A stretch of 64,000 nucleotides of DNA, from the NCBI RefSeq assembly GCF_000527035.1, contig NZ_AZUK01000001.1:2182001-2246000 (forward strand), given 5' to 3'. Below are positions 1 to 64,000 of the stretch, one piece after another. Positions within the stretch are counted from its first letter, which is position 1, and the number at the start of each line of letters is the position of its first letter. The notes beneath the pieces were generated by a model. The model made no database searches, was not told the DNA's origin, and was given only the letters and a program-made list of their open reading frames with translations. Origin of the DNA: Tolumonas lignilytica. Its GTDB lineage: Bacteria; Pseudomonadota; Gammaproteobacteria; Enterobacterales; Aeromonadaceae. A program made the translations under genes and the position numbers.

Positions 1-21
1 GGCAGCATCAGGGGTAGAGTT

Positions 22-975
22 TCAGCGTTCCTCGCCCGGTTTATATAAAAACTGGGAACCATCCGGGCGGGATTTGAAGCGCCGGTGCATCCACATATAT
101 TGCGCTGGGGCTTTGCGCACCGCGGTTTCCAGTACCTGATTGCTGAGTGTGGCATCCTGGATGTCATCACCGGTCGGGTAATTCTGCAGCGGGGCCTCGA
201 TGATGAGCTGATAGCCGCCACGGGGCAGACGGATGTTGTAACAAGGCAAGACCACCGTATTTTTTACCCGGGCCAGCGTTGCCGTGCCGGTAATGGTGGC
301 AGCATCACAGACGCCCAGAAACGGCACAAACACGCTGGCATGATGGCCGTAGTCATGATCCGGTGCATACCACAACGCTTCGCCCTGACGCAGGGCCTTG
401 ATCATGCCTTTCACATCCAGCCGGTTGACCAGATATTTGTTACTTTTACAGCGGCCATGATACTGCGCGTATTCCAGCACCGGGTTGGTATTCGGACGAT
501 AGACACCGACACCGGGCCGCAGCAGCCCGAACATGCGGGCATTGAGTTCCAAGGTCATGAAATGGGCGGATAACAGCAACATGCCCTGTTTCTGAGCGAC
601 TGCCTGTTCGACATGCTCGGCACCAACTACCTGCATGATGCTGCGGATCCGGCGATCCGACCAGAACCAGGCCATGCCTGTTTCAAAGATGGCCCGTCCC
701 ACATTGGCAAAATTTTCACGGATCTGCTGCTCACGTGTGACCTCATCCCACTCAGGAAACGCCAGTTGCAGGTTTTTGCGCGCAATCGCCACCCGGCGGG
801 GCAGGATCTTCATCGACAGCCAGCCCAGCGCCGCGCCAAGCTGCATCAGCACCGGGTAGGGCAACTGCACGATCAGCCATAACACAGCTTGTCCAAACCA
901 TTGCGGCCAGTAACGGGGATGAAACATACCGGTTGTCAGACGAGGTTTTGTATCGGGTAACTGTGTAGCTTGCAT
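22..975 (-). CDS. lpxL: Lipid A lauroyl-type acyltransferase LpxL
   Basis: The 317-residue protein belongs to the LpxL/HtrB late acyltransferases, which transfer a fatty acid from acyl-ACP to Kdo2-lipid IVA at the inner membrane. A hydrophobic N-terminal anchor lies at about residues 27-53. The catalytic HX4E motif is visible as His138...Glu143 (HFMTLE), and the WYAPDHDYG stretch is typical of LpxL. The N-terminal HPRYWPQWFG and QLPYPV segments closely resemble E. coli LpxL, so the family call is firm. The acyl chain used (C12 or other) cannot be read from sequence. The gene is divergent from hldE, another LPS gene. The first ATG gives the usual family length; the ribosome site is weak. Confidence 0.93.
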   Translation of the reverse strand: MQATQLPDTKPRLTTGMFHPRYWPQWFGQAVLWLIVQLPYPVLMQLGAALGWLSMKILPRRVAIARKNLQLAFPEWDEVTREQQIRENFANVGRAIFETGMAWFWSDRRIRSIMQVVGAEHVEQAVAQKQGMLLLSAHFMTLELNARMFGLLRPGVGVYRPNTNPVLEYAQYHGRCKSNKYLVNRLDVKGMIKALRQGEALWYAPDHDYGHHASVFVPFLGVCDAATITGTATLARVKNTVVLPCYNIRLPRGGYQLIIEAPLQNYPTGDDIQDATLSNQVLETAVRKAPAQYMWMHRRFKSRPDGSQFLYKPGEER

Positions 976-1108
976 GGCAGGAGACCAGAAAATTAGGTTA
1001 AAGACAGAAAAAACACCGCCAGTTTAGCAAATGGCTGTCAAGGTGGCGAATCGTCATCCGGGCTGTGATAGACTGCGCGCCATTCCGAGTCAGTATTGAG
1101 TGAACATC

Positions 1109-2554
1109 ATGACTATGCGTATTACCTTACCTGATTTTTCGGCGGCCCGCGTACTGGTAGTGGGTGACATTATGCTGGACCGCTACTGGAGTGGCCCGAC
1201 CCGTCGCATTTCACCGGAAGCGCCGGTCCCGGTCGTCAAGGTCGAAAAGAATGAAGATCGTCCAGGCGGCGCGGCGAACGTGGCGTTAAACGTCGCGGCG
1301 CTCGGTGGTAAGACAACCCTGCTGGGCTTTGTCGGACAAGATGAAGCGGCAGATTGTCTGGCGGCGAAACTGGCCAGTCATCGGGTCGGTGCCGATCTGG
1401 TGAAAGTGGCCGATCTGCCAACCATCACCAAACTGCGCATTCTCAGTGGTAATCAGCAGTTGATCCGCCTCGATTTTGAAGATTCGTTTGCAACGGCGGA
1501 TCCGGCGCCTTTGCTGGCCAAGCTGGATGCCGCCTTGCCGGATTATGATGTGCTGATCCTGTCCGATTATGCCAAAGGTGCGCTGACGTGCGTGCGTGAC
1601 ATCATTCAGCTGGCGCGGAAACACAAGGTGCCGGTGCTGATTGATCCCAAAGGCGACAGTTTTGAAAAATACCGCGGGGCGACGCTGATCAAGCCCAACA
1701 TGCTGGAATTTGAGACGATCGTCGGCAAAGTCAAAAATGAAGACGATCTGATTGAAAAAGCCAAAAGGTTGCTGGATGAACTGGATCTGGAAGCCCTGCT
1801 GGTGACCCGTTCCGAAAACGGCATGTTACTGGTACGCCGTGGTGGTGCGGTGTTAGCGCTGCGCACGCAAGCCCGTGAAGTGTTTGACGTCACCGGTGCC
1901 GGTGACACCGTGGTTGGGGCACTGGCGACCGCCTTATCGGCTGGTAAATCGCTGGAAGAAGCCTGTGCGATCGCCAACAGTGCGGCCGGCGTGGTGGTGG
2001 CGAAACTGGGCACCTCGACGGTGAGCCCGCAGGAGCTGGCGCAGGCCCTGCACGAACACAGCAGTATTGAGCAGGCCTTCGGCGTCATGAGCGAAGCGGA
2101 ACTGAAAACGGCAGTCATGGCGGCCCGTCGTCGCGGTGAGAAGATCGTCATGACCAACGGCTGTTTCGATATTCTGCATGCCGGCCATGTCTCTTATCTG
2201 AAAGCGGCGCACAAGCTGGGCGATCGCCTGATTGTGGCGGTGAACACCGATGATTCGGTGCGTCGTCTGAAAGGCGAGAAGCGTCCGATCGTGCCGGAAG
2301 ATCAGCGTATGGCCGTACTGGCTGCGCTGGATTCGGTCGACTGGGTGGTACCGTTCAGTGAAGACACACCTCAACGGGTGATCGGCGAGATCCTGCCCGA
2401 TCTGCTGGTGAAAGGTGGCGATTACCAGCCGGAAGCGATTGCCGGTTATGCGGAAGTGACTGCCAATGGCGGTGAAGTGCGGGTGCTGCACTTTGAAGAT
2501 GGTTGTTCAACCAGCAATATTGTGAAAACGATCATCGAACGCGAATGTAAGTAA
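1109..2554 (+). CDS. hldE: Bifunctional heptose-7-phosphate kinase / heptose-1-phosphate adenylyltransferase HldE
   Basis: HldE makes ADP-glycero-manno-heptose for the LPS inner core. The N-terminal two thirds is a PfkB/ribokinase-type kinase (GGAANVALN near residue 45; [12 protein letters not shown] anion-hole and catalytic Asp region near 260). The C-terminal third is a cytidylyltransferase-like domain with the nucleotide-binding signature [12 protein letters not shown]. The order and about 480 residues match the fused enterobacterial enzyme. I chose ATG 1109 because GAGTG lies about 9 bases upstream. An in-frame GTG at 1100 and an ATG at 1115, where homology to E. coli HldE (MKVTLPEF) begins, are alternatives. 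Divergent from lpxL and followed by a terminator hairpin. Confidence 0.95.
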
Positions 2555-2561
2555 TCTCTCC

Positions 2562-2599
2562 CAACGCCCAGCCGGTTCCACGGTTGGGCGTTGCATTTT
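2562..2599 (+). terminator. Rho-independent terminator of hldE
   Basis: A 12-base stem (CAACGCCCAGCC with GGTTGGGCGTTG, one G-U pair) and an 8-base loop is followed by CATTTT. It starts 8 bases after the hldE stop codon. Confidence 0.8.
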
Positions 2600-2675
2600 G
2601 TCACACTTGTGGCACAGCTTTGCCACGTCTTTCCGTTTTACTTAAAGATATCCAAACTAAACGGGATGTCTTTGT

Positions 2676-3950
2676 ATGCGCTATCTTATTTCACTGCTTA
2701 TTCTTTCCCTTGTCTGCTGGGGGCTGACCTTACCTGCCGATGCACTGCAACAGGGATTTATGTTCTGGCGTAATCAGGGTATTCAGTTGACGGGGATTTT
2801 GGCGATAGCCTTGATGGGTGCCTTAATGCTGATGGCCTTGCGTCCGCACTGGCTGGAACAGCGACTAGGCGGATTAGATCATCTCTATCAGCTACATAAA
2901 TGGAGTGGGATCACGGCAGGCAGCATGGTGTTGTTGCACTGGTTGTTGACCAAATCGCCCCGCTGGCTGGTTGAGGCCGGTCTGCTGGATTTAGGTGCCA
3001 GAGCTCCGCATGTACCGGGTGCTGATGCATTAAGAGGGGTTGCGAAAGAGGCGGGAGAATATTGTTTCTATGCCCTGATCCTGTTTTTGATCATCAGTCT
3101 GGTCAAGATATTGCCTTACGGGCGTTTTCGTCAGATCCATAAAGTCGGGGCCATTCTGTTCCTGCTGGCCGCCTTTCACAGCATTTATTTGTTACCAGAT
3201 GTGACACGCTGGGCACCTTTCGGTTTATTGACACTGGCTGCTGGCGGGCTGGGATCACTGGCGGCGTTATGGAGTCTCTTTGGTCAGAGCGGCCGTCTGC
3301 AGCGTTATCAGGGCAACATCATGGCGCTCAGACAGCATGCCGGGAATGTGCTGGAGCTGGAAGTGGCATTACCGACTGACTTTCATGATGAGTATCTGCC
3401 GGGGCAATTTGCTTTACTCACCTTGCATCAGGAAGAGGGAGCACATCCGTTTACGATTGTGCGAGAAGATATTCAAAATGGCAGCATTATCTTTGCTATC
3501 AAGGCGCTGGGTGATTATACCCGCCAGCTGGCTCAACAAGTTCAGGTCGGGGATACGGTCACGGTGGAAGGCCCTTACGGTCGCTTTGTCTTACCGCCTT
3601 CCGGTTCGCAGCAGTATTGGATCGCCGGGGGTATTGGGATCACGCCGTTTATGGCCTGGCTGGAAGGGCTGGTAGCGGAAGATGAACGGCGTCCGGGGGC
3701 GCATCTGTACTATTGTGTGAACAGCCAGCAGGAAATTTTATTCGCAGAACGGTTACAGCAACTCTCAAAGCTCACCGGGGTTAAAGTGACCATTATTGAC
3801 CGGCAAATTGATGGTTTTCTGGATGCGTCCCGTCTGGATGTGGATGAAGACACCCAGCTCTGGTTTTGTGGGCCGAAAGGTATGCGGGACATGCTGTTGA
3901 CCCATGTTCCGTCGTCACAGCTACACTACGAACAGTTCGAGTTTCGCTAA
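2676..3950 (+). CDS. Ferric-reductase-like transmembrane flavoprotein
   Basis: A predicted membrane oxidoreductase of the ferric reductase/NADPH-oxidase superfamily, 424 residues. The N-terminal half has about six membrane segments and two histidine pairs, His74/His88 and His155/His168, spaced as for two stacked b-type haems. The C-terminal half is a ferredoxin-NADP reductase module: HPFTIV for FAD near residue 270, GPYGRF near 305, GGIGITPF for the nicotinamide cofactor near 325 and CGPKGM near 400. Electrons should pass from NAD(P)H through FAD and haem across the membrane, but the acceptor (ferric chelate, oxygen or other) is unknown. It stands alone between hldE and convergent tolC, with no siderophore gene nearby. 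GGGATG precedes the ATG. Confidence 0.85.
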   Translation: MRYLISLLILSLVCWGLTLPADALQQGFMFWRNQGIQLTGILAIALMGALMLMALRPHWLEQRLGGLDHLYQLHKWSGITAGSMVLLHWLLTKSPRWLVEAGLLDLGARAPHVPGADALRGVAKEAGEYCFYALILFLIISLVKILPYGRFRQIHKVGAILFLLAAFHSIYLLPDVTRWAPFGLLTLAAGGLGSLAALWSLFGQSGRLQRYQGNIMALRQHAGNVLELEVALPTDFHDEYLPGQFALLTLHQEEGAHPFTIVREDIQNGSIIFAIKALGDYTRQLAQQVQVGDTVTVEGPYGRFVLPPSGSQQYWIAGGIGITPFMAWLEGLVAEDERRPGAHLYYCVNSQQEILFAERLQQLSKLTGVKVTIIDRQIDGFLDASRLDVDEDTQLWFCGPKGMRDMLLTHVPSSQLHYEQFEFR

Positions 3951-3958
3951 CCCTTTTT

Positions 3959-3977
3959 GCCCCGGCATAACCGGGGC
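3959..3977. terminator. Stem-loop between convergent genes
   Basis: A GC-rich hairpin (GCCCCGG, 5-base loop, CCGGGGC) lies between the ferric-reductase-like gene and the end of tolC. It has no T-run on the downstream side of either strand, so it is only a possible terminator. Confidence 0.4.
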
Positions 3978-3984
3978 GAATAGT

Positions 3985-5301
3985 CTATTTTTTCTGGCTA
4001 ATCAAGCCATTATTGATATCCAGCAGATCCTGCTCAGACAAGACCCCGGCAGTTTGTTTCAGTTGTATGGTATTCAGAATGTAGCTGTATCGTGCATTCG
4101 ATAACAACTGTTTGGCGGAATAGAGCTTACTGGTCGCATTCAGCACATCCACAATAGTGCGAGTGCCAACCTGATAACCCGCCTGGGTCGCGGTCAGGGC
4201 ACTGTCTGCCGAAACCACCGATTGCTGATAGGCTTTAATCGTACCTATGCTGGCAAACACATTGTTATAGTTCTTATATAAATCGGCCTGCATGCTGCGG
4301 TAGGTTTTTTCCAGATTTTCACTGGCAGCCACATAGTTAAACTGGGCTTGTTTGACCTGTGACTGAGTGGCACCACCGGAATAGAGCGGCAGGTTAAATT
4401 GCAGGCCAATGGTGCCTTCATTCACCGTTCCATCTTGTTTGGATACCGAGTTGACCTGGTAATTGGTGTAATTGGAATTGGCACCGAGTTTCAGATCCAG
4501 CGTGGGCAGGTGTCCGGTTTTGGCCAGATCGATCTGCTGCCGGGCAATGTCTTTGGCAATCCGTAACTGGTTTAATGCTAGGCTATGATCCTGCGCCTGT
4601 TTCAGCCATTGGTCGGCACTCTGTGCCATCGGGCTGGGGCTGAAACGTTCGGTATTCAGCACATCCAGAAACTTGTGCTCGTTACCGGTCAGTTGGCGTA
4701 ACGCTTCATAACTGTTGGCAAGCGTGTTCTGCGCCGTGATGCTGTCTGCAACGGCCAGATCATGGGCGGCTTTGGCTTCCTGTACATCGGTAATCGCCGT
4801 CATGCCAACATTGAAACGCTGCTGGGTTTCGTCCAACTGGCGTTGCAGCGCCTTTTCATTGGCGGTGGTGTATTCCAGCGCATCCTGCGCGGCCAGCACG
4901 CTGAAATAGGCTTGTGCGGTACGGAAGATCAGATTTTGCTTTTCTAAACTCAGCGAAACATCACTGGCCATGGCTTGTTTGCTGGTGATGTCGGCGTTCA
5001 TCCACACCGGTTCGCGAAACAGGGCTTGCGTCAGCGAGATCCCAGCGCCACGCGTGTTCTCGGTATAGGCATCGTTGTCGTTGGATTTCTGATAGCCGGT
5101 GGAGGCGTTGAGGTTGATTTGTGGCAGTTTGGCAGCATCAGATTCGTTGATTTTCTCAAAGGCGGCGTTACGCTGCGCCAGGGTTTCCTGTAACTGTGGA
5201 TCTTTTTCCTGTGCCTGATGATAAATGTCCAGCAGGCTTTCCGCCGAGGCCCAGGGCGAAAGCCCCAGCAGGATCAAAACAGACAATAGCGATTTTTTCA
5301 T
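3985..5301 (-). CDS. tolC: Outer membrane efflux channel TolC
   Basis: TolC is the trimeric outer-membrane and periplasmic tunnel used by tripartite exporters. The product of ATG 5301 is 438 residues with a clear signal peptide (MKKSLLSVLILLGLSPWASA, cleavage before ESLLDIY). Two outer membrane efflux repeats follow, with typical motifs AEKPDPQLQ-like near the mature N terminus, QALFREPVW, YFSVLAAQDAL and, in the second half, LPLYSGGATQSQVKQAQ. An in-frame ATG 33 bases upstream would put 11 residues before the signal peptide and is unlikely; GGAGTG precedes the chosen start. It lies 102 bases downstream of, and in the same direction as, the ABC exporter genes, which suggests the exporter uses it, though TolC generally serves many pumps. 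Confidence 0.93.
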   Translation of the reverse strand: MKKSLLSVLILLGLSPWASAESLLDIYHQAQEKDPQLQETLAQRNAAFEKINESDAAKLPQINLNASTGYQKSNDNDAYTENTRGAGISLTQALFREPVWMNADITSKQAMASDVSLSLEKQNLIFRTAQAYFSVLAAQDALEYTTANEKALQRQLDETQQRFNVGMTAITDVQEAKAAHDLAVADSITAQNTLANSYEALRQLTGNEHKFLDVLNTERFSPSPMAQSADQWLKQAQDHSLALNQLRIAKDIARQQIDLAKTGHLPTLDLKLGANSNYTNYQVNSVSKQDGTVNEGTIGLQFNLPLYSGGATQSQVKQAQFNYVAASENLEKTYRSMQADLYKNYNNVFASIGTIKAYQQSVVSADSALTATQAGYQVGTRTIVDVLNATSKLYSAKQLLSNARYSYILNTIQLKQTAGVLSEQDLLDINNGLISQKK

Positions 5302-5403
5302 CGGAACATACACTCCAGTTGAGTGACCCGGCATGAGTTGAGTGGACAGGTGATATTGCAGACAAGCCTGAGTCTATTGTTATTATGCCAGCATGTAGAA
5401 AAA

Positions 5404-6546
5404 CTAATCGAGTGTTTTACGGAAGCGTAATACCCCCACACACAACATAGTGCATAAAAAGAGCAACAAAGGCCACAGATGCGGCCACATTTCAATCGCG
5501 CTATTTCCTTTCAGCATGATCCCGCGGATCAGGCGAATAAAATGCGTCAGCGGTAAAATTTCCCCGATTTTCTGTGCCCAGACCGGCATCCCCCGAAAGG
5601 GGAACATGAAACCGGACAACAGCATTGATGGCAGGAAAAAGAAAAAGGTCATCTGCATCGCCTGCGTCTGATTGCGGGCCACGCTGGAGATGGTGATACC
5701 GACACTGAGGTTGGCGGCAATAAAGACCAGAATGCCGAGCAATAACCACAGCGCCGAACCGACAAATGGCACGGCAAATAAGAGTTCAGCCGCAATCAGG
5801 ATCACGGCAACCTGCACAAAACCAATCAAAACATAGGGCAGGATTTTCCCCAGCATCACTTCCAGCGGACGCACCGGTGTGGCCAGCAAATTTTCCATGG
5901 TGCCGCGTTCCACTTCACGCGTGACCGCCAGTGCCGTCATCATGATCATCGTCATGGTGAGGATCACGCCCATCAGGCCGGGTACAATATTGTATTGCGT
6001 CAATCCTTCCGGGTTGAATCGTCGCTGGATGACCAGATCGTAAGGTTGGGATGTGGCCTGCAGATGGTTTAAGGGGCCGGTTAGTTCATGTTGCAGCCAT
6101 TGCTGACTCAGTTGTTGCAGGGCACCAATGGCATTGGCGGTCGCCGAGGGATCGGTCGCATCTGCTGCCACCAGTAATTGTGGCCGTTCACCACGTTGCA
6201 ATTTTTTACTGAATCCTGCCGGAATGATCAGGGCAAATTGGGCATCGCCTTGTTCCAACCAGCGATCCGCCTCGGCATCCCCCAGGTCGGTGGCGACCAG
6301 CTCGAAATAGCCGCTGTTTTCCAAACTCTGCACCATTGCCCGCGTAAAGGCCGTCTGTTCATGTGCCACGACCACGGTAGGCAGGTGTTTCGGATCGCCA
6401 TTGATGGCATAACCGAACAGAATGAGCTGGATCAGCGGGATCCCCAGCATCATGGCAAAGGTGAGGCGGTCACGACGAAGCTGAATAAATTCTTTGGCGA
6501 TCACAGCCAGCAATCGGTGCCAGCTTAATAACTGATTCATAAGCAC
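5404..6546 (-). CDS. ABC-2 type exporter permease (YhhJ/YbhR-like)
   Basis: A 380-residue ABC-2 membrane protein. It has one N-terminal membrane segment (about residues 25-50, FAMMLGIPLIQLILFGYAI), a long periplasmic domain (about 50-175) and five membrane segments in the C-terminal half. The conserved REVERGTMENLLATPV stretch sits near residue 220. This is the layout of YhhJ and YbhR permeases, which work with a YbhF-type ATPase. It is directly downstream of the ATPase gene with a 2-base gap. E. coli ybhGFSR encodes two permeases; only one is present here, so a homodimer is likely (inference). The substrate is unknown. Confidence 0.88.
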   Translation of the reverse strand: MLMNQLLSWHRLLAVIAKEFIQLRRDRLTFAMMLGIPLIQLILFGYAINGDPKHLPTVVVAHEQTAFTRAMVQSLENSGYFELVATDLGDAEADRWLEQGDAQFALIIPAGFSKKLQRGERPQLLVAADATDPSATANAIGALQQLSQQWLQHELTGPLNHLQATSQPYDLVIQRRFNPEGLTQYNIVPGLMGVILTMTMIMMTALAVTREVERGTMENLLATPVRPLEVMLGKILPYVLIGFVQVAVILIAAELLFAVPFVGSALWLLLGILVFIAANLSVGITISSVARNQTQAMQMTFFFFLPSMLLSGFMFPFRGMPVWAQKIGEILPLTHFIRLIRGIMLKGNSAIEMWPHLWPLLLFLCTMLCVGVLRFRKTLD

Positions 6547-6548
6547 CT

Positions 6549-7475
6549 CTAACGGAAATTATCCTGACTTTGTTGCATCAGGTGGATAAACACATCTTCC
6601 AGTTGTGGCGTGATGAGCTGCCAATGCAGATCCGGCTGTTGCTGGAACGGCGCCAAGACGTTCGTCAATGCCCCGGCATCCAAGCCGTTAATATGCAGGC
6701 TGTTACCAAAACGGGTGATCAGGGCCACGGCCGGATGATCCTTTAACAGCGGAACGAGCGCATCCACGGCCCCTTCGACTTGCCAGGTGGTAAACTGGCT
6801 TTGCTGGATCAACTCTTTGGGTGTCCCACAGGCCAGCAGTTTGCCATAGGCGATATAGCCCAGCCGGTGGCAGCGTTCGGCCTCATCCATGTAATGCGTT
6901 GAAACCAGCACGGTCATTCCCTCTTCGGCCAGTTGATGAATTTCATCCCAGAAATCACGGCGCGCTTTGGGATCAACACCCGCCGTGGGTTCATCCAGCA
7001 ACAGCAACTGCGGGTTATGCAACATGCAGGCAGCCAGAGCCAGACGCTGTTTCCAGCCGCCCGACAAGGTGCCGGCTAACTGATGCTGGCGGGCGACCAA
7101 TCCCAGCCGTTCCAGCGCCTGTTTCACGCGCGGTTTGCGATCCGGCATACCATAAATCCGGGCGATGAAATCAAGATTTTCCCGCAGGCTCAAATCGTCA
7201 TACAGCCCGAAGCGTTGCGTCATGTAACCCACATGACGTTTGATCTCTGTTGCCTGCCGGGTGATGTCATAACCGAGGGTATGGCCTGAGCCACTATCCG
7301 GTGTCAGCAAACCGCACATCATTCGGATCGATGTGGTTTTGCCACTGCCATTGGGGCCGAGAAAACCATAAATCTCCCCTCGGCGCACCTGCATGGATAA
7401 GTTATCGACCACCAACTTAGTGCCGAAGCTTTTATTTAGTCCCTCAACATCGATGATCCAGTTGTCACTGTGCAT
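6549..7475 (-). CDS. ABC exporter ATP-binding protein (YbhF-like, single ATPase domain)
   Basis: A 308-residue cytoplasmic ATPase that should power the adjacent permease. Walker A is GPNGSGKT (40-47), the ABC signature LSGGW (137-141), Walker B LLLLDE (157-162) and the switch His is at about 194 (STHYMDEAERC). The C-terminal ~80 residues follow the DrrA/CcmA style of drug-export ATPases. E. coli YbhF and RbbA carry two fused ATPase domains; this protein has only one, so a dimer is expected. It sits between the adaptor gene (15-base gap) and the permease gene (2-base gap) in one operon. Confidence 0.92.
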   Translation of the reverse strand: MHSDNWIIDVEGLNKSFGTKLVVDNLSMQVRRGEIYGFLGPNGSGKTTSIRMMCGLLTPDSGSGHTLGYDITRQATEIKRHVGYMTQRFGLYDDLSLRENLDFIARIYGMPDRKPRVKQALERLGLVARQHQLAGTLSGGWKQRLALAACMLHNPQLLLLDEPTAGVDPKARRDFWDEIHQLAEEGMTVLVSTHYMDEAERCHRLGYIAYGKLLACGTPKELIQQSQFTTWQVEGAVDALVPLLKDHPAVALITRFGNSLHINGLDAGALTNVLAPFQQQPDLHWQLITPQLEDVFIHLMQQSQDNFR

Positions 7476-7490
7476 GTTTCGCTACTCCGT

Positions 7491-8435
7491 TTATCGCAGC
7501 GTGACGGCGACCGGCTGTCCCGGATGCAAAGGGAAGGCGCTGGCATTGAGTGGTTTCGCCTCAATCATAAACACCAGCTTGGCCCGATTTTCCTTGCTGT
7601 AAATCACCGGTGGCGTGTATTCCGCACTGCTGGCAATGAAACTGATCCGGGCGGGAAGTGCGCTTTTGCAGCCATCGCAATTGACGGTGATGCTTTGTCC
7701 GTATTTCACGGTGGAAAGTAACGCTTCGGGAAGGTAAAAACGGACTTTGACGGCGTCGGGTGGTAACAGCGTGATCACCGGCGAACCGGCTGGGATCCAT
7801 TCGCCAAGTCGATATAAGGTTTCCTCTACCGTCGCATCGACGGGGCTGACCGGGTGTGTCTGTGCCTGCAGCCAGTCGGCATGTTCGGCCTGCGCGGTGG
7901 CGGCAGTGACATCCGCCTGTGCTGCATCCCGTAAGTCATCCCGTGCTGCTTGTGCTGCCAGCGCCAGTTGTGCATTCAGATCATGCACTTTGCCTTCCGC
8001 CTGAGATTGGCTGCTGGCCGCCTGATCCAGTGCCGCCTGATTGCTGAAACCCTGCTGCCGTAGGCGTCGTTGCCGGTTCAGCTCCTGTTCACTGAAACGC
8101 AGCGCTGCCTGTGCCGAACTCAGTTGTGCTTTCAGGGCCGCAATTTCTTCGCTGCGTTTCCCCTTGCTGAGATCCGCCGCCTGAGCCTGCGTTTTCTTCA
8201 AGGTGGCAGCCGCCGCACGCTGATTATTCAGCGTCTCGTCACTTTCCAGCCGGAACAACGGCTGACCTCGACGGATCTGCTGACCCTCAGACACCGCCAA
8301 TTCGCGCAGATAACCGGCCACGGGGGTGGCAATTCGGACATAGTCGCCTTCGACATAACCGGGTAGCGACTCCGTCGTCGCTTGCTGGCAGGCGCTCAAG
8401 CCGATGAGACACAATAGAAATAAAGCGTTACGCAT
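7491..8435 (-). CDS. HlyD-family membrane fusion lipoprotein of the ABC exporter
   Basis: A periplasmic adaptor of 314 residues that should link the inner-membrane pump to TolC. It begins with a lipoprotein signal peptide ending in the lipobox LSAC (Cys16). The biotinyl-lipoyl-like half motif GYLRELAVSEGQQIRRGQPLF follows at about 40-60, then a long Ala/Gln-rich coiled coil (about 70-190) and a beta-barrel segment. It resembles YbhG/YhiI, but Cys16 predicts lipid anchoring in place of a transmembrane anchor. The start overlaps the end of the regulator gene by 8 bases, so the two are translationally linked. Confidence 0.9.
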   Translation of the reverse strand: MRNALFLLCLIGLSACQQATTESLPGYVEGDYVRIATPVAGYLRELAVSEGQQIRRGQPLFRLESDETLNNQRAAAATLKKTQAQAADLSKGKRSEEIAALKAQLSSAQAALRFSEQELNRQRRLRQQGFSNQAALDQAASSQSQAEGKVHDLNAQLALAAQAARDDLRDAAQADVTAATAQAEHADWLQAQTHPVSPVDATVEETLYRLGEWIPAGSPVITLLPPDAVKVRFYLPEALLSTVKYGQSITVNCDGCKSALPARISFIASSAEYTPPVIYSKENRAKLVFMIEAKPLNASAFPLHPGQPVAVTLR

Positions 8436-9090
8436 GCGATGTCTCCCGTAAGGCCATCAATCCGGCCCAGCTAAACTGCACAATGTGATTTTCGATCTCT
8501 GCCAATCCGTTGGGCTGAGTCAGCAAATGCGGATCGGTGCGGGCAATGACAGGGCGTGCCAGCACATAAATGACACACTGACCCAACAGGCTGAGCGCAC
8601 AGCGTAATAATGTGCGCGGTTCCGCATTTGGCAGGATCTGCTGCAACAGCGTCAGGATTTGCTGCAGTTGCGGTTGTTGAAACCGCTGATAAATATCATC
8701 CAGTGCTGCCGTGGGGTTGGCCATTTCCCGTAAAATCAACTGAGCAATCTGGCTGCTTTGGTGTTCATCCAGCATGCGTAAGAGCATGCTATGGACCATA
8801 AACCGGAAACGGTCAGGTAAGGGCAGCGAGGCTTCTATTTGCAGTGGCTGTTGCTGAATGGCCTGTTCACCGTGATGACGTAACACCGCCAGATAGAGCC
8901 CTTCCTTACCACCGAAATGATAATTGATGGCCGACAGCCGGACTCCGGCACGCTGCGCGATTTGCTGTACCCGGGCGGCCCGAAAGCCCTGTTCAATAAA
9001 TTCAGGAGTTGCCGCTTGAATCAGTTTCAGGCGGGTTTCCTCACCATGGCTACTGACCGCCATCGTCTTATCCGCGGCTCTTCTAGTCAT
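8428..9090 (-). CDS. cecR: TetR-family repressor of the exporter operon (CecR-like)
   Basis: A 220-residue TetR-type regulator. The helix-turn-helix occupies about residues 35-65 (RVQQIAQRAGVRLSAINYHFGGKEGLY). The C-terminal half, with LILREMANPTAALD and a Trp-containing terminal helix, resembles the CecR/YbiH ligand domain (formerly DUF1956). In E. coli CecR controls the ybhGFSR exporter, and here the same type of regulator heads an exporter operon, which supports the assignment. Two perfect palindromes lie just upstream and are probably its own operators. The inducer is unknown. Confidence 0.85.
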   Translation of the reverse strand: MTRRAADKTMAVSSHGEETRLKLIQAATPEFIEQGFRAARVQQIAQRAGVRLSAINYHFGGKEGLYLAVLRHHGEQAIQQQPLQIEASLPLPDRFRFMVHSMLLRMLDEHQSSQIAQLILREMANPTAALDDIYQRFQQPQLQQILTLLQQILPNAEPRTLLRCALSLLGQCVIYVLARPVIARTDPHLLTQPNGLAEIENHIVQFSWAGLMALRETSHA

Positions 9091-9102
9091 CGCGTCTCTC
9101 TG

Positions 9103-9122
9103 ATTAGAAAACTTTTTCTAAT
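9103..9122. promoter_or_regulatory. Proximal operator palindrome of the CecR-like regulator
   Basis: Perfect inverted repeat ATTAGAAAA-N2-TTTTCTAAT, 12 bases upstream of the regulator start codon. Its near-identical copy lies 51 bases away. Size and position fit a TetR-family autoregulatory operator. Confidence 0.8.
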
Positions 9123-9153
9123 TGTTGGTGATTAAATGAACATTAGCAAGATA

Positions 9154-9173
9154 ATTAGAAAATCTTTTCTAAT
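9154..9173. promoter_or_regulatory. Distal operator palindrome of the CecR-like regulator
   Basis: Second perfect copy of ATTAGAAAA-N2-TTTTCTAAT with the central dinucleotide TC in place of CT. It is centred 51 bp (about five helix turns) from the first copy, which could allow cooperative binding or looping. It lies about 100 bases upstream of nudF on the other strand. Confidence 0.78.
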
Positions 9174-9276
9174 CGTTTTGTGAGTGAGAATCACTCTTGC
9201 TCCTCTTCGCGCTTCGGAGTAACCTGCATTTTCTTTGGCCTATGGCTTGTAAGGGATTAGTCCGGGAGTCGTTGTG

Positions 9277-9918
9277 ATGACAGATCCAGTGTTAGCTGCC
9301 GATCAGTTTTACGATCGGAATGATGTGGAAATCATCAAATGTGAACCTTGCTTTAAAGGCTTTTTCCGCATAAACCGCTACCACCTGCGACATAAACTGT
9401 TCGCGGGGGGCTGGGGGCCTGTGCTCCAACGTGAGATGTTTGAACGAGGCCATGCCGCTGCGGTATTACCGTATGATATTGAGCGGGATCAGGTAGTCTT
9501 ACTGGAGCAGTTCCGTCTGGGTGCTTATGAAACCAAACCGGATCCCTGGTTGCTTGAGTTGGTGGCTGGCATCATCGAACACGGTGAACAACCGGACGAC
9601 GTGATCCACCGCGAAGCCGAAGAGGAATCAGGGCTGAAGCTGCAACAAGCCGATTTTGCCTTAAGTTTTATGGTCAGCCCTGGCGGTACGACCGAGCGGA
9701 TCCACCTGTATGTCGGCAAAGTAGACTCGTCCCTGGCAACGGGGTTACACGGTCTGGCACATGAAGGCGAAGATATCCGTGTGCATGTGGTCAGTCGTGA
9801 ACAAGCCTACCGCTGGGTGGAGGAAGGGCGTATTGATAACGCGACGACGGTGATCGCACTGCAATGGTTACAGTTGCATCATGCTGATCTGCAACGTCGC
9901 TGGTTGGGTGGATCGTGA
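9277..9918 (+). CDS. nudF: ADP-ribose pyrophosphatase (Nudix hydrolase NudF)
   Basis: A 213-residue Nudix enzyme that splits ADP-ribose into AMP and ribose 5-phosphate. The Nudix box is complete: GIIEHGEQPDDVIHREAEEESGL, with the REAEEES metal-binding glutamates. The preceding LPYDIERDQVVLLEQFR and following SPGGTTERIHLYVG are typical of NudF. The start is ATG 9277, with GGGAG 8 bases upstream; a GTG one codon earlier is less likely. It begins the conserved run nudF-yqiB-cpdA-yqiA-parE, and its stop overlaps the yqiB start by 4 bases. Confidence 0.95.
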   Translation: MTDPVLAADQFYDRNDVEIIKCEPCFKGFFRINRYHLRHKLFAGGWGPVLQREMFERGHAAAVLPYDIERDQVVLLEQFRLGAYETKPDPWLLELVAGIIEHGEQPDDVIHREAEEESGLKLQQADFALSFMVSPGGTTERIHLYVGKVDSSLATGLHGLAHEGEDIRVHVVSREQAYRWVEEGRIDNATTVIALQWLQLHHADLQRRWLGGS

Positions 9919-10358
9919 CGACGCTCTGTCTTACCCGGCGTCATGTGCCCGATCTGCCGGAGTTGCACCGGGCCTATGAAACCAACTACATGGCGCTGAT
10001 GAAGTTGTTGCCCTCTACCGCCGAAGGCGGGGCAAGGTTGTATAATGTGGCGCAATCATTACAATTCGCCGTTCGCATTCTGGAAAACACCCGCTACACC
10101 ACATTGCTGGAAATTTGTCAGCACAATGATGAATTACCTGATTTTCTGAGAAGTCACATGCAAGTCCGGTTGTATCACGATGCGCGTATGGCGGAAGTGT
10201 GTGTCAGCCAGCAGATTTCCCGTTTACTCCCCAGCTATGATTATCCCAATCCAGCTATGCATCAGCGGGATGAAAAAGAACAGTGTAATCACTTTCTGGC
10301 AGAATGGCTGCGTTTCTGTCTGGCACACGGGTATAGCGCTCAAGCGCTGGCATATTAA
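9915..10358 (+). CDS. yqiB: DUF1249 family protein YqiB
   Basis: A 147-residue protein of the YqiB/DUF1249 family, whose biochemical role is not established. Recognisable features are the N-terminal LHRAYETNYMALMKLLP, the central VRLYHDARMAEVCVSQQ and the C-terminal NHFLAEWLRFCLAHG. It starts with GTG in the GTGA overlap with the nudF stop codon, implying coupled translation. The same neighbour order exists in E. coli, where yqiB lies between nudF and cpdA. Confidence 0.85.
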   Translation: MTTLCLTRRHVPDLPELHRAYETNYMALMKLLPSTAEGGARLYNVAQSLQFAVRILENTRYTTLLEICQHNDELPDFLRSHMQVRLYHDARMAEVCVSQQISRLLPSYDYPNPAMHQRDEKEQCNHFLAEWLRFCLAHGYSAQALAY

Positions 10359-10442
10359 AGATAAAGTGATGATGCCATTGCTCCGAATAGCCATGCACAC
10401 GGTCAGGCAAAGGTATTATCCGCTAATATATAGAGAGAGATT

Positions 10443-11264
10443 TTGGAAACCTGCACATTAAATCAACCGGATGATGGCATCGTCCGATTATTGCAGATTT
10501 CAGATACGCATCTGTTCGCTGATTCAAACCGCGACTTGCTGGGTATTGCTACAGCAGAGAGTTTTCAGGCGGTACTGGATGCCATTACTGAATTGCCACA
10601 AGCGTATGATGTGGTGCTCGCAACAGGTGATTTGTCACAAGATCACTCTGCGGGTTCCTATCAGCGTTTCGCCAGTATGGTGACCGCATTACAAAGACCG
10701 GTGCATTGGCTACCGGGAAATCATGATCACCGTGTGTTGATGCAAAATGAGCTGCAGGTGGCCGGTATTCACCCGGAAATGCAGTTGGTGGGTGACACGT
10801 GGCAGATCATTCTGCTCGATAGTCAGGTGTATGGCACCCCGCATGGCTGGTTGAGCCATCTGCAACTGGAAGAGCTGGAAGCCGCATTACAACAATATCC
10901 GGAAAAGCACGCTCTGGTCTGTCTGCATCACCATACCTTTCCGATTGGTTCAATCTGGCTGGATCAGCACGATCTGAAAAATGCGAATGATTTTCTGGCC
11001 GTACTGGCGCGTTATCCGCAAGTCAAAGCGGTGCTCTGTGGCCATGTGCACCAGGAATATGATCAGGCGCATCAGGGGATCCGCTTTCTGACTTCGCCGT
11101 CAACCTGCATTCAGTTCAAACCCCTGAGCGTGGATTTTTCGCTGGATACTATGTCCCCCGGTTGGCGCTATCTGCAACTGTATCCGGATGGTCGTATCGC
11201 GACCCAGGTCTGGCGTCTTGAACCCGGCCAGTTTGCGCCTGATTTACAATCTACAGGTTATTGA
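10443..11264 (+). CDS. cpdA: 3',5'-cyclic AMP phosphodiesterase CpdA
   Basis: A calcineurin-like metallophosphoesterase of 273 residues that hydrolyses cAMP and so lowers CRP signalling. The metal-site motifs are present in order: SDTHLF (about 20), GDLSQD (62), GNHDH (92), HHHTFPIG (160) and GHVHQE (200). The start is an unusual TTG at 10443 preceded by a purine-rich AGAGAGAG. It gives the same length as E. coli CpdA, and no in-frame ATG lies before the first metal-binding motif. It sits in the nudF-parE gene run, 84 bases after yqiB. Confidence 0.93.
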   Translation: METCTLNQPDDGIVRLLQISDTHLFADSNRDLLGIATAESFQAVLDAITELPQAYDVVLATGDLSQDHSAGSYQRFASMVTALQRPVHWLPGNHDHRVLMQNELQVAGIHPEMQLVGDTWQIILLDSQVYGTPHGWLSHLQLEELEAALQQYPEKHALVCLHHHTFPIGSIWLDQHDLKNANDFLAVLARYPQVKAVLCGHVHQEYDQAHQGIRFLTSPSTCIQFKPLSVDFSLDTMSPGWRYLQLYPDGRIATQVWRLEPGQFAPDLQSTGY

Positions 11265-11265
11265 A

Positions 11266-11841
11266 ATGTCGCCTACGCTGATTTATTTGCACGGTTTTAA
11301 TTCCACCCCCGATTCTGTAAAAGCCCGGCAAATGAAAGAGTATCTGACGAAAGAACTGCCGGATATTCAGATCTGCATTCCTGCGTTACCCAACACTCCG
11401 GCCGCGACCTGGCAAATGTTACAACAGATTCTGGCTGACCTTGGTGATCGTCCGCTGGGTTTGGTTGGCAGCTCAATGGGTGGTTTCTGGGCGACCAAGA
11501 TCGCGGAGGTCTATGGCCATAAAGCGGTGGTAGTAAACCCTGCCGTGCAGCCACACCATCTGTTGCAGCAACTGCTCGGACCGCAACAAAATCCGTATAC
11601 TGGTGAAAAATATCTGCTGGAGCCGCAGCATGTCACGGAACTGCGTGAGCTGGGCGTTCCGGAATTACACCACCCGGAGCGGATATGGTTGTTACAGCAA
11701 CAGGGCGATGAAGTGTTAGACTATCGCCACGCCTTACAATTTTATCATTTTGCACGAACCACAATCGAGCAAGGTGGCAATCACGCCTTCATAGGGTTTG
11801 AACGTTACTGTGCTCAGATTGTAAGATTCCTGCAGTTATAA
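11266..11841 (+). CDS. yqiA: YqiA-type alpha/beta-hydrolase esterase
   Basis: A 191-residue small esterase. YLHGFNSTPDS (about 6-16) is the oxyanion-hole loop. The nucleophile is in GSSMGGFWA (about 69), an acidic residue lies near QQGDEVLDY (about 146), and the final His is in GGNHAF. The real start is ATG 11266, two bases after the cpdA stop; an upstream in-frame ATG lies inside cpdA and would add 26 unrelated residues. The family is known as YqiA, with esterase activity on short acyl esters. Placed between cpdA and parE as in E. coli. Confidence 0.92.
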   Translation: MSPTLIYLHGFNSTPDSVKARQMKEYLTKELPDIQICIPALPNTPAATWQMLQQILADLGDRPLGLVGSSMGGFWATKIAEVYGHKAVVVNPAVQPHHLLQQLLGPQQNPYTGEKYLLEPQHVTELRELGVPELHHPERIWLLQQQGDEVLDYRHALQFYHFARTTIEQGGNHAFIGFERYCAQIVRFLQL

Positions 11842-11861
11842 ACCCGTACTCACGGAATACC

Positions 11862-13751
11862 ATGACTCAAGCTTATACCGCTGAATCCATTGAGGTCCTC
11901 AATGGTCTGGAGCCGGTGCGTCGTCGCCCCGGCATGTACACCGACACCACCCGTCCGAATCATCTCGGACAGGAAGTCATTGATAACAGCGTCGACGAGG
12001 CACTGGCGGGTCATGCCAGTCGCGTGGATGTCATTCTCTATGACGATCAGTCGCTGGAAGTGATCGATGACGGCCGTGGTATGCCGGTCGATATTCACCC
12101 GGAAGAGGGGGTGCCGGCGGTTGAGCTGATCCTCTGTAAGCTGCATGCTGGTGGCAAGTTTTCCAGCAAGAACTACCAGTTCTCTGGTGGTCTGCACGGG
12201 GTCGGGATTTCGGTGGTGAACGCGCTGTCGCGTCGTGTCGAAGTAACGGTACGCCGTGATGGCAACGTCTATGAAATGGCATTTGAACAGGGTGAGAAAG
12301 TCTCGGATCTGACGATCACCGGCACCTGCGGCAAGCGTAATACCGGTACCCGTGTGAAATTCTGGCCGGAAGAAAAGTATTTTGATTCGCCGAAATTTTC
12401 GGCGCGCAGTCTGGTGCACATCCTCAAAGCGAAGGCGGTGCTGTGTCCGGGGCTGACCATCCATTTTGAAGATAAGGTCAATCAGCAGACATACGACTGG
12501 TGCTATCAGGATGGCCTGCGCGACTATCTGATGGATAATTTAAAAGAGTTTGTCCGTCTGCCGGAACAGCCTTTCACCGGACAGTTCTCGGCCGATAATT
12601 CCGCCGTCGATTGGGCGCTGTGCTGGTTGCCGGACGGTGGGGAGCTTATCACCGAATCATACGTCAACCTTATCCCGACGGTGCAGGGCGGTACGCATGT
12701 CAACGGTCTGCGTCAGGGCTTGCTGGATGCGATGCGTGAATTCTGTGAGTTTCGCAATCTGCTGCCGCGTGGTGTGAAACTGACCCCGGATGATATCTGG
12801 GATCGTTGTGCCTATATCCTCTCGATCAAGATGCAAGATCCGCAATTTGCCGGTCAAACCAAAGAGCGTTTGTCTTCCCGGCAGAGTGCGGCGTTTGTTT
12901 CCGGCGTGGTGAAAGATGCCTTCAGCCTGTGGCTGAATGCCAATATCGAACTGGCCGAACAGTTGGCTGAGCTGTGCATCAGCAGCGCGCAGCGTCGTCT
13001 GCGTGCCGCAAAAACCGTGGTGCGCAAGAAGATCACGCAGGGTCCGGCGCTGCCGGGCAAGCTGACCGATTGTAACTGCTCTGATCCGCTGCAGGGTGAA
13101 CTCTTTCTGGTGGAAGGGGACTCCGCGGGTGGTAGTGCCAAGCAGGCGCGCGAGCGGGAGTTTCAGGCGATCATGCCGTTGCGCGGTAAGATCCTCAATA
13201 CCTGGGAAGTGGATGCCTCGGAAGTGCTGGCTTCACAGGAGGTACACGATATCTCTGTCGCCATCGGGATGGATCCGGATTCTGACGATCTGAGCGGGCT
13301 GCGTTATGGTAAGATCTGTATTCTGGCCGATGCCGACTCCGACGGTCTGCATATCGCGACCCTGCTGTGTGCACTGTTTGTGAAACATTTCCGCTCGCTG
13401 GTGGCCAACGGCCATGTTTATGTGGCCATGCCGCCGTTGTTCCGCATCGATCTTGGCAAAGAAGTCTATTACGCACTGGATGAAGATGAAAAACAGGGCG
13501 TGCTGGAGCGTCTGAAAGCCGAGAAGAAGCGCGGCACGCCACAGGTGACTCGCTTTAAAGGGTTGGGGGAGATGAATCCGAAGCAGTTGCGTGAAACTAC
13601 CATGGATCCAAACACCCGCCGTTTAGTGCAGCTGACACTGGATGAAACAGAGGAAACTCTGCAACTGATGGACATGCTGCTGGCGAAAAAGCGTTCCGGC
13701 GATCGCCGCGAATGGCTGGAAACCAAGGGCAATCTGGCTGATATTGGCTAA
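11862..13751 (+). CDS. parE: DNA topoisomerase IV subunit B
   Basis: ParE is the ATPase subunit of the chromosome decatenase. All landmarks are present in 629 residues: the GHKL ATPase fold with RRRPGMYTDT, DNSVDEA and GRGMPVDIH (15-75), GGLHGVGISVVNALS (about 110), and the Toprim domain with EGDSAGGSAKQARER (about 415), PLRGKILNTWE and the metal-binding ADADSDGLH (about 490). The C terminus has GLGEMNPKQLRETTMDP. The length equals that of E. coli ParE. Last gene of the nudF-yqiB-cpdA-yqiA-parE run, followed by a hairpin terminator. Confidence 0.97.
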   Translation: MTQAYTAESIEVLNGLEPVRRRPGMYTDTTRPNHLGQEVIDNSVDEALAGHASRVDVILYDDQSLEVIDDGRGMPVDIHPEEGVPAVELILCKLHAGGKFSSKNYQFSGGLHGVGISVVNALSRRVEVTVRRDGNVYEMAFEQGEKVSDLTITGTCGKRNTGTRVKFWPEEKYFDSPKFSARSLVHILKAKAVLCPGLTIHFEDKVNQQTYDWCYQDGLRDYLMDNLKEFVRLPEQPFTGQFSADNSAVDWALCWLPDGGELITESYVNLIPTVQGGTHVNGLRQGLLDAMREFCEFRNLLPRGVKLTPDDIWDRCAYILSIKMQDPQFAGQTKERLSSRQSAAFVSGVVKDAFSLWLNANIELAEQLAELCISSAQRRLRAAKTVVRKKITQGPALPGKLTDCNCSDPLQGELFLVEGDSAGGSAKQAREREFQAIMPLRGKILNTWEVDASEVLASQEVHDISVAIGMDPDSDDLSGLRYGKICILADADSDGLHIATLLCALFVKHFRSLVANGHVYVAMPPLFRIDLGKEVYYALDEDEKQGVLERLKAEKKRGTPQVTRFKGLGEMNPKQLRETTMDPNTRRLVQLTLDETEETLQLMDMLLAKKRSGDRREWLETKGNLADIG

Positions 13752-13774
13752 AGATCGGAATCATAAATAGACAA

Positions 13775-13808
13775 GACAGGCTTACGGTTAGTGAGTCTGT
13801 CGTTTCTT
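13775..13808 (+). terminator. Probable terminator of parE
   Basis: An 11-bp stem (GACAGGCTTAC with GTGAGTCTGTC, two G-U pairs) and a 5-base loop is followed by GTTTCTT, 23 bases after the parE stop. Confidence 0.65.
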
Positions 13809-13906
13809 GCCAGAAAAAATAATCAATAAAGAAAATTTAGCATCTGGATAATTTGCTGTAGTGCAATATTGATTGAGGCAATCCATGGTGAAACAGAAAG
13901 CAGATC

Positions 13907-14134
13907 TCATTTCGGGCTGACATTGAAATCAACCTTTTTCTTTGAAATCAACTCATTGCATGTATTACAGAAAAAATCGACAGAACAACACTTAAACTTT
14001 TGTAACTCTGAATGGCAGGTAGGGCAAAATCCAACAATGTTGAATTCTTTTTTACAGTGGATACACGCGGTTGGACTGTAACGCGGATCTAAACCGTCTT
14101 GTTGACAGGCTGGGCATTTTATTAAGTAGGTCAT
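13907..14134 (-). CDS. Small zinc-ribbon protein (YfgJ-like)
   Basis: A 75-residue protein with four CxxC pairs: Cys7/10, 24/27, 37/40 and 56/59, plus Cys49-Cys50. This is enough for two zinc ribbons. The ending ELISKKKVDF resembles the conserved end of E. coli YfgJ (GLISKKRVEF), so I place it in that zinc-ribbon family, whose function is unknown. A strong ribosome site (GAGGAGG) supports the start. It lies in an AT-rich block with a 64-residue membrane protein and a DedA protein on the same strand. Confidence 0.8.
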   Translation of the reverse strand: MTYLIKCPACQQDGLDPRYSPTACIHCKKEFNIVGFCPTCHSELQKFKCCSVDFFCNTCNELISKKKVDFNVSPK

Positions 14135-14227
14135 TTCATCCTCCTCGCTATCACGATTTGGCTATAACACACGCTACGCTCATATTTTAAGTTTAGTGTT
14201 CCGCATTATTTCCATGAGAGTTTATCT

Positions 14228-14422
14228 TTATGGTCGATAATATTTGGGGCCATCGAGTGGTGCCGCTAAATTCCGATGGGGGTATTGAAAACGGTTGTAG
14301 ATAGCTTGCGTTAAATTTTGAATGGTTCTGAAAAACAGATCCACAAGCAAAAAAGTGATTGCTCCGATAATTAACAGAGTGATTGATAAAGCAATTTTAA
14401 TATTCAGTTCCAGTTTCGTCAT
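14228..14422 (-). CDS. Small single-span membrane protein, unknown function
   Basis: A 64-residue protein. Residues 8-31 (IKIALSITLLIIGAITFLLVDLFF) form one membrane segment, followed by a polar tail rich in Tyr and Pro. GAGG lies 9 bases before the ATG, which supports a real gene. I recognise no family. It sits 93 bases from the zinc-ribbon gene start and 61 bases below the DedA gene stop, on the same strand. Confidence 0.6.
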   Translation of the reverse strand: MTKLELNIKIALSITLLIIGAITFLLVDLFFRTIQNLTQAIYNRFQYPHRNLAAPLDGPKYYRP

Positions 14423-14483
14423 GAGATAAACCTCAAAGTAGTGTGACCTATTCTTTTGAATATATTGAATGGTCAGATTTGTA

Positions 14484-15116
14484 TCAAAATACCTGTTTTT
14501 TAAACTGCGTTAATAAATGCAATATAACGGGTAACACTGAAACAATAACAACACTCAAAGATAAGAGTGAAAAATGGTTTTTTATCCAATTGATATGACA
14601 GAGCCAATAACCGGAAAATAATAGAATGCCTGTCCAGGCCGTACCACCTAAAGCATTCAGGAGGGTAAATCGCTGAGGCTGCATTCTCGTTAATCCGGCA
14701 ACAAATGGAGCAATGGTTCTGACTACCGGAATAAAGCGTCCAATCACAATCGTAATGGCGCCGTATTGGTCGTAAAAATCATGCGTTTTTCTTAAAACGG
14801 CGGGTTTGATCCAATCTTTGCGAAGAATATAGTTGCCGATACCGGAAGCCCCCAGTCGGAAATTCAGTTGGTCACCCAATATTGCTGCGAGACAAACCAT
14901 TGCAAAGGGAACGACAGGTGAGAGGTGAGATAACCCTAAAAACGACCCTGTGGCAAATAACAAGGAATCACCGGGCAAGAAAGGTAACAAAACCAAACCT
15001 GTTTCCAGAAAAATAATGACTGAGACGATCAATATGCCAAGCGGCCAATTCTGAGCTATGGCTTGCATTAAACCTTGCTCTGAGGTCAGCCAATGAAGTA
15101 ATCCAGCAGAAAACAT
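14484..15116 (-). CDS. DedA/VTT-family membrane protein
   Basis: A 210-residue polytopic protein of the DedA (VTT/SNARE-associated) family. The family motifs are E-GLVLLPFLPGDSLLFATG (about 38-57), the re-entrant loop, and GRFIPVVRTIAPFVAGLTRM (about 125-145) with the conserved Arg residues. DedA proteins act in undecaprenyl-phosphate or phospholipid translocation and in proton-dependent stress resistance; the precise role of this copy cannot be told. GGGGGTAA precedes the ATG. A 300-base gap separates it from the upstream flavodoxin gene. Confidence 0.88.
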   Translation of the reverse strand: MFSAGLLHWLTSEQGLMQAIAQNWPLGILIVSVIIFLETGLVLLPFLPGDSLLFATGSFLGLSHLSPVVPFAMVCLAAILGDQLNFRLGASGIGNYILRKDWIKPAVLRKTHDFYDQYGAITIVIGRFIPVVRTIAPFVAGLTRMQPQRFTLLNALGGTAWTGILLFSGYWLCHINWIKNHFSLLSLSVVIVSVLPVILHLLTQFKKQVF

Positions 15117-15416
15117 CTATTTATTACCCCCGAGCGTGATAGAAAGAAAACCGGCATCCCGCGGTTTGCGATGTTAAAACCGTTATGTGCTGCTCTCTTC
15201 CCTTTGGCGCAGGCATGATTACGTCATTAGAAGATAATTCAGGATACTTAGCTGAAACTGAGGAAAGGATAAAAAACAGCCATATTGAATATGGTTAGTG
15301 TTCATCTGGATGAAGTCGAATTGGACGGCAGGCTGGGTGTTGAGGCTACAAATATCTCCAGAGCAATAAAGACACCAACCGAAGCCGGCCCTTTATTACT
15401 CTGGAATTTTCATTGT
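15117..15416. other. 300-base non-coding interval
   Basis: The gap between the DedA and flavodoxin genes, both read leftward, contains no gene I can support. Reading leftward, the stretch around 15150-15170 can form a short AAACCG/CGGTTT hairpin followed by TTTTCTTTC, possibly a terminator for the flavodoxin transcript. A 47-codon open frame at 15291-15434 on the plus strand has no ribosome site close to it and I do not call it. Confidence 0.4.
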
Positions 15417-15971
15417 CTAGCCATGCAGACGTGATGCGATGTCAGCAACGCGGACACCATACTGTTTGGCTGTTTCCAGATCGCCTGATGGGATATCGTC
15501 GGCAGGACGATCGGACGGTGACTGCACTAAAAGACCCACGGAGCCACCCAGGTTGTTGATATCATTGCGGGTAGCGCTGGCAGTATTCGATGGTGGCAGA
15601 CCTAAGCTGACCCAGATGCCGCCATGCTGTGATGCCAGCGTTTGCATCCAGATCAAGCTGACTTGCTTGTCACCGTTCAGGCTGGCGCTGTTGGTGAAGC
15701 CACCAAATACCTTGTTTTGCCATGCTCGGGTAAACCAGGCTTTTGAGGTGGCGTCGGCAAATTTCTTAAATTGCCAAGGTACGGAGCCCATATAAGTCGG
15801 TGCGCCAAAAATGATCGCATCAGCAGCGTTCAGCGTGTTCCAATCGTTCTCAGCCACATCGCCGTTGCTATCAATTTCAATGCATTCTGCTTTTGCACCT
15901 TCGGCAACGAGTTCGGCGACACGTTTTGTATGGCCATAACCTGAAAAATAAACCACAGCAATCTTGTTCAT
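15417..15971 (-). CDS. Flavodoxin-family NAD(P)H:quinone oxidoreductase (WrbA-like)
   Basis: A 184-residue flavodoxin-fold protein. The phosphate-binding loop is VYFSGYGHTKRVAELVAEGA (about 7-26). The FMN-contacting GAPTYMGSVPWQFKKFAD (about 56-73) and the GGIWVSLG segment are as in the WrbA family. Family members reduce quinones by two electrons with FMN and NAD(P)H. AGGAATGTA precedes the ATG. It is divergent from an HxlR-type regulator with a palindrome in the shared intergenic region, so that regulator probably controls it in response to quinones or electrophiles (inference). Confidence 0.85.
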   Translation of the reverse strand: MNKIAVVYFSGYGHTKRVAELVAEGAKAECIEIDSNGDVAENDWNTLNAADAIIFGAPTYMGSVPWQFKKFADATSKAWFTRAWQNKVFGGFTNSASLNGDKQVSLIWMQTLASQHGGIWVSLGLPPSNTASATRNDINNLGGSVGLLVQSPSDRPADDIPSGDLETAKQYGVRVADIASRLHG

Positions 15972-16063
15972 TACATTCCTACCTTAATAGCTCATGAGAG
16001 ATAGCGGTTTTTATGTGCGCTGGTGCGACGTAACACAAATATTAACCAGCTTTTCAGAATAGA

Positions 16064-16082
16064 TAGTATCTTTGGTATACTA
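16064..16082. promoter_or_regulatory. HxlR-type operator between flavodoxin and regulator genes
   Basis: Perfect inverted repeat TAGTAT-N7-ATACTA in the divergent intergenic region. The same arms occur as TAGTAT-N8-ATACTA at 44060-44079, in front of the other HxlR gene of this window. Confidence 0.7.
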
Positions 16083-16121
16083 CTTCGACAAGAAGGCACT
16101 TTAACGATACCAGGTTACCTC

Positions 16122-16541
16122 ATGGAAACTATGCGTAATGCGAACTGCACAAAAGCAACAAAGAACTACAGTGTCTATTCGCGACATTGCCCAGCCCGTC
16201 AGTTCCTCGATCGTCTGGCGGATAAGTGGACGTTGTTGATCATTGATCGTTTGAAATCAGGTGAGACGCGTTTTAATCAGTTGCGGCGCGACATTGATGG
16301 CATTACCCAGAAAGTGCTGTCGCAAACATTGAAAAAATTGGAACGGGACGGTCTCATTGAGCGTCGCGTTTTTGCGACGATGCCGGTGACGGTCGGCTAC
16401 TCACTGACGCCATTGGCGTTAACTCTGGTCAAAACGATTGAGAGTTTAGCGCATTGGGCGGAAGACAATATGGACGCCATGAGAGAGGCGCAGACGCGTT
16501 ATGACACGCAATATGGTTTAGTAAAAGAAACAGAACTTTAA
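16122..16541 (+). CDS. HxlR-family transcriptional regulator
   Basis: A 139-residue winged-helix regulator of the HxlR/YodB class. The landmark Cys and helices are YSRHCPARQFLDRLADKWTLLII (about 20-42), GETRFNQLRRDIDGITQKVLSQTLKKLERDGLIER (about 48-82) and the wing VGYSLTPLA. The single Cys at the N-terminal end of the domain is where YodB-type regulators sense electrophiles. ATG 16122 is preferred (AGGTT about 9 bases upstream); ATG 16131 is possible, and an upstream open frame from 16023 has no support. Divergent from a flavodoxin-type quinone reductase, its likely target. Confidence 0.87.
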   Translation: METMRNANCTKATKNYSVYSRHCPARQFLDRLADKWTLLIIDRLKSGETRFNQLRRDIDGITQKVLSQTLKKLERDGLIERRVFATMPVTVGYSLTPLALTLVKTIESLAHWAEDNMDAMREAQTRYDTQYGLVKETEL

Positions 16542-16576
16542 TCAACAGTTTGGCTGGATGGTTTTGTTTTATCTAA

Positions 16577-16595
16577 GGCCGTATTGTGTACGGCC
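16577..16595. terminator. Stem-loop between convergent HxlR and chemoreceptor genes
   Basis: GGCCGTA, 5-base loop, TACGGCC. It lies between the two converging stop codons but lacks a clear T-run on either side. Confidence 0.4.
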
Positions 16596-16640
16596 AGTAG
16601 ATTAATGAGGGTGCTGTCATCGGAAACCGTTCCTGTTCAT

Positions 16641-17753
16641 TCAGATACGTTGTATAGCGTTTTTTTCCCCGACGAGATTATCCAGCAACACGAAGAGTGA
16701 TTTACTCGCATGTTCCACATTCTGAAAGCCACGCAGAATATGATCGTTATTCATCAACTCTCTGTTTTTGAGGGTATCTATGATGCGGTGGATTTCGGTA
16801 TGTACCGTGGTGTGCGGTTCCAGAATCTTGTTATAGCTTGGGGTGCGATCAAATCGTTCTTTACCAATGCCGGTTTCATACCATTTCCCTAAACGACAAT
16901 TATGGTGATCACTGAATGTCATCGAGGCTTCGCCTTGTAACATCGAGATGTAACCGTTGGCTTTATAGATTAAGTGATCCAGTTTCACCAAGCTGACAAA
17001 ATTGCTATCCATAAAAATATCGCTTTTATTGATCAATTCATCAGTATTTGCGGCAAATTGACTGACCGTTTTCTCAAAGTGCTGTATCAGTTGCTTGGAA
17101 TTGTCTGCAATCTGGCTCATGGAAACAGAAGCCTGTTGAATATCTGTCGATTCGGCTTTCAGAGCGTTGATGGTGTTTTCTACCTCGTTGGTTGCTTTTT
17201 GAGTTCGTTCAGCCAGTTTTTTGACTTCATCAGCGACCACCGCAAAACCCCGGCCGTACTCCTGCGCTCTGGCTGCCTCGATTGCGGCATTTAATGCTAA
17301 TAAATTGGTTTGAGTTGCTATATCGGTAATTAATGCAATGATTCCAGAGACATTTTCGATGCCATTGAGCAGGCGGGTTACCCGTGCATCCGTGATTGCA
17401 ATCGCGTCAGTCAGTTGTGCCAGATTTTTATCGACGTTTAACAGCGCCGTCATGGTGGCTTCTGAATTGCTATGATTTTCTTGCGATTGGATTTGAATGA
17501 AACGATGCAATTCATCAACATTCTTTGCATATTCATTCTGAACCAGGGCTATTTTTTTGATGATATGTTCGGCACATAACTCAATGAGTTCATCTTTTAA
17601 GTGCCAGGATCCGGTCTGAATTTTGTTTTGTTCTGCTGCTGTCTGCAGTTGGGTATTTTCATGTTTCAGGCGAACAATTTCCTCTTGCAGCGCGTGGTTT
17701 TCTTTTTTTAAGTGCGCGATAAGCTCTTGTTCTTTTTGGTTGAATTTAAACAT
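16641..17753 (-). CDS. Soluble chemoreceptor with zinc-binding CZB domain
   Basis: A 370-residue methyl-accepting chemotaxis protein without membrane segments. Residues 1-45 form a coiled coil. The signalling hairpin with the conserved tip is at about 142-180 ([18 protein letters not shown] and [19 protein letters not shown]). The C terminus is a CZB (chemoreceptor zinc-binding) domain: His260, Cys286 in HNCRLGKWY, His314 and His318. CZB receptors such as TlpD are cytoplasmic, bind zinc through three His and one Cys, and have been linked to sensing of oxidants such as hypochlorous acid. The neighbouring gene is an HxlR redox-type regulator, which fits but does not prove such a role. Confidence 0.92.
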
Positions 17754-17913
17754 GTTGTTCTCCCTTTTGCGGACGTATTTTTATAATCACCGGGAATGGG
17801 GTTAAGCGTAGCGTAGAAAAATTCATCATGCATGCAGATCACCTATTTTTTATAAGGATACTGTGGCGATTAGGTATGTGAGCGAGCCGCTGGAGCCTTT
17901 TGCGGGAGCAGGG

Positions 17914-17919
17914 TATAAT
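17914..17919 (+). promoter_or_regulatory. Putative -10 box of the ribbon-helix-helix gene
   Basis: A perfect TATAAT 37 bases upstream of the start codon. I see no good -35 at the right distance. The adjoining palindrome starts 2 bases downstream, where a bound repressor would block the start site. Confidence 0.55.
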
Positions 17920-17921
17920 CT

Positions 17922-17940
17922 ATGTTAATTTAATTAACAT
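17922..17940. promoter_or_regulatory. Palindromic operator of the ribbon-helix-helix protein
   Basis: Perfect 19-bp palindrome ATGTTAATT-T-AATTAACAT between the TATAAT box and the start codon. Symmetry and position fit autoregulation by the small RHH protein encoded immediately downstream. Confidence 0.65.
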
Positions 17941-17955
17941 GCGGAGTGTTCGTGG

Positions 17956-18156
17956 ATGGAAAAAAAGACCGCACGGCTGACTTTACTGATTGATCCGGTG
18001 AAGAAAAAAGCCTTTGAAGATCTCTGTACGGCGCAAGATTTGACGCCGTCACAAGTCGTTCGTCAAATGATCCGCGACTATCTGGATGCCCACGGCGTGA
18101 CCTATGCGACCAAAAGCAAACTGGGAAGCAAAGCAAAGGGTGAGACCGTGTCTTGA
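17956..18156 (+). CDS. Small ribbon-helix-helix (CopG/Arc-like) DNA-binding protein
   Basis: A 66-residue protein. The predicted strand ARLTLLID (6-13) is followed by helix KKKAFEDLCTAQ and helix SQVVRQMIRDYLDAHG, the strand-helix-helix order of CopG/Arc repressors, which bind DNA as dimers through the strand. The C terminus is Lys/Ser-rich. There is no toxin gene beside it: the next gene on this strand is a DUF1127 gene 2 kb away, and the convergent neighbour is a SulP transporter. So it is not an obvious antitoxin. The coding end overlaps a hairpin. Confidence 0.72.
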   Translation: MEKKTARLTLLIDPVKKKAFEDLCTAQDLTPSQVVRQMIRDYLDAHGVTYATKSKLGSKAKGETVS

Positions 18157-18170
18157 GACACGGTCGTTTA
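18144..18170. terminator. Terminator-like hairpin overlapping the RHH stop codon
   Basis: 9-bp perfect stem GACCGTGTC-TTGA-GACACGGTC containing the TGA stop, followed by GTTTA. It lies between convergent genes and may serve both. Confidence 0.55.
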
Positions 18171-18175
18171 CGTCG

Positions 18176-19852
18176 TTATTCGTGCATGATCATCTTGTCA
18201 CTGTTGGCTGCAAAACGCAGTTCGCAATAGTTCAGCGCCTCGTCAAAGGTGCCGAAACAGTGGCCCTGACCCAACAATTCAATGATGCCAGCCTTTGTTA
18301 GTTTCTGATGCACCGTCTTGTTCATTTCACACAGCAAAATAGTCACGTTATGTTTTGCAGAGAGCGTAATGACGTGTTGCAGCGATTGCAGGGCGGTGAA
18401 ATCCATAAACGGGACATGTGCCAGACGCAGGATCAAGGCTTTGGGTTCGGTATTGGTTTGCGCCAAGGTGCGTTGAAAGGTTTCGGCTGCACCAAAGAAC
18501 AGTGGTCCATCAATACTGTAAACCAGCACTTGCGGAGGCAGCGTCGTGTGCCCTAGTTGCCGGATCTCATGATTAAGATCATCGCCGGTGTGTTGCTGGA
18601 TCTCGACTGAACCGGCCATGCGCTGCATGAAACTGAATGAGGCCAGGATCACCCCGATATTGACGGCGACCACGAGATCGGTAAACACAGTCAGCAGGAA
18701 GGTGATGAGCAGAATGGCGGTATCTGTTTTCGGTGCCTTTTTGACCATTTCCACAAAATGTGGCAATTCACTCATATTCCATGAAACCACAAACAGGATA
18801 GCGGCCAGCGAGCAGAGCGGGATGTTGTTGGCCAGCGGTGCCAGGAACAACAAGATCAGCAATAACACCACCGAGTGAATGATCCCCGCCAGCGGACTGT
18901 TGCCGCCGTTACGGATATTGGTGGCGGTACGGGCGATGGCTCCGGTGGCCGCAAACCCGCCGAACAGAGGGGAAATAATGTTGGCCAGCCCTTGTCCAAT
19001 CAGTTCCTGATTTGAATTATGACGCGTGCCTGCCATGCCGTCGGCAACGACAGCCGATAGCAATGATTCAATAGCGCCCAGCATGGCAATGGTAAAGGCC
19101 GGACCAATTAACTGCACCATATGGTTAAATGAGAATTCCGGCAGCGAAAAATCTGGTAATTTCTGTGGAATTCCGCCAAAAGCACTGCCGATGGTGGCAA
19201 CGCCGGCGGGATGAAAGAGGCTGACGGTCAGTGTGGCAAAAATCATGGCTACCAGCGGCCCCGGGACTTTTCGCAGATAAGGGATCCGTGGCGTCAGGAT
19301 CACCAAGGCCAGACTGCAAAGGGCCACGGCACTGGTGAAGATACTGGCGTGGGGCAATTGCTGCAGCAGATGCCAGAATTTTTCATGAAAATGTGCACCA
19401 CTAACTGGAGGAAGACCAAAGAAGTCTTGCCATTGTCCGACCCAGATGATCACGCCAATGCCGCTGGTAAAACCGACGATAACCGGGGCTGGAATGAACT
19501 TGATGATGCTGCCCAATTTGCTGAAACCCATGAGCATCAGCATGACCCCGGCCATCAGCGTGGCCAGTTGCAGGCCGCTGATGCCGTATTTGGCGGTGAT
19601 CCCGGCGAGTATGACAATGAAGGCACCCGTTGGTCCGGCGATTTGTAAACGGCTACCCCCGAAAAGAGAAACGGCCACACCGGCGATCATGGAGGTATAG
19701 AGCCCTTGTTCCGGTTTGACACCGGAGGCGATGGCAAACGCCATGGCCAGCGGTAAAGCGACCACACCTACGATGACTCCCGCGATCAGATTGGGAAGCC
19801 AGTTTTTGATGCGTAGCAGACCTGCTTGCTGCGCCTCCAGAATTGCAATCAT
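18176..19852 (-). CDS. SulP-family anion transporter with STAS domain
   Basis: A 558-residue SLC26/SulP membrane transporter. About ten to twelve hydrophobic segments occupy residues 1-420, including VALPLAMAFAIASGVKPEQGLYTSMIAG and the GPTGAFIVILAG helix that line the transport path. A C-terminal STAS domain follows at about 440-550 (LVYSIDGPLFFGAAETFQRTL, ALILRLAHVPFMDFTALQSL). Substrates in the family include sulfate, bicarbonate and dicarboxylates, and I cannot choose. ATG 19852 is preferred: GAGGTGG lies 6 bases upstream. An in-frame ATG at 19882 is poorer. No carbonic anhydrase gene adjoins it. Confidence 0.9.
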   Translation of the reverse strand: MIAILEAQQAGLLRIKNWLPNLIAGVIVGVVALPLAMAFAIASGVKPEQGLYTSMIAGVAVSLFGGSRLQIAGPTGAFIVILAGITAKYGISGLQLATLMAGVMLMLMGFSKLGSIIKFIPAPVIVGFTSGIGVIIWVGQWQDFFGLPPVSGAHFHEKFWHLLQQLPHASIFTSAVALCSLALVILTPRIPYLRKVPGPLVAMIFATLTVSLFHPAGVATIGSAFGGIPQKLPDFSLPEFSFNHMVQLIGPAFTIAMLGAIESLLSAVVADGMAGTRHNSNQELIGQGLANIISPLFGGFAATGAIARTATNIRNGGNSPLAGIIHSVVLLLILLFLAPLANNIPLCSLAAILFVVSWNMSELPHFVEMVKKAPKTDTAILLITFLLTVFTDLVVAVNIGVILASFSFMQRMAGSVEIQQHTGDDLNHEIRQLGHTTLPPQVLVYSIDGPLFFGAAETFQRTLAQTNTEPKALILRLAHVPFMDFTALQSLQHVITLSAKHNVTILLCEMNKTVHQKLTKAGIIELLGQGHCFGTFDEALNYCELRFAANSDKMIMHE

Positions 19853-20110
19853 AACCACCTCAAATACTAATAACATTAACATATGGTGATAACCAATGAT
19901 GCATTCTAGCGCTTTCTGTATCGGTCGCGCATACGGACCAAGAAAAAAAAATGGAGCTCGATATAACGGGCATAAAAAAGCGGGATTTTCTGCAGAATTT
20001 GCGGCAAAGCTCCCATATCTTTATCTGCAATGGACTAGAATTAATAGCATATGCTGCTGAAGCGTTCAGCGCATTCCCCTCGCATCACGCTACGAGTCGC
20101 GGAGGTATCT

Positions 20111-20335
20111 ATGACTAAGCATTCTCTGGTGCATGCCAAAATACCGCAGTATGCACAACGTCCTGATCGGGACGGTTCAACTCTGTCTCATCTTCAACAT
20201 ATGTTGCTGTTATGGAAGCAAAATTGGTTAACTCGCCGTCAGTTAGCCCAATTGAGTTCAGAAGATTTACGCGATATTGGATTGACGGAAGCACAACGAC
20301 AAGAAGAGCTGAATAAATCTTTCTGGGAGCCATAA
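20111..20335 (+). CDS. DUF1127 small protein
   Basis: A 74-residue protein whose C-terminal half is the DUF1127 motif: LLWKQNWLTRRQLAQLSSEDLRDIGLTEAQRQEE. Such short Arg-rich proteins are common in proteobacteria; some bind RNA or influence phosphate and carbon metabolism, but the role here is unknown. A perfect GGAGG sits 6 bases before ATG 20111. It is monocistronic, with a strong terminator after it. Confidence 0.82.
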   Translation: MTKHSLVHAKIPQYAQRPDRDGSTLSHLQHMLLLWKQNWLTRRQLAQLSSEDLRDIGLTEAQRQEELNKSFWEP

Positions 20336-20369
20336 AATTCATTGATAACAACCGATTGCTGTTTTTATG

Positions 20370-20402
20370 ATCCTCCGTGGGAATGCCCCGGAGGATTTTT
20401 TT
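20370..20402 (+). terminator. Rho-independent terminator of the DUF1127 gene
   Basis: Stem ATCCTCCG with CGGAGGAT, extended by GGG/CCC pairs in the loop, then a run of six T. It ends at the stop region of the convergent GGDEF/EAL gene. Confidence 0.85.
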
Positions 20403-23400
20403 ATGTGGTTGGCTTTGAATGCTGTTGTAAGAGTTGCGCAAATTCATCAGCAGGAAGAGGGGGGCTCATTAAGTATCCTTGATAACAGTCGCAGCCCTGT
20501 TCTTTCAGAAAGTTGAGCTGTTCCATATTTTCTACCCCTTCAGCCATGACCTTCAGGCGTAATGTATGCGCAATCGCTACGATGGTGGCGGCAATTTCCA
20601 TATCATCTTTTTTGTGGGGAATATCGTCGACGAAGCTCTTGTCTATTTTCAGGACATCCAGCGGGAAGCATTTCAGATAAGAGAGCGAGGAATAACCGGT
20701 TCCAAAATCATCGATCGCCAGTTTGATGCCTTTGGCCTGTAACTGGCTGAGAATGTCGATCGCTTCCTCCTCGCGTGACATCAAGATGCTTTCGGTGAGT
20801 TCCAGCTCCAGTTTATTGGCTGGGAAGCCGGTATCAGTGAGAGCACGGCTGACAATGCTGTAGATATCGCTGTAATGAAACTGCACCGGTGAAATGTTGA
20901 CGGCCAGGGTGAGATCGGGCAGCCCCTCTTCCCGCCAGCGCTGCCCTTGACGGCAGGTTTCTGTCAGTACCCATTCCCCGATCTGCTGGATCAAGCCGGT
21001 TTCCTCGGCAATAGGGATAAAGTGCACAGGCGAGATCAGTCCATGTTTCGGATCTTGCCAACGGACCAAGGCTTCGGCCCCGATGATGCGTCCGCTGTTG
21101 ATTTCAACCTGTGGTTGGAAATAAACCCGCAGTTCATTTCGATCGAGTGCCTGTTTTAAGCGAAATTCCATATCCAGCCGTTGTTCCGCGAGGCCAGTGA
21201 GCTCGCTAGAGAAATATTTGAAACAATTCCGGCCGTTTTCTTTGGCGAAATACATGGCCGCATCGGCTTTTTGCAGTAATTCCTGTGGTGCAGTGCCATG
21301 GTCGGGATAAAGGCTGATCCCGATGCTGGCGCCGAGCATGACATCGCGGTCATTGGGGAGGCGAAACGCCTTTTTCATCAATAAAATGACGTTGGTCGCA
21401 ATCGCATTGATGTATTCGGGCGGCGGATTGTCGTCGAGTAAAATGGCGAATTCATCACCGCCTAAACGGCTGATTTTATCGGGCATTTGCAGATGTTGCT
21501 GCAGACGGTGGGCTACTTCTTGTAACAGAACATCCCCGATGGGGTGCCCGAAGCTGTCGTTGACGTCTTTGAAGCGATCCAGATCGACAATCAGCAGTGC
21601 CACCCGTTTCCGGTTCACACTGCCGGACTGAATCGCATTCTTTAAATTGATATTGAGCAGGATACGGTTTGGCAAGCCGGTCAGTGGATCATAGTGGGCC
21701 TGATGTTTTAATCGGGCTTCGGTTTCTTTGATTTTGCGAATATCCGTCAGGGTGCCGATATACCCGATGATCTGATTTTGCTCATTGGTCTCTGAACGGG
21801 CATGAATAATCAGCCAGCTGTCTTTATGTTTATGGTTTTTAAGAGGTAGCCGGCATTCCATTTCACTCTCACCGTGGCTGAATAAATGCGGCAACCATTC
21901 CTGATATATTTTGCGGTAATCATCGTTGTTGAGGGCATTTAGCCAGAGGGCGGTTTGCGACTGGCTCGGCATTTGTAAAAGCTCAGCCCCGAATTCGTTG
22001 ATGTAGAGTAAATTGCCGTAAGGGTCGAGGCGGAAAATACCCACATGAACAAAGGTAGCCAGATTATGAAACAGGCGCTCGCTGGCGACTAATTGTTGAT
22101 CCCGATTAAAATTATCCAGCGCGAAGGAGATATCGCTGGCCACCTCCGTGAGTGTGTTCTGGATAGTCTCGGTAAAAAAGTCTTTTTCTTTGGCGTAGAG
22201 CCCCAATACACCAAACAGTTTTCCGCCTTCATAAATCAGATAGTAGCCGGCCGACAGCACTTGAGCGGCTTCAGCAATGGCATGAAAGGGGCTGGTTAGC
22301 GTCTCGTGCAGATAATCATTCAGGATGATGTTTTTTTGTTGCGCGATAGCATGCATAGCACCTGTGCGGGAAAGCAGTGTAGGGTCTTTGCGTTTTTGTT
22401 CGGTGATCCAGTCGGTGAAGCCACTGTTGTCGCCAAAGGTATGAATAATGTTGACATCGTCTTGTTCTGGCGTGCATTGAGCAATCATGGCTAATGAAAA
22501 ACCGCCATCTTCAACGGCGATCTGGCAGACGCGTTCGAACAGGATTTCCCTTGAAGGGCAATGTACGATCGCCTGGTTAGTGTGCGACAGCATGTTGTAG
22601 AGCAGATTTTTCTTCTTGAGCTCTAACTCGCTGGCTTTGCGGCGGGAGATATCTTCGACGACTCGCACGATAAATGAGATGCGGCGGTTTTCTTCCCGCA
22701 CACAGTGCGTGTCAATCAGCACATGAAGGAAGGAGCCGTCTTTGTGCTGTATTTGCCGTTCACGCTGAAATCCATCAGAAAGATCCAGTTCCATCTGCCG
22801 GATCAGCGGCAGCTCCGATTCTCGATCCTCTGGAGAGAGGAGCGCGGTGAATTCGACCTGGTTCATCTCTTCGCGGCTATAGCCCACCAATTCACATAAC
22901 TGATTATTGAAACGCAGCCAGCGCCCGGTCTGGGCATGTGTGATGGCCATACCAAACAGTGGGAGTTCAAAGAAATGCCGCAGCAACCGATCTTTTTCTG
23001 CGGTTTTTTGTCGCAGCACTAGGGCATTGCGGTATTGCTGCTGCCGCCATTGCATGTAGAGCAACAACATGAGCAGGATGTCGACAAACAGCAAACCCAG
23101 CGTGAGCCAAATGAGCTGGTTATAAAGTGGTGCGTAAGCTTCTTTCTGGTCTTTTTGCAGTAACACATGCCAGCCGGTATAGGCGACCGGCTGATAGCTG
23201 GCAAATACGTCGTGCTGGCGTTCATCTTTTACTGTCAGGGTCGCCGACTGATCGGAAAGCGCTTTTGCCAGCAGGGAGTTATGTTGCTGCGGATAAGGAA
23301 TGTCTTTGATGTCAGCGCCCAGAGCGTTATTGGCGGGTACATGAATAGCGAGAACCCGTTCATCGTAGGGTTGCAGTAACAGGGTAAAGCCCGTGGTGCT

Positions 23401-23991
23401 GCTGGGCCAGGTTTCGATTTTTGGCAATAATGCGGTGGCAACCGCCTGTGTCAGTTGTAAGGCGCCAATCACAAAAAAGGAGTTGGGATCCCGCAGCGGG
23501 ATACGAATGCCCATATGCAGTGCACCATCGGCATCACGAAACCAGTCGGTCGTAATATTGTGAGCATTGGTCGGTGTGGAGGTCTCATTGAGTTTCTTGA
23601 CAGGGGCATTGCCTAAAACCAGACGAGGCCGGTTTTTTTGGTCAAACACCGTGAGTGATTCATAAGCCATGCGTCGTTGTAATTGGGCAAAGGTTTCCTC
23701 GATTTCGCTGGCCGGGTAATGCGGGTCACGATTCAATTGTACCGCCATGTTGATGAATAACGGGTTATTTTCCAGAACTTGGGCATCACCTACTCGTTCA
23801 TTCAGCCACGATTCGATCTGGTCGGATTTTTGTTGTGTCAGGATGCGAAGTTGCAACAGCTCATCATGGGCAATTTGCTGTTGTTGGATGTGAAAAAACA
23901 GCAGGGGGATCAGCAATACCAGTAATAGCTGTATCAAGAACAACCATTTTAATTTTGAATTTCTGAATGCATTGTCGGTTGAGTGATCCAT
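20401..23991 (-). CDS. Membrane cyclic-di-GMP enzyme with periplasmic sensor, PAS-GAF-PAS-GGDEF-EAL
   Basis: A 1196-residue sensor of cyclic-di-GMP metabolism. In order: membrane segment 15-34, a periplasmic Cache-like sensor at about 35-290, membrane segment 291-313, PAS 333-450, GAF about 480-630, PAS 635-755, GGDEF domain (motif 844-848) and EAL domain (Glu973-Leu975). The diguanylate cyclase motif is intact. The RxxD inhibitory site expected just before GGDEF is missing (QMPD). The EAL catalytic set looks intact: EALVRW, NISPVQF, ELTES, DDFGTGYSS (1094-1102), KIDKSF and EGVEN. It may therefore both make and degrade the messenger. It starts 23 bases after a periplasmic binding protein gene. 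Confidence 0.93.
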   Translation of the reverse strand: MDHSTDNAFRNSKLKWLFLIQLLLVLLIPLLFFHIQQQQIAHDELLQLRILTQQKSDQIESWLNERVGDAQVLENNPLFINMAVQLNRDPHYPASEIEETFAQLQRRMAYESLTVFDQKNRPRLVLGNAPVKKLNETSTPTNAHNITTDWFRDADGALHMGIRIPLRDPNSFFVIGALQLTQAVATALLPKIETWPSSTTGFTLLLQPYDERVLAIHVPANNALGADIKDIPYPQQHNSLLAKALSDQSATLTVKDERQHDVFASYQPVAYTGWHVLLQKDQKEAYAPLYNQLIWLTLGLLFVDILLMLLLYMQWRQQQYRNALVLRQKTAEKDRLLRHFFELPLFGMAITHAQTGRWLRFNNQLCELVGYSREEMNQVEFTALLSPEDRESELPLIRQMELDLSDGFQRERQIQHKDGSFLHVLIDTHCVREENRRISFIVRVVEDISRRKASELELKKKNLLYNMLSHTNQAIVHCPSREILFERVCQIAVEDGGFSLAMIAQCTPEQDDVNIIHTFGDNSGFTDWITEQKRKDPTLLSRTGAMHAIAQQKNIILNDYLHETLTSPFHAIAEAAQVLSAGYYLIYEGGKLFGVLGLYAKEKDFFTETIQNTLTEVASDISFALDNFNRDQQLVASERLFHNLATFVHVGIFRLDPYGNLLYINEFGAELLQMPSQSQTALWLNALNNDDYRKIYQEWLPHLFSHGESEMECRLPLKNHKHKDSWLIIHARSETNEQNQIIGYIGTLTDIRKIKETEARLKHQAHYDPLTGLPNRILLNINLKNAIQSGSVNRKRVALLIVDLDRFKDVNDSFGHPIGDVLLQEVAHRLQQHLQMPDKISRLGGDEFAILLDDNPPPEYINAIATNVILLMKKAFRLPNDRDVMLGASIGISLYPDHGTAPQELLQKADAAMYFAKENGRNCFKYFSSELTGLAEQRLDMEFRLKQALDRNELRVYFQPQVEINSGRIIGAEALVRWQDPKHGLISPVHFIPIAEETGLIQQIGEWVLTETCRQGQRWREEGLPDLTLAVNISPVQFHYSDIYSIVSRALTDTGFPANKLELELTESILMSREEEAIDILSQLQAKGIKLAIDDFGTGYSSLSYLKCFPLDVLKIDKSFVDDIPHKKDDMEIAATIVAIAHTLRLKVMAEGVENMEQLNFLKEQGCDCYQGYLMSPPLPADEFAQLLQQHSKPTT

Positions 23992-24014
23992 ATCACCTTG
24001 ATTCCATCATCTTG

Positions 24015-24941
24015 TTATTTTCTCAGGTAAAACCGATAGTTTTCCGGTGTAACCAGTTGATAGGGAATGAGTTGTTCAGACGGCAGATGGTGTGTTTTTT
24101 CAGTCAGCGCCAGTGCGGTTTTCAAGGCCAGCGCCCCCTGTGCATTGGCGTCCTGAAACACGGTGACTGCCAGTTCACCTTTATACATCGAATAAAGGGC
24201 ATCCGGCGTGGCATCTATACCTGCGACCCGGATCGATTTGGTGGAGACTCCTGCCTTTTTCATCGCAATCAACGCACCCAGCGCCATTTCGTCGTTATTG
24301 GCGGCCACAATGTCGAATTGGGTGCCTTGGTGCAGCCAACGGGTCATGACGGCTTCGCCTTCGGTACGGCTGAAATTGGCAATTTGTTCATCAACCAGAT
24401 GCATTTGCGGGTGTTGCGCGATCACCGCCTTGACGCTTTGTGTCCGCTCCTGTGCGGCACCGGAGTTTTGCTTGCCGACCAAGATGACAACATTGCCTTT
24501 GCCGTGCGTCAGTTCGGCAAGGTATTCCATCTGCAGTTTCCCTGCGATCTTGTCATCGGAGCCAACATAATAGACACCTTCATCCAGCGGAACATTTGGT
24601 TTCCGGTTAACAAAAACCAGCGGGATGCCGGCTGGTCGGGCGAGTTGGATGAGTTTTTCTACCGGTTCCCGTTCCACGTCCACCGGATTAACGATGATGG
24701 CGGCCGCTTTCTGGGCAATAAACTGAGTTAGCTGTGCCTGCTGGCGAGACACGTTTTCTTGTGCATCGACGATACGCAAGGTGACCCCGGGATGTTGCTG
24801 GGCTTCGTCGGCAATGGCTTCGCGCAGGATGCTGAGATAATAATCATCAAAATGCGCCATGCTGACACCGATCAGGATCTCAGCGAAGCTGAAAACGGGT
24901 ATGCAGAGCCACAACATCATCAGCAGTAAAATTTTCAGCAT
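24015..24941 (-). CDS. Periplasmic sugar-type binding protein (Peripla_BP_4)
   Basis: A 308-residue periplasmic binding protein with a signal peptide (cleavage after about residue 20, ...FSFA|EILIG). The two-lobe fold of the ribose/galactose-binding class is indicated by GVSMAHFDDYYLSILREAI, IIVNPVDVE, GIPLVFVNRKP, YVGSDDKIAGKLQMEYL, AANNDEMALGALIAMKKAG and GIDATPDALYSM. There are no ABC permease or ATPase genes nearby. The next gene in the operon is a membrane GGDEF/EAL sensor, so it probably presents a ligand to that sensor and not to a transporter (inference). AGGAG precedes the ATG. The ligand is unknown; sugar or autoinducer-2-like compounds are possible. Confidence 0.85.
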   Translation of the reverse strand: MLKILLLMMLWLCIPVFSFAEILIGVSMAHFDDYYLSILREAIADEAQQHPGVTLRIVDAQENVSRQQAQLTQFIAQKAAAIIVNPVDVEREPVEKLIQLARPAGIPLVFVNRKPNVPLDEGVYYVGSDDKIAGKLQMEYLAELTHGKGNVVILVGKQNSGAAQERTQSVKAVIAQHPQMHLVDEQIANFSRTEGEAVMTRWLHQGTQFDIVAANNDEMALGALIAMKKAGVSTKSIRVAGIDATPDALYSMYKGELAVTVFQDANAQGALALKTALALTEKTHHLPSEQLIPYQLVTPENYRFYLRK

Positions 24942-25088
24942 CGGAATGTTCTCCTTTCATCCTCAGTCATGGTTCTGATGATGCGGTTGATGCCAGTTAA
25001 GAGTGATTGAGGTACAGGGCGCGGAAGCATAAATTCAGTTTAGCCGCTGACGGGTAAACTGCTTAATGTCATATGAGAAGTAAGGAAA

Positions 25089-25131
25089 ATTCATTCTTAC
25101 AACGTGATATTTGTCATTTGTAAGAATGAAT
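25089..25131 (-). terminator. Terminator of the citCDEFXG operon
   Basis: Perfect 14-bp inverted repeat (arms 25089-25102 and 25118-25131, 15-base loop) just beyond citG. Read leftward it is followed by TTTTCC. Confidence 0.7.
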
Positions 25132-25143
25132 GGCGGGGAAAGT

Positions 25144-26034
25144 TTAACGCTCCAGTTGTTGTAGCAGCCAGGTGATGGCCAGTAAATCGGCGCTGCCGCC
25201 GGGGCTTAAGTTGCGCTGGATCAGTTGTTGATCCATCGTCTGGAGAGCCTGCAGACGCGCAGTGGAAAGAAAGGCGGTGTCTTGCCGGATCTGACGGGCG
25301 TATTGCTGGACATAATCTAAACCGGCCAGACCGCCGCGGGCGACCAGATTGGTATCGTTATTGTGTTCCAACAAGGCCAACATCACTTCCAGCAGGGCGC
25401 TGTTGCGATCGGCGCCTTCATCGAGGGCCTGACGATACACCGGCAGGGCATATTTGCGCACAGTCTGAAAGCCCGATTCCACTTCACCCCGGACACCGCT
25501 TAATCCGTATTGATGGAAGAAGCGTTCACCCGCCGTGCGGGGATGCCGGTTGGCGGCCAGCTCGCGGGCGACGAGGCCCTCTGTGGCCTGAGCGACCACT
25601 TCACACAGAGTCTGTTGATTCAGAATTTTCCCCTGTTGCCACAGGCGTCCTGCTGCGGCACACAATAAAGAGAGCGAAAACAGCATTCCCTTATGGGTAT
25701 TGATGCCGGCAGTGGCCAGAAACATCGCTTGTTCGCACTGTCGACCCAGCGGGCGCAATGCCGCGAGCAGGCGATCGACCGGTTGATGGGCACTCTGGAT
25801 GCCGATGTCGGTAAAACGGGCCAGCCAGGGCGCAATGGCATCCGTGCTGCGCTCGAAGGTCTCGACCGTCATATCCTGATGGGCCCCGTTATTGGCGCGA
25901 TCCACCAGACCGGGTTTGGGGGTGGTATAAACCTCAACCAGCATGGCATTGCGTGCCAGCGCGGCCATGTCCCGCACGATTGCGGGTTTGATGGCGATGG
26001 AGGTGCTGCTGTCAGCATCAAAGAGTGCATACAT
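25144..26034 (-). CDS. citG: Triphosphoribosyl-dephospho-CoA synthase CitG
   Basis: CitG makes 2'-(5''-triphosphoribosyl)-3'-dephospho-CoA, the precursor of the citrate lyase prosthetic group, from ATP and dephospho-CoA. In 296 residues it shows the family motifs MLVEVYTTPKPGLVDRANNGAHQDM (about 33-57), AGINTHKGMLFSLSLL (about 135-150) and HNNDTNLVARGGLAGLDYVQ. The start is ATG 26034, preceded by ACAGGAACA and overlapping the citX end by 17 bases; an upstream in-frame ATG lies deep within citX. Last gene of the citC-D-E-F-X-G operon. Confidence 0.93.
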   Translation of the reverse strand: MYALFDADSSTSIAIKPAIVRDMAALARNAMLVEVYTTPKPGLVDRANNGAHQDMTVETFERSTDAIAPWLARFTDIGIQSAHQPVDRLLAALRPLGRQCEQAMFLATAGINTHKGMLFSLSLLCAAAGRLWQQGKILNQQTLCEVVAQATEGLVARELAANRHPRTAGERFFHQYGLSGVRGEVESGFQTVRKYALPVYRQALDEGADRNSALLEVMLALLEHNNDTNLVARGGLAGLDYVQQYARQIRQDTAFLSTARLQALQTMDQQLIQRNLSPGGSADLLAITWLLQQLER

Positions 26035-26584
26035 GGTGTTGTTCCTGTGTGGAATAAGTGCGCAGCGTTTGGCGGATGTGGGCGAGCAATGCCTCGCTGC
26101 TGTGGCGACGACTGCGTCCGCAAACGGCGGCCAATTCATCGCAGATCAGGCAGCGACGGGGGGCTAAGTCAAATTCGCGGCGTGACAGACTGCGCCCGTT
26201 GCTATCCAGCACATCCAGATCGAACAAGCGACCGAGCGGGTGCTGTTGTTCCAGCTGGATCATGGCGCTTTTCAGGCGCTGTGCGGCGATCGGGACACTC
26301 CAGAAGGCTTCGAGGCCGGTAATGGCGCGCCAGACCGCATGTGCGGTGACTGGCCAGCCTTGGGCTTTCAATACCTGTTGCACCGCCAGTATCCCTGCAG
26401 TCTGTAACTGATGAGCCTCCGCATTGTCTTTGATTTCCCCCGGCATATTGATGCAAAACGAAATCAGACTGCCGCCGTAACGCTGCAACCAGATCCGCTG
26501 GCGGGTCACTCGGTCTTCCCGAGCGGCCAACATCTGGGTCAGTCCGATACGAAGGTTGGTCGGGCGTTGGCTCATCAGTTCCAT
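26018..26584 (-). CDS. citX: Apo-citrate lyase phosphoribosyl-dephospho-CoA transferase CitX
   Basis: CitX attaches the triphosphoribosyl-dephospho-CoA group to the acyl carrier protein CitD. The 188-residue protein has GRLFDLDVLDSNGRSLSRREF (about 127-147), RRCLICDELAAVCGRSRRH (about 153-171), the typical CitX signature with its cysteines. AGGGG is 8 bases upstream of ATG 26584. It follows citF with a 19-base gap and overlaps citG. Confidence 0.92.
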   Translation of the reverse strand: MELMSQRPTNLRIGLTQMLAAREDRVTRQRIWLQRYGGSLISFCINMPGEIKDNAEAHQLQTAGILAVQQVLKAQGWPVTAHAVWRAITGLEAFWSVPIAAQRLKSAMIQLEQQHPLGRLFDLDVLDSNGRSLSRREFDLAPRRCLICDELAAVCGRSRRHSSEALLAHIRQTLRTYSTQEQHHVCTL

Positions 26585-26603
26585 GCTTATTTCCCCTGCT
26601 TCG

Positions 26604-28118
26604 CTATTTCACTTGTTTCACGACATCAATGATGCTGCCATCGCGGTAGCGGATGATCCCGACGATCCGGTCGGTATATTCGATGTCCGCTGGAATGCCC
26701 GTCAGCGCATAGGCACGCTCATTCAGCGCTTCAATCGACATCACCGGCAGTTTGGCGGCCAGCAGGCGTTCTTTTACCTCCGGCCGGGCCGGGTTGACCG
26801 CGATCCCATGATCGGTGACTAGCACATCAATGCTGCTGCCGGGAGTGATGCAGGTGGTGACCTGCTTGACCACGGTGGGAATGCGGCCTCGCACCAGCGG
26901 CGCCACCACGATGGTCAGATTGGCAGCAGCGGCGGTGTCACAATGTCCGCCGGAGGCACCGCGAAATACGCCGTCGGAGCCGGTGATCACGTTGACGTTA
27001 AAGCGGGTGTCGATTTCCAGTGCACTCAAGATCACCACATCCAGTTTTTCCACACAGGCCCCTTTCGAGGTCGGGTTGGCATACTGATTGGCGGAGATCT
27101 CCTGATGATGTGGGTTTTTGCCCAGCGATTCGGCTGCCACGCTGTCGAAGCACTGCACGTCCAGCAGAGTCTGGATCAGGCCGCGTTCGTGCAGTTCGAC
27201 CATGCTGGCGGTGATGCCACCGAGACCAAAGCGGGCCTTGATCTTATTGCGTACCATCTTGTCGGCCATAAAACGGGTCACCGCCAGAGAAGCACCCCCG
27301 GTGCCGGTTTGCAGCGAAAAGCCATTATTGAAATAACCGGAATGTTCGATGACATCGGCGGCTCGTCGGGCGATCAGCAGTTCACGCGGGTTGCTGGTCA
27401 TGCGGGTGGCATCGCCACCGATCTTGGTCGGATCACCGACATGTTCCACCTGCACGATGCCGTCGACACAATCCTGTGCAATGCTGGCCGGATAGTTGGG
27501 GTAACCGACCAGTTCTTCGGTCAGCAGGATCACATGGCGGGCATATTCGGCATCGACACGGGCGTAACCGAGCGAACCACAACGCGATTTGCCGGAGAAA
27601 CCATTAGCATTGCCGAATTCATCACTGCAGGGCACGCCAAGGAAAGCCACGTCGATCTGCAATTCGCCGGACTGGATCAGATGCACCCGGCCGCCGTGCG
27701 AGTGGATATGCACCGGTTCGTTCATTAAGCCATGTGAGATCGCGTCGGCGAGTTTGCCGCGCAGGCCCGAGGTGTAAATCTTACGGACGACCCCCTGACG
27801 AATATGTTCCAGCAGCGGGGCATGGCAGTTGGTCAGCGAACTAGCGGCTAACACCAGATCTTTGAAACCCATCTCTGCCAGCTTATCCATCACCATGTTG
27901 ACGGTCTTATCGCCATCGCGAAATGCATGGTGGAAGGAGATGGTCATGCCGTTTTGTAGGCCACTGGCGCGGATGGCTTCTTCCAGCGACGCGTGCAATT
28001 TGTTCTGGGTGTTGCGCTGAAGGGCGGTTTTATTTTCCACGGCAGCAAACAGCGGGATCTGGGGTGCCACCGAGGTGATCGCGTCGGGAATAGATCGTTC
28101 TAATATATTGATAGTCAT
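26604..28118 (-). CDS. citF: Citrate lyase alpha subunit (citrate:acetyl-ACP transferase)
   Basis: CitF exchanges acetyl for citryl on the acyl carrier protein, the first half-reaction of citrate cleavage to acetate and oxaloacetate. The 504-residue protein has SFHHAFRDGDKTVNMVMD, HSHGGRVHLIQSGELQIDVAFLG, the glycine-rich LQTGTGGASLAVTRFMADKM and GGHCDTAAAANLTIVVAPLVRGRIPT. ATG 28118 is chosen, with GAGG 7 bases upstream and just past the citE stop; an ATG 12 bases earlier overlaps citE. Confidence 0.96.
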   Translation of the reverse strand: MTINILERSIPDAITSVAPQIPLFAAVENKTALQRNTQNKLHASLEEAIRASGLQNGMTISFHHAFRDGDKTVNMVMDKLAEMGFKDLVLAASSLTNCHAPLLEHIRQGVVRKIYTSGLRGKLADAISHGLMNEPVHIHSHGGRVHLIQSGELQIDVAFLGVPCSDEFGNANGFSGKSRCGSLGYARVDAEYARHVILLTEELVGYPNYPASIAQDCVDGIVQVEHVGDPTKIGGDATRMTSNPRELLIARRAADVIEHSGYFNNGFSLQTGTGGASLAVTRFMADKMVRNKIKARFGLGGITASMVELHERGLIQTLLDVQCFDSVAAESLGKNPHHQEISANQYANPTSKGACVEKLDVVILSALEIDTRFNVNVITGSDGVFRGASGGHCDTAAAANLTIVVAPLVRGRIPTVVKQVTTCITPGSSIDVLVTDHGIAVNPARPEVKERLLAAKLPVMSIEALNERAYALTGIPADIEYTDRIVGIIRYRDGSIIDVVKQVK

Positions 28119-28126
28119 GGCAAACC

Positions 28127-29005
28127 TCACTGTCTGATGCCGGATGCTTCTGCGCGTTGGAGCACCCAGCGCGCGCGTTCAATGATCGGGGCATCGATCA
28201 TCTTGCCGTTCAGCGACACTACGCCTAAGCCCTGACTGGCCGCATTTTCAGCCGCTTCAAGAATCAACCGGGCGTGGCCGACTTCTTTACGGGTCGGGGC
28301 AAAGACGTTATGCAGCAGTTCAATCTGACGCGGATTGATCAGTGATTTGCCATCGAAACCCAGTTGTTTGATGTGCTCGGCTTCGTGGATGAACCCTTCT
28401 TCATTGTTGGCATTGGAATAGACAGTATCGAATGCCGCGATCCCGGCGGCGCGTGCGGCCTGCAGAATGGAGCAACGGGCAAACAGCAGCTCGATCCCAT
28501 CCGGCGAGCGTTCGGTGCGGATGTTGCGGACATAATCTTCCGCCCCCAAGGCGATCCCGATCAGACGGGGCGAGGCTTTGGCAATTTCCGGTGCATTGAT
28601 GACGCCCTGTGCACTTTCAATGGCCGCCATCATGCGGGTACTGCCCTCAGGACGACCGCATTTCCGTTCGACGGCGAGAATGTGACGCTCCATCTCCAGA
28701 ATATCTTCGGCCGAATCGGTTTTGGGCAAACGCACGACATCGACACCGGCGCGCACCACCGCTTCCACATCCAGCTTGCCGTAGGGTGAATCAATCGGGT
28801 TGACCCGCACGACTTTCTCGATGTCTTTATAGAGCGGCATTTGCAGGGCATGGAAGACCAGCAGACGCGCGGTGTCTTTTTCGGTGATGGCGACGGAATC
28901 TTCCAGATCGAACATCAGTGCATCTGGCTGATAGATAAAGCTGTTACTGAGCATGGCGGCGTTGGCTCCGGGCACGAACAGCATGCTGCGGCGTAATTTG
29001 CTCAT
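28127..29005 (-). CDS. citE: Citrate lyase beta subunit (citryl-ACP lyase)
   Basis: CitE cleaves citryl-ACP to oxaloacetate and acetyl-ACP. The 292-residue TIM-barrel protein of the HpcH/CitE family begins [21 protein letters not shown]. The acidic [16 protein letters not shown] (about 34-49) and [11 protein letters not shown] are family marks, with [16 protein letters not shown] and [15 protein letters not shown] holding the catalytic and Mg ligands. The start is in a 4-base ATGA overlap with citD, and GGAG lies 8 bases before. An upstream in-frame ATG within citD is not supported. Confidence 0.96.
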
Positions 29006-29301
29006 AACTCGCTCCAGTTTTGTTCCAGTAGCTGAGTGCCGGTGGCACGGATCAGCGCTGCCTGTACCCGGGCTTTGATGACGCAATCCAGCGCGCCTTT
29101 GTCTTCGACGATGACCCGCACCCCGGTGATGTTTAATTTATTCAGGGTGTCGTGGATCAGGCGCTGGATGGCGGTGCCGAACTGCTTTTCGACCACACTT
29201 TCCAGTTCGATCTCAATCTCCTGTGTATCGACCGGTTGGATGCGGATCAGCACATCGCCGGATTCGAGCGTCCCGGCATGGGACTGTTGTGTTATTTTCA
29301 T
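29002..29301 (-). CDS. citD: Citrate lyase acyl carrier protein (gamma subunit)
   Basis: CitD carries the covalent triphosphoribosyl-dephospho-CoA arm of citrate lyase. At 99 residues it has the expected size. Ser14 in [11 protein letters not shown] is the attachment site, and the [14 protein letters not shown] helix matches the family. It follows citC by 60 bases and overlaps citE by 4 bases, so the three lyase subunits are translated together. Confidence 0.95.
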
Positions 29302-29361
29302 TTGTCAGACCTTGGTTATGAACGGTATTGCTGCGCTGCGAAGCAACGCAACGGACAATGC

Positions 29362-30411
29362 TTACACGGCAAGCGAATGCGCCACGGGCGGTGATCCATA
29401 GTGTTGCCACAGATAGCGATAGGTGGTTTCCGGCACGAGCGACCTCACCGCATCAGGCCCTTTTCTGGCGAGCAGTTCCCGCACCCGACAGGCGGAAATC
29501 GGCTGAGCGGCCTGCTGCCGGCGTTCGATTTCATGTAATTCAATGACGGGAGCGGATAAGGTTTCGGTGGTCAGCCAGTAGGCCATTTCACGGTTATATT
29601 GTGCGGTCACGGGACACAGCGGTTCGGTGCCGACATAGCGGCGATTAATGCCCAGTGCCGGCGCAATCTGTTGACGGAAAAGCTGCAGATCGAGCGCCAT
29701 ATGGCAGTGATTGATGATCTTCTGGCTTTTCAGGAAATAACTGGGAAATGTCGCCCGGGAAATCAGATAGTCAGAGCCCGGATGCACCGTCAGATTTTTA
29801 AAATCCGCAACCCCGGCCTTGATCAGGGCCAGACGATCTTCGTATGGGAATTCCGACGCATTCTCCTGCACCACAAACAGATGGACCCAGTCACATTCGC
29901 GGCAGGCCTGCTGCACCAGATAACGATGCCCCAGCGTAAACGGGTTGGCATTCATCACGATGCCCCCGATGCGCTGGCCGGGTTGGCGTTGCTGTGCCAG
30001 TTGACGGCAATAACGATGTATCCGCGTGGCACTGTTTTCCATCAGGATGACCTGATCATCCACACTGGCCAACAGATGAAATCCGCATTCAGCGAACAGG
30101 GCTTCATTTTCCGGCTTGGTAAAGAGAAACAACTCATAACGTTGCAGACTGAAGGCCTGATTGATCAGGGTGGTCATCAGGCGCAAGGCCAGACCATGAC
30201 CGCGCAAGGCCGGTTCAATGGCGATGCATTTCAGCACCCGTCCGGCAATGCCACCACAAGCGACCAACTGCTGCTGTTCATCCAGTGCAACAATAAATTG
30301 TTCAATGTCCAGATCGATATTTAAGTTATTGCGTTGCAGAAAATCAGCAATTTGTTGCCAGCGGGATATTTCTGCTTTCAGCACACAACAGAAAATGACT
30401 TCATCGTTCAT
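29362..30411 (-). CDS. citC: [Citrate (pro-3S)-lyase] ligase CitC
   Basis: CitC acetylates the prosthetic group of CitD using acetate and ATP, switching the lyase on. The 349-residue protein has an N-terminal GNAT-like domain (about 1-130, VLKCIAIEPALRGHGLALRLM). It is followed by a nucleotidyltransferase domain with the HxGH-type motif NANPFTLGHRYLVQQA (about 153-168) and the ISxxR-like SACRVRELLARK near 322. First gene of the citCDEFXG operon, divergent from the citrate transporter gene. The ribosome site is weak (AAGG). Confidence 0.94.
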   Translation of the reverse strand: MNDEVIFCCVLKAEISRWQQIADFLQRNNLNIDLDIEQFIVALDEQQQLVACGGIAGRVLKCIAIEPALRGHGLALRLMTTLINQAFSLQRYELFLFTKPENEALFAECGFHLLASVDDQVILMENSATRIHRYCRQLAQQRQPGQRIGGIVMNANPFTLGHRYLVQQACRECDWVHLFVVQENASEFPYEDRLALIKAGVADFKNLTVHPGSDYLISRATFPSYFLKSQKIINHCHMALDLQLFRQQIAPALGINRRYVGTEPLCPVTAQYNREMAYWLTTETLSAPVIELHEIERRQQAAQPISACRVRELLARKGPDAVRSLVPETTYRYLWQHYGSPPVAHSLAV

Positions 30412-30792
30412 GGTTATACAGCCTTAAGGGGCTAATCAAAATTGCTGTATATATGAAAGGTGATTTCCGGTTATTTTTTTTTGATCACTCTCAAGTGAAA
30501 AAGCGGTTTAAATAACGGATATAAATTATATGAATTAAATTATTTGGCTGGAGTTTGTTTGTTGAATTTAAGTGGTTTTGATGAATTTGTATATAAAAAT
30601 TATAAGATAATTAAACGCATAAAAACGCCGGATTATTTAACCACCGATCAAAAACCATAGCAATTTTTACCGCTAAATTCCCATCATCGTAAAACTAAAA
30701 AACATGCCCGCGAGTGCTGACTTCTGGTGTTTACCGGCTGTAGGCCATGTATCCGAGGGAATACTGCGTTATTGTAAATAGGAGACATTACA
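30412..30792. promoter_or_regulatory. Divergent AT-rich control region between citC and citS
   Basis: 381 bases without a gene, clearly richer in A and T than the neighbours, between the two divergent citrate units. It carries an FNR-like site near citC and several T/A runs. In Klebsiella the analogous citC-citS interval is where CitB and CRP bind; the nearby citAB genes make CitB binding here likely, but I cannot point to a defined CitB motif. Confidence 0.7.
30481..30494. promoter_or_regulatory. FNR-like site upstream of citC
   Basis: TTGAT-CACT-CTCAA matches the FNR consensus TTGAT-N4-ATCAA at 9 of 10 positions. Reading toward citC, a TATATA element lies about 30 bases downstream (30448-30455). 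This places the site near -45 of a possible start, an activating position for anaerobic induction. Confidence 0.55.
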
Positions 30793-32166
30793 ATGGGAAA
30801 AGAGCAGGCCAATGTTGCTGATACGAGTGATCTGTCACTGAGTAACGGCACGGCAGAAAAATTCTGGCCACATGGCTGGTGGAAAATATTCGATATCAAG
30901 ATTGGAATTATTCCTGTCCCTTTATTTTTAATGGCGGCTGCATTAATAACGGCATTATGTCTGACGGGGGATTTACCCAGTCAAATGACGACCATGGTCG
31001 TGGTGCTTGGCTTTTTTGGATTTATTTGCGGTGAAATCGGTAAACGCTTACCGGTATTAGGAAAAATAGGGGCGGCAGCCATTTGTGCCACCTTTATTCC
31101 TTCGGCATTGGTTTATTATCATTTATTACCGGCCTCTATTATTGCGCCGACCAAAGTATTTTATAAATCAACCGGGATACTTTATTTATATATCAGCTGC
31201 ATTATTGTCGGCAGTATTTTCAGCATGGATCGGAAAACGATCATGCAAGGCTTTCTGCGTATTTTTATCCCCATGGTCTGCGGCGAAATCGTTGGTGCGC
31301 TGGTGGGTGTCACGGTCGGTAGTCTGCTGGGGCTAGGGGCTTTCCACTCCTTATTCTTCATCGTGTTACCCATTATGGCAGGGGGCGTCGGCGAAGGGGC
31401 GATTCCGTTGTCGATCGGTTTCCACGACATCATGCATATCGAACAGGGTGTTGCGTTTGCCCAGATCATCCCGATGGTGATGCTGGGGAGTCTAACCGCG
31501 ATTTTGACGGCCGGTATTCTGAATCATATTGGTAAACGCAAGCCTCATCTGACAGGGGAAGGCCGTTTGATGCCGGGTTCAGGCGAAGAGCTGGGCAGCG
31601 CCACCATCACTGGCGGTTTAAAAGATGCGGTAGATGTCACCGGTTTAGCGGCGGCGGCACTGATGGCGCTGTTGCTCTACATGGCAGGTATTCTGGGGCA
31701 ACGTCTGGTGGGCTTACCGGCTCCGGTAGGCATGCTGTTCGCCGCCGTGTTGGTCAAGGTCACCCAAACGGTTTCGCCACAAATGGCCAGTAATGCCAAC
31801 GTGGTTTATCGGTTCTTCCAGACTTCGGTGACCTACCCGATCCTGTTCATGGTCGGTGTCGCGATCACGCCTTGGGAATCGCTGATGGCCGCCTTCACGT
31901 TTTCCAATCTGATCGTGATCATTTCCACCGTATTGAGTCTGGTGACCACCGGTTTCTTTGTCGGTAAAAAAATGGGCATGCATCCGATCGATGTTGCCAT
32001 CGTTTCCTGCTGTCAGAGTGGTCAGGGTGGTACCGGTGATGTGGCGATTCTGTCTGCCGGTAACCGGATGTCACTGATGCCATTTGCCCAAATTGCGACC
32101 CGTATCGGGGGTGCCATCAACGTGACGCTGGCATTGGTGGTACTGGCCCATTTCTTCAACTTCTGA
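30793..32166 (+). CDS. citS: CitS-type citrate:sodium symporter (2-hydroxycarboxylate transporter family)
   Basis: A 457-residue membrane protein that should import citrate with sodium ions. The two re-entrant-loop signatures of the 2HCT family are visible: MAGGVGEGAIPLSIGF (about 196-211) in the first half and CCQSGQGGTGDVAILSAGNRM (about 399-419) in the second, with MSLMPFAQIATRIGGAI near the end holding the Arg that contacts citrate in CitS. About eleven hydrophobic segments. GGAGA precedes the ATG. Divergent from citCDEFXG and followed by the FAH-family gene. A malate/citrate exchanger of the same family cannot be excluded. Confidence 0.92.
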   Translation: MGKEQANVADTSDLSLSNGTAEKFWPHGWWKIFDIKIGIIPVPLFLMAAALITALCLTGDLPSQMTTMVVVLGFFGFICGEIGKRLPVLGKIGAAAICATFIPSALVYYHLLPASIIAPTKVFYKSTGILYLYISCIIVGSIFSMDRKTIMQGFLRIFIPMVCGEIVGALVGVTVGSLLGLGAFHSLFFIVLPIMAGGVGEGAIPLSIGFHDIMHIEQGVAFAQIIPMVMLGSLTAILTAGILNHIGKRKPHLTGEGRLMPGSGEELGSATITGGLKDAVDVTGLAAAALMALLLYMAGILGQRLVGLPAPVGMLFAAVLVKVTQTVSPQMASNANVVYRFFQTSVTYPILFMVGVAITPWESLMAAFTFSNLIVIISTVLSLVTTGFFVGKKMGMHPIDVAIVSCCQSGQGGTGDVAILSAGNRMSLMPFAQIATRIGGAINVTLALVVLAHFFNF

Positions 32167-32187
32167 TCTCAACTTTCAAGGTATCTT

Positions 32188-32212
32188 CAGCCCGGCATGA
32201 CTTTCCGGGCTG
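32188..32212 (+). terminator. Hairpin after citS
   Basis: 8-bp stem CAGCCCGG with CCGGGCTG, 9-base loop, 21 bases past the citS stop. There is no T-run, so it may attenuate or protect the message more than terminate it. The FAH gene 53 bases on could still be cotranscribed. Confidence 0.5.
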
Positions 32213-32264
32213 TCGCTTATGAATAACTACAACGCTGAATAAGTAATATTGGTGAGGTATTTCC

Positions 32265-33116
32265 ATGAAATTACTAAGTTTTGTCCGCGCCGATGGGTCT
32301 AAGAGTTATGGCATTTACAATGATGACGGCATCGTCGACCTGGGGTTGCGTCTGGGTGATAAATTCAATGATATCAAAGCGCTGCTGGCGGCTGATGCCT
32401 TAGATCTCATTCATCAGTATGTCGGGGCTGCGACTGACTATACCGCCAGCGAAGTGACCTTTCTGCCGATCATCGAATCACCCGGCAAAATCTTGTGCGT
32501 GGGGATGAATTACATGGCCAAGCGTCAGGAGTTTGCCGAGACCAATAATGCGCCCACCCTGTTTGTCCGCTTTCCCGAATCACAGACCGGACACGCCTGC
32601 CGGGTGGTGAAACCCCAGATCAGTAATGAATTCGATTATGAAGGGGAGCTGGCGGTCATTATCGGTAAAACCGGCAAACACATTAAACGCGAAGAGGCAT
32701 TGCAGCATGTGGCCGGTTACAGCTGCTACATGGATGGCTCGGTGCGCGATTGGCAGCACAGCTGGTTTACGGCTGGGAAAAACTGGCAGGAAACGGGGGC
32801 GTTTGGTCCGTGGATGGTGACGAGTGATGAAATCACCAACCCGCATGAACTCGACATTCGCACCTATCTGAATGGCCAGATGGTCCAGAATGACAATACC
32901 GGCAACATGGTGCACACCATTCCTGAACTGATTGAATATATCAGCACCTTCGCGACCTTGTCGGCGGGGGATGTGATCATTACCGGTTCACCCGGCGGGG
33001 TGGGTAAAAAACGCACGCCACCGTTGTTCTTGCAAGATGGCTACGTGATCGAGGTGGAAATCCAGAAGATCGGTAAACTGCGTAACCCCATCGTCAGTGA
33101 ACAGCGATGTAATTAG
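32265..33116 (+). CDS. Fumarylacetoacetate hydrolase-family enzyme in the citrate locus
   Basis: A 283-residue protein of the FAH superfamily. The metal ligands are Glu126, Glu128 (FDYEGELAVIIG) and Asp157 (MDGSVRDWQ), with KILCVGMNYMAK earlier and GDVIITGSPGGVG near 245. Family members hydrolyse or decarboxylate beta-diketo acids; FAHD1-type enzymes decarboxylate oxaloacetate, and related ones tautomerise its enol form. Citrate lyase produces oxaloacetate, and this gene follows the citrate transporter gene, so oxaloacetate decarboxylase or tautomerase activity is my inference. AGGTATTTCC precedes the ATG, and a strong terminator follows. Confidence 0.85.
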   Translation: MKLLSFVRADGSKSYGIYNDDGIVDLGLRLGDKFNDIKALLAADALDLIHQYVGAATDYTASEVTFLPIIESPGKILCVGMNYMAKRQEFAETNNAPTLFVRFPESQTGHACRVVKPQISNEFDYEGELAVIIGKTGKHIKREEALQHVAGYSCYMDGSVRDWQHSWFTAGKNWQETGAFGPWMVTSDEITNPHELDIRTYLNGQMVQNDNTGNMVHTIPELIEYISTFATLSAGDVIITGSPGGVGKKRTPPLFLQDGYVIEVEIQKIGKLRNPIVSEQRCN

Positions 33117-33138
33117 TTTTCCAACATGAGGGAATCAC

Positions 33139-33182
33139 GCCCGGACTGCATGTTTTTACGCATTCCGTCCGGGCATTTTTTT
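33139..33182 (+). terminator. Terminator of the citS-FAH unit
   Basis: 8-bp GC-rich stem GCCCGGAC with GTCCGGGC enclosing a 20-base loop that can itself pair in part (TGCATG with CGCAT), followed by a run of seven T. It overlaps the end of the convergent citB gene by two bases. Confidence 0.85.
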
Positions 33183-33861
33183 ACATGCAGCGGCGATAAA
33201 TCCGCTCCGGGCGTCCGACCTTGCCATGCATCACTTCGGCCTGCAGATAAGTCAGCGCCGCGCAGTGTTCCAGATAGCGACGTGCCGTGGTCTTACTGAT
33301 GCCAATCAGCTCACCCAAGGATTCTGCAGTGTGATAAACCTCGGCCGAGGTGAAGGCTTCTTTCACCTTATCCAGCGTCAATTCATCGATCCCTTTGGGC
33401 AAATTACGGTAGGTCATCTCCCGGGCTTGCAGATTAAACATTTCATCGACATGACGTTGATTGACGCTATCACCGGCACTGATCGAGCCCCGGTAGCGCA
33501 GATAACGTTGCAACGTATCCTGCAAACGGTCATAGCCGATCGGTTTCAGCAGGTAATCAAACGCGCCGCAACGCACGGCTTCCCGTACCGTTTCAATATC
33601 GCTGGCCGCGGTAATGAAAATCACATCAGGCGCATTTTTATCTAACAACATCTGCCGCATCAGGTTAATGCCTAAACCATCCGGCAGGAAATTATCCAAG
33701 AGGATCAAATCGGGCTTCAGCACGCGGATCATCCGTTGGGCTTCTGCCTGATTGGCGGCAATCCCAATCGGGTTAAAGCGGGCATGCTGACGGATAAATT
33801 GCGCATGTAGCTCAGCAATCCGCAGCTCGTCGTCCACGATAAGCACGTCGAATTTATTCAT
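33181..33861 (-). CDS. citB: Response regulator CitB (DpiA/DcuR-type)
   Basis: A 226-residue response regulator of the CitB class. The receiver domain has Asp10-Asp11 and the phospho-acceptor Asp56 (LILLDNFLPDGLG), with the conserved Lys in LLKPIGYDRL near 106. The C-terminal helix-turn-helix includes TAESLGELIGISKTTARRYLEHC (about 180-202). It is paired with the kinase CitA by an 8-base gene overlap and should activate the cit genes when citrate is present. DcuR, the C4-dicarboxylate homologue, is the main alternative, but the position beside the citrate genes favours CitB. Confidence 0.92.
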   Translation of the reverse strand: MNKFDVLIVDDELRIAELHAQFIRQHARFNPIGIAANQAEAQRMIRVLKPDLILLDNFLPDGLGINLMRQMLLDKNAPDVIFITAASDIETVREAVRCGAFDYLLKPIGYDRLQDTLQRYLRYRGSISAGDSVNQRHVDEMFNLQAREMTYRNLPKGIDELTLDKVKEAFTSAEVYHTAESLGELIGISKTTARRYLEHCAALTYLQAEVMHGKVGRPERIYRRCM

Positions 33862-35551
33862 AAGCGTTACCTTTTAGAGGAATAAACAGGGAGATGATCG
33901 TCCCCATTGGCTCGGCGTCATCCAGCGTGATATAGCCACCGGCATGGCTGACATAACGTTGAATCAGATACATCCCGTAGCCGTGACCGGATTCGGTTTT
34001 TGTGGTGACTCCGCGTTCAAAGATCCGGTCGACCATCTCGGGGGCGATACCGGTGCCGTTGTCGGCGACCTCAATCACCAGCTCGTTGCTGCGATCGCTA
34101 ATCAGCAGAGAAATCTGTTTGCTGCTGTCGGGGTTTTTCAGTGTGGCTTCAAAGGCATTATCCAGCAGATTGCCCAGAATACTGGTGAGTTCATCGGCGC
34201 CGAGGGCATCGGGTAATGTCTTTTTCAACTGGCAGGCCGGATCAAAGACCAGAGACAACCCCAGCTCCTGAGCCCGGATATACTTACTCAGCAGGTGCCC
34301 GGCCACCAGATTGTTGTTGAATGTACTGATAAAGAAATCAACCAGTTGCTGCTTTTGGTTCGACTCCTGACGAATGGTGCGCAGGGCATCTTCATAGGCA
34401 CCCAGCTGGATCAGGCCGCCAATGGTCGACAGCTTATTGGCATATTCATGGCGCATGACGCGCAGGCTTTCGGCATGTTGCTGCACCTGCGACAACTGGT
34501 GGGAGAGGGTGTGGATATCATCCTTGCGGCGGAAACTGACCACCCAACCCAATGCTTTGCCATCCAACTGACAGGGCACCCGGTTCGCGATGACATAATC
34601 CCCGTTGAGCGACAGGATCTCATCTTTGACCGCCTCCTGTTGCTGGGCATTGGGCAGAAAGAAATCGCACGGCGAAATAATTTCGCAAATGGGCAACCCA
34701 TCCAATTGCCGGTTTTCCGGGATGATGCCCAGGATCTGCCGGGCATTCTGGTTGATCGAATAAATCAGGCCATCCTGATTGACGGCAATCACGCCCTCAT
34801 AGACCGACTGCAAAATTGCCGATGCCATCCGTAACGACAGGGCAATCTCTTTCGGTTCCATATCCAGCATCTGGCGTTTGATATGACGGGCAAAGAAATA
34901 AGCTGCGAGGATCGAACTCAGCAGCATCATGCCCATCATGGCAATGATCGGGTTCAGATACAGGCTGCGCCATGACGCAATGCTGTTGAGCAGATAACCG
35001 ACCGACACGATCCCAATGACCTTACCCTGGTGATCGATGATGGGGGCCTTGCCGCGCATACCGAATCCCATCGTGCCTTCACGCAGCGAGAGATAGGTTT
35101 TTTTATGGATCAGTGCCGGCGAATTGTCATCACCCACCATGGGAAACCCGATCTTATCCGGATCGGGGTGGGTAATTCGGATCCCCTTTTCATCACCGAC
35201 CACGATGTAGTTGGCGTCGGAATAGTACTTCTGGATGCTCTCCACATCACGGCGGACTTCATCGTAGTCACGGTGTTCCATGGCGGCAATGATGGTCGGG
35301 CGGGAGGCAATCTGTTCGGCTTGCAAAATGGCGCGATGTCCCACCTCTTTGTCGAGAATATCGGCCAGCCGATGGTGCACGAAAATGCCAATAACCAGCA
35401 GTTGCAGGCTAATCACCAGCAAAAGCAGCAAAAACAGACGATTTTTGAATGTCATGCCGGTGGTATAAGGTATCAGCAAAGGGTGCAGCCGCATTTTTTC
35501 GACAATATTTTGGGGGATCGGGCGGTCATTATAGGAGGTGATTGCCTGCAT
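33854..35551 (-). CDS. citA: Sensor histidine kinase CitA (DpiB/DcuS-type)
   Basis: A 565-residue membrane kinase that should sense external citrate. Membrane segments are at about 36-58 and 200-222, enclosing a periplasmic PAS-like (PDC) domain with RPTIIAAMEHRDYDEVRRDVESI, ITHPDPDKIG and GKVIGIVSVGYLL as in CitA/DcuS. A cytoplasmic PAS (about 235-345) follows, then phospho-acceptor His368 in MRHEYANKLSTIGGLIQLG and the ATPase boxes DNAFEA, DNGTGI and SGHGYGMYL. I kept ATG 35551 (AAGAG upstream); it adds about 32 residues before the first membrane segment, so ATG 35494 or 35455 remain possible. Confidence 0.92.
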   Translation of the reverse strand: MQAITSYNDRPIPQNIVEKMRLHPLLIPYTTGMTFKNRLFLLLLLVISLQLLVIGIFVHHRLADILDKEVGHRAILQAEQIASRPTIIAAMEHRDYDEVRRDVESIQKYYSDANYIVVGDEKGIRITHPDPDKIGFPMVGDDNSPALIHKKTYLSLREGTMGFGMRGKAPIIDHQGKVIGIVSVGYLLNSIASWRSLYLNPIIAMMGMMLLSSILAAYFFARHIKRQMLDMEPKEIALSLRMASAILQSVYEGVIAVNQDGLIYSINQNARQILGIIPENRQLDGLPICEIISPCDFFLPNAQQQEAVKDEILSLNGDYVIANRVPCQLDGKALGWVVSFRRKDDIHTLSHQLSQVQQHAESLRVMRHEYANKLSTIGGLIQLGAYEDALRTIRQESNQKQQLVDFFISTFNNNLVAGHLLSKYIRAQELGLSLVFDPACQLKKTLPDALGADELTSILGNLLDNAFEATLKNPDSSKQISLLISDRSNELVIEVADNGTGIAPEMVDRIFERGVTTKTESGHGYGMYLIQRYVSHAGGYITLDDAEPMGTIISLFIPLKGNAYE

Positions 35552-35620
35552 TCCGTGATTCTCTTCGCAGGCAATCGTGAAAACAGATTAGCTAATTAAA
35601 TAAAATAAAAACCATAAAAA

Positions 35621-36148
35621 TCACGAGTGGCTATCCAGCTCCACGGTATCAGCCTGATCCTTGCCGATATTTAGTAACAATGTTCTCAATAAATCAGCCA
35701 GTTGCTGTTGTTGAGCATGATCCAAAGACATAAGCAGGTGTTGCTCGTTGGCGACATGCGCGGTCATGGTCTCATTGATGAGCGCCAGTCCGGTCTTGGT
35801 CAGCGCAACCAGCATGCTGCGGCGATCTTCCGGTGACGGTTCCCGGTAAATGAAACCACGCGCTTCCAGTTTATCCAACCGGTTGGTCATGGCCCCTGAA
35901 GACAGCATCAAGGAGGTATAGAGTGCCGTCGGGCTGAGTTGGTATGGTTCGCCACTGCGGCGTAACGTGGCTAGTACATCAAATTCCGGCTGTGTCAGCC
36001 CATATTCCAGATGCACCCGTTCGACGGCCTTACTGGCAATCGCGTTCAGTCGCCACAAACGGCCAAAAATACTCATCGCCAGCGGATCCAGTTCTGGCCG
36101 TTCGTGTTGCCATTGGCTGAGAATTCTATCTACATGATCCGTTTGCAT
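35621..36148 (-). CDS. MarR-family transcriptional regulator
   Basis: A 175-residue winged-helix regulator. The DNA-binding part is LTQPEFDVLATLRRSGEPYQLSPTALYTSLMLSSGAMTNRLDKLEARGFIYREPSPEDRRSMLVALT (about 52-117), with the DRRS wing that marks the MarR family. It is divergent from an EamA-type exporter gene, and two related inverted repeats lie between them, one beside each gene. It therefore probably represses both itself and the exporter and is released by a small ligand (inference). Confidence 0.88.
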   Translation of the reverse strand: MQTDHVDRILSQWQHERPELDPLAMSIFGRLWRLNAIASKAVERVHLEYGLTQPEFDVLATLRRSGEPYQLSPTALYTSLMLSSGAMTNRLDKLEARGFIYREPSPEDRRSMLVALTKTGLALINETMTAHVANEQHLLMSLDHAQQQQLADLLRTLLLNIGKDQADTVELDSHS

Positions 36149-36165
36149 AATTCCGTCTCCTTTTT

Positions 36166-36181
36166 ATCTTTGCATAAAGAT
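36166..36181. promoter_or_regulatory. MarR-type operator beside the regulator gene
   Basis: Inverted repeat ATCTTT-GCAT-AAAGAT, extendable by one T/A pair on each side, 17 bases upstream of the marR-like start codon. It adjoins a TTGACG -35-like hexamer (36184-36189) pointing toward the EamA gene. Confidence 0.7.
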
Positions 36182-36213
36182 AGTTGACGAAAAGGGGAAA
36201 AACAAATCAAAAT

Positions 36214-36229
36214 ATCTTTGTGTTAAGAT
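36214..36229. promoter_or_regulatory. MarR-type operator beside the EamA gene
   Basis: ATCTT-TGTGTT-AAGAT, sharing 13 of 16 positions with the first site and lying 18 bases upstream of the transporter ATG, over the likely start site. Confidence 0.65.
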
Positions 36230-36247
36230 TCTTTTTGTGAAGACAGT

Positions 36248-37108
36248 ATGCCTCCTTTTCTTGTGGCTTTAACCCCGATACTCTGGGGCACGACCTATTT
36301 GATCACCGGAAAATATCTCGCTGACTGGCCCGCGTTATGGTTAGCCGTTATGCGCGCGATCCCACCGGGGTTACTCTTGCTGGCGATTCGTCCGGCCAAA
36401 GTGGCCTGGCGGCAGGTGCCTTTTCTGTTGCTGATCAGTTTTCTGTATATCGGGGCTTTTTTCCCGCTCTTGTTTCTCTCAGCCTTGCACTTGCCGGGTT
36501 CCGTTGCCGGCACCTTATCGGCGACGCTGCCGTTGATGTTGCTGGGCTTGCAGTGGCTGTTTCTGCATAAAGTGCCGTCGCGACAGGCGTTGCTGTGTGC
36601 CTTGCTGGGGTTGGCGGGCATTATTTTACTGCTGGGGCCCGGTGTGGCTCTGGACTGGATTGGGGTCACGGCAGCGCTGACGTCGGTGCTGCTGATCGGC
36701 ATTTGCAGTTTATTGCTGCAGCAACACCCGTGGCAGGGCGGATTGATCAGCTTCACCGGCTGGCAACTCTTGCTGGGAGGATTGATGATCCTGCCACTGG
36801 CTTACTGGCAGGATGGTGCCATGCCCATGCCGGTTGGCGATAACTGGTTCGGACTCTTATGGCTGATCTTGCTTAATTCGGCGTTGGCGTATGTGCTCTG
36901 GCTGTGGGGCATGGTGAATTTGCCGCTGAACCGGTTGGGGTTATTGACCTTGTTAAACCCGATCACGGCGGTGCTGGCGGGAAGTGTGCTGATGCATGAA
37001 ACCCTGAGTGTGTGGCAGTGGTGCGGGGTAGTGACCGTACTGACCTCATTAGTGCTGGAGCTGTTATTTCGCCCCAAACGTCCATCGGCAGTGGCTAAAT
37101 CGGCGTAA
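36248..37108 (+). CDS. EamA/DMT-family inner-membrane exporter
   Basis: A 286-residue protein with ten predicted membrane segments in two EamA repeats. The first starts LVALTPILWGTTYLITGKYLADWPALWLAVMRAIPPGLLLL, and the second includes LLNSALAYVLWLWGMVNLPLNRLGLLTLLNPITAVLAGSVLMHE. DMT proteins of this size export amino acids, purine-like compounds or other metabolites; the substrate is not evident. Divergent from the MarR-type gene that probably controls it. TTGACG at 36184 with CAAAAT at 36208 is a possible promoter. Confidence 0.88.
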   Translation: MPPFLVALTPILWGTTYLITGKYLADWPALWLAVMRAIPPGLLLLAIRPAKVAWRQVPFLLLISFLYIGAFFPLLFLSALHLPGSVAGTLSATLPLMLLGLQWLFLHKVPSRQALLCALLGLAGIILLLGPGVALDWIGVTAALTSVLLIGICSLLLQQHPWQGGLISFTGWQLLLGGLMILPLAYWQDGAMPMPVGDNWFGLLWLILLNSALAYVLWLWGMVNLPLNRLGLLTLLNPITAVLAGSVLMHETLSVWQWCGVVTVLTSLVLELLFRPKRPSAVAKSA

Positions 37109-37140
37109 AAAAATCAGGTTGTCATAGCGACAACCTGATT
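37107..37140 (-). terminator. Terminator of the Cache chemoreceptor gene
   Basis: 12-bp perfect stem AATCAGGTTGTC / GACAACCTGATT with a 5-base loop. Read leftward it runs into seven T. It begins directly past the convergent EamA gene. Confidence 0.88.
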
Positions 37141-37156
37141 GAGATGACGACATTGG

Positions 37157-38824
37157 TCAGTAACGGAATTGCTTGATCAGATCTTGTAAAGACCGGCCCG
37201 CAGAGGCCATTTCTGCCGTTGTTTGTTCTGATTTTACGGCTGCACTGGAGAGATCCTGCACGATGTGCTGGATGTTCTCCAGATTCCGGCTGATCTCTTC
37301 AGTCACCGCATGTTGCTCTTCGGCTGCGGTCGCAATCTGCAGGTTCATATCGTTGATCATGTTGACGGCCTGATTCACGGTGCTTAATGATTCTTCAATC
37401 CGTGCCGTTTCACTCACCGTTTCCTGACTGTGCTGCTGGCTACCGTCCATGGCATCAACCGCTTGCCGGACACCCTGTTGCAGCGTCTGCAGCATGGTAT
37501 TGATCTCTTGCGTGCTTTGCTGAGTACGGGCAGCCAGTGCTCGCACTTCATCGGCCACGACCGCAAATCCACGACCTTGCTCACCGGCTCTGGCCGCTTC
37601 AATCGCAGCGTTCAAGGCAAGCAGATTGGTTTGTTCTGCAATGCCACGGATCACATCGACCACCGAACCGATTTTGGCCGTTTCCTGTGCCAGCATACTG
37701 ATCACGGAAGAGGCAGAATCGACCTCTTGTACCAAGCTATTGATACTGCTGATGGCGGTGCTAACTACTTCACTGGCTTGTTCCGAGTTCTGTGTCGCTT
37801 CGCTGGTTGCATTCGCGGCATTAGAGGCGGCACTGGAAACCGACTGTGCCGTTGCACTCATTTCATTTACGGCGCTGGCAACCTGTTCGGTTTCTTTGCG
37901 GTGTTCCTGCATCTGGTGTGAATATTGATGAGATATTTGAGCCAGTGATTCCGTTTCGCTGAAAATACGCTGGCTGACATTGGCGACTTGCGCAACCAGC
38001 TCCTGAATGCGTTCCACAAAATGATTAAAGGCTTTACTTACGTCACCAATTTCATCCTGACTGCTTATTTTTAAGCGTTGTGTCAGGTCACCCTCACCAT
38101 TGGCAATATCATGTAAAGCGGCGACGACATCACGCAGTGGTTGTGAAATTTTATTTCCGATCAAAGAGGTAATCAGCAGTGTAATGGCCATGACGCCCAG
38201 TGAAATCAGCGAAACATGCCACAGACTAGTACGGGTGTCGGCCTCCAGTTGCTGACGTTGGTTATTCAGCGTTGTTTCAATGTCATCAATATAAAAACCT
38301 GTACCTAACACCCACTGATATTTATCAAGTTTTACCGTGTAAGAGAGTTTTGATACGTCACGTCCCAACGAGGGTTTATTCCACAGATATTCGGCGTAAC
38401 CGTCGCCGCTCAGTGCCGCATTGATGAGAGCCTGAATAAAATACTTACCAGCCGCATCTTTGGCATTAAACATGTTTTTGCCTTCGATTTCCGGCTTGGG
38501 GCCTAATACCTGATTTACGCCGTTATAGTCGTAAACAAAGAAGTAACCATCTTTGTTATAGCGTAATTGTCTCAGGATTTTCTTCACCTGTTCCCGGTTT
38601 TCAGGTGAATCAGGTAACGCATAAAGATCGGCAATGGATGTTTGGGCAATTTGAATATACGTGTTCAGTTCCGCTTTCTTGTTCTTCATCAGTTCGGCAC
38701 GTAAAGCGACCTGTTGACTTTCGATCCGGCTGGTATTTAAAAAATAAACAGAGGTATTAACGGCGATGATGGCCAGAACGAGGGGCAGAATGCCTAATAA
38801 GAGTATCTTGCTTCTAATCTTCAT
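37157..38824 (-). CDS. Methyl-accepting chemotaxis protein with single Cache sensor
   Basis: A 555-residue transmembrane chemoreceptor. Membrane segment 1 is at about 8-30. The periplasmic sCache_2-type domain covers about 35-195, with [30 protein letters not shown] and the downstream [22 protein letters not shown] that is diagnostic. Membrane segment 2 is at about 203-223 and HAMP at 224-278. The long coiled-coil signalling region carries the tip [42 protein letters not shown]. sCache receptors often detect short organic acids; the ligand here is not known. Single gene with its own terminator. Confidence 0.93.
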
Positions 38825-38906
38825 AGAGAGTCCCTTTCGACGAGGATAACCATATAAAAAGGTTACTAGAAGATTATATGCTGCTGGATCAAATTACTGT
38901 GAAATG

Positions 38907-38925
38907 CGGCCTGAAATTCAGGCCG
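38907..38925 (-). terminator. Palindromic hairpin after the HlyU-family gene
   Basis: Perfect 19-bp inverted repeat CGGCCTGAA-A-TTCAGGCCG, 60 bases beyond the HlyU-family stop. It can fold as a 7-bp stem with a 5-base loop, but the T-run is poor. Confidence 0.45.
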
Positions 38926-38985
38926 GATCGGATATTCCGTTAGAAAACATCTGATTAATCTTGATGATCACAACGTCAGCGGCGA

Positions 38986-39267
38986 TTATTGAAACATGTG
39001 GTCGCCAGTCTGGTCGATAAATAATTCGGCTTTGCGCACCATCCACTGCGACGCATCTTCTTTGGATGGAAACAGATCCGAGCGAATGAACAGATGCGTT
39101 TTTAACTCGCCGTTAATTTCTTTGCAGATCCGTCCGGCCAAGCGGTACTGACTGCCTTCATCCTTTGGCTCGGCATAAATCAGATACCCTTTGTATTCGA
39201 CGGGTTCGACCTTCATTGCCGGTTTCTCTGCACCGCCAAACAACGACTTCACTAATTTACTGAACAT
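38986..39267 (-). CDS. HlyU-family small protein
   Basis: A 93-residue protein matching the PF10115 (HlyU) family as I remember it: VEPVEYKGYLIYAEPKDEGSQYRLAGRICKEINGELKTHLFIRSDLFPSKEDASQWMVRKAELFIDQTGD. Despite the family name, it is unrelated to the ArsR-type HlyU of Vibrio and its function is not established. AAGGAGCGAG directly before the ATG is a strong ribosome site. Monocistronic, divergent from the Fe-S protein gene. Confidence 0.75.
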   Translation of the reverse strand: MFSKLVKSLFGGAEKPAMKVEPVEYKGYLIYAEPKDEGSQYRLAGRICKEINGELKTHLFIRSDLFPSKEDASQWMVRKAELFIDQTGDHMFQ

Positions 39268-39452
39268 AAGCTCGCTCCTTTTTTCTCATTTTGACGACAA
39301 CCCCTGTTGACTGCAAGCTGTCGCTATCGGTGCATTGTGGTGGCTTTGTCTGTTTCATTACGCATTGTTAATTAGTAAGTTATTGTTATAAAACTAAAAA
39401 ATATCGGCATCTTTCTTGATGGTTAGTTTAAAAACAGCCTACAGGAAGATGT

Positions 39453-40808
39453 ATGCGAACCGAATTAGACTGGTCGGAATATCAGGATCGCGGCATGGGT
39501 GATGCGTATGCCGACATCCCCAAACAGGGCGGCGATTTCGCCAAAGCCGTTGCGGTGTGTATCCGCAGTGGCGTGTGTGAACAGCATGGACGCGGCGTCA
39601 TGTGTCCGAGTTATCGAATTACCGGGAAGCCGCTGCTGTCACCGGGTGGTCGGGTGCAGTTGCTGAAACGGGCACTGAACAGTGATGCCAAGGCGATAAC
39701 CTATGATCGTGAACTGGCAGAAGCGATGGATCTCTGTGTTGCCTGTAAAGGCTGCAAGCGGGAATGCGAAAATAATGTCGATATGGCGCAGATAAAAATT
39801 GAATATCTGGCTCAGCAACTGAAAACTCAGCCGTTGTTATGGCGTAGCCGCCTGTTTGCGTATTCGCCGCTTTGGATCAACCGTTTTCCATGGCTGGGTA
39901 GGTTGATCCGGCTGCGAAATCGTTCCGCATTGCTCGCTCACTGGGGCGATAAGTGGCTCGGTATTGCCAAACAAGTGGCATTACCGGAAGTCGCGGTTAC
40001 TCCCTTTGCACCCCTTGATCGGAGCTTTCCGCCACTGTCGGCACATCCTTCCGGAGAGATCCGAGAGGTTGTTTTGTGGCTCGATAGCTTCTCCACCCTG
40101 TTTGCTCCGCAGCAGGCCGAAGATGCACTGTATCTGTTACGGCTGGCCGGATTCACCGTGCATGTGGTGCATCCGCGATCTGTCGACGGAGCGATCCTCG
40201 ATAGTGGACGCTCCTTGCTGACGTTTGGTCTGGTGGAAGAGACCCGCAAGCTGTCCCGGCAATTACTGAAGGTGTTATCGCCTTATGTTGAGCAAGGTCT
40301 GGCCATTGTCGGGCTGGAGCCTTCCAGCCTGCTGATGTTGCGTGACGAATACAAAACCCTCGGTTTAGGGCAACCGGCATTGGCTCTGGCAAAACAGGCG
40401 ATGCTGTTTGAGGAGTTTATCGCCGCCGAACTGACCCGCGGCGGGTTCCAACTGCCATTTCAGGCTGGAAAAATCACCCAACCGGTATTGATTCACGGGC
40501 ATTGCCATCAGAAAGCAATTGGTGCCATGAAGTCGGTGCGAAGGGTGTTAAAGGCCATCCCGGAACTGGAGTTCAGCTTCATCGAATCCTCCTGCTGTGG
40601 CATGGCGGGCACCTTTGGCCTGGAGTCGGAACACGTCGACTATTCACACCAGATGGCACAACAGTCATTGGTTCCGTCGTTACAGGCAGCACCGGAGGCG
40701 TTGGTGGTGTGTAACGGTTTCGGCTGTGCTCATCAAATCAAAGTGACCGCACACCGACCCACAAGCCATCTGGCTTCGTTGTTGCGTCATGCGTTAGCAG
40801 AACAATGA
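39453..40808 (+). CDS. Stand-alone Fe-S oxidoreductase subunit (FAD-linked oxidase partner type)
   Basis: A 451-residue iron-sulfur protein resembling the C-terminal half of YdiJ/D-lactate-dehydrogenase-like FAD-FeS enzymes. Cluster site one uses Cys36, Cys42 and Cys51 (GVMCPSYR), followed by the typical SPGGRVQLL. Site two is Cys95-x2-Cys98-x2-Cys101-x3-Cys105. The C-terminal half has the CCG-type motifs HGHCHQKA, ESSCCGMAGTFG and CNGFGCAHQI. In relatives an FAD oxidase domain is fused upstream; here the protein starts directly with the Fe-S part and no FAD gene adjoins it. The electron donor is unknown. Confidence 0.82.
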   Translation: MRTELDWSEYQDRGMGDAYADIPKQGGDFAKAVAVCIRSGVCEQHGRGVMCPSYRITGKPLLSPGGRVQLLKRALNSDAKAITYDRELAEAMDLCVACKGCKRECENNVDMAQIKIEYLAQQLKTQPLLWRSRLFAYSPLWINRFPWLGRLIRLRNRSALLAHWGDKWLGIAKQVALPEVAVTPFAPLDRSFPPLSAHPSGEIREVVLWLDSFSTLFAPQQAEDALYLLRLAGFTVHVVHPRSVDGAILDSGRSLLTFGLVEETRKLSRQLLKVLSPYVEQGLAIVGLEPSSLLMLRDEYKTLGLGQPALALAKQAMLFEEFIAAELTRGGFQLPFQAGKITQPVLIHGHCHQKAIGAMKSVRRVLKAIPELEFSFIESSCCGMAGTFGLESEHVDYSHQMAQQSLVPSLQAAPEALVVCNGFGCAHQIKVTAHRPTSHLASLLRHALAEQ

Positions 40809-40814
40809 GAACAG

Positions 40815-40836
40815 GCCGGACGGAACGCCGTCCGGC
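40815..40836. terminator. GC-rich hairpin between convergent genes
   Basis: 9-bp stem GCCGGACGG / CCGTCCGGC with a 4-base loop between the Fe-S protein gene and pfkB. It has no T-run on either side, but its position suits a two-way transcription end. Confidence 0.5.
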
Positions 40837-40844
40837 ACAGAAGA

Positions 40845-41777
40845 TTAAGATTGGCCCAGATACTGATACAGCCGTTCGGTATCTTCCTTGCTGCACAGTT
40901 TAGTGCCCTGATTCATGGTGGCGGCGGTGCCTGCGGCTACGCCAAACCGAACCATGTCTGACAGGGAGGCTCCCTCAGCCAGTTTCATGACCATGGCTCC
41001 CACCATGCAGTCTCCGGCACCGACCGTGCTGCGTTTGACTACAGGCGGCGGGACAACCTGAATGCATTGTTCGGCATCGACACCCAGTGCCCCTTGTGGA
41101 CCCAGCGAAACCACAATTCGTTTGGCGGCGCCCTGCGTGATCAGCGAACGTGCTGCCGTCACCACCTGATCCGGCAGATCCAGCGTTTGTCCGGTCAGTT
41201 CTGCCAGTTCAGACTGGTTGGGTTTCAGTAACTCCAGCCCGCCAAATTTCACTGCGGCTTTTAAGGCGTCACCGGAGCTGTCGACCACGGTGCGTAACCC
41301 ATGTTGTTTGGTGAATTGCAGCAATTCGGTCACGGCCTCGGTGGTCATGTTGGGGGGCAAGCTGCCGCTCAACACCAAGACACTGTCTGCCGGTAAGGCT
41401 GCAATTTTTTGCAGTAACTGTTGCCATTCGGTGTCATGCAAGGCAGCACCTGGCATGACAAAGCGGAATTGTTCGCCTGTGGCTTCAGACACAACATGCA
41501 GGTTTTGCCGGGTCCAGTCATGGGTTTGTAACGCATCGACCGACACGCCCTCTTGCTGTAATAACTCCACCAGATGCGCCCCGGTCGGTCCGCCTGCCGG
41601 TAGCAGCGCAGTTGCCTGCCCGCCCAGATGCGTAATGGCGCGAGCCACATTAATGCCACCACCACCGGGTTCAAACACCGGAGTGTGACAACGTAATTTT
41701 CCTTCAGGATAGATTTTCGGGGTACTAGTTGCTGTATCCAGCGAGGGGGTGAGAGTCAGCGTCACAATCAGTGGCAT
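40845..41777 (-). CDS. pfkB: 6-phosphofructokinase isozyme II
   Basis: PfkB phosphorylates fructose 6-phosphate in glycolysis. The 310-residue protein is a ribokinase-family kinase very close to E. coli PfkB: TLTLTPSLDTATSTPKIYPEGKLRC at the start, FEPGGGGINVARAITHLGG, DWTRQNLHV, KPNQSELAELTG and the catalytic VGAGDCMVGAM near 250. Tagatose-6-phosphate kinase is a less likely alternative. The start is ATG 41777 with AGGA 7 bases upstream; an in-frame ATG 15 bases earlier has no such site. It lies 95 bases downstream of the YjbR-family gene on the same strand. Confidence 0.92.
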   Translation of the reverse strand: MPLIVTLTLTPSLDTATSTPKIYPEGKLRCHTPVFEPGGGGINVARAITHLGGQATALLPAGGPTGAHLVELLQQEGVSVDALQTHDWTRQNLHVVSEATGEQFRFVMPGAALHDTEWQQLLQKIAALPADSVLVLSGSLPPNMTTEAVTELLQFTKQHGLRTVVDSSGDALKAAVKFGGLELLKPNQSELAELTGQTLDLPDQVVTAARSLITQGAAKRIVVSLGPQGALGVDAEQCIQVVPPPVVKRSTVGAGDCMVGAMVMKLAEGASLSDMVRFGVAAGTAATMNQGTKLCSKEDTERLYQYLGQS

Positions 41778-41872
41778 AGAGTCGTCCTGCATAGTTGAAG
41801 GGTTGAATCAAAAAGCAAACCGCCAGCAAACCGTCATAGAGAGCGGGTGATGCCGTCGCCATGGTGTCTGCG

Positions 41873-42247
41873 TTATTTATGGTGTGCCTGTGGGTGAGAC
41901 ACAAGTGCTTCCCGCTCTTTTTTTGTCAACTTTGCGACCACCAGTCGATAAGAGTCATCGATCAACCCCTGTAACTGCGCATCGGTGAGTTCGCCATCGA
42001 GTGTGACGGTGTTCCAGTGGCGTTTGTTCATGTGATAGCCGGGGCGGATCGAGGCAAACATCGCTCGCTGCAGATCCACCTGTGCCGGATCTGCCTTCAG
42101 ATTGATCCGTAACGGTGTCTCCTGCCACGCAATCAGCGCAAACATTTTATTGCACACCTTATAGACCAGATATTCCGGGCCAAAGGGGAGTTCCTCTGTC
42201 GCTGCCAGCTTGCCGTATAAATAGCTTTTCAGTTCGGTAAGTTGCAT
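41873..42247 (-). CDS. MmcQ/YjbR-family protein
   Basis: A 124-residue protein of the YjbR (MmcQ, CyaY-like fold) family, with the signature RPGYHMNKRHWNTVTLDG near 70-87 and FALIAWQETPLRINLKADP before it. The family is described as DNA-binding from structure, but the physiological role is unclear. GAGGA sits 5 bases upstream of ATG 42247; the longer frame from 42292 adds 15 residues without support. Confidence 0.82.
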   Translation of the reverse strand: MQLTELKSYLYGKLAATEELPFGPEYLVYKVCNKMFALIAWQETPLRINLKADPAQVDLQRAMFASIRPGYHMNKRHWNTVTLDGELTDAQLQGLIDDSYRLVVAKLTKKEREALVSHPQAHHK

Positions 42248-42377
42248 AGTTCCTCGCAACCCTAATCGGTGTCTGTTCTTTGTATTAGACATAATATATC
42301 TAAAGGATACATTAGATGTTGTCGTTTACTGGTGGCGACGACACGCTTTCAGTGAGTTCACTTGCATACGGAGAGAT

Positions 42378-43640
42378 ATGAATTATTTTCAGAAGCGCAC
42401 CGCGTTCAAAATTGCCGTTGTCAGTGTGGTATTGGCTTCTTTAGCCAGTCCGCTATCTTGGTATGTTGCGCGTGAAAACGCAGAAGAAAGCATTGTTTCA
42501 TTAGCTATCGAAGAGTCGGGGCGATTAGCCCAGCATTTTGATGCGACTAACTTGACCTCTCCCGATGCGGTGGCACATGCCACGATGGCAGCGCAAACTA
42601 TTTCGGGGGGGCTGTTTGATATTGCCGAGATCTATAACCGGCAAGGGAATAAACTGGCCGAATCCAGTAATGCGGAAGGCGACAAAATAGAACGGCTGCT
42701 ACCCAAACATATTTCTCCTAACTACCGGCAGGCCTTTTATGAAAATCTGAGAAATCGAGGCGATCACTGGATCTTACGGGTCTTTGTGCCGCTACGTGCG
42801 TCGATCCATGATAGCAACAGCCCGATCACCGGGTATTTTGAGGGGGTGCGCGTCATTCCTGCCTGGCAACAACAACAAGTCCTGAATACCGCCTTAACCG
42901 TTGCGCTGATGGTTTGTTTTGCGTCATTGCTCTGCGGTGCCGTGCTGTATCCTGTTGTTGTTCGTTTATCCGCCGATAACGAACGAAAAACACTCGAAGT
43001 GCTGGATTCACATATTTCCATGATGGAGTCGCTGGGCCGAGCCATCGCGAAACGGGATTCGGATACCGGCGCACATAATTACCGGGTGGCTTGGATCGCG
43101 GCACGTATCGCTGAGCGTATGGGGCTAAGTGGCAGTGAGATGCAAGCGCTGATCGCGGGTAGTTTTTTACATGATGTCGGCAAGATCGGCATTCCCGATG
43201 CCATTTTGCTGAAGCCGGGGAAACTCGATGAAGCCGAATTAACCATCATGCGAACCCATGTGGTTCAGGGGGAGGAGATTGTCAAAGGGATGGGCTGGCT
43301 GGATGGTGCCCATGCCATCGTGGCCGCGCACCATGAGAAATGGGACGGTTCAGGTTACCCCCGAAAGTTATCCGGTACGGCGATTCCGCTGGCCGCCCGG
43401 ATATTTGCGGTCGCGGATGTCTTCGATGCGCTGTGCTCTAAGCGCCCTTATAAAGAGCCGATGAGCTTTGAGGCCTCAATGGCCATTCTCGATAAAGACA
43501 CCGGTTCCCATTTTGATCCGGCCGTGATGAATGAATTTAAAGCAATTGCGACAGAGATATTTAAACAGTTGGAACACAGTACAGAGAATAAGGCCCGTCA
43601 ATTACTGGAGGAACGGGTTCGTCTGCATTTTGAAACGTAA
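42378..43640 (+). CDS. Membrane HD-GYP cyclic-di-GMP phosphodiesterase
   Basis: A 420-residue protein with membrane segments at about 11-29 and 172-195 enclosing a periplasmic sensor of unknown type. The cytoplasmic HD-GYP domain has the metal ligands and motif intact: H-x..HDVGKIGIPD (His265-Asp266), HHEKWDGSGYP (His318, His319, GYP at 326-328), and VADVFDAL downstream. Such enzymes hydrolyse cyclic-di-GMP to GMP. With the GGDEF/EAL protein at 20.4-24 kb, this is the second cyclic-di-GMP enzyme in the window. GGAGAG precedes the ATG. Confidence 0.92.
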   Translation: MNYFQKRTAFKIAVVSVVLASLASPLSWYVARENAEESIVSLAIEESGRLAQHFDATNLTSPDAVAHATMAAQTISGGLFDIAEIYNRQGNKLAESSNAEGDKIERLLPKHISPNYRQAFYENLRNRGDHWILRVFVPLRASIHDSNSPITGYFEGVRVIPAWQQQQVLNTALTVALMVCFASLLCGAVLYPVVVRLSADNERKTLEVLDSHISMMESLGRAIAKRDSDTGAHNYRVAWIAARIAERMGLSGSEMQALIAGSFLHDVGKIGIPDAILLKPGKLDEAELTIMRTHVVQGEEIVKGMGWLDGAHAIVAAHHEKWDGSGYPRKLSGTAIPLAARIFAVADVFDALCSKRPYKEPMSFEASMAILDKDTGSHFDPAVMNEFKAIATEIFKQLEHSTENKARQLLEERVRLHFET

Positions 43641-43692
43641 TTTTTTTCACCCATCCAATCGGCAAATGCGGTGAGTGAGATCTGCCTGTGGC

Positions 43693-44046
43693 TTAGGCAC
43701 TTTGATCTTCCCGCAAGTTGACCAGTAACTCTTTATAGCCATCGCCCCACTGTTTCAATCCCATCAGGATCGGTTCCAGTGTGCGACCGAATTCGGTCAG
43801 GCTGTATTCCACCCGAGGCGGCACTTCGGCATACACTTCCCGGTGCACCACATTATCGGCTTCCAGTTCCCGCAGTTGCAGAGTCAGCATGCGTTGCGTT
43901 ACGCCCGGCACCATCCGGTGCAATTCATTAAAGCGTTTGGTCCCGTCCAATAACCGAAATAGGATCACGCCTTTCCATTTGCCACCAATCACCGAGAGGG
44001 CTGCTTCTACCGAGCAACCAAAGAAACAGGGCTGGCGAGTCGTCAT
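43693..44046 (-). CDS. HxlR-family transcriptional regulator (second copy)
   Basis: A 117-residue HxlR regulator: [81 protein letters not shown]. Cys7 and Cys11 at the N terminus could be the redox sensor. Divergent from a nitroreductase gene with the palindrome 44060-44079 between them, so control of that gene and of itself is likely. It differs clearly in sequence from the HxlR protein at 16122-16541, but their sites share the same arms. Confidence 0.9.
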
Positions 44047-44059
44047 TGATAACCTCCAT

Positions 44060-44079
44060 TAGTATACAAAATGATACTA
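44060..44079. promoter_or_regulatory. HxlR-type operator between regulator and nitroreductase genes
   Basis: Perfect inverted repeat TAGTAT-N8-ATACTA, 13 bases from the regulator start codon. Arms are identical to the site at 16064-16082, with one more base in the spacer. Confidence 0.72.
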
Positions 44080-44157
44080 CATCACATTTTTGTGCGTACT
44101 TACTTAATTGTAGGTTAAATGATACAACAGTCTCGTATTTAATAAACGGAGCACAAC

Positions 44158-44817
44158 ATGACTAAACAAGATATTCTGGCTGCTTATGCCTTTCGTCATG
44201 CCTGCAAGGCATTCAACCCGGAAAAGAAAATCAGTGCAGATGATTTCGACACCATTCTGGAGACTGGTCGCTTGTCCCCCAGTTCGTTTGGTTTTGAACC
44301 ATGGCAGTTTCTGGTGATTCAGGATGAAGTCCTGCGCGATAAAATCCTGCCGATTGCCTGTGGGCAAAAACAGATCCCCACGGCCAGCCATCTGGTGATC
44401 ACGCTGTCTCGTCGTGGCGAAACCTTGGTTGCCGGCAGCGATTATCTGCTGCGCTTTATGCGCGAAACGCAGCAGTTGCCAGAAGAGGTTGTCAAAATGA
44501 GAAGCGACTTCTATGCCTTTTTCCAGAAAGAGTTGTTTAAGCTGGAAGGTGACGAAGCCAGAATTGCGGCATGGGCGGCCAGACAAACCTATCTGCCGAT
44601 GGCAAATATGATGACGACCGCCGCGTTGCTGGGGATTGATTCCTGCCCGATTGAAGGTTTCAACAAGGCCGAGCTGGAAGCATTACTGGCCAAAGAAGCA
44701 GGCGTGGATCTGAACACGTTTGGAGTGGAACACATGACCGCCTATGGCTACCGGGCCGGCGAACCTGCACGTGTGAAAACCCGTCGTACCACGGAAGAAG
44801 TTGTCCGCTGGTTGTAA
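44158..44817 (+). CDS. NAD(P)H-dependent nitroreductase
   Basis: A 219-residue FMN enzyme of the nitroreductase family (NfsB/YfkO-like). YAFRHACKAFNPEKKIS and LETGRLSPSSFGFEPWQFLVIQD (about 34-56) are the FMN-binding Arg and Ser-rich loop. The C-terminal AYGYRAGEPARVKTRR contains the second phosphate-binding Arg. Family members reduce nitro compounds, quinones or flavins. The divergent HxlR regulator and the palindrome suggest induction by electrophiles or quinones (inference). Confidence 0.9.
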   Translation: MTKQDILAAYAFRHACKAFNPEKKISADDFDTILETGRLSPSSFGFEPWQFLVIQDEVLRDKILPIACGQKQIPTASHLVITLSRRGETLVAGSDYLLRFMRETQQLPEEVVKMRSDFYAFFQKELFKLEGDEARIAAWAARQTYLPMANMMTTAALLGIDSCPIEGFNKAELEALLAKEAGVDLNTFGVEHMTAYGYRAGEPARVKTRRTTEEVVRWL

Positions 44818-44850
44818 AAGAAAACCGCCGGTGGTTTCCCTGCCGGCGGT
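44815..44850 (-). terminator. Terminator of nrdD
   Basis: 8-bp stem ACCGCCGG / CCGGCGGT with an 11-base loop. Read leftward from nrdD it is followed by TTTTCTTTT. It lies directly after the convergent nitroreductase stop codon. Confidence 0.8.
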
Positions 44851-44876
44851 GTCATTCATGTGATGCAAAAACGCAG

Positions 44877-47015
44877 TTATTTGCCAAAACTCGGCAGATG
44901 TTTCACGCGGCGTTTCACTTCTTCCTGTTTACCTGCATTGAACGGGCGGGCATCGGGGCTACCGAGATAACCACACACCCGACGGGTTACGGAAACCTTG
45001 GTGGAGTCATGATTGCCGCATTTCGGGCAGGTAAAGCCCTTGCTGGTACATTCAAACTCTCCGGTAAAACCGCATTCATAACACTCGTCGATCGGCGTAT
45101 TGGTGCCGTAATAAGGCACGCGGTCATAGCTGTAATCCCAGACGTTTTCCAGCGCTTCCAGATTATGCTGAATGTTCGGATATTCACCGTAGCAGATGAA
45201 CCCGCCATTCGCGATTGGAGGATAAGCCATCTCGAAATCGATTTTCGCGTATGGATCGACTTTCTTCTCCACATCCAGGTGGAAGCTGTTGGTGTAATAG
45301 CCTTTATCAGTCACACCATCCCGCACACCAAAGGTTTTGGTATCCAGATGGCAGAAGCGATTGCACAGGTTCTCGCTCGGGGTGCTATACAGGCTGAAGC
45401 CGTAGCCGGTTTCATGTTTCCATTCATCTACCGCATCACGCAGTTTCTGGACGATAAGAACGGCCTTCTGACGCAGGGTTTCATCATCAAACACATGCTT
45501 CTGGTTACCATACAGTGCATTGATGGTCTCATGGACACCGATATAACCCAGCGAAATCGAGGCGCGGCCATTTTTGAAAATCTGAGCAATATCATCATCG
45601 GCTTTCAGACGTACACCACAAGCACCTTCCATATACAGGATCGGTGCCACACGCGCTTTCACGCCGTTCAGACGTTCAATGCGTGCCATCAGGGCTTTCT
45701 TGCATAAACGCAGACGGCCGTCGAGCAGATCAAAGAAATGTGCTTCGTCGCGGGCTTCCAGCGCAATACGCGGCAGGTTCAGGCTGACCACGCCCAGATT
45801 ATTCCGCCCTTCGTGGATCAGCTTGCCGTCTTCTTCATACACCCCCAGGAAGCTGCGGCAACCCATCGGGGTCTTGAACGAGCCGGTCACTTTCACGACC
45901 TGATCATAGTTCAGAATGTCTGGATACATGCGCTTGCTGGCACATTCCAGCGCCAGACGCTTGATATCGTAATTCGGATCGCTCTGCTTATGGTTGATGC
46001 CATCGCGGATCGCAAACACCAGTTTCGGGAACACGGCGGTCTTGTGGTTTTTACCCAGACCGGCGATCCGATTTTGCAGAATCGATTTCTGGATCAGGCG
46101 TGACTCCCAGCTTTCACCCAAGCCAAAGCCAAAGGTCACGAAGGGGGTCTGACCATTGGCAGTATGCAGAGTGTTGACCTCATATTCCAGCGACTGGAAG
46201 GCGTCATAACACTCTTTTTCGGTACGGGCATGGGCATAACCGTCAGCATCCGGGATCTGCCATTCTTCTGCTACCTGACGATGTTTTTCATAGCTCTTGG
46301 TCACATAGGGGGCCAATATTTCATCAATCCGGTTGATGGTCGTGCCGCCATAAATATGGCTAGCTACTTGAGCAATGATTTGAGCGGTTACGGCCGTGGC
46401 CGTTGAAATTGATTTTGGCGTATCAATTTCGGCATTTCCCATTTTGAAGCCGTGTGTCAGCATGCCTTCAATATCGATCAGCATACAGTTGAACATCGGG
46501 AAGAACGGCGAGTAATCGAGATCGTGAAAGTGGATCTCGCCGCTTTCATGCGCCTGTACCACATCGCGAGGCAGCATATGCTGTTTGGCGTAATGCTTGG
46601 CAACGATACCCGCCAGCAGATCGCGTTGCGTCGGGATCACTTTGCTGTCTTTGTTGGCATTCTCATTCAGCAGTTCGGCGTTGGTCTGCTGGATCAAGCC
46701 TTGGATCTCTTTATTGAGGCGGCCTTGTTTTTCACGGGCCAAATCACGATCATGACGGTATTCGATGTAGGCACGAGCGAGCGTCTTGTGCGGGCCTTCC
46801 ATCAACAGGTTTTCGACCAGCGTCTGTACTTCACTGATATCGACTTCATCACGCCCAGCTAACTGAGCGGCGATCTGACCAGCGACTGAGGCGCAATACG
46901 CGTCGTCTCTTACATTTACAGCTTCAGCCGCTTTTGCGACTGCGTGCCATATGCGTGAGCCATCAAACGATACGCGGCAGCCGTCGCGTTTGATTACCAG
47001 CGGTTTTGCTTGCAT
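44877..47015 (-). CDS. nrdD: Anaerobic (class III) ribonucleoside-triphosphate reductase
   Basis: NrdD makes deoxynucleotides without oxygen using a glycyl radical. The 712-residue protein has an N-terminal ATP-cone (VIKRDGCRVSFDGSRIWHAV..., about 5-95), the catalytic barrel with NCMLIDIEGML and the FKTPMGCRSFLG Cys region, a C-terminal zinc site CYECGF...CPKCGN, and the radical loop RVCGYLGSPDARPFNAGKQEE with Gly682. Nearly identical motifs occur in E. coli. The activase gene nrdG, usually adjacent, is absent: nrdD is followed by its own terminator and a convergent gene. Two NrdR boxes lie upstream. Confidence 0.97.
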   Translation of the reverse strand: MQAKPLVIKRDGCRVSFDGSRIWHAVAKAAEAVNVRDDAYCASVAGQIAAQLAGRDEVDISEVQTLVENLLMEGPHKTLARAYIEYRHDRDLAREKQGRLNKEIQGLIQQTNAELLNENANKDSKVIPTQRDLLAGIVAKHYAKQHMLPRDVVQAHESGEIHFHDLDYSPFFPMFNCMLIDIEGMLTHGFKMGNAEIDTPKSISTATAVTAQIIAQVASHIYGGTTINRIDEILAPYVTKSYEKHRQVAEEWQIPDADGYAHARTEKECYDAFQSLEYEVNTLHTANGQTPFVTFGFGLGESWESRLIQKSILQNRIAGLGKNHKTAVFPKLVFAIRDGINHKQSDPNYDIKRLALECASKRMYPDILNYDQVVKVTGSFKTPMGCRSFLGVYEEDGKLIHEGRNNLGVVSLNLPRIALEARDEAHFFDLLDGRLRLCKKALMARIERLNGVKARVAPILYMEGACGVRLKADDDIAQIFKNGRASISLGYIGVHETINALYGNQKHVFDDETLRQKAVLIVQKLRDAVDEWKHETGYGFSLYSTPSENLCNRFCHLDTKTFGVRDGVTDKGYYTNSFHLDVEKKVDPYAKIDFEMAYPPIANGGFICYGEYPNIQHNLEALENVWDYSYDRVPYYGTNTPIDECYECGFTGEFECTSKGFTCPKCGNHDSTKVSVTRRVCGYLGSPDARPFNAGKQEEVKRRVKHLPSFGK

Positions 47016-47064
47016 TTCTCATAGCCCTCGTGCTAATCCGACATTGTATGTCGTTGTGGTGGTA

Positions 47065-47080
47065 ATACTATATATAGTTC
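47065..47080. promoter_or_regulatory. NrdR box proximal to nrdD
   Basis: Contains the perfect palindrome ACTATATATAGT (47067-47078), matching the core of the NrdR box (consensus about acaCWATATATWGtgt). It is centred about 57 bases upstream of the nrdD start. Confidence 0.8.
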
Positions 47081-47095
47081 ATATTGAGGCGAATT

Positions 47096-47111
47096 TAACT
47101 ATATATTGCGA
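47096..47111. promoter_or_regulatory. NrdR box distal to nrdD
   Basis: AACTATATATTGCG carries the second NrdR-box core (47098-47109). It lies exactly 31 bp, three helix turns, from the first, the spacing known for paired NrdR boxes. Confidence 0.78.
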
Positions 47112-47140
47112 TTTTATTCAGGAGGATAGTTATTGTTTTT

Positions 47141-47154
47141 TTGATCTAAAACAG
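47141..47154. promoter_or_regulatory. Possible FNR site upstream of nrdD
   Basis: TTGAT-CTAA-AACAG, 8 of 10 matches to the FNR consensus, about 30 bases further upstream than the NrdR boxes. Anaerobic activation of nrdD by FNR is known in E. coli; this match alone is modest. Confidence 0.4.
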
Positions 47155-47277
47155 GGAATTGCCAGATTTGAGCAGCACTTCATCAGTGAAAAAAAGTGCA
47201 TTTTGTGATGTCAAAAGGCTTGAAAAATCTGTAGCCCTTGCAGAATGCGGGCTGACGTAAAATGTAATTTTTCTGTT

Positions 47278-47302
47278 AAAAAAAGAGCCACAGACGTGGC
47301 TC
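47278..47302 (-). terminator. Terminator of pckA
   Basis: 7-bp stem GAGCCAC / GTGGCTC with a 4-base loop, 42 bases after the pckA stop. Read leftward it runs into seven T. Confidence 0.85.
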
Positions 47303-47343
47303 GTTGATCAAGATTTTGGGGGTATTTCCCTGCCATCCATTAC

Positions 47344-48951
47344 TTAAGGTAATTGCGGCCCGGCGGCCACCAGACGTTTACCCTGTTCATTGTCGGTGTA
47401 TTGTGCAAAGTTCTTGATGAAGCGTTGCGCCAAATCTTCCGCTTTACGCTGCCATTCAGCCGGATCGGCATACGTATCACGCGGATCCAGGATCTGTGGG
47501 TTCACGCCGGGCAGATCAATCGGCATGGCCAGATTGAATATCGGCAAGGTTTTCATCGGTGCCTTGTCAATGGAACCATCCAGAATGGCATCAATGATGG
47601 CGCGGGTGTCATGGATCGAGATCCGCTTGCCGGTACCATTCCAGCCAGTGTTGACCAGATAGCAGCTGGCACCCGAGGCTTCCATCCGCTTGACCAAGAC
47701 TTCACTGTATTGGGTCGGATGCAGTGTCAGGAAGGCCTTACCAAAGCAGGCCGAGAAGGTGGGGGTGGGTTCGGTCACCCCGCGTTCGGTGCCTGCCAGT
47801 TTGGCAGTAAAACCAGCCAGGAAATGGTATTGGGTCTGATCATGTGTCAGTTTAGAGACCGGTGGCAACACGCCAAAAGCGTCCGCTGTCAGGAAGATCA
47901 CTTTCTGAGCCGGCCCGGCTTTGGATACCGGCTTCACAATGTTTTCTATGTGATAGATAGGGTAGGAAACCCGGGTGTTTTCAGTGATGGAGTTATCATC
48001 AAAATCGACGTGACCTTCGGCATCGACCGTGACGTTTTCCAGCAGGGCATCACGACGGATCGCATTGTAAATATCCGGCTCTGCCTCTTTGCTCAGCTTA
48101 ATGGTTTTGGCATAACAGCCGCCTTCAAAGTTGAACACGCCATCATCATCCCAGCCATGCTCGTCATCGCCGATCAACAGACGTTTAGGATCGGCCGACA
48201 GGGTGGTTTTCCCTGTTCCCGACAGGCCGAAAAAGATCGCTACATCTCCGTCTTTGCCGACGTTGGCAGAGCAGTGCATAGAAGCAATGCCGCGTAATGG
48301 CAGCAGGTAGTTCATGACAGAGAACAACCCTTTTTTCATTTCACCGCCATACCAGGTGCCACCAATGACCTGCATATTTTCGGTCAGATTGAAGGCAACA
48401 AAGTTTTCAGAATTCAGTCCCTGTTCTTTCCAGTTGGGGTTGGTCGTTTCAGAACCATTCAGTACCACAAAATCAGGTTCAAAGTTGACCAGTTCTGAAT
48501 CACTGGGGCGAATGAACATATTTTTGGCAAAATGAGCCTGCCAAGCCACCTCAGTAATGATGCGTACCGCCAGACGACTATCAGGGTTGGCACCACAGAA
48601 ACCATCAATGACAAACAAACGCTTGCCGGACAGCTCTTCCACGACCAGTTTTTTCAATTCAGACCAAATGGCTGGCGTGATGGGTTTGTTATCGTTCTTT
48701 CCCCCTTCTGACCACCAGACGGTATCACGGGTCGTATCATCCAATACCAGATATTTATCTTTGGGTGAACGGCCGGTAAAGACCCCGGTTTTGACATTAA
48801 TCGCACCGAGCTGGGTCACGACACCACGTTCATAACCCACCAGATTAGGATTGAGCTCCTCTTCATATAACTGATCATAAGAAGGGTTGCGGACAACTTC
48901 TTTTACGTTAGAAATACCATAGCGTTCGAGGTCTAAACGGGCAGTAGTCAT
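47344..48951 (-). CDS. pckA: Phosphoenolpyruvate carboxykinase (ATP)
   Basis: PckA interconverts oxaloacetate + ATP with PEP + CO2 + ADP, for gluconeogenesis or, in some fermenters, PEP carboxylation. The 535-residue protein has the ATP-PCK set: [11 protein letters not shown] (about 57), [30 protein letters not shown] (P-loop, about 235-263), [22 protein letters not shown], and the [13 protein letters not shown] adenine and Arg region. The start is ATG 48951 with AGGAG 8 bases upstream; a longer frame would add 30 Pro-rich residues lacking family support. Neighbour of hslO, as in vibrios. Confidence 0.96.
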
Positions 48952-49145
48952 AAGTTTGCTCCTGTGTGTGACCAAAGGGGGAGTAGGTACAACTGGATTC
49001 AGTTTAGGAGCTTCTGGCGTTATTAATGCTGATGACTTCAAATAATGCGGATGAGCTTACAGTTTTTAGGGATTAAATTTATTTTGCGAGCAAGCCAACA
49101 GAATGTAGTCATTTGAGGTGTAAGAATACAGCGTTAAGATGGAGA

Positions 49146-49183
49146 GCGGAAAAGCCGGGTAATGGCAAAAAACCATTACCCGG
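49146..49183 (-). terminator. Terminator of the hslR-hslO unit
   Basis: 11-bp perfect stem CCGGGTAATGG / CCATTACCCGG with a 7-base loop. Read leftward it continues CTTTTCC. It is 33 bases beyond the hslO stop codon. Confidence 0.8.
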
Positions 49184-49215
49184 TGATTCCTTTACGGCCT
49201 AGGCCAGATTTGAAA

Positions 49216-50115
49216 TCAGTGTAAAACACCGTGTTCCTCAGCGGGAGGCGTCTGCTGATCGTTAAACAGGTGGGCGACATCATTCGCGGTAAAATGGTAT
49301 TCCGTGCCGCAATAATCGCAATCCATGCGGATCTCGTCACGTTCTTCCAGAATCGAATCTACCTCATCTTTACCTAACTGTTGCAGTGCCGATTCACAGC
49401 GGGCCCGGGAGCAGGTACAGACAAAATTGACCGCTTGCGGTTCAAACAGACGAACCTGTTCCTGATGGTACAAGCGATAGAGGATCTCTTCTGCGGGCAG
49501 ATTCAGCAGCTCTTCGCTTTTGATCGTATCCGTCAGCGTGATCACGTGTTCATAATCCAACGCCTGCTGCTCGTTGTTACTGTTTGGCATAGACTGAATT
49601 AACATGCCTGCAGCAGCCGGGTGTTCTTCGTTCTGTTCGTTTTTCAACCAGATGCGTGTTGGCAACTGTTCAGATTGGGCAAAGTAACTTTCCAGACAAG
49701 CGGCTAAGGTATCGCCATCTAGGGCCACAATTCCCTGATAACGTTCGCCTTCATCGGGAGTGATGGTGATCATCATATGACCTTTACCAATCAACTCATG
49801 CAACCCTGCGTTTTCGGCAATCACGCCTTCGTAGCGGGCAACACCACGCAGTTGCTGCTGATGATCACCATTAATTACCGCGAAACGAACAGGACCATCG
49901 CCTTGAAGTTGCACGGTAATCGAGCCTTCAAATTTCAGGGTCGCCGTCAGCAGACTGGTTGCCACCAGCAGCTCACTGAGCAGACGCTGGATGGCCAGAG
50001 GGTAGTGGTGACCACTCAACATATCTCTCGTGGTCTGGTTTAACTGTACCAGCTCACCGCGTATCTCATAATTTTCAAAGATAAAACGATGTAATTGATC
50101 CGGAGTTTGATTCAT
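49216..50115 (-). CDS. hslO: Redox-activated chaperonin Hsp33
   Basis: Hsp33 is a holdase chaperone that is switched on when oxidants release its zinc. The 299-residue protein has the redox switch near the C terminus: CTCSRARCESAL (CxC) followed by CDYCGTEYHF (CxxC). The N-terminal domain includes RFIFENYEIRGELVQL, LLSELLVATSLLTATLKFEGSITVQLQGDGPV and the linker EQNEEHPAAAGMLIQSMP. ATG 50115 fits the family start (MNQxDQLHRF); an upstream TTG at 50130 is unlikely. Downstream of hslR by 42 bases, as in E. coli. Confidence 0.95.
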   Translation of the reverse strand: MNQTPDQLHRFIFENYEIRGELVQLNQTTRDMLSGHHYPLAIQRLLSELLVATSLLTATLKFEGSITVQLQGDGPVRFAVINGDHQQQLRGVARYEGVIAENAGLHELIGKGHMMITITPDEGERYQGIVALDGDTLAACLESYFAQSEQLPTRIWLKNEQNEEHPAAAGMLIQSMPNSNNEQQALDYEHVITLTDTIKSEELLNLPAEEILYRLYHQEQVRLFEPQAVNFVCTCSRARCESALQQLGKDEVDSILEERDEIRMDCDYCGTEYHFTANDVAHLFNDQQTPPAEEHGVLH

Positions 50116-50157
50116 ATCAGAGGTTCTCAATGTTGAAGGTAGAATAACGCTGGAGCA

Positions 50158-50556
50158 TCATTCACCTTGTTTAAAACGTACCAGGTCACGTCGCTGTTTT
50201 TTATCCGGTTTGCTGTCAGGATGCGGTGCAAATAACGTATTGAGGCGATAGGCTTCCGCATTCCGCTCCCGTTTGGCAATACTTTCTTCACTTTCCACAT
50301 ACAGCGATTGCGCTTGCGGGGCAGAGAGGCGTTGCACACTTAATCCAAGCACCCGGATCTCTTTATCGTCATATCCCTGACGGATCCGAATCACTGCTCC
50401 CACCTCAACTTGCTTGCCGGGTTTGGTTCGCTGACCGTTATAGTGAACCTTGCCGCCTTCAATCATGCTACGGGCTAACGCACGGGTTTTATAAAAGCGA
50501 GCAGCCCAGAGCCATTTATCAAGACGGACTTCATTGTTCTCAGTTGCTTCCGGCAT
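50158..50556 (-). CDS. hslR: Ribosome-associated heat shock protein Hsp15
   Basis: Hsp15 binds free 50S subunits that carry a stalled nascent chain. The 132-residue protein has an N-terminal S4 RNA-binding domain: VRLDKWLWAARFYKTRALARSMIEGGKVHYNGQRTKPGKQVEVGAVIRI (about 10-58), and a basic C-terminal tail ending DKKQRRDLVRFKQGE. Cotranscribed with hslO and divergent from sspA. Confidence 0.94.
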   Translation of the reverse strand: MPEATENNEVRLDKWLWAARFYKTRALARSMIEGGKVHYNGQRTKPGKQVEVGAVIRIRQGYDDKEIRVLGLSVQRLSAPQAQSLYVESEESIAKRERNAEAYRLNTLFAPHPDSKPDKKQRRDLVRFKQGE

Positions 50557-50652
50557 GAATGCTCCTGAAGGGTTGGGTTAATAAATAGTTTATCAGAAGC
50601 AAAGATCAAGGCGAACAACTCACATAGTTCTATCCTCAAACTGCTGAAAATT

Positions 50653-50661
50653 TGATATACT
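50653..50661 (+). promoter_or_regulatory. Likely extended -10 promoter of sspA
   Basis: TGATATACT, an extended -10 (TG-N-TATACT), about 90 bases before the sspA start. It is followed by the GC-rich ACCCGGCC, a discriminator type linked to stringent control. No clear -35 is seen. Confidence 0.5.
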
Positions 50662-50751
50662 ACCCGGCCTGCTTGTGTTACCCACGTAATACACCCCGGA
50701 TTGATGATGGCTGTTGCCATCCTATTTTTCTTGTTCTGAATGGAGGGAACA

Positions 50752-51384
50752 ATGGCTTTCGCTGCCAACAAGCGCTCCGTCATGACCCTGTTCTCCGGCA
50801 ATGACATGTTTAGTCACCAGGTGCGTATTGTCCTGGCCGAGAAAGGCGTGACCTTTGATATCTGCATGGTGGATGTAAACAATCTGCCGGAAGAATTGCT
50901 GGAGTTGAATCCGTACAACTCTGTGCCCACTCTGGTTGATCGTGATCTGGTACTCTACACATCACGTATCATCATGGAATATCTGGACGAGCGTTTCCCA
51001 CATCCGCCTCTCATGCCGGTCTATCCGGTGGCGCGTGGTAACTGTCGCCTGATGATGCACCGTGTGGAACTGGACTGGTACACATTAGCAGACAAGATCC
51101 TGAACAATGCTCCGGATGCCGATGCTGCCCGCAAACAATTGCGTGAAAGCCTGCAATCGATGGCGCCACTGTTCCAGGAATATCCTTTCTTCATGAACGA
51201 AGAGTTCAGTCAGGTGGATTGCTACATGGCCCCCCTGATGTGGCGCTTGCCAATCATGGGTATTGAATTCACCGGCAAAGGTGCGAAGGAGCTGAAGGCT
51301 TATATGACGCGTTTATTTGAACGTGATTCATTCCAGGCTTCCTTGACTGATGTCGAACGTGAAATGCGCAACGGAATAATCTAA
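50752..51384 (+). CDS. sspA: Stringent starvation protein A
   Basis: SspA is a glutathione-transferase-fold protein that binds RNA polymerase and alters transcription in stationary phase and stress. The 210-residue protein has SVMTLFSGNDMFSHQVRIVLAEKGV (about 9-33), the NPYNSVPTLVDRDLVLYTSRIIMEYLDERFPHPPLMP turn typical of SspA (about 53-90), and a helical C-terminal domain. The start is ATG 50752 with a perfect GGAGG 5 bases upstream. Stop and sspB start overlap by one base. Confidence 0.96.
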   Translation: MAFAANKRSVMTLFSGNDMFSHQVRIVLAEKGVTFDICMVDVNNLPEELLELNPYNSVPTLVDRDLVLYTSRIIMEYLDERFPHPPLMPVYPVARGNCRLMMHRVELDWYTLADKILNNAPDADAARKQLRESLQSMAPLFQEYPFFMNEEFSQVDCYMAPLMWRLPIMGIEFTGKGAKELKAYMTRLFERDSFQASLTDVEREMRNGII

Positions 51385-51827
51385 TGGTACCGAACATGAC
51401 GCCTACGCGCCCCTATCTGCTACGGGCATTCTATGAATGGCTGTTGGATAACGACATGACACCGCATTTGCTGGTGGATGCCAATGCCAGGATGGTGCAA
51501 GTTCCCCAGCAATATGCGCGGGATGGGCAGATTGTTCTGAATATTGCTCCACAGGCGGTCGTGGCGTTTACCATGGATAACGAGGCGGTCAGCTTTAACG
51601 CCCGTTTTGGTGGTGTGCCACAACAGGTTTATATTCCGATGGCTGCTGTATTGGCAATTCATTCCCGTGAGAATGGTGCGGGTACCTTTTTCCCGCCAGA
51701 GCCAGCTTATGCGGCTTGGCAGGAAGAGAAAGTTGCTGCTTCATCAGAAGACAAATCTGCTGTGGATGATGACGATCCACAGCCACCGCGTCCTGAGGGC
51801 AGACCTACATTGCGCGTTATCAAATAA
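51384..51827 (+). CDS. sspB: ClpXP specificity adaptor SspB
   Basis: SspB delivers ssrA-tagged proteins to ClpXP. The 147-residue protein has the peptide-binding domain (about 8-110): RPYLLRAFYEWLLDNDMTPHLLVDA, VLNIAPQAVVAFTMDNEAVSFNARFGGVPQQVYIPMAAVLAIHSRENG. An acidic linker and the ClpX-binding tail RPTLRVIK follow at the extreme C terminus. Start codon overlaps the sspA stop (TAATG). Confidence 0.95.
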   Translation: MVPNMTPTRPYLLRAFYEWLLDNDMTPHLLVDANARMVQVPQQYARDGQIVLNIAPQAVVAFTMDNEAVSFNARFGGVPQQVYIPMAAVLAIHSRENGAGTFFPPEPAYAAWQEEKVAASSEDKSAVDDDDPQPPRPEGRPTLRVIK

Positions 51828-51831
51828 CATG

Positions 51832-51865
51832 AAAAAGGGAATCTGATGATTCCCTTTTTTGTTTC
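51832..51865. terminator. Bidirectional terminator between sspB and dolP
   Basis: 12-bp stem AAAAAGGGAATC / GATTCCCTTTTT with a 4-base loop and T-runs on both strands. It lies between the convergent sspB and dolP genes. Confidence 0.9.
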
Positions 51866-52444
51866 TTATTTTTGTACGTATTCAAAGACACGGATCACTT
51901 TCGACACACCGGATACATTCCGTGCGATTTCTACCGCCAGTTCCCCTTCATCATGCGTAACCATACCCATCAGATAAACCTGACTGTCTTCGGTAATAAC
52001 CTTGATATGGCTGCTATCAAAGTTTTTCTCCGCGATCAGCATGGTACGGACTTTAGACGTGATCCAGCTGTCATTGGTGCGCAAATCATACCCGATAGGG
52101 TCTGCTATTTTTATTTCATTATAAACCTTGCGAACACCATCTTGTTTTTCTGCCATGGCTTTTACTTCTTCGCTGTATTTCTGATGCGGGGTTTGCCCTA
52201 CCAGCAATACGATACCGTTGTTGCTGCTAACAGAAATATGGCTGATACGGGATATGTCAGGGCGGTTCGTCAGATCATGCCGAATATTTAATTCGATTTT
52301 TTCATCATCGACCTGTGCCGTAAGTGTGCGGCGATCCTTTGCAGCGACAACACCGGTTGTTGCGCCTCCAGCTAGTAAAACACCAACGCAACCTTGTAGT
52401 AGTAATAAACTGGCCAGCGAGATCGGAAGCAGTTTACGCAACAT
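51866..52444 (-). CDS. dolP: BON-domain outer membrane lipoprotein DolP
   Basis: DolP (YraP) is a lipoprotein that supports outer membrane integrity and acts near the BAM complex. The 192-residue precursor has a lipobox ending LQGC (Cys19), then two BON domains at about 45-115 (SRISHISVSSNNGIVLLVGQTP) and 122-190 (DSSHIKVITEDSQVYLMGMVTHDEGELAVEIARNVSGVSKVI). Downstream of diaA by 16 bases, in the conserved order lpoA-yraN-diaA-dolP. Confidence 0.94.
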   Translation of the reverse strand: MLRKLLPISLASLLLLQGCVGVLLAGGATTGVVAAKDRRTLTAQVDDEKIELNIRHDLTNRPDISRISHISVSSNNGIVLLVGQTPHQKYSEEVKAMAEKQDGVRKVYNEIKIADPIGYDLRTNDSWITSKVRTMLIAEKNFDSSHIKVITEDSQVYLMGMVTHDEGELAVEIARNVSGVSKVIRVFEYVQK

Positions 52445-52460
52445 AATAATTCCTCAATGG

Positions 52461-53039
52461 TTATTGGGGGAACAGAGTTTGATCTATCAGGTCGCTCAGG
52501 CAGTTCAGCACGAGCAAATGGATTTCCAGAATGCGCGAGAATCGCGCAGAAGGACAACGAATTTCGACATCACTTGGCCCAAGTAAGCCCGCAAGTTCGC
52601 CTCCATGACCGGTATTTAAAATCACCATAGTCATGTCGCGTGACAAGGCGGCTTCTGCTGCATGGATCAGTTCGCGGTTATCTTCTTCGGTTGTGATCAG
52701 CAACAGGATGTCACCTTGCAGTCCGAGCGCTCGGATCTGGTGGGCATAGACATCTTCAAATTTGCCATAATGGCTTAGGGAGCTCATCAGATTGCCGTCA
52801 CAGGTGAGTGCGATCGCAGGCAGAGAAGGTCGTGCTGTTTCAAAACGACTCATCAAATGAGACACAAATAACTGGGCAAGTGCGCCAGAGGCGCCATTAC
52901 CACAGGTGAGGATCTTATTACCGTTGAGTAGACAGATAGCCAGCATCTGGGCTGCTGTTTGAATACTTTCTGAAAGTATTTCAGCCGCAGCAATTTTTGT
53001 CTGAATACTTTCGGTAAAATTTTCTCTGATCCGATCCAA
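52461..53039 (-). CDS. diaA: DnaA initiator-associating protein DiaA
   Basis: DiaA is a SIS-domain protein that binds DnaA and helps timely replication initiation. The 192-residue protein has CGNGASGALAQLFVSHLMSRFE (about 46-67), LLLITTEEDNRELIHAAEAAL (about 111-131) and the final LEIHLLVLNCLSDLIDQTLFPQ typical of DiaA. GmhA, a sugar isomerase with the same fold, is the alternative, but the gene neighbours and C terminus favour DiaA. It follows yraN with a 9-base gap. Confidence 0.92.
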   Translation of the reverse strand: MDRIRENFTESIQTKIAAAEILSESIQTAAQMLAICLLNGNKILTCGNGASGALAQLFVSHLMSRFETARPSLPAIALTCDGNLMSSLSHYGKFEDVYAHQIRALGLQGDILLLITTEEDNRELIHAAEAALSRDMTMVILNTGHGGELAGLLGPSDVEIRCPSARFSRILEIHLLVLNCLSDLIDQTLFPQ

Positions 53040-53048
53040 ACCTTTCTC

Positions 53049-53426
53049 CTAAAATGCGTTTTTTAACCAGCTACACTGGTCATTATCGTACGATACTATG
53101 TCAAAACGGCAAGCCTGATGTGCTTCATTGATTTTTTGGCTGAGCAAATAATAACGCGCAGTATGCCGTATTTTTCGTTGTTTCGCCGGGGTAACGGAAG
53201 ATAATGCGCCGCCGTAATCAGATGACGCCCGATAGCGAACTTCGACAAACACCAGCGTTTGTTGTTCCCGCATGATGAGGTCTAATTCACCCTGACGACA
53301 GTGATAGTTGGCACAGACAAACAACAGGCCCTGTTGTTCTAGAAAACTGCGGGCCTGTTGTTCGTAATATTGACCTTTATTGCGCCGGTTGAGCGGCTGG
53401 GGGCGTTGTGGCTGGTTCTGGTTCAT
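53049..53426 (-). CDS. yraN: UPF0102 nuclease-like protein YraN
   Basis: A 125-residue protein of the YraN family, predicted to have an endonuclease-like fold: [19 protein letters not shown] (about 16-34), NYHCRQGELDLIMREQQTLVFVEVRYR with the Glu-Asp-x-Glu-type metal residues (about 41-67), and SVTPAKQRKIRHTARYYL. The function is unproven. Its first 50 bases overlap the end of lpoA in another frame, an unusually long overlap; the start is supported by QPLNRRNKG, where family similarity begins soon after. Confidence 0.9.
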   Translation of the reverse strand: MNQNQPQRPQPLNRRNKGQYYEQQARSFLEQQGLLFVCANYHCRQGELDLIMREQQTLVFVEVRYRASSDYGGALSSVTPAKQRKIRHTARYYLLSQKINEAHQACRFDIVSYDNDQCSWLKNAF

Positions 53427-55263
53427 TCGTGGTCAGCTGTCCGCTGGCATAGCGAGTCCACAGAAGGTCGTGCATGATTACGCCATCAGTTGTGATATGC
53501 AGGATGCCGGTCAGTCCATTGATGGTCTTTTCCGGATTCTGGCGCAATTCACTTAACTGCGGTATCAAGGTGCCTGCATCGTACCCCATGGCATAAAGAC
53601 GCAATTGATCGCCGGAAGCCTGAGGTAATACCGTATTGGCTTTGGCTAATTCATCCGGCATTTTGTTCAGCATCCAAGGCATATCGCCCAATTGCATACC
53701 ATTGAGTGCTAGTGCAACATCGGCTCGCAGACCGCTACTGTTACTTTTTGAACCTAAGTAATAGGCGGGGCGCACAGGTGAAGCACCCAACATGATATCA
53801 ATGCTGGATTTGATGCTTGAGGCTTCAAAAGGGGATGCGAGCATAAAAATAGCATCGATTCGGTTAGGATCATTGGCGGGATCGGTGGCCAATGATTGCA
53901 CTTCACCAGCGTGCGCTGATGCAGCAGTGCCGCCCAGTTTCTGCCGTAAAACCGTTTGCAGTTCATCTCGACTACGGAATTTGGCAACCGTGGCATCGCC
54001 GATATCCAGCGATTTCCAGTAATTGTTAAAACCCGTCGCGGTCCGTTCGCCTAATGAGTTGGATGGCAGCAACAGCAGCGGGTGTTTCATGCCATCAGCA
54101 TGAATTTTCTGCGCTATCTGGGCGGCTTCATCCTCCGGCGAGAGGGAGAAATAATAGAGATTATCGGCGGCAGGTTGGGAATCCAGCTGATTTAATGCCA
54201 GCACCGGGATGCTGATGTGGCTGGCAAACAGCTGTTCCACTTTATTCTTTTGCAATGGACCAATCACCAACTGAGCCCCGTTTTGCTGAATTTTATTCAA
54301 CAACTCCGGCATGGGCATGCTGTTTTCATCGTAATAGGTGAAGGTCAGTTTATTTCCTGATGCCAGGTTAGACTGGTCTAACCCCGTTTTCAGCGCATTG
54401 GCGGGGAGTGCCAACTTGCCTGACAATGGCAGCAAGACCGCAACTTTCTGGATATCGGATGTTGTCGTGATCCCTTGATTGTTCTGAGCGATAGCGGGTT
54501 GTGCTGGTTCTGCCGCAGGCGTAAATAGCGCGGTCGCAGGGTGATTCGGATGACGTTTTTGCCAATCAGCGAAGAGTGGTTGCTGACCCTTGGCTTCTTT
54601 GCTGATAGCAGCCAACTCAAACCAGCCCGCAGCTTTTTCGCGTTTCATACGTTCCGCGGCATTGACATAGTTTTTCAGCGTATTGCTATCGCTTTCTTTT
54701 AATAGCGACCAGATTTGTTGCTGATTTTTACTGGCCTGTTCGCCATTCAGATAAGGATCCAGAGAAATCAGACTGTTTGCGGCGGCTGTTTTCTGGCCGG
54801 TTCTTAGTAACAGTTCTGACTGCAAACGATAGTAAAATTGCACTGTATTATTATCTAACGGCCGCAGGTCGATGCCAGCAATGCGATTTAAGGCTTTACT
54901 GGATTGCCCCTGTTTGCCCAATTGCAACGCGTTCAACAAGCGTACAGCAACTTTCTGCCGTGGCGTGGTAGCCTCTCTGGCTAGTTGTTGCTGTATGGCA
55001 TTGGCCTGCGTACGATCGCCATCCAGAATCAGACGGCGAGCAGCCAGCACTTGCAAAGCAAAGCGATCTTCCGGGCTGGTGGCACTGTCGATCTGTGACA
55101 GATACCACTGGCTATTTTTTGTTAACGGACCGAATGCGGATATGGGGGCATTTTCGGCACTACTTTCACTGTGATTTCCAGCGGCACAGCCTGATAACAA
55201 CAGGACAATGGCAAACAGCCACCAGAAATGTGGTACAGTGCGCAACTTGCTAATCCGGCTCAA
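53377..55263 (-). CDS. lpoA: Penicillin-binding protein activator LpoA
   Basis: LpoA is an outer-membrane lipoprotein that activates PBP1A for peptidoglycan synthesis. The 628-residue precursor has a lipobox LSGC (Cys26), an N-terminal TPR-like helical domain (about 40-260), a spacer, and a C-terminal periplasmic-binding-protein-like domain: [23 protein letters not shown] (about 273-295), [36 protein letters not shown]. It ends in a Pro/Ala-rich tail overlapping yraN. Divergent from rsmI, as in enterobacteria. Confidence 0.95.
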
Positions 55264-55344
55264 GATTTATCTCCAACCTACCAACGTTTGGTGTCTAGTG
55301 TAATCGTCACACCGGAACGACACAAATTTTCGACAGGAGTTTTC

Positions 55345-56190
55345 ATGACTATATCACCTTGTCTGTATATTGTACCGACACCCATTGGTAACCTGTCTGA
55401 TATCACATTAAGAGCCATTGAGGTATTAAAATCAGTCGATTGCATCGCCGCGGAGGATACCCGGCATAGTGGTGTTCTGTTACAGCACCTCGATGTCAAA
55501 GTGCCGATGCTGGCACTGCATGATCATAATGAACAGCAACGGGCCGGGCTGCTGATCCAGCGTATTCAGCAAGGCCAAAGCATTGCGTTGATCTCCGATG
55601 CCGGAACGCCACTGATTAGTGACCCAGGATATCATCTAGTAAAAGCCTGTCGTGATGCGGGAGTTAAGGTGGTGCCACTGCCTGGTCCGTGTGCGGCGAT
55701 CACGGCATTGAGTGCCGCTGGCTTGCCCACCGATCGCTTTGTGTTCGAAGGCTTCCTGCCTGCAAAAGAAAAGGGCAAGGAAGATCGCCTACAGGCGCTG
55801 GCAGATGAAACGCGTACCATGGTGTTTTATGAATCGCCCCGTCGTGTCATCGATACGCTGACGGCCATGCTTCAGGTATTTGGCGAGCGTCAGATTGTCA
55901 TTGCCCGTGAATTGACCAAGACATTTGAAACGCTGCACAGCTTGCCGCTTTCGGAAATGCTGGTTTGGTTGCAGGAAGACGATAACCGTACCCGTGGTGA
56001 GTTTGTACTGATGCTGGCTGGGAAAGCAGATAACAGTGAAGAGTTGCCAGCCGAGGTTTTGCGTACTTTGACACTGCTGATGGCCGACTTGCCGCTGAAA
56101 AAAGCGGCAGCATTAACGGCTGAAATTTATGGTGTGAAAAAGAATGCGCTGTATGCCTGGGGTTTGGAAAAACAGAATTCTGAGAGATAG
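55345..56190 (+). CDS. rsmI: 16S rRNA (cytidine1402-2'-O)-methyltransferase
   Basis: RsmI uses SAM to methylate the 2'-O of C1402 in the decoding centre. The 281-residue tetrapyrrole-methylase-fold protein begins [43 protein letters not shown], then has [26 protein letters not shown] (about 75-100), [30 protein letters not shown] and [13 protein letters not shown] 55345 is preceded by ACAGGAG; longer frames from 55228 have no support. Divergent from lpoA and upstream of rnpB. Confidence 0.96.
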
Positions 56191-56191
56191 T

Positions 56192-56220
56192 TTGCCGCGA
56201 AGGGCTAACCCCCCTATAAT
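56192..56220 (+). promoter_or_regulatory. Promoter of rnpB
   Basis: TTGCCG (-35, 56192-56197), a 17-base spacer and TATAAT (-10, 56215-56220). The first paired base of the RNA is 7 bases further on. GCGCGC between -10 and the start is a stringent-type discriminator. It begins right at the rsmI stop. Confidence 0.88.
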
Positions 56221-56226
56221 GCGCGC

Positions 56227-56608
<382 letters not shown>

Positions 56609-56611
56609 AAT

Positions 56612-56644
56612 AATCCCGTCCATCAGTGACGGGATTTTTTGTTT
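56612..56644 (+). terminator. Terminator of rnpB
   Basis: 9-bp stem AATCCCGTC / GACGGGATT with a 7-base loop, followed by a T-run. Confidence 0.92.
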
Positions 56645-56662
56645 TTACTCAGTCTACAGTGG

Positions 56663-57580
56663 CTATTGGAGTGGAGGTGTGACTTCCAGATAGAGGCCGC
56701 TGATGTCTCTGCGATAGTATCGACCGTCTTTAAAATAATAACGGATCCCGTTGATATCAATGATCGTCACGTTCCCGGGTATTTCCGGCGGGTTCTCAAT
56801 GATGGTCACATTGCTGGGAGCCGGTACTTGTTCATACAGGTCATCGTGCATGACATACCATAAATTATCGAGCACAAAATAGGTAATGCCGGCGGCAATA
56901 ATGGTTTTGTATCCGAAAGGCATTTCCCGGTAATAACGCGGATGCTCATGATATCTATCAACATAATTCCGATCTCGATCATAAGAACCGCGATGGTCAA
57001 ATAGGGCGCGGTGGTCTCGGTCATCAAGGGTTTCGAAATGCGTATTTTCGGTCGGCATGACATTGTGAGGGCGGGTATTGCCGGAGGGCTCAATAATTCC
57101 TTGCGTATGGTTTTCTGTCGGAAAAGAACGATGAGGCGCCGCCATATTTTCTGAGGGCTGGGCAGTGTTGGGAATGTGTTTGTCGGTCTGAGAGGTATTA
57201 TTCGGTGCGACATGAGCGCTCGGTGCTATGGTGTTGGGCGTCGGATTACCGACTTGGATAATAGTCGTCGATGCCGGATTGTGAGAAGGCATGTTATTGA
57301 CGGGAGTTGAGGTCTGGGCCGGTTTTTCGATGCGAACGTTGTTATTGGGTGTCGGATGATTTGATGGCGTTGCCTGATGGGGTTGTGTGTTGACCGGATG
57401 AGCTTCATTATCGGCTCGTCTGTCAGGGCCGCCATGAGTGGCCTGGTTGTCATTATTTACCCGATGCTCGTGTTGTTTACGGAGCAAGTCGGTGTCGTTA
57501 GTATCAGCATAACTATTTGATATAAAAATAGGAAAGGCGATTACACCACATGCCAGAGTCATTATTTTGATAATACGCAC
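56663..57580 (-). CDS. Exported Asn/Pro/Thr-rich protein with C-terminal Tyr-rich domain
   Basis: A 305-residue secreted or envelope protein of unknown function. Residues 1-25 look like a signal peptide. About 30-190 is a low-complexity, probably disordered region rich in Asn, Pro, Thr and His with loose repeats such as NPTPN, PTEN and PSGN. The tail has a segment rich in Asp, Arg and Tyr, a hydrophobic stretch YKTIIAAGITYFVLDNLWYVM (about 224-244), and an ending DINGIRYYFKDGRYYRRDISGLYLEVTPP resembling DUF6515-type repeats. The composition differs strongly from its neighbours. It lies between rnpB and menE on the men strand. Confidence 0.7.
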   Translation of the reverse strand: MRIIKIMTLACGVIAFPIFISNSYADTNDTDLLRKQHEHRVNNDNQATHGGPDRRADNEAHPVNTQPHQATPSNHPTPNNNVRIEKPAQTSTPVNNMPSHNPASTTIIQVGNPTPNTIAPSAHVAPNNTSQTDKHIPNTAQPSENMAAPHRSFPTENHTQGIIEPSGNTRPHNVMPTENTHFETLDDRDHRALFDHRGSYDRDRNYVDRYHEHPRYYREMPFGYKTIIAAGITYFVLDNLWYVMHDDLYEQVPAPSNVTIIENPPEIPGNVTIIDINGIRYYFKDGRYYRRDISGLYLEVTPPLQ

Positions 57581-57626
57581 ATCAACCTCTGCGGTTTAAG
57601 TATCAGCCTGCTGATATAAGCATAAT

Positions 57627-59003
57627 TTACTTTTGTTTGATAGCGATGGATTCCTGTGCAAGCCGTTTAAATTCCGAACGTTGAATCTTGAGTTGCCCGG
57701 CCGGTAATTCGGGCCATGCCAGCCATTGTTTAGGCAGCATATAGGCGGGTAAGAACTGACGTAACCAGTGACTTAATTCAGCTACCGGGATCGCCGCATG
57801 ATGCCAATCGACAAAACAGATGCAACGCATACCCCATTCTTCATCGGCAACAGGAACCACGATGGCCTGCGCCACCGCAGGATGTTGCAATAATTGCTGC
57901 TCGATCTGTTCCGGCTGAATATTTTCTCCACCACTGATGAACTGGTTGTCGATCCGGCCATTAATGAGGAGATCATCGCCCTGCCAGGTTCCGGCATCCC
58001 CCGTATGAAACCAGCCTTCACTGTCCAGCGGCAGTAGGAGTGAATGATCTGGCTGATAATAACCGGCGAATAAGGTCTGTCCGCGGACACAGATCTCGTC
58101 ATTTTTTAGGATGACTTCCCGACCGGGTAAGGCTTTCCCGACTACGCCGGTCTGACCGGCCTGACAGGTGCAAACCTGTGATGCCATCTCCGACAGACCA
58201 TAGCTGACCCACGGTGTTAATTGCTGCTCCCGGCACTGTGCGATCAGGCTGTCTGGCAATGGGGCGCCGCCCAATAACAGATGTTTTACCCGGGTTTTTG
58301 CAAAGTGAAATTCAGGCTGTTGCAGTAATCGGTAAAGTTGCGTCGGAACCAAAGAGAGATGAGTAATCGGCGCTGTTTGCAGCAGCTCGGCCAAAGGAGT
58401 ATCTGCCTCAGGCATCACGACACAGGCCCCGGCGAGGAAGCAACGGAACAGAATGGCTAAACCACCTACGTGAAACAGCGGCAGAGACAATAACCAGCCA
58501 TCATGGGCGGTGATCGGTACGATGCTGCCTTGTGCGTTGGCGAAATGATGGCACAGACGGTGGGCCACTATCTTGGGCGCCCCGCTGCTGCCGGAAGTGT
58601 AAATCAGATTGCTGACTGAGTGATTATCTAACAATGCCGGTGAGAACGGCGCAGATTCTTTGGAAAAATCAAAATCTAATGACGGTGAAGGCCATCGATG
58701 CAGCGCATTGGCCCGTTGTTGTAACAGGCGTTGCTGTGCCTCGGCTAAACGTGGATTGACCGGACAACAGACGATCTGATTGCGCCAGCAAGCCCAGAGC
58801 AACAGCACCAACTCGATACTGTTCGGCGTGCAGAGAAACAGGTGCTCGCCGGATTTGATGCTGGCGGCTGTGAGTTGTTGTTGCAGCGCATTGAGCCTGG
58901 CATCGAGCTGGTGATAGGTGATCAGGGTTCCGGCATACCATAATGCCGGTTGTGTCGGTTGTTGTTGTGCGTGTTGCCGGATCGGGCAAGTTAACTCTGC
59001 CAT
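57627..59003 (-). CDS. menE: o-Succinylbenzoate-CoA ligase MenE
   Basis: MenE activates o-succinylbenzoate with ATP and CoA in menaquinone synthesis. The 458-residue ANL-family enzyme has the phosphate loop TSGSSGAPKIV (about 130-140), YGLSEMASQVC (about 270), GWFHTGDAG (about 333) and the hinge GRIDNQFISGGENIQPEQIE. The catalytic Lys region near the C terminus is LKIQRSEFKRL. The start overlaps the menC end by 13 bases. Last gene of the menFDHBCE order. Confidence 0.94.
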   Translation of the reverse strand: MAELTCPIRQHAQQQPTQPALWYAGTLITYHQLDARLNALQQQLTAASIKSGEHLFLCTPNSIELVLLLWACWRNQIVCCPVNPRLAEAQQRLLQQRANALHRWPSPSLDFDFSKESAPFSPALLDNHSVSNLIYTSGSSGAPKIVAHRLCHHFANAQGSIVPITAHDGWLLSLPLFHVGGLAILFRCFLAGACVVMPEADTPLAELLQTAPITHLSLVPTQLYRLLQQPEFHFAKTRVKHLLLGGAPLPDSLIAQCREQQLTPWVSYGLSEMASQVCTCQAGQTGVVGKALPGREVILKNDEICVRGQTLFAGYYQPDHSLLLPLDSEGWFHTGDAGTWQGDDLLINGRIDNQFISGGENIQPEQIEQQLLQHPAVAQAIVVPVADEEWGMRCICFVDWHHAAIPVAELSHWLRQFLPAYMLPKQWLAWPELPAGQLKIQRSEFKRLAQESIAIKQK

Positions 59004-59917
59004 ACTACCTGTAGTTTTTTGATGTCGATTTGCTGTTTTTCATCCAGCACGGTGTCGTTGAAATAACGTAACGTATCCAGCCCCGGCGCTTGTTCCGGTG
59101 ACCATTCGGCGGCCAGCAGCGCCAGCAGGCGGTTCCCCAGTTGTGATTCATGGCTGGATGAAATGACCACCCTGACGCCATTGGCTTTCGCTTTGACGAC
59201 CAGAACATGACATTTGGCCAGTGAGCCAATCAGGGTGGGTTTTAATATCAATCCCTTGAGTTGTGGAAAGAAATCCCAGTTAGTTTCCAGACTGAGAATT
59301 TCGTCCAGAGCTACCCCGATCCCGGTATGCGACGCGACTGCCCGGATATCGGCATAAGAGGGGCAGGGATCTTCAATATATTCGATATGAGCAGGATCAA
59401 GATGGTTCATAAAGGCCCAGGCTTCTTCCCGCGTCCACTGCTGGTTGGCATCCAGGATCAGCTTGGTTTTGGGTGCGAGGCGGATCAGTTCACGGATCAT
59501 TGCTAATTCGTCGCGCATCGGATAACGCGCCACTTTCAGCTTCACCCGGTTCGGGTAGTCATACAACCACTCTTTCCAGCTCCAGATAATATCGTCGGGA
59601 GAGCCTTGTAACAGCAGATAGGGCGGGAGTGGGGTGTGCTTTAATACCGGCCAACTACGGCGGGCGCAATCTAAACCAAATTGTACGGAAGGACAGTTGA
59701 CCGGGATCGTTTTGCCTTGTTTGAACGCAGTCAGAAAATCAATGATCTCCTGTTCTGCTTCAGCCAATGTTTCGCGAGAAAAACCGGGTAAAGGCGCTAT
59801 TTCGCTCCAACTGCTGCCCCAATGCAGTAGTAACCCTTCGCGCTGTTCGATGGTCTGGTTATGAAACGTGAGGGGTTGCGTCAATGGCAGTTGATAACGG
59901 TACAGAGTGATATCCAT
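58991..59917 (-). CDS. menC: o-Succinylbenzoate synthase MenC
   Basis: MenC dehydrates SHCHC to o-succinylbenzoate. The 308-residue enolase-superfamily protein has the acid-base and Mg residues in order: KLKVAR (Lys, about 122), LILDANQQW (Asp, about 155), IEYIEDPC (Glu, about 182), GVALDEI (Asp, about 205) and GLILKPTLIG (Lys, about 227). It is separated from menB by 100 bases containing a strong hairpin and overlaps menE. Confidence 0.95.
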   Translation of the reverse strand: MDITLYRYQLPLTQPLTFHNQTIEQREGLLLHWGSSWSEIAPLPGFSRETLAEAEQEIIDFLTAFKQGKTIPVNCPSVQFGLDCARRSWPVLKHTPLPPYLLLQGSPDDIIWSWKEWLYDYPNRVKLKVARYPMRDELAMIRELIRLAPKTKLILDANQQWTREEAWAFMNHLDPAHIEYIEDPCPSYADIRAVASHTGIGVALDEILSLETNWDFFPQLKGLILKPTLIGSLAKCHVLVVKAKANGVRVVISSSHESQLGNRLLALLAAEWSPEQAPGLDTLRYFNDTVLDEKQQIDIKKLQVVWQS

Positions 59918-59975
59918 GATGGGCTGTCCTTATCCGTGGGAAAATCAAGCTCGCTCTATCATCTTATATCAGATC

Positions 59976-60002
59976 CCGATGCAGTGTGCTGCACTGCATC
60001 GG
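59976..60002. other. Strong stem-loop inside the men gene cluster
   Basis: 11-bp perfect stem CCGATGCAGTG / CACTGCATCGG with a 5-base loop in the 100-base menB-menC gap. No T-run follows in the men direction, so attenuation, message processing or an extra promoter boundary are more likely than full termination. Confidence 0.6.
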
Positions 60003-60017
60003 TCTGGTTAATATATG

Positions 60018-60878
60018 TTATGGATTTCGCGGGAATTTGTTGAAGTCAGGCGCACGTTTTTCGTTAAAAGCATTACGGCCTTCCTGACCTTCCTCGGTCA
60101 TATAGAACAGCATGGTGGCATTTCCAGCCAACTCCTGCAGTCCGGCCTGGCCATCACAATCGGCATTCAGTGCCGCCTTCAGACAGCGCAGTGCCATCGG
60201 GCTGTGTTGCAGGATTTCCCGGCACCAGCGCACTGTTTCTTTTTCCAGTTCAGCCAGAGGAACCACCGTGTTGACTAGGCCCATCTCCAACGCTTGTTGC
60301 GCATCATATTGACGGCAGAGGAACCAGATTTCACGGGCTTTTTTCTGGCCGACCAGACGCGCCATGTAAGAGGCGCCCCAGCCACCGTCGAAGGAGCCGA
60401 CTTTCGGGCCTGTCTGGCCGAAACGGGCATTGTCTGCGGCAATGGTCAGATCACACAGCATATGCAAGACATGACCGCCACCAATGGCATAACCGGCGAC
60501 CATGGCGACGACCGGTTTCGGGCAGGTACGGATCTGGCGCTGGAAATCGAGCACATTCAGGTGGTGTGTCCCTTCATCATCTTTATATCCGCCGTAATCA
60601 CCACGCACTTTCTGATCGCCACCGGAGCAGAATGCCAGTTCACCTTCACCGGTCAGAATGATCACGCCGATGTTGGCATCAAAGCGGGCATCCTGCAGGG
60701 CTTTCATCATTTCCATGACCGTCAATGGGCGGAATGCATTCCGGACTTGCGGACGATTAATGGTGATTTTAGCTATGCCGTCGGCTGACTTGTGGTAACG
60801 AATGTCCTGATAGTCGGCGCTGCAATCCTGCCACGCAATCGGCGCATACCAGCGGACGTCGTCATCATGATGTTGCAT
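60018..60878 (-). CDS. menB: 1,4-Dihydroxy-2-naphthoyl-CoA synthase MenB
   Basis: MenB closes the naphthoquinone ring from o-succinylbenzoyl-CoA. The 286-residue crotonase-fold protein has [17 protein letters not shown] (about 40-56), the oxyanion loop [23 protein letters not shown] (about 81-103), [50 protein letters not shown] and the ending [15 protein letters not shown] typical of MenB. It begins 12 bases after menH. Confidence 0.97.
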
Positions 60879-60890
60879 ATTATTCTCTCA

Positions 60891-61637
60891 TCAAAAGGGA
60901 AAGGCGTTCAGCCACTGACGGATGACAGCAGCCATTGAATTCGGGGTAACACGATGCAGGTTGTGACCACCAGCAAGACAGGTTAACTGTACTTGCGGGC
61001 AGGCGGCGGCCAGTTGTGTTCCAATCTGCCGGAATTTCCGATCCTGTTCGCCGCAAAGATACAGTATTGGCAGCGTGCTTGTTTTGATCCAGCCCTGATA
61101 GTCGGCTTGCCTTGCCAGTGAACAACAGCACAGCATTTTAGCTAAGGCGCGATTGGAGTTCTGACTGCGGGCGGTGATGAGCTGTTCCCGTTCGGTCGGG
61201 GACAGATCCTGAAACACCGGTTGTTGATACCAGTCAGCTAAAACCTGAGTCAAGGCTTCCCGGTGAAAGCGACGGGCCCAGCGGGCATCGCTCTGTATTC
61301 TGAGTTGACGATCTGCGACCGTACTGAGACCAGGATGGGCATTTTCCAGAATCAGGCTTTGTAATCCCACCGGATGGCTGGCGGCAAACTGCAAGGCCAG
61401 GCGGCCACCGAGCGAATAGCCTAACAGGTGATATTGCCGGGTCTGCCGCCGGGCTAATTGCTGGGTTAACCAGCCGGGGAAATCGGCCATCTGGCGCAGG
61501 CATTGTGCTGTCGCCTGACCGTGACCGGGTAGATCCAGCGCAATACACTGCACTTTTGGCAATTGTTCCCGCAGGGTTGACCAGTCATCGGCGGCCCCGA
61601 GAAAGCCATGCAGTAACACCAGCGTCGGGCGAGTCAC
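60891..61637 (-). CDS. menH: SHCHC synthase MenH
   Basis: MenH eliminates pyruvate from SEPHCHC to give SHCHC. The 248-residue alpha/beta hydrolase has LHGFLGAADDWSTL (about 9-22), LPGHGQA, the nucleophile in GYSLGGRLALQFA (about 84), an Asp region CGEQDRKF and the final GGHNLHRVTP His. Its start overlaps the menD stop by 4 bases (ATGA), giving coupled translation. Confidence 0.93.
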   Translation of the reverse strand: MTRPTLVLLHGFLGAADDWSTLREQLPKVQCIALDLPGHGQATAQCLRQMADFPGWLTQQLARRQTRQYHLLGYSLGGRLALQFAASHPVGLQSLILENAHPGLSTVADRQLRIQSDARWARRFHREALTQVLADWYQQPVFQDLSPTEREQLITARSQNSNRALAKMLCCCSLARQADYQGWIKTSTLPILYLCGEQDRKFRQIGTQLAAACPQVQLTCLAGGHNLHRVTPNSMAAVIRQWLNAFPF

Positions 61638-63352
61638 GCCGGCAGGCTCCGCACCTGTCCGGCAAACGACTTAAGCCATTCCGCCGCGGCCCCGGTTGCT
61701 ACATGGCATTCCAGCAGGGTGGCACCAGACCGCGTGAGGGCAGCGGCATAAGCCCGACGGAAGCTCTCTGCATTGTAGGCTGCGGCATAAGCCAGCTTAA
61801 ATTGTTCGGCACTGGCGCGAAAGTCCAGTCCGTGGGGTAGCTGATAGAAGTGCTCACGGATCTGGTTGTGTTCCGGCACCGGCAGCATGTGAAAAATATT
61901 ACCGCCGTCATTATTAATGATGATCGCGACAAAGGGCGATGTCAGCTCCCGCAATAAGGCCAGACTGTTCAGATCAAATAACGCCGAGGTATCGCCCAGC
62001 AACAGAGTGGTCGGTTGCTCGGGCGTGGCTTTGGCGACACCGGCGGCTGTGGCGATCAGACCATCAATGCCGGAGGCGCCCCGGTTGGTGTAGATCTGTG
62101 AGGGGCGAACGCCGCAGCTACCGAGCATATCCAGCAGACGGACTGGCATACTGTTACCAATAAATAATTGGCCGAGCAGTTGTGTATTCAGTTGATGGCA
62201 CAGGGTTATCTCGCCCCAGGCGGGTAACGCCTGCGTGATCAGCTTGCCGAGCATCTGATCCCACTCCTGCAATGCATGCCAGGCGGGTTGTGGCTCGCCA
62301 TCGTGTGCCTGACACCATAATGCAGGCGATACCACGAAGCGTTGGTGTACCGCCAAGCCATTGTCCAGCCGTTCAGCATCCGGGGCGATCTGCCAGCAGT
62401 GTTGCCAGTCATGTGCATTGATAAACTGTTGCAGGCGTTTGGAAATCAGGCGTCCACCAAACAGCAGCAAGGTATCGGCCTGTGCCAACAGGTGCTGATA
62501 AGCCGGATGATGCAGCGCCAGATCGGCGTAGGCGATGGTCTGCGGATGAAAACGCAGTTGCGATTGAATATCGGCTAACAATGGCCAGCCAGTTTGTGCT
62601 GCCAGTGCCAGGATGGCATCGGCATCCTGCTGCCGTTGTATCCGCCCTGCAATGATAAGCCCGCGGCCCTGACGGATCGCAGGCCAGTCAGGATGAGGCT
62701 GACACTGTGTCTGTGCCGCCTGATAGTGAGTCCAGGGCTCCTTGCGGGCCAGCCACGCGGTTAAGCCGCGAAAGGCGGAGTCGGGCAGTTGTTGCCCGGC
62801 GACCGGGTATAGCGGCTCACGAAACGGACAGTTCAGATGCACCGGGCCCGGTGTCTGTTGCTGCTGAAAGGCTGCCTGATCAAGGGTAGCCAGCAACCAG
62901 GCGGGGTCAATGTCATGGTCGGGCGCGGGCAGTGCGCGTTGATACACCGGATAATGGGCAAAAATCTGGGTCTGTTCTATGGCCTGATTGGCACCACAAT
63001 CGATCAGCTCTGCCGGGCGGTCTGCCGTTAAGATCCAAAGCGGGATTGCGGATTGCCGGGCTTCCACGATCGCAGGTAACAGATTGGCGACGGCGCTGCC
63101 GGAGGTAACGATCACCGCCACCGCACGCTGACTGCCTTGCGCCAGCCCTAAAGCCAGAAAGCCGAGCCCGCGTTCATCAAAATGCAGATGCGTTTTGACA
63201 GCCGGATGGGCTGCTGCGGCCAGTGTCAGCGGGGTCGAGCGGGAACCGGGTGCGATGCAGATATCCCGGACGCCCAGTCGGACCAGCTCTTCAATCAGCA
63301 GGCTGCTCCATAAGGCATTCAGGCTACCCAGCGATGACCATGGCTCATTCAT
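61634..63352 (-). CDS. menD: SEPHCHC synthase MenD
   Basis: MenD is the thiamine-diphosphate enzyme that adds 2-oxoglutarate to isochorismate. The 572-residue protein starts MNEPWSSLGSLNALWSSLLIEELVRLGVRDICIAPGSRSTPLTLAAA, with the ThDP-activating Glu in HFDERGLGF (about 58). The cofactor and Mg region is GDTSALFDLNSLALL and NNDGGNIFHMLP (about 450-485). ATG 63352 matches the family start and follows the menF stop by 7 bases; the longer frame to 63406 lies inside menF. Confidence 0.95.
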   Translation of the reverse strand: MNEPWSSLGSLNALWSSLLIEELVRLGVRDICIAPGSRSTPLTLAAAAHPAVKTHLHFDERGLGFLALGLAQGSQRAVAVIVTSGSAVANLLPAIVEARQSAIPLWILTADRPAELIDCGANQAIEQTQIFAHYPVYQRALPAPDHDIDPAWLLATLDQAAFQQQQTPGPVHLNCPFREPLYPVAGQQLPDSAFRGLTAWLARKEPWTHYQAAQTQCQPHPDWPAIRQGRGLIIAGRIQRQQDADAILALAAQTGWPLLADIQSQLRFHPQTIAYADLALHHPAYQHLLAQADTLLLFGGRLISKRLQQFINAHDWQHCWQIAPDAERLDNGLAVHQRFVVSPALWCQAHDGEPQPAWHALQEWDQMLGKLITQALPAWGEITLCHQLNTQLLGQLFIGNSMPVRLLDMLGSCGVRPSQIYTNRGASGIDGLIATAAGVAKATPEQPTTLLLGDTSALFDLNSLALLRELTSPFVAIIINNDGGNIFHMLPVPEHNQIREHFYQLPHGLDFRASAEQFKLAYAAAYNAESFRRAYAAALTRSGATLLECHVATGAAAEWLKSFAGQVRSLPA

Positions 63353-64000
63353 GCCAGACACCCAACATACTGTTGAGTTTGGTATCGAGTTCCTGCCATT
63401 CGGCATCGGCGTCGGAACCGGTCAGGATGCCGACACCGGTATACAGGTGCAGTTGCTGGTCATGCCACAGGCCACTACGGATGGCGACCGTAAATTCAGA
63501 TACGTCTTCACTGATAAAACCACAGGCACCGGCGTACCAGCCGCGTTGATGTTGTTCCAGTTCGCGGATCTTGGCCTGCGCTTTGCGGCGTGGCGAACCA
63601 CCGACCGCCGGGGTCGGATGAATGTTTTTCAGCAATTGCCAGTCAGAGGTCTGCGGGCGCAATGTGGCTTCAATTTCCCGTTTGATATGCTGAATATGCT
63701 TCAATGGCAGGATCCGCGCATCAGACACCACGGCTGTTTCAGCCAGACCGTCCAGCCGGGTCAGGATATCGGTATGGACAAAGCGGTTTTCCAGCCGGTT
63801 TTTGCCGTCTTGCAACAACAGTGCGGCCAGTTCGGCATCCTGCTCGGCATCACCGGTACGTGGGGTACTTCCCGCCAGCGCTTCACTCCATAAGTGACGC
63901 CCTTGCCGACGATAGAGCCGCTCCGGGGAGCTGGCAATAAAACAGCTCTCTTCGGAAAACTGGAAACCGATATGGAAACAGGCCGGAGCCGCACTCTGCC
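63345..64000 (-). CDS. menF: Isochorismate synthase MenF (C-terminal part, cut by the window edge)
   Basis: MenF converts chorismate to isochorismate, the first step of menaquinone synthesis. About 217 C-terminal residues are present; the start lies beyond 64000. Visible are FCFIASSPERLYR-like (SEESCFIASSPERLY), LWSEALAGSTPRTGDAEQD, ENRFVHTDIL, VVSDARILPLKHIQHIKREIEATL, HPTPAVGGSPRRKAQAKIRELE and RGWYAGACGFISEDVSEFTVAIRSGL, the chorismate-binding core. PchB/EntC-type siderophore synthases share these motifs, but the menD neighbour decides for MenF. Confidence 0.93.
   Translation of the reverse strand, partial: QSAAPACFHIGFQFSEESCFIASSPERLYRRQGRHLWSEALAGSTPRTGDAEQDAELAALLLQDGKNRLENRFVHTDILTRLDGLAETAVVSDARILPLKHIQHIKREIEATLRPQTSDWQLLKNIHPTPAVGGSPRRKAQAKIRELEQHQRGWYAGACGFISEDVSEFTVAIRSGLWHDQQLHLYTGVGILTGSDADAEWQELDTKLNSMLGVWHE

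Follow-up and report, generated by a model that had tools for sequence, protein, structure and literature searches.

Citrate fermentation in Gram-negative bacteria is taught via a Na+-pumping oxaloacetate decarboxylase (OAD), and the question raised here is which enzyme handles the oxaloacetate released by citrate lyase at a locus without oadGAB. Such a locus was analysed in a 64,000-nucleotide stretch of the Tolumonas lignilytica genome (contig NZ_AZUK01000001.1; hereafter the window), where a gene of the fumarylacetoacetate hydrolase (FAH) superfamily follows the transporter gene. Judged from its sequence and surroundings, the product most likely converts oxaloacetate to pyruvate or to a usable form of oxaloacetate.

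Locus organization

Read along the window, citG-citX-citF-citE-citD-citC lie on the minus strand; a plus-strand pair, a 2HCT-family transporter gene and FAH, comes next, and the minus-strand genes citB-citA close the locus. The original prediction of citCDEFXG and citAB was borne out. NCBIfam cut-offs were passed by citG (25144..26040; TIGR03125, 340.9 bits), citX (26018..26584; TIGR03124), citF (alpha subunit, 26604..28130; TIGR01584, 797.6 bits), citE (beta subunit, the citryl-ACP lyase that releases oxaloacetate, 28127..29011; TIGR01588, 464 bits), citD (gamma subunit/ACP, 29002..29301; TIGR01608) and citC ([citrate lyase] ligase, 29362..30411; TIGR00124, 480.7 bits). The response regulator citB (33181..33861; NF007467, 259.4 bits, cut-off 264) fell slightly, and the sensor kinase citA (33854..35551; NF011627, 530.6 bits, cut-off 656) clearly, under these DpiA- and DpiB-type cut-offs; both are of DpiA/DpiB type. 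Just past citG (20401-24941), translation gave a large GGDEF/EAL-type sensor protein (1196 aa) adjoining a periplasmic sugar-binding-type protein.

The transporter (30793..32166, plus strand) had been called CitS-type. Its family stood (2HCT; PF03390, 456 bits), but it lies outside the CitS equivalog (NF047943, 200 bits, cut-off 600; TIGR00783, 412 bits, cut-off 549) and is of an FAH-linked type. The FAH gene (32265..33116, plus strand; 283 aa) follows after a 98 bp gap and ends at a strong hairpin (GCCCGGAC..GTCCGGGC) with a U-run (33138..33180, plus strand by RNA fold), a terminator-like element common to FAH and the convergent citB; the region 33110-33185 folded at -23.7 kcal/mol. Folding of the transporter-FAH gap gave a further plus-strand hairpin (approximately 32187..32212) without a U-run, so that read-through into FAH is plausible; at the same gap in relatives, a hairpin is followed by T-rich sequence. 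A promoter scan of 30300-33300 scored no better than shuffles.

Oxaloacetate enzymes in the genome

The absence of oadGAB, originally noted for the locus, was extended by profile searches of the whole genome (99.96% complete): no OadB (PF03977) was found, and the FAH gene was the sole match to PF01557. The one PYC_OADA protein, on contig 2 near a LysR-type gene, was assigned as pyruvate carboxylase subunit B (PycB) because it adjoins a biotin carboxylase. The OadA-like subunit of this two-subunit pyruvate carboxylase (L119:3830-7093) passes the oadA equivalog cut-off, a model that would misname it. Homologues of malate dehydrogenase, SdhA/FrdA, PckA and malic enzyme were all present, so the organism may not need FAH for its carbon balance.

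Family, fold and active-site residues

The window FAH matched PF01557 over the whole domain (206.9 bits, cut-off 23.9). Its best NCBIfam scores were to HpaG-C-terminal and DhyDRhm hydrolase models, both far under cut-off, and HpaG (4-hydroxyphenylacetate bifunctional isomerase/decarboxylase) was scored at 172 bits (cut-off 276). A role in aromatic degradation was rejected on the HpaG score and on the lack of aromatic-degradation genes beside FAH; the combination of oadGAB elsewhere in the genome with linkage to aromatic degradation in relatives was looked for and not found. Profile E-values were 5e-65 for YisK, 2e-40 for FAHD1 and 4e-37 for YcgM. Foldseek returned YisK (8sky) as the nearest solved fold and matched Cg1458 (4dbf) at 25-27% identity. 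The AlphaFold model had a mean pLDDT of 78.7, with a lid below 50 that is too weak to place Lys86.

Residues were compared in 107 aligned sequences, comprising 73 members of the clade of the window FAH (termed K-type) and 34 relatives outside it. Position 86, matching His30 of the FAHD1 His30-Glu33 lid dyad, was Lys in 73/73 K-type sequences; the outsiders had His (32/34) or Arg (2/34). The human FAHD1 row that puts His30 in this column is presumed to be correctly placed, and His also occupies the column in the solved relatives 6j57, YisK and HpcE. Glu89 of the dyad was kept in K-type. The metal ligands Glu126, Glu128 and Asp157, predicted to be intact, are so in the window FAH and are invariant among the 73 K-type sequences. 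Over the whole alignment, E126, E128, R161 and K172 (the FAHD1 Lys123 equivalent) were kept in 107/107, position 157 was Asp or Glu, and Q164 (the equivalent of FAHD1 Gln109, and of Gln154) was lost in 2 outsiders only, being invariant in K-type. Further K-type markers were W174 and S242 (73/73) and W167 and K248 (72/73). In a tree built with residues 84-91 left out, all K-type sequences fell on one side of a fully supported branch and one change was needed; by this tree, K-type FAHs are one clade of single origin.

The His-Glu dyad of FAHD1 is the proposed water activator in acylpyruvate hydrolysis; Gln109 and Lys123 have roles in the decarboxylation and ketonisation carried out by FAHD1 and Cg1458 (PMC8398924, PMC7116474). 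With the dyad His gone and the Gln109 and Lys123 equivalents kept, the K-type active site looks, on its residues, ill-fitted for hydrolysing diketones, whereas it has what oxaloacetate chemistry would need. Members are annotated generically or misleadingly, as 'fumarylacetoacetate hydrolase family protein', '5-oxopent-3-ene-1,2,5-tricarboxylate decarboxylase' or 'ureidoglycolate lyase'. The published work searched described neither a single-origin lysine-lid FAH subfamily with ties to citrate lyase and tartrate dehydratase nor an activity measurement on any K-type protein; fold and chemistry were already known, and the lysine-lid subfamily with these ties appears to be the new part.

Linkage to citrate lyase across the order

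The window FAH, citF and OadB were searched in the same 198 genomes of the order, which gave 28 citF loci above cut-off. FAH lay within a few kb of 20 of these, OadB within 10 kb of three (G118, G179 and G187-C1), neither at five and both at none (Fisher p 0.017 per locus, uncorrected for kinship). The usual order in the FAH-type loci was transporter-FAH-citC-citD-citE-citF in one direction. The adjacency to be sought in other genomes recurs widely. OadB anywhere in the genome was found in 2/16 genomes with an FAH-cit locus and in 92/182 others (Fisher p 0.003, kinship uncorrected, with 10 of the 16 belonging to one family, which weighs on both tests). A DASS-family transporter was encoded at 5/5 citF loci with neither gene. 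CitT, which exchanges citrate for succinate in E. coli, is a DASS protein, and a transporter of this family is as expected for the succinate route; the three 'neither' genomes checked had malate dehydrogenase and SdhA/FrdA.

Named genomes with an FAH-cit locus included Raoultella, Kosakonia, Pectobacterium, Dickeya, Lelliottia, Aeromonas popoffii, Pantoea, Telmatospirillum and others, and an Azospirillum plasmid carried malic enzyme-FAH-citCDEFXG-2HCT. The link between FAH and cit genes is not local and is more than chance. This widespread arrangement had been missed originally, as had the His-to-Lys subfamily and the transporter's not being CitS proper. One genome (G187), which also carries an OAD-type and another FAH-type cit locus, has a second FAH-cit locus (G187:C2:301373, L027) with transporter and FAH intact and citC fragmented, apparently decaying.

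Comparison within Tolumonas

The genus is represented by 11 genomes, among them T. osonensis DSM 22975 (G199). FAH was found in the same slot, at 88-89% identity, in four other Tolumonas genomes (G202, G203, G206 and G207), all without OadB; in these and in the window it follows a 2HCT transporter different from that of T. osonensis. T. osonensis (L145) carried citS-oadGAB-FAH in the corresponding slot, and its FAH and those of the window-type arrangement were sisters in the tree. The T. osonensis transporter was CitS by NF047943 (706 bits, cut-off 600), whereas the window transporter and two other FAH-linked 2HCT transporters scored 200-218 bits. Transporter and OAD thus vary together, and FAH is common to both arrangements.

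The proposal that FAH stands in place of OAD therefore held for the window's genome and the four other Tolumonas genomes but not for T. osonensis or Formivibrio citricus (L063; OadB-FAH-OadA), where both enzymes are adjacent; a strict swap of OAD for FAH as a general rule was ruled out by these two. In G198, an MFS transporter and a LysR gene precede the co-directional genes ttdA-ttdB-FAH-pckA (L140:7108-11585). The same genome carries oadGAB without cit genes (L139:6408-9808), next to the MarR and EamA genes that also neighbour the cit locus of the window.

Gilliamella-like genomes

Ten Orbaceae-like genomes (family f27), each at least 99% complete, carried an FAH-cit locus. Family searches of the ten found no OadB, malate dehydrogenase or SdhA/FrdA above cut-off; in four (G102, G157, G181 and G192) malic enzyme and PckA were missing as well. 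One genome (G144), which shares 81-91% DNA identity with stretches of Gilliamella sp. wkB108 (L081), was read with E. coli and local references over 2.4 of 2.6 Mb (92%). Ppc, AspC, malic enzyme, citrate lyase and FAH were found in the part read, and mdh, mqo, fumA, aspA, frdB, pckA and pycB were not; gltA and fumC gave weak and partial matches only, and the absence of FrdA was taken from the SdhA/FrdA family search. Direct action on oxaloacetate in this part was confined to AspC and FAH, Ppc being an oxaloacetate source. A published survey of 95 Gilliamella genomes reported citrate lyase in all and no genes leading from oxaloacetate to fumarate (PMC11325843). In these genomes FAH would be the sole visible route from oxaloacetate to fermentation products, with aspartate, via transamination, as a possible sink.

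Other neighbours of the K-type clade

L(+)-tartrate dehydratase (ttdAB) was found beside K-type FAH at L066 (by model) and at L055 and L075 (by cluster), and a Raoultella plasmid carried ttdAB-FAH-NAD malic enzyme. In Brenneria salicis a CitMHS-type citrate transporter adjoined the gene; in Pantoea and relatives malate:quinone oxidoreductase lay ~3 kb away, a weak link. Such oxaloacetate-linked neighbours recur in several proteobacterial lineages. Linkage with citrate lyase, tartrate dehydratase, OAD, malic enzyme and PckA, together with the f27 genomes, makes the predicted handling of oxaloacetate by K-type FAH well supported as a sequence-based assignment, in agreement with the original prediction.

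Other surroundings were also seen. A LacI regulator, a dapA-like aldolase, an MFS transporter and K-type FAH formed a recurrent set (L063:6317-12234 in Formivibrio citricus, L035, L060, L076, L081 and L276), extended by OadA/OadB in Formivibrio and, in Citrobacter and E. coli, by a Dcu transporter; the aldolase substrate is perhaps one that yields oxaloacetate. A leuCD-like dehydratase, K-type FAH and an MFS transporter occurred together at L062, L072, L274 and L275 (with an alpha/beta hydrolase at L062, L072 and L275), on Klebsiella plasmids and on an integrase-flanked E. coli island at tRNA-Asn. At L064, L065 and L073, K-type FAH lay among peptide ABC transporters, a DppA-type D-aminopeptidase and a serine hydrolase, with no obvious oxaloacetate link.

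Alternative explanations

The FAH could act on another 2-oxo acid (an acylpyruvate, an HpaG-type substrate or 2,4-diketo-3-deoxyrhamnonate), as its hydrolase, isomerase or decarboxylase, and lie beside the cit genes only incidentally. The top NCBIfam scores and the clade members beside leuCD-like, dapA-like or peptidase genes speak for this, yet all such scores are far under cut-off, every K-type member has Lys for the catalytic His, and oxaloacetate-producing neighbours recur across lineages, making it improbable. It is more improbable still that FAH is a remnant or passenger and that citrate carbon leaves via malate dehydrogenase, PckA, malic enzyme or spontaneous decarboxylation: the genome does hold those three enzymes, but the gene has been kept in its slot, closely similar, in the four Tolumonas genomes lacking OadB.

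A serious competitor, raised originally as the alternative and in our view the lesser candidate, is a repair or conditioning enzyme that acts as a tautomerase only (OAT1-like), turning enol- into keto-oxaloacetate for the next enzyme (OAD, malate dehydrogenase, malic enzyme, PckA or AspC) and removing an inhibitor. YisK, nearest in fold and also close by sequence profile, is a proven tautomerase (kcat/Km 5.8e6 per M per s) and a weak decarboxylase (PMC10825186), and the window FAH is its genome's sole FAH. The strongest points for tautomerisation alone are the co-occurrence of K-type FAH with OAD, PckA and malic enzyme, and the assays of Zmuda et al., in which tautomerase activity of FAHD enzymes exceeded their decarboxylase activity on average ~20,000-fold (PMC10825186). 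Co-occurrence with L-tartrate dehydratase is a further point in its favour. PckA and malic enzyme, paired with FAH in other loci, consume keto-oxaloacetate or malate. Against it, the near-exclusiveness of OAD and FAH in cit loci would go unexplained, and the f27 genomes lack SDH/FRD and most oxaloacetate consumers, leaving aspartate alone as carbon exit. SDH is the known target of enol-oxaloacetate, and these genomes have none to protect.

Proposed oxaloacetate decarboxylase/tautomerase

The reading we prefer, at about even confidence, is that K-type proteins form an oxaloacetate-dedicated FAH subfamily of bifunctional tautomerase/decarboxylases, which would give pyruvate where OAD is missing. 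The ten f27 genomes are the strongest point for decarboxylation. The OAD genes beside FAH in T. osonensis and F. citricus, the PckA and malic-enzyme loci, the FAHD assays and the window genome's own enzymes count against a decarboxylase role. Chemically, the two reactions are compatible with one shared site, which favours a bifunctional enzyme. Cg1458 is described as a soluble oxaloacetate decarboxylase with the FAH fold (PMC4534308), and a review argued that FAHD1 decarboxylation follows tautomerisation and is not a side activity (PMC12176266).

Taking gene content, linkage, residue pattern and the absence of OAD as observed, we infer a substrate, a reaction direction and a role for Lys86 as follows. 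The protein would be a metal-dependent enzyme of the cytosol, FAH in fold and dedicated to the oxaloacetate that citrate lyase releases; this substrate would bind to the metal held by Glu126, Glu128 and Asp157. Enol-keto exchange would be driven by Lys172, and Gln164 would orient the C3-C4 bond for loss of CO2. Lys86, standing for the dyad His in the lid, would not activate water for diketone cleavage and may protonate C3 instead. The net conversion would be citrate to acetate and oxaloacetate, and oxaloacetate to pyruvate and CO2, by a soluble enzyme that would stand in for the Na+-pumping decarboxylase and have tautomerase activity built in.

Among known systems, YisK, YcgM and human FAHD1 share the FAH fold, metal ligands, active-site Gln and Lys and oxaloacetate chemistry with the window FAH, which differs in its lid Lys for His, its single-origin clade and its linkage to citrate and tartrate catabolism; unlike K-type, that group is linked to the TCA cycle or to 2-hydroxyglutarate dehydrogenases. 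Cg1458 (Odx, Corynebacterium glutamicum) shares the family, the decarboxylation Gln and the proposed net reaction, but is distant in sequence, and the literature searched described no citrate lyase linkage for it. OadGAB in citS-oadGAB-citAB loci occupies the same slot with, as proposed, the same net reaction, and is an unrelated, membrane-bound, biotin-dependent Na+ pump. The lactic acid bacterial CitP-CitM pair likewise combines a 2HCT-family transporter with a soluble oxaloacetate decarboxylase, as proposed for the window, but CitM is a malic-enzyme homologue and not of the FAH fold.

In its widest form, which we advance tentatively and with less than even confidence, the proposal would make the proteins with a His-to-Lys lid a previously unrecognised FAH subfamily whose dedicated task, when many proteobacteria ferment citrate and tartrate, is soluble decarboxylation of oxaloacetate. 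Its members would operate alongside a 2HCT transporter subfamily of its own kind, take over from the Na+-pumping OAD and, in bee-gut Gilliamella, close the pathway gap that follows citrate lyase. Most citrate lyase loci in the sampled order are without OAD and have a K-type FAH instead. The K-type family also bears on the dispute over whether FAHD proteins are tautomerases or decarboxylases. If it is a tautomerase, repair of enol-oxaloacetate would reach from respiration into fermentation; if it is a decarboxylase, a large set of genomes, including those of bee gut symbionts, would gain a working citrate pathway with different energetics.
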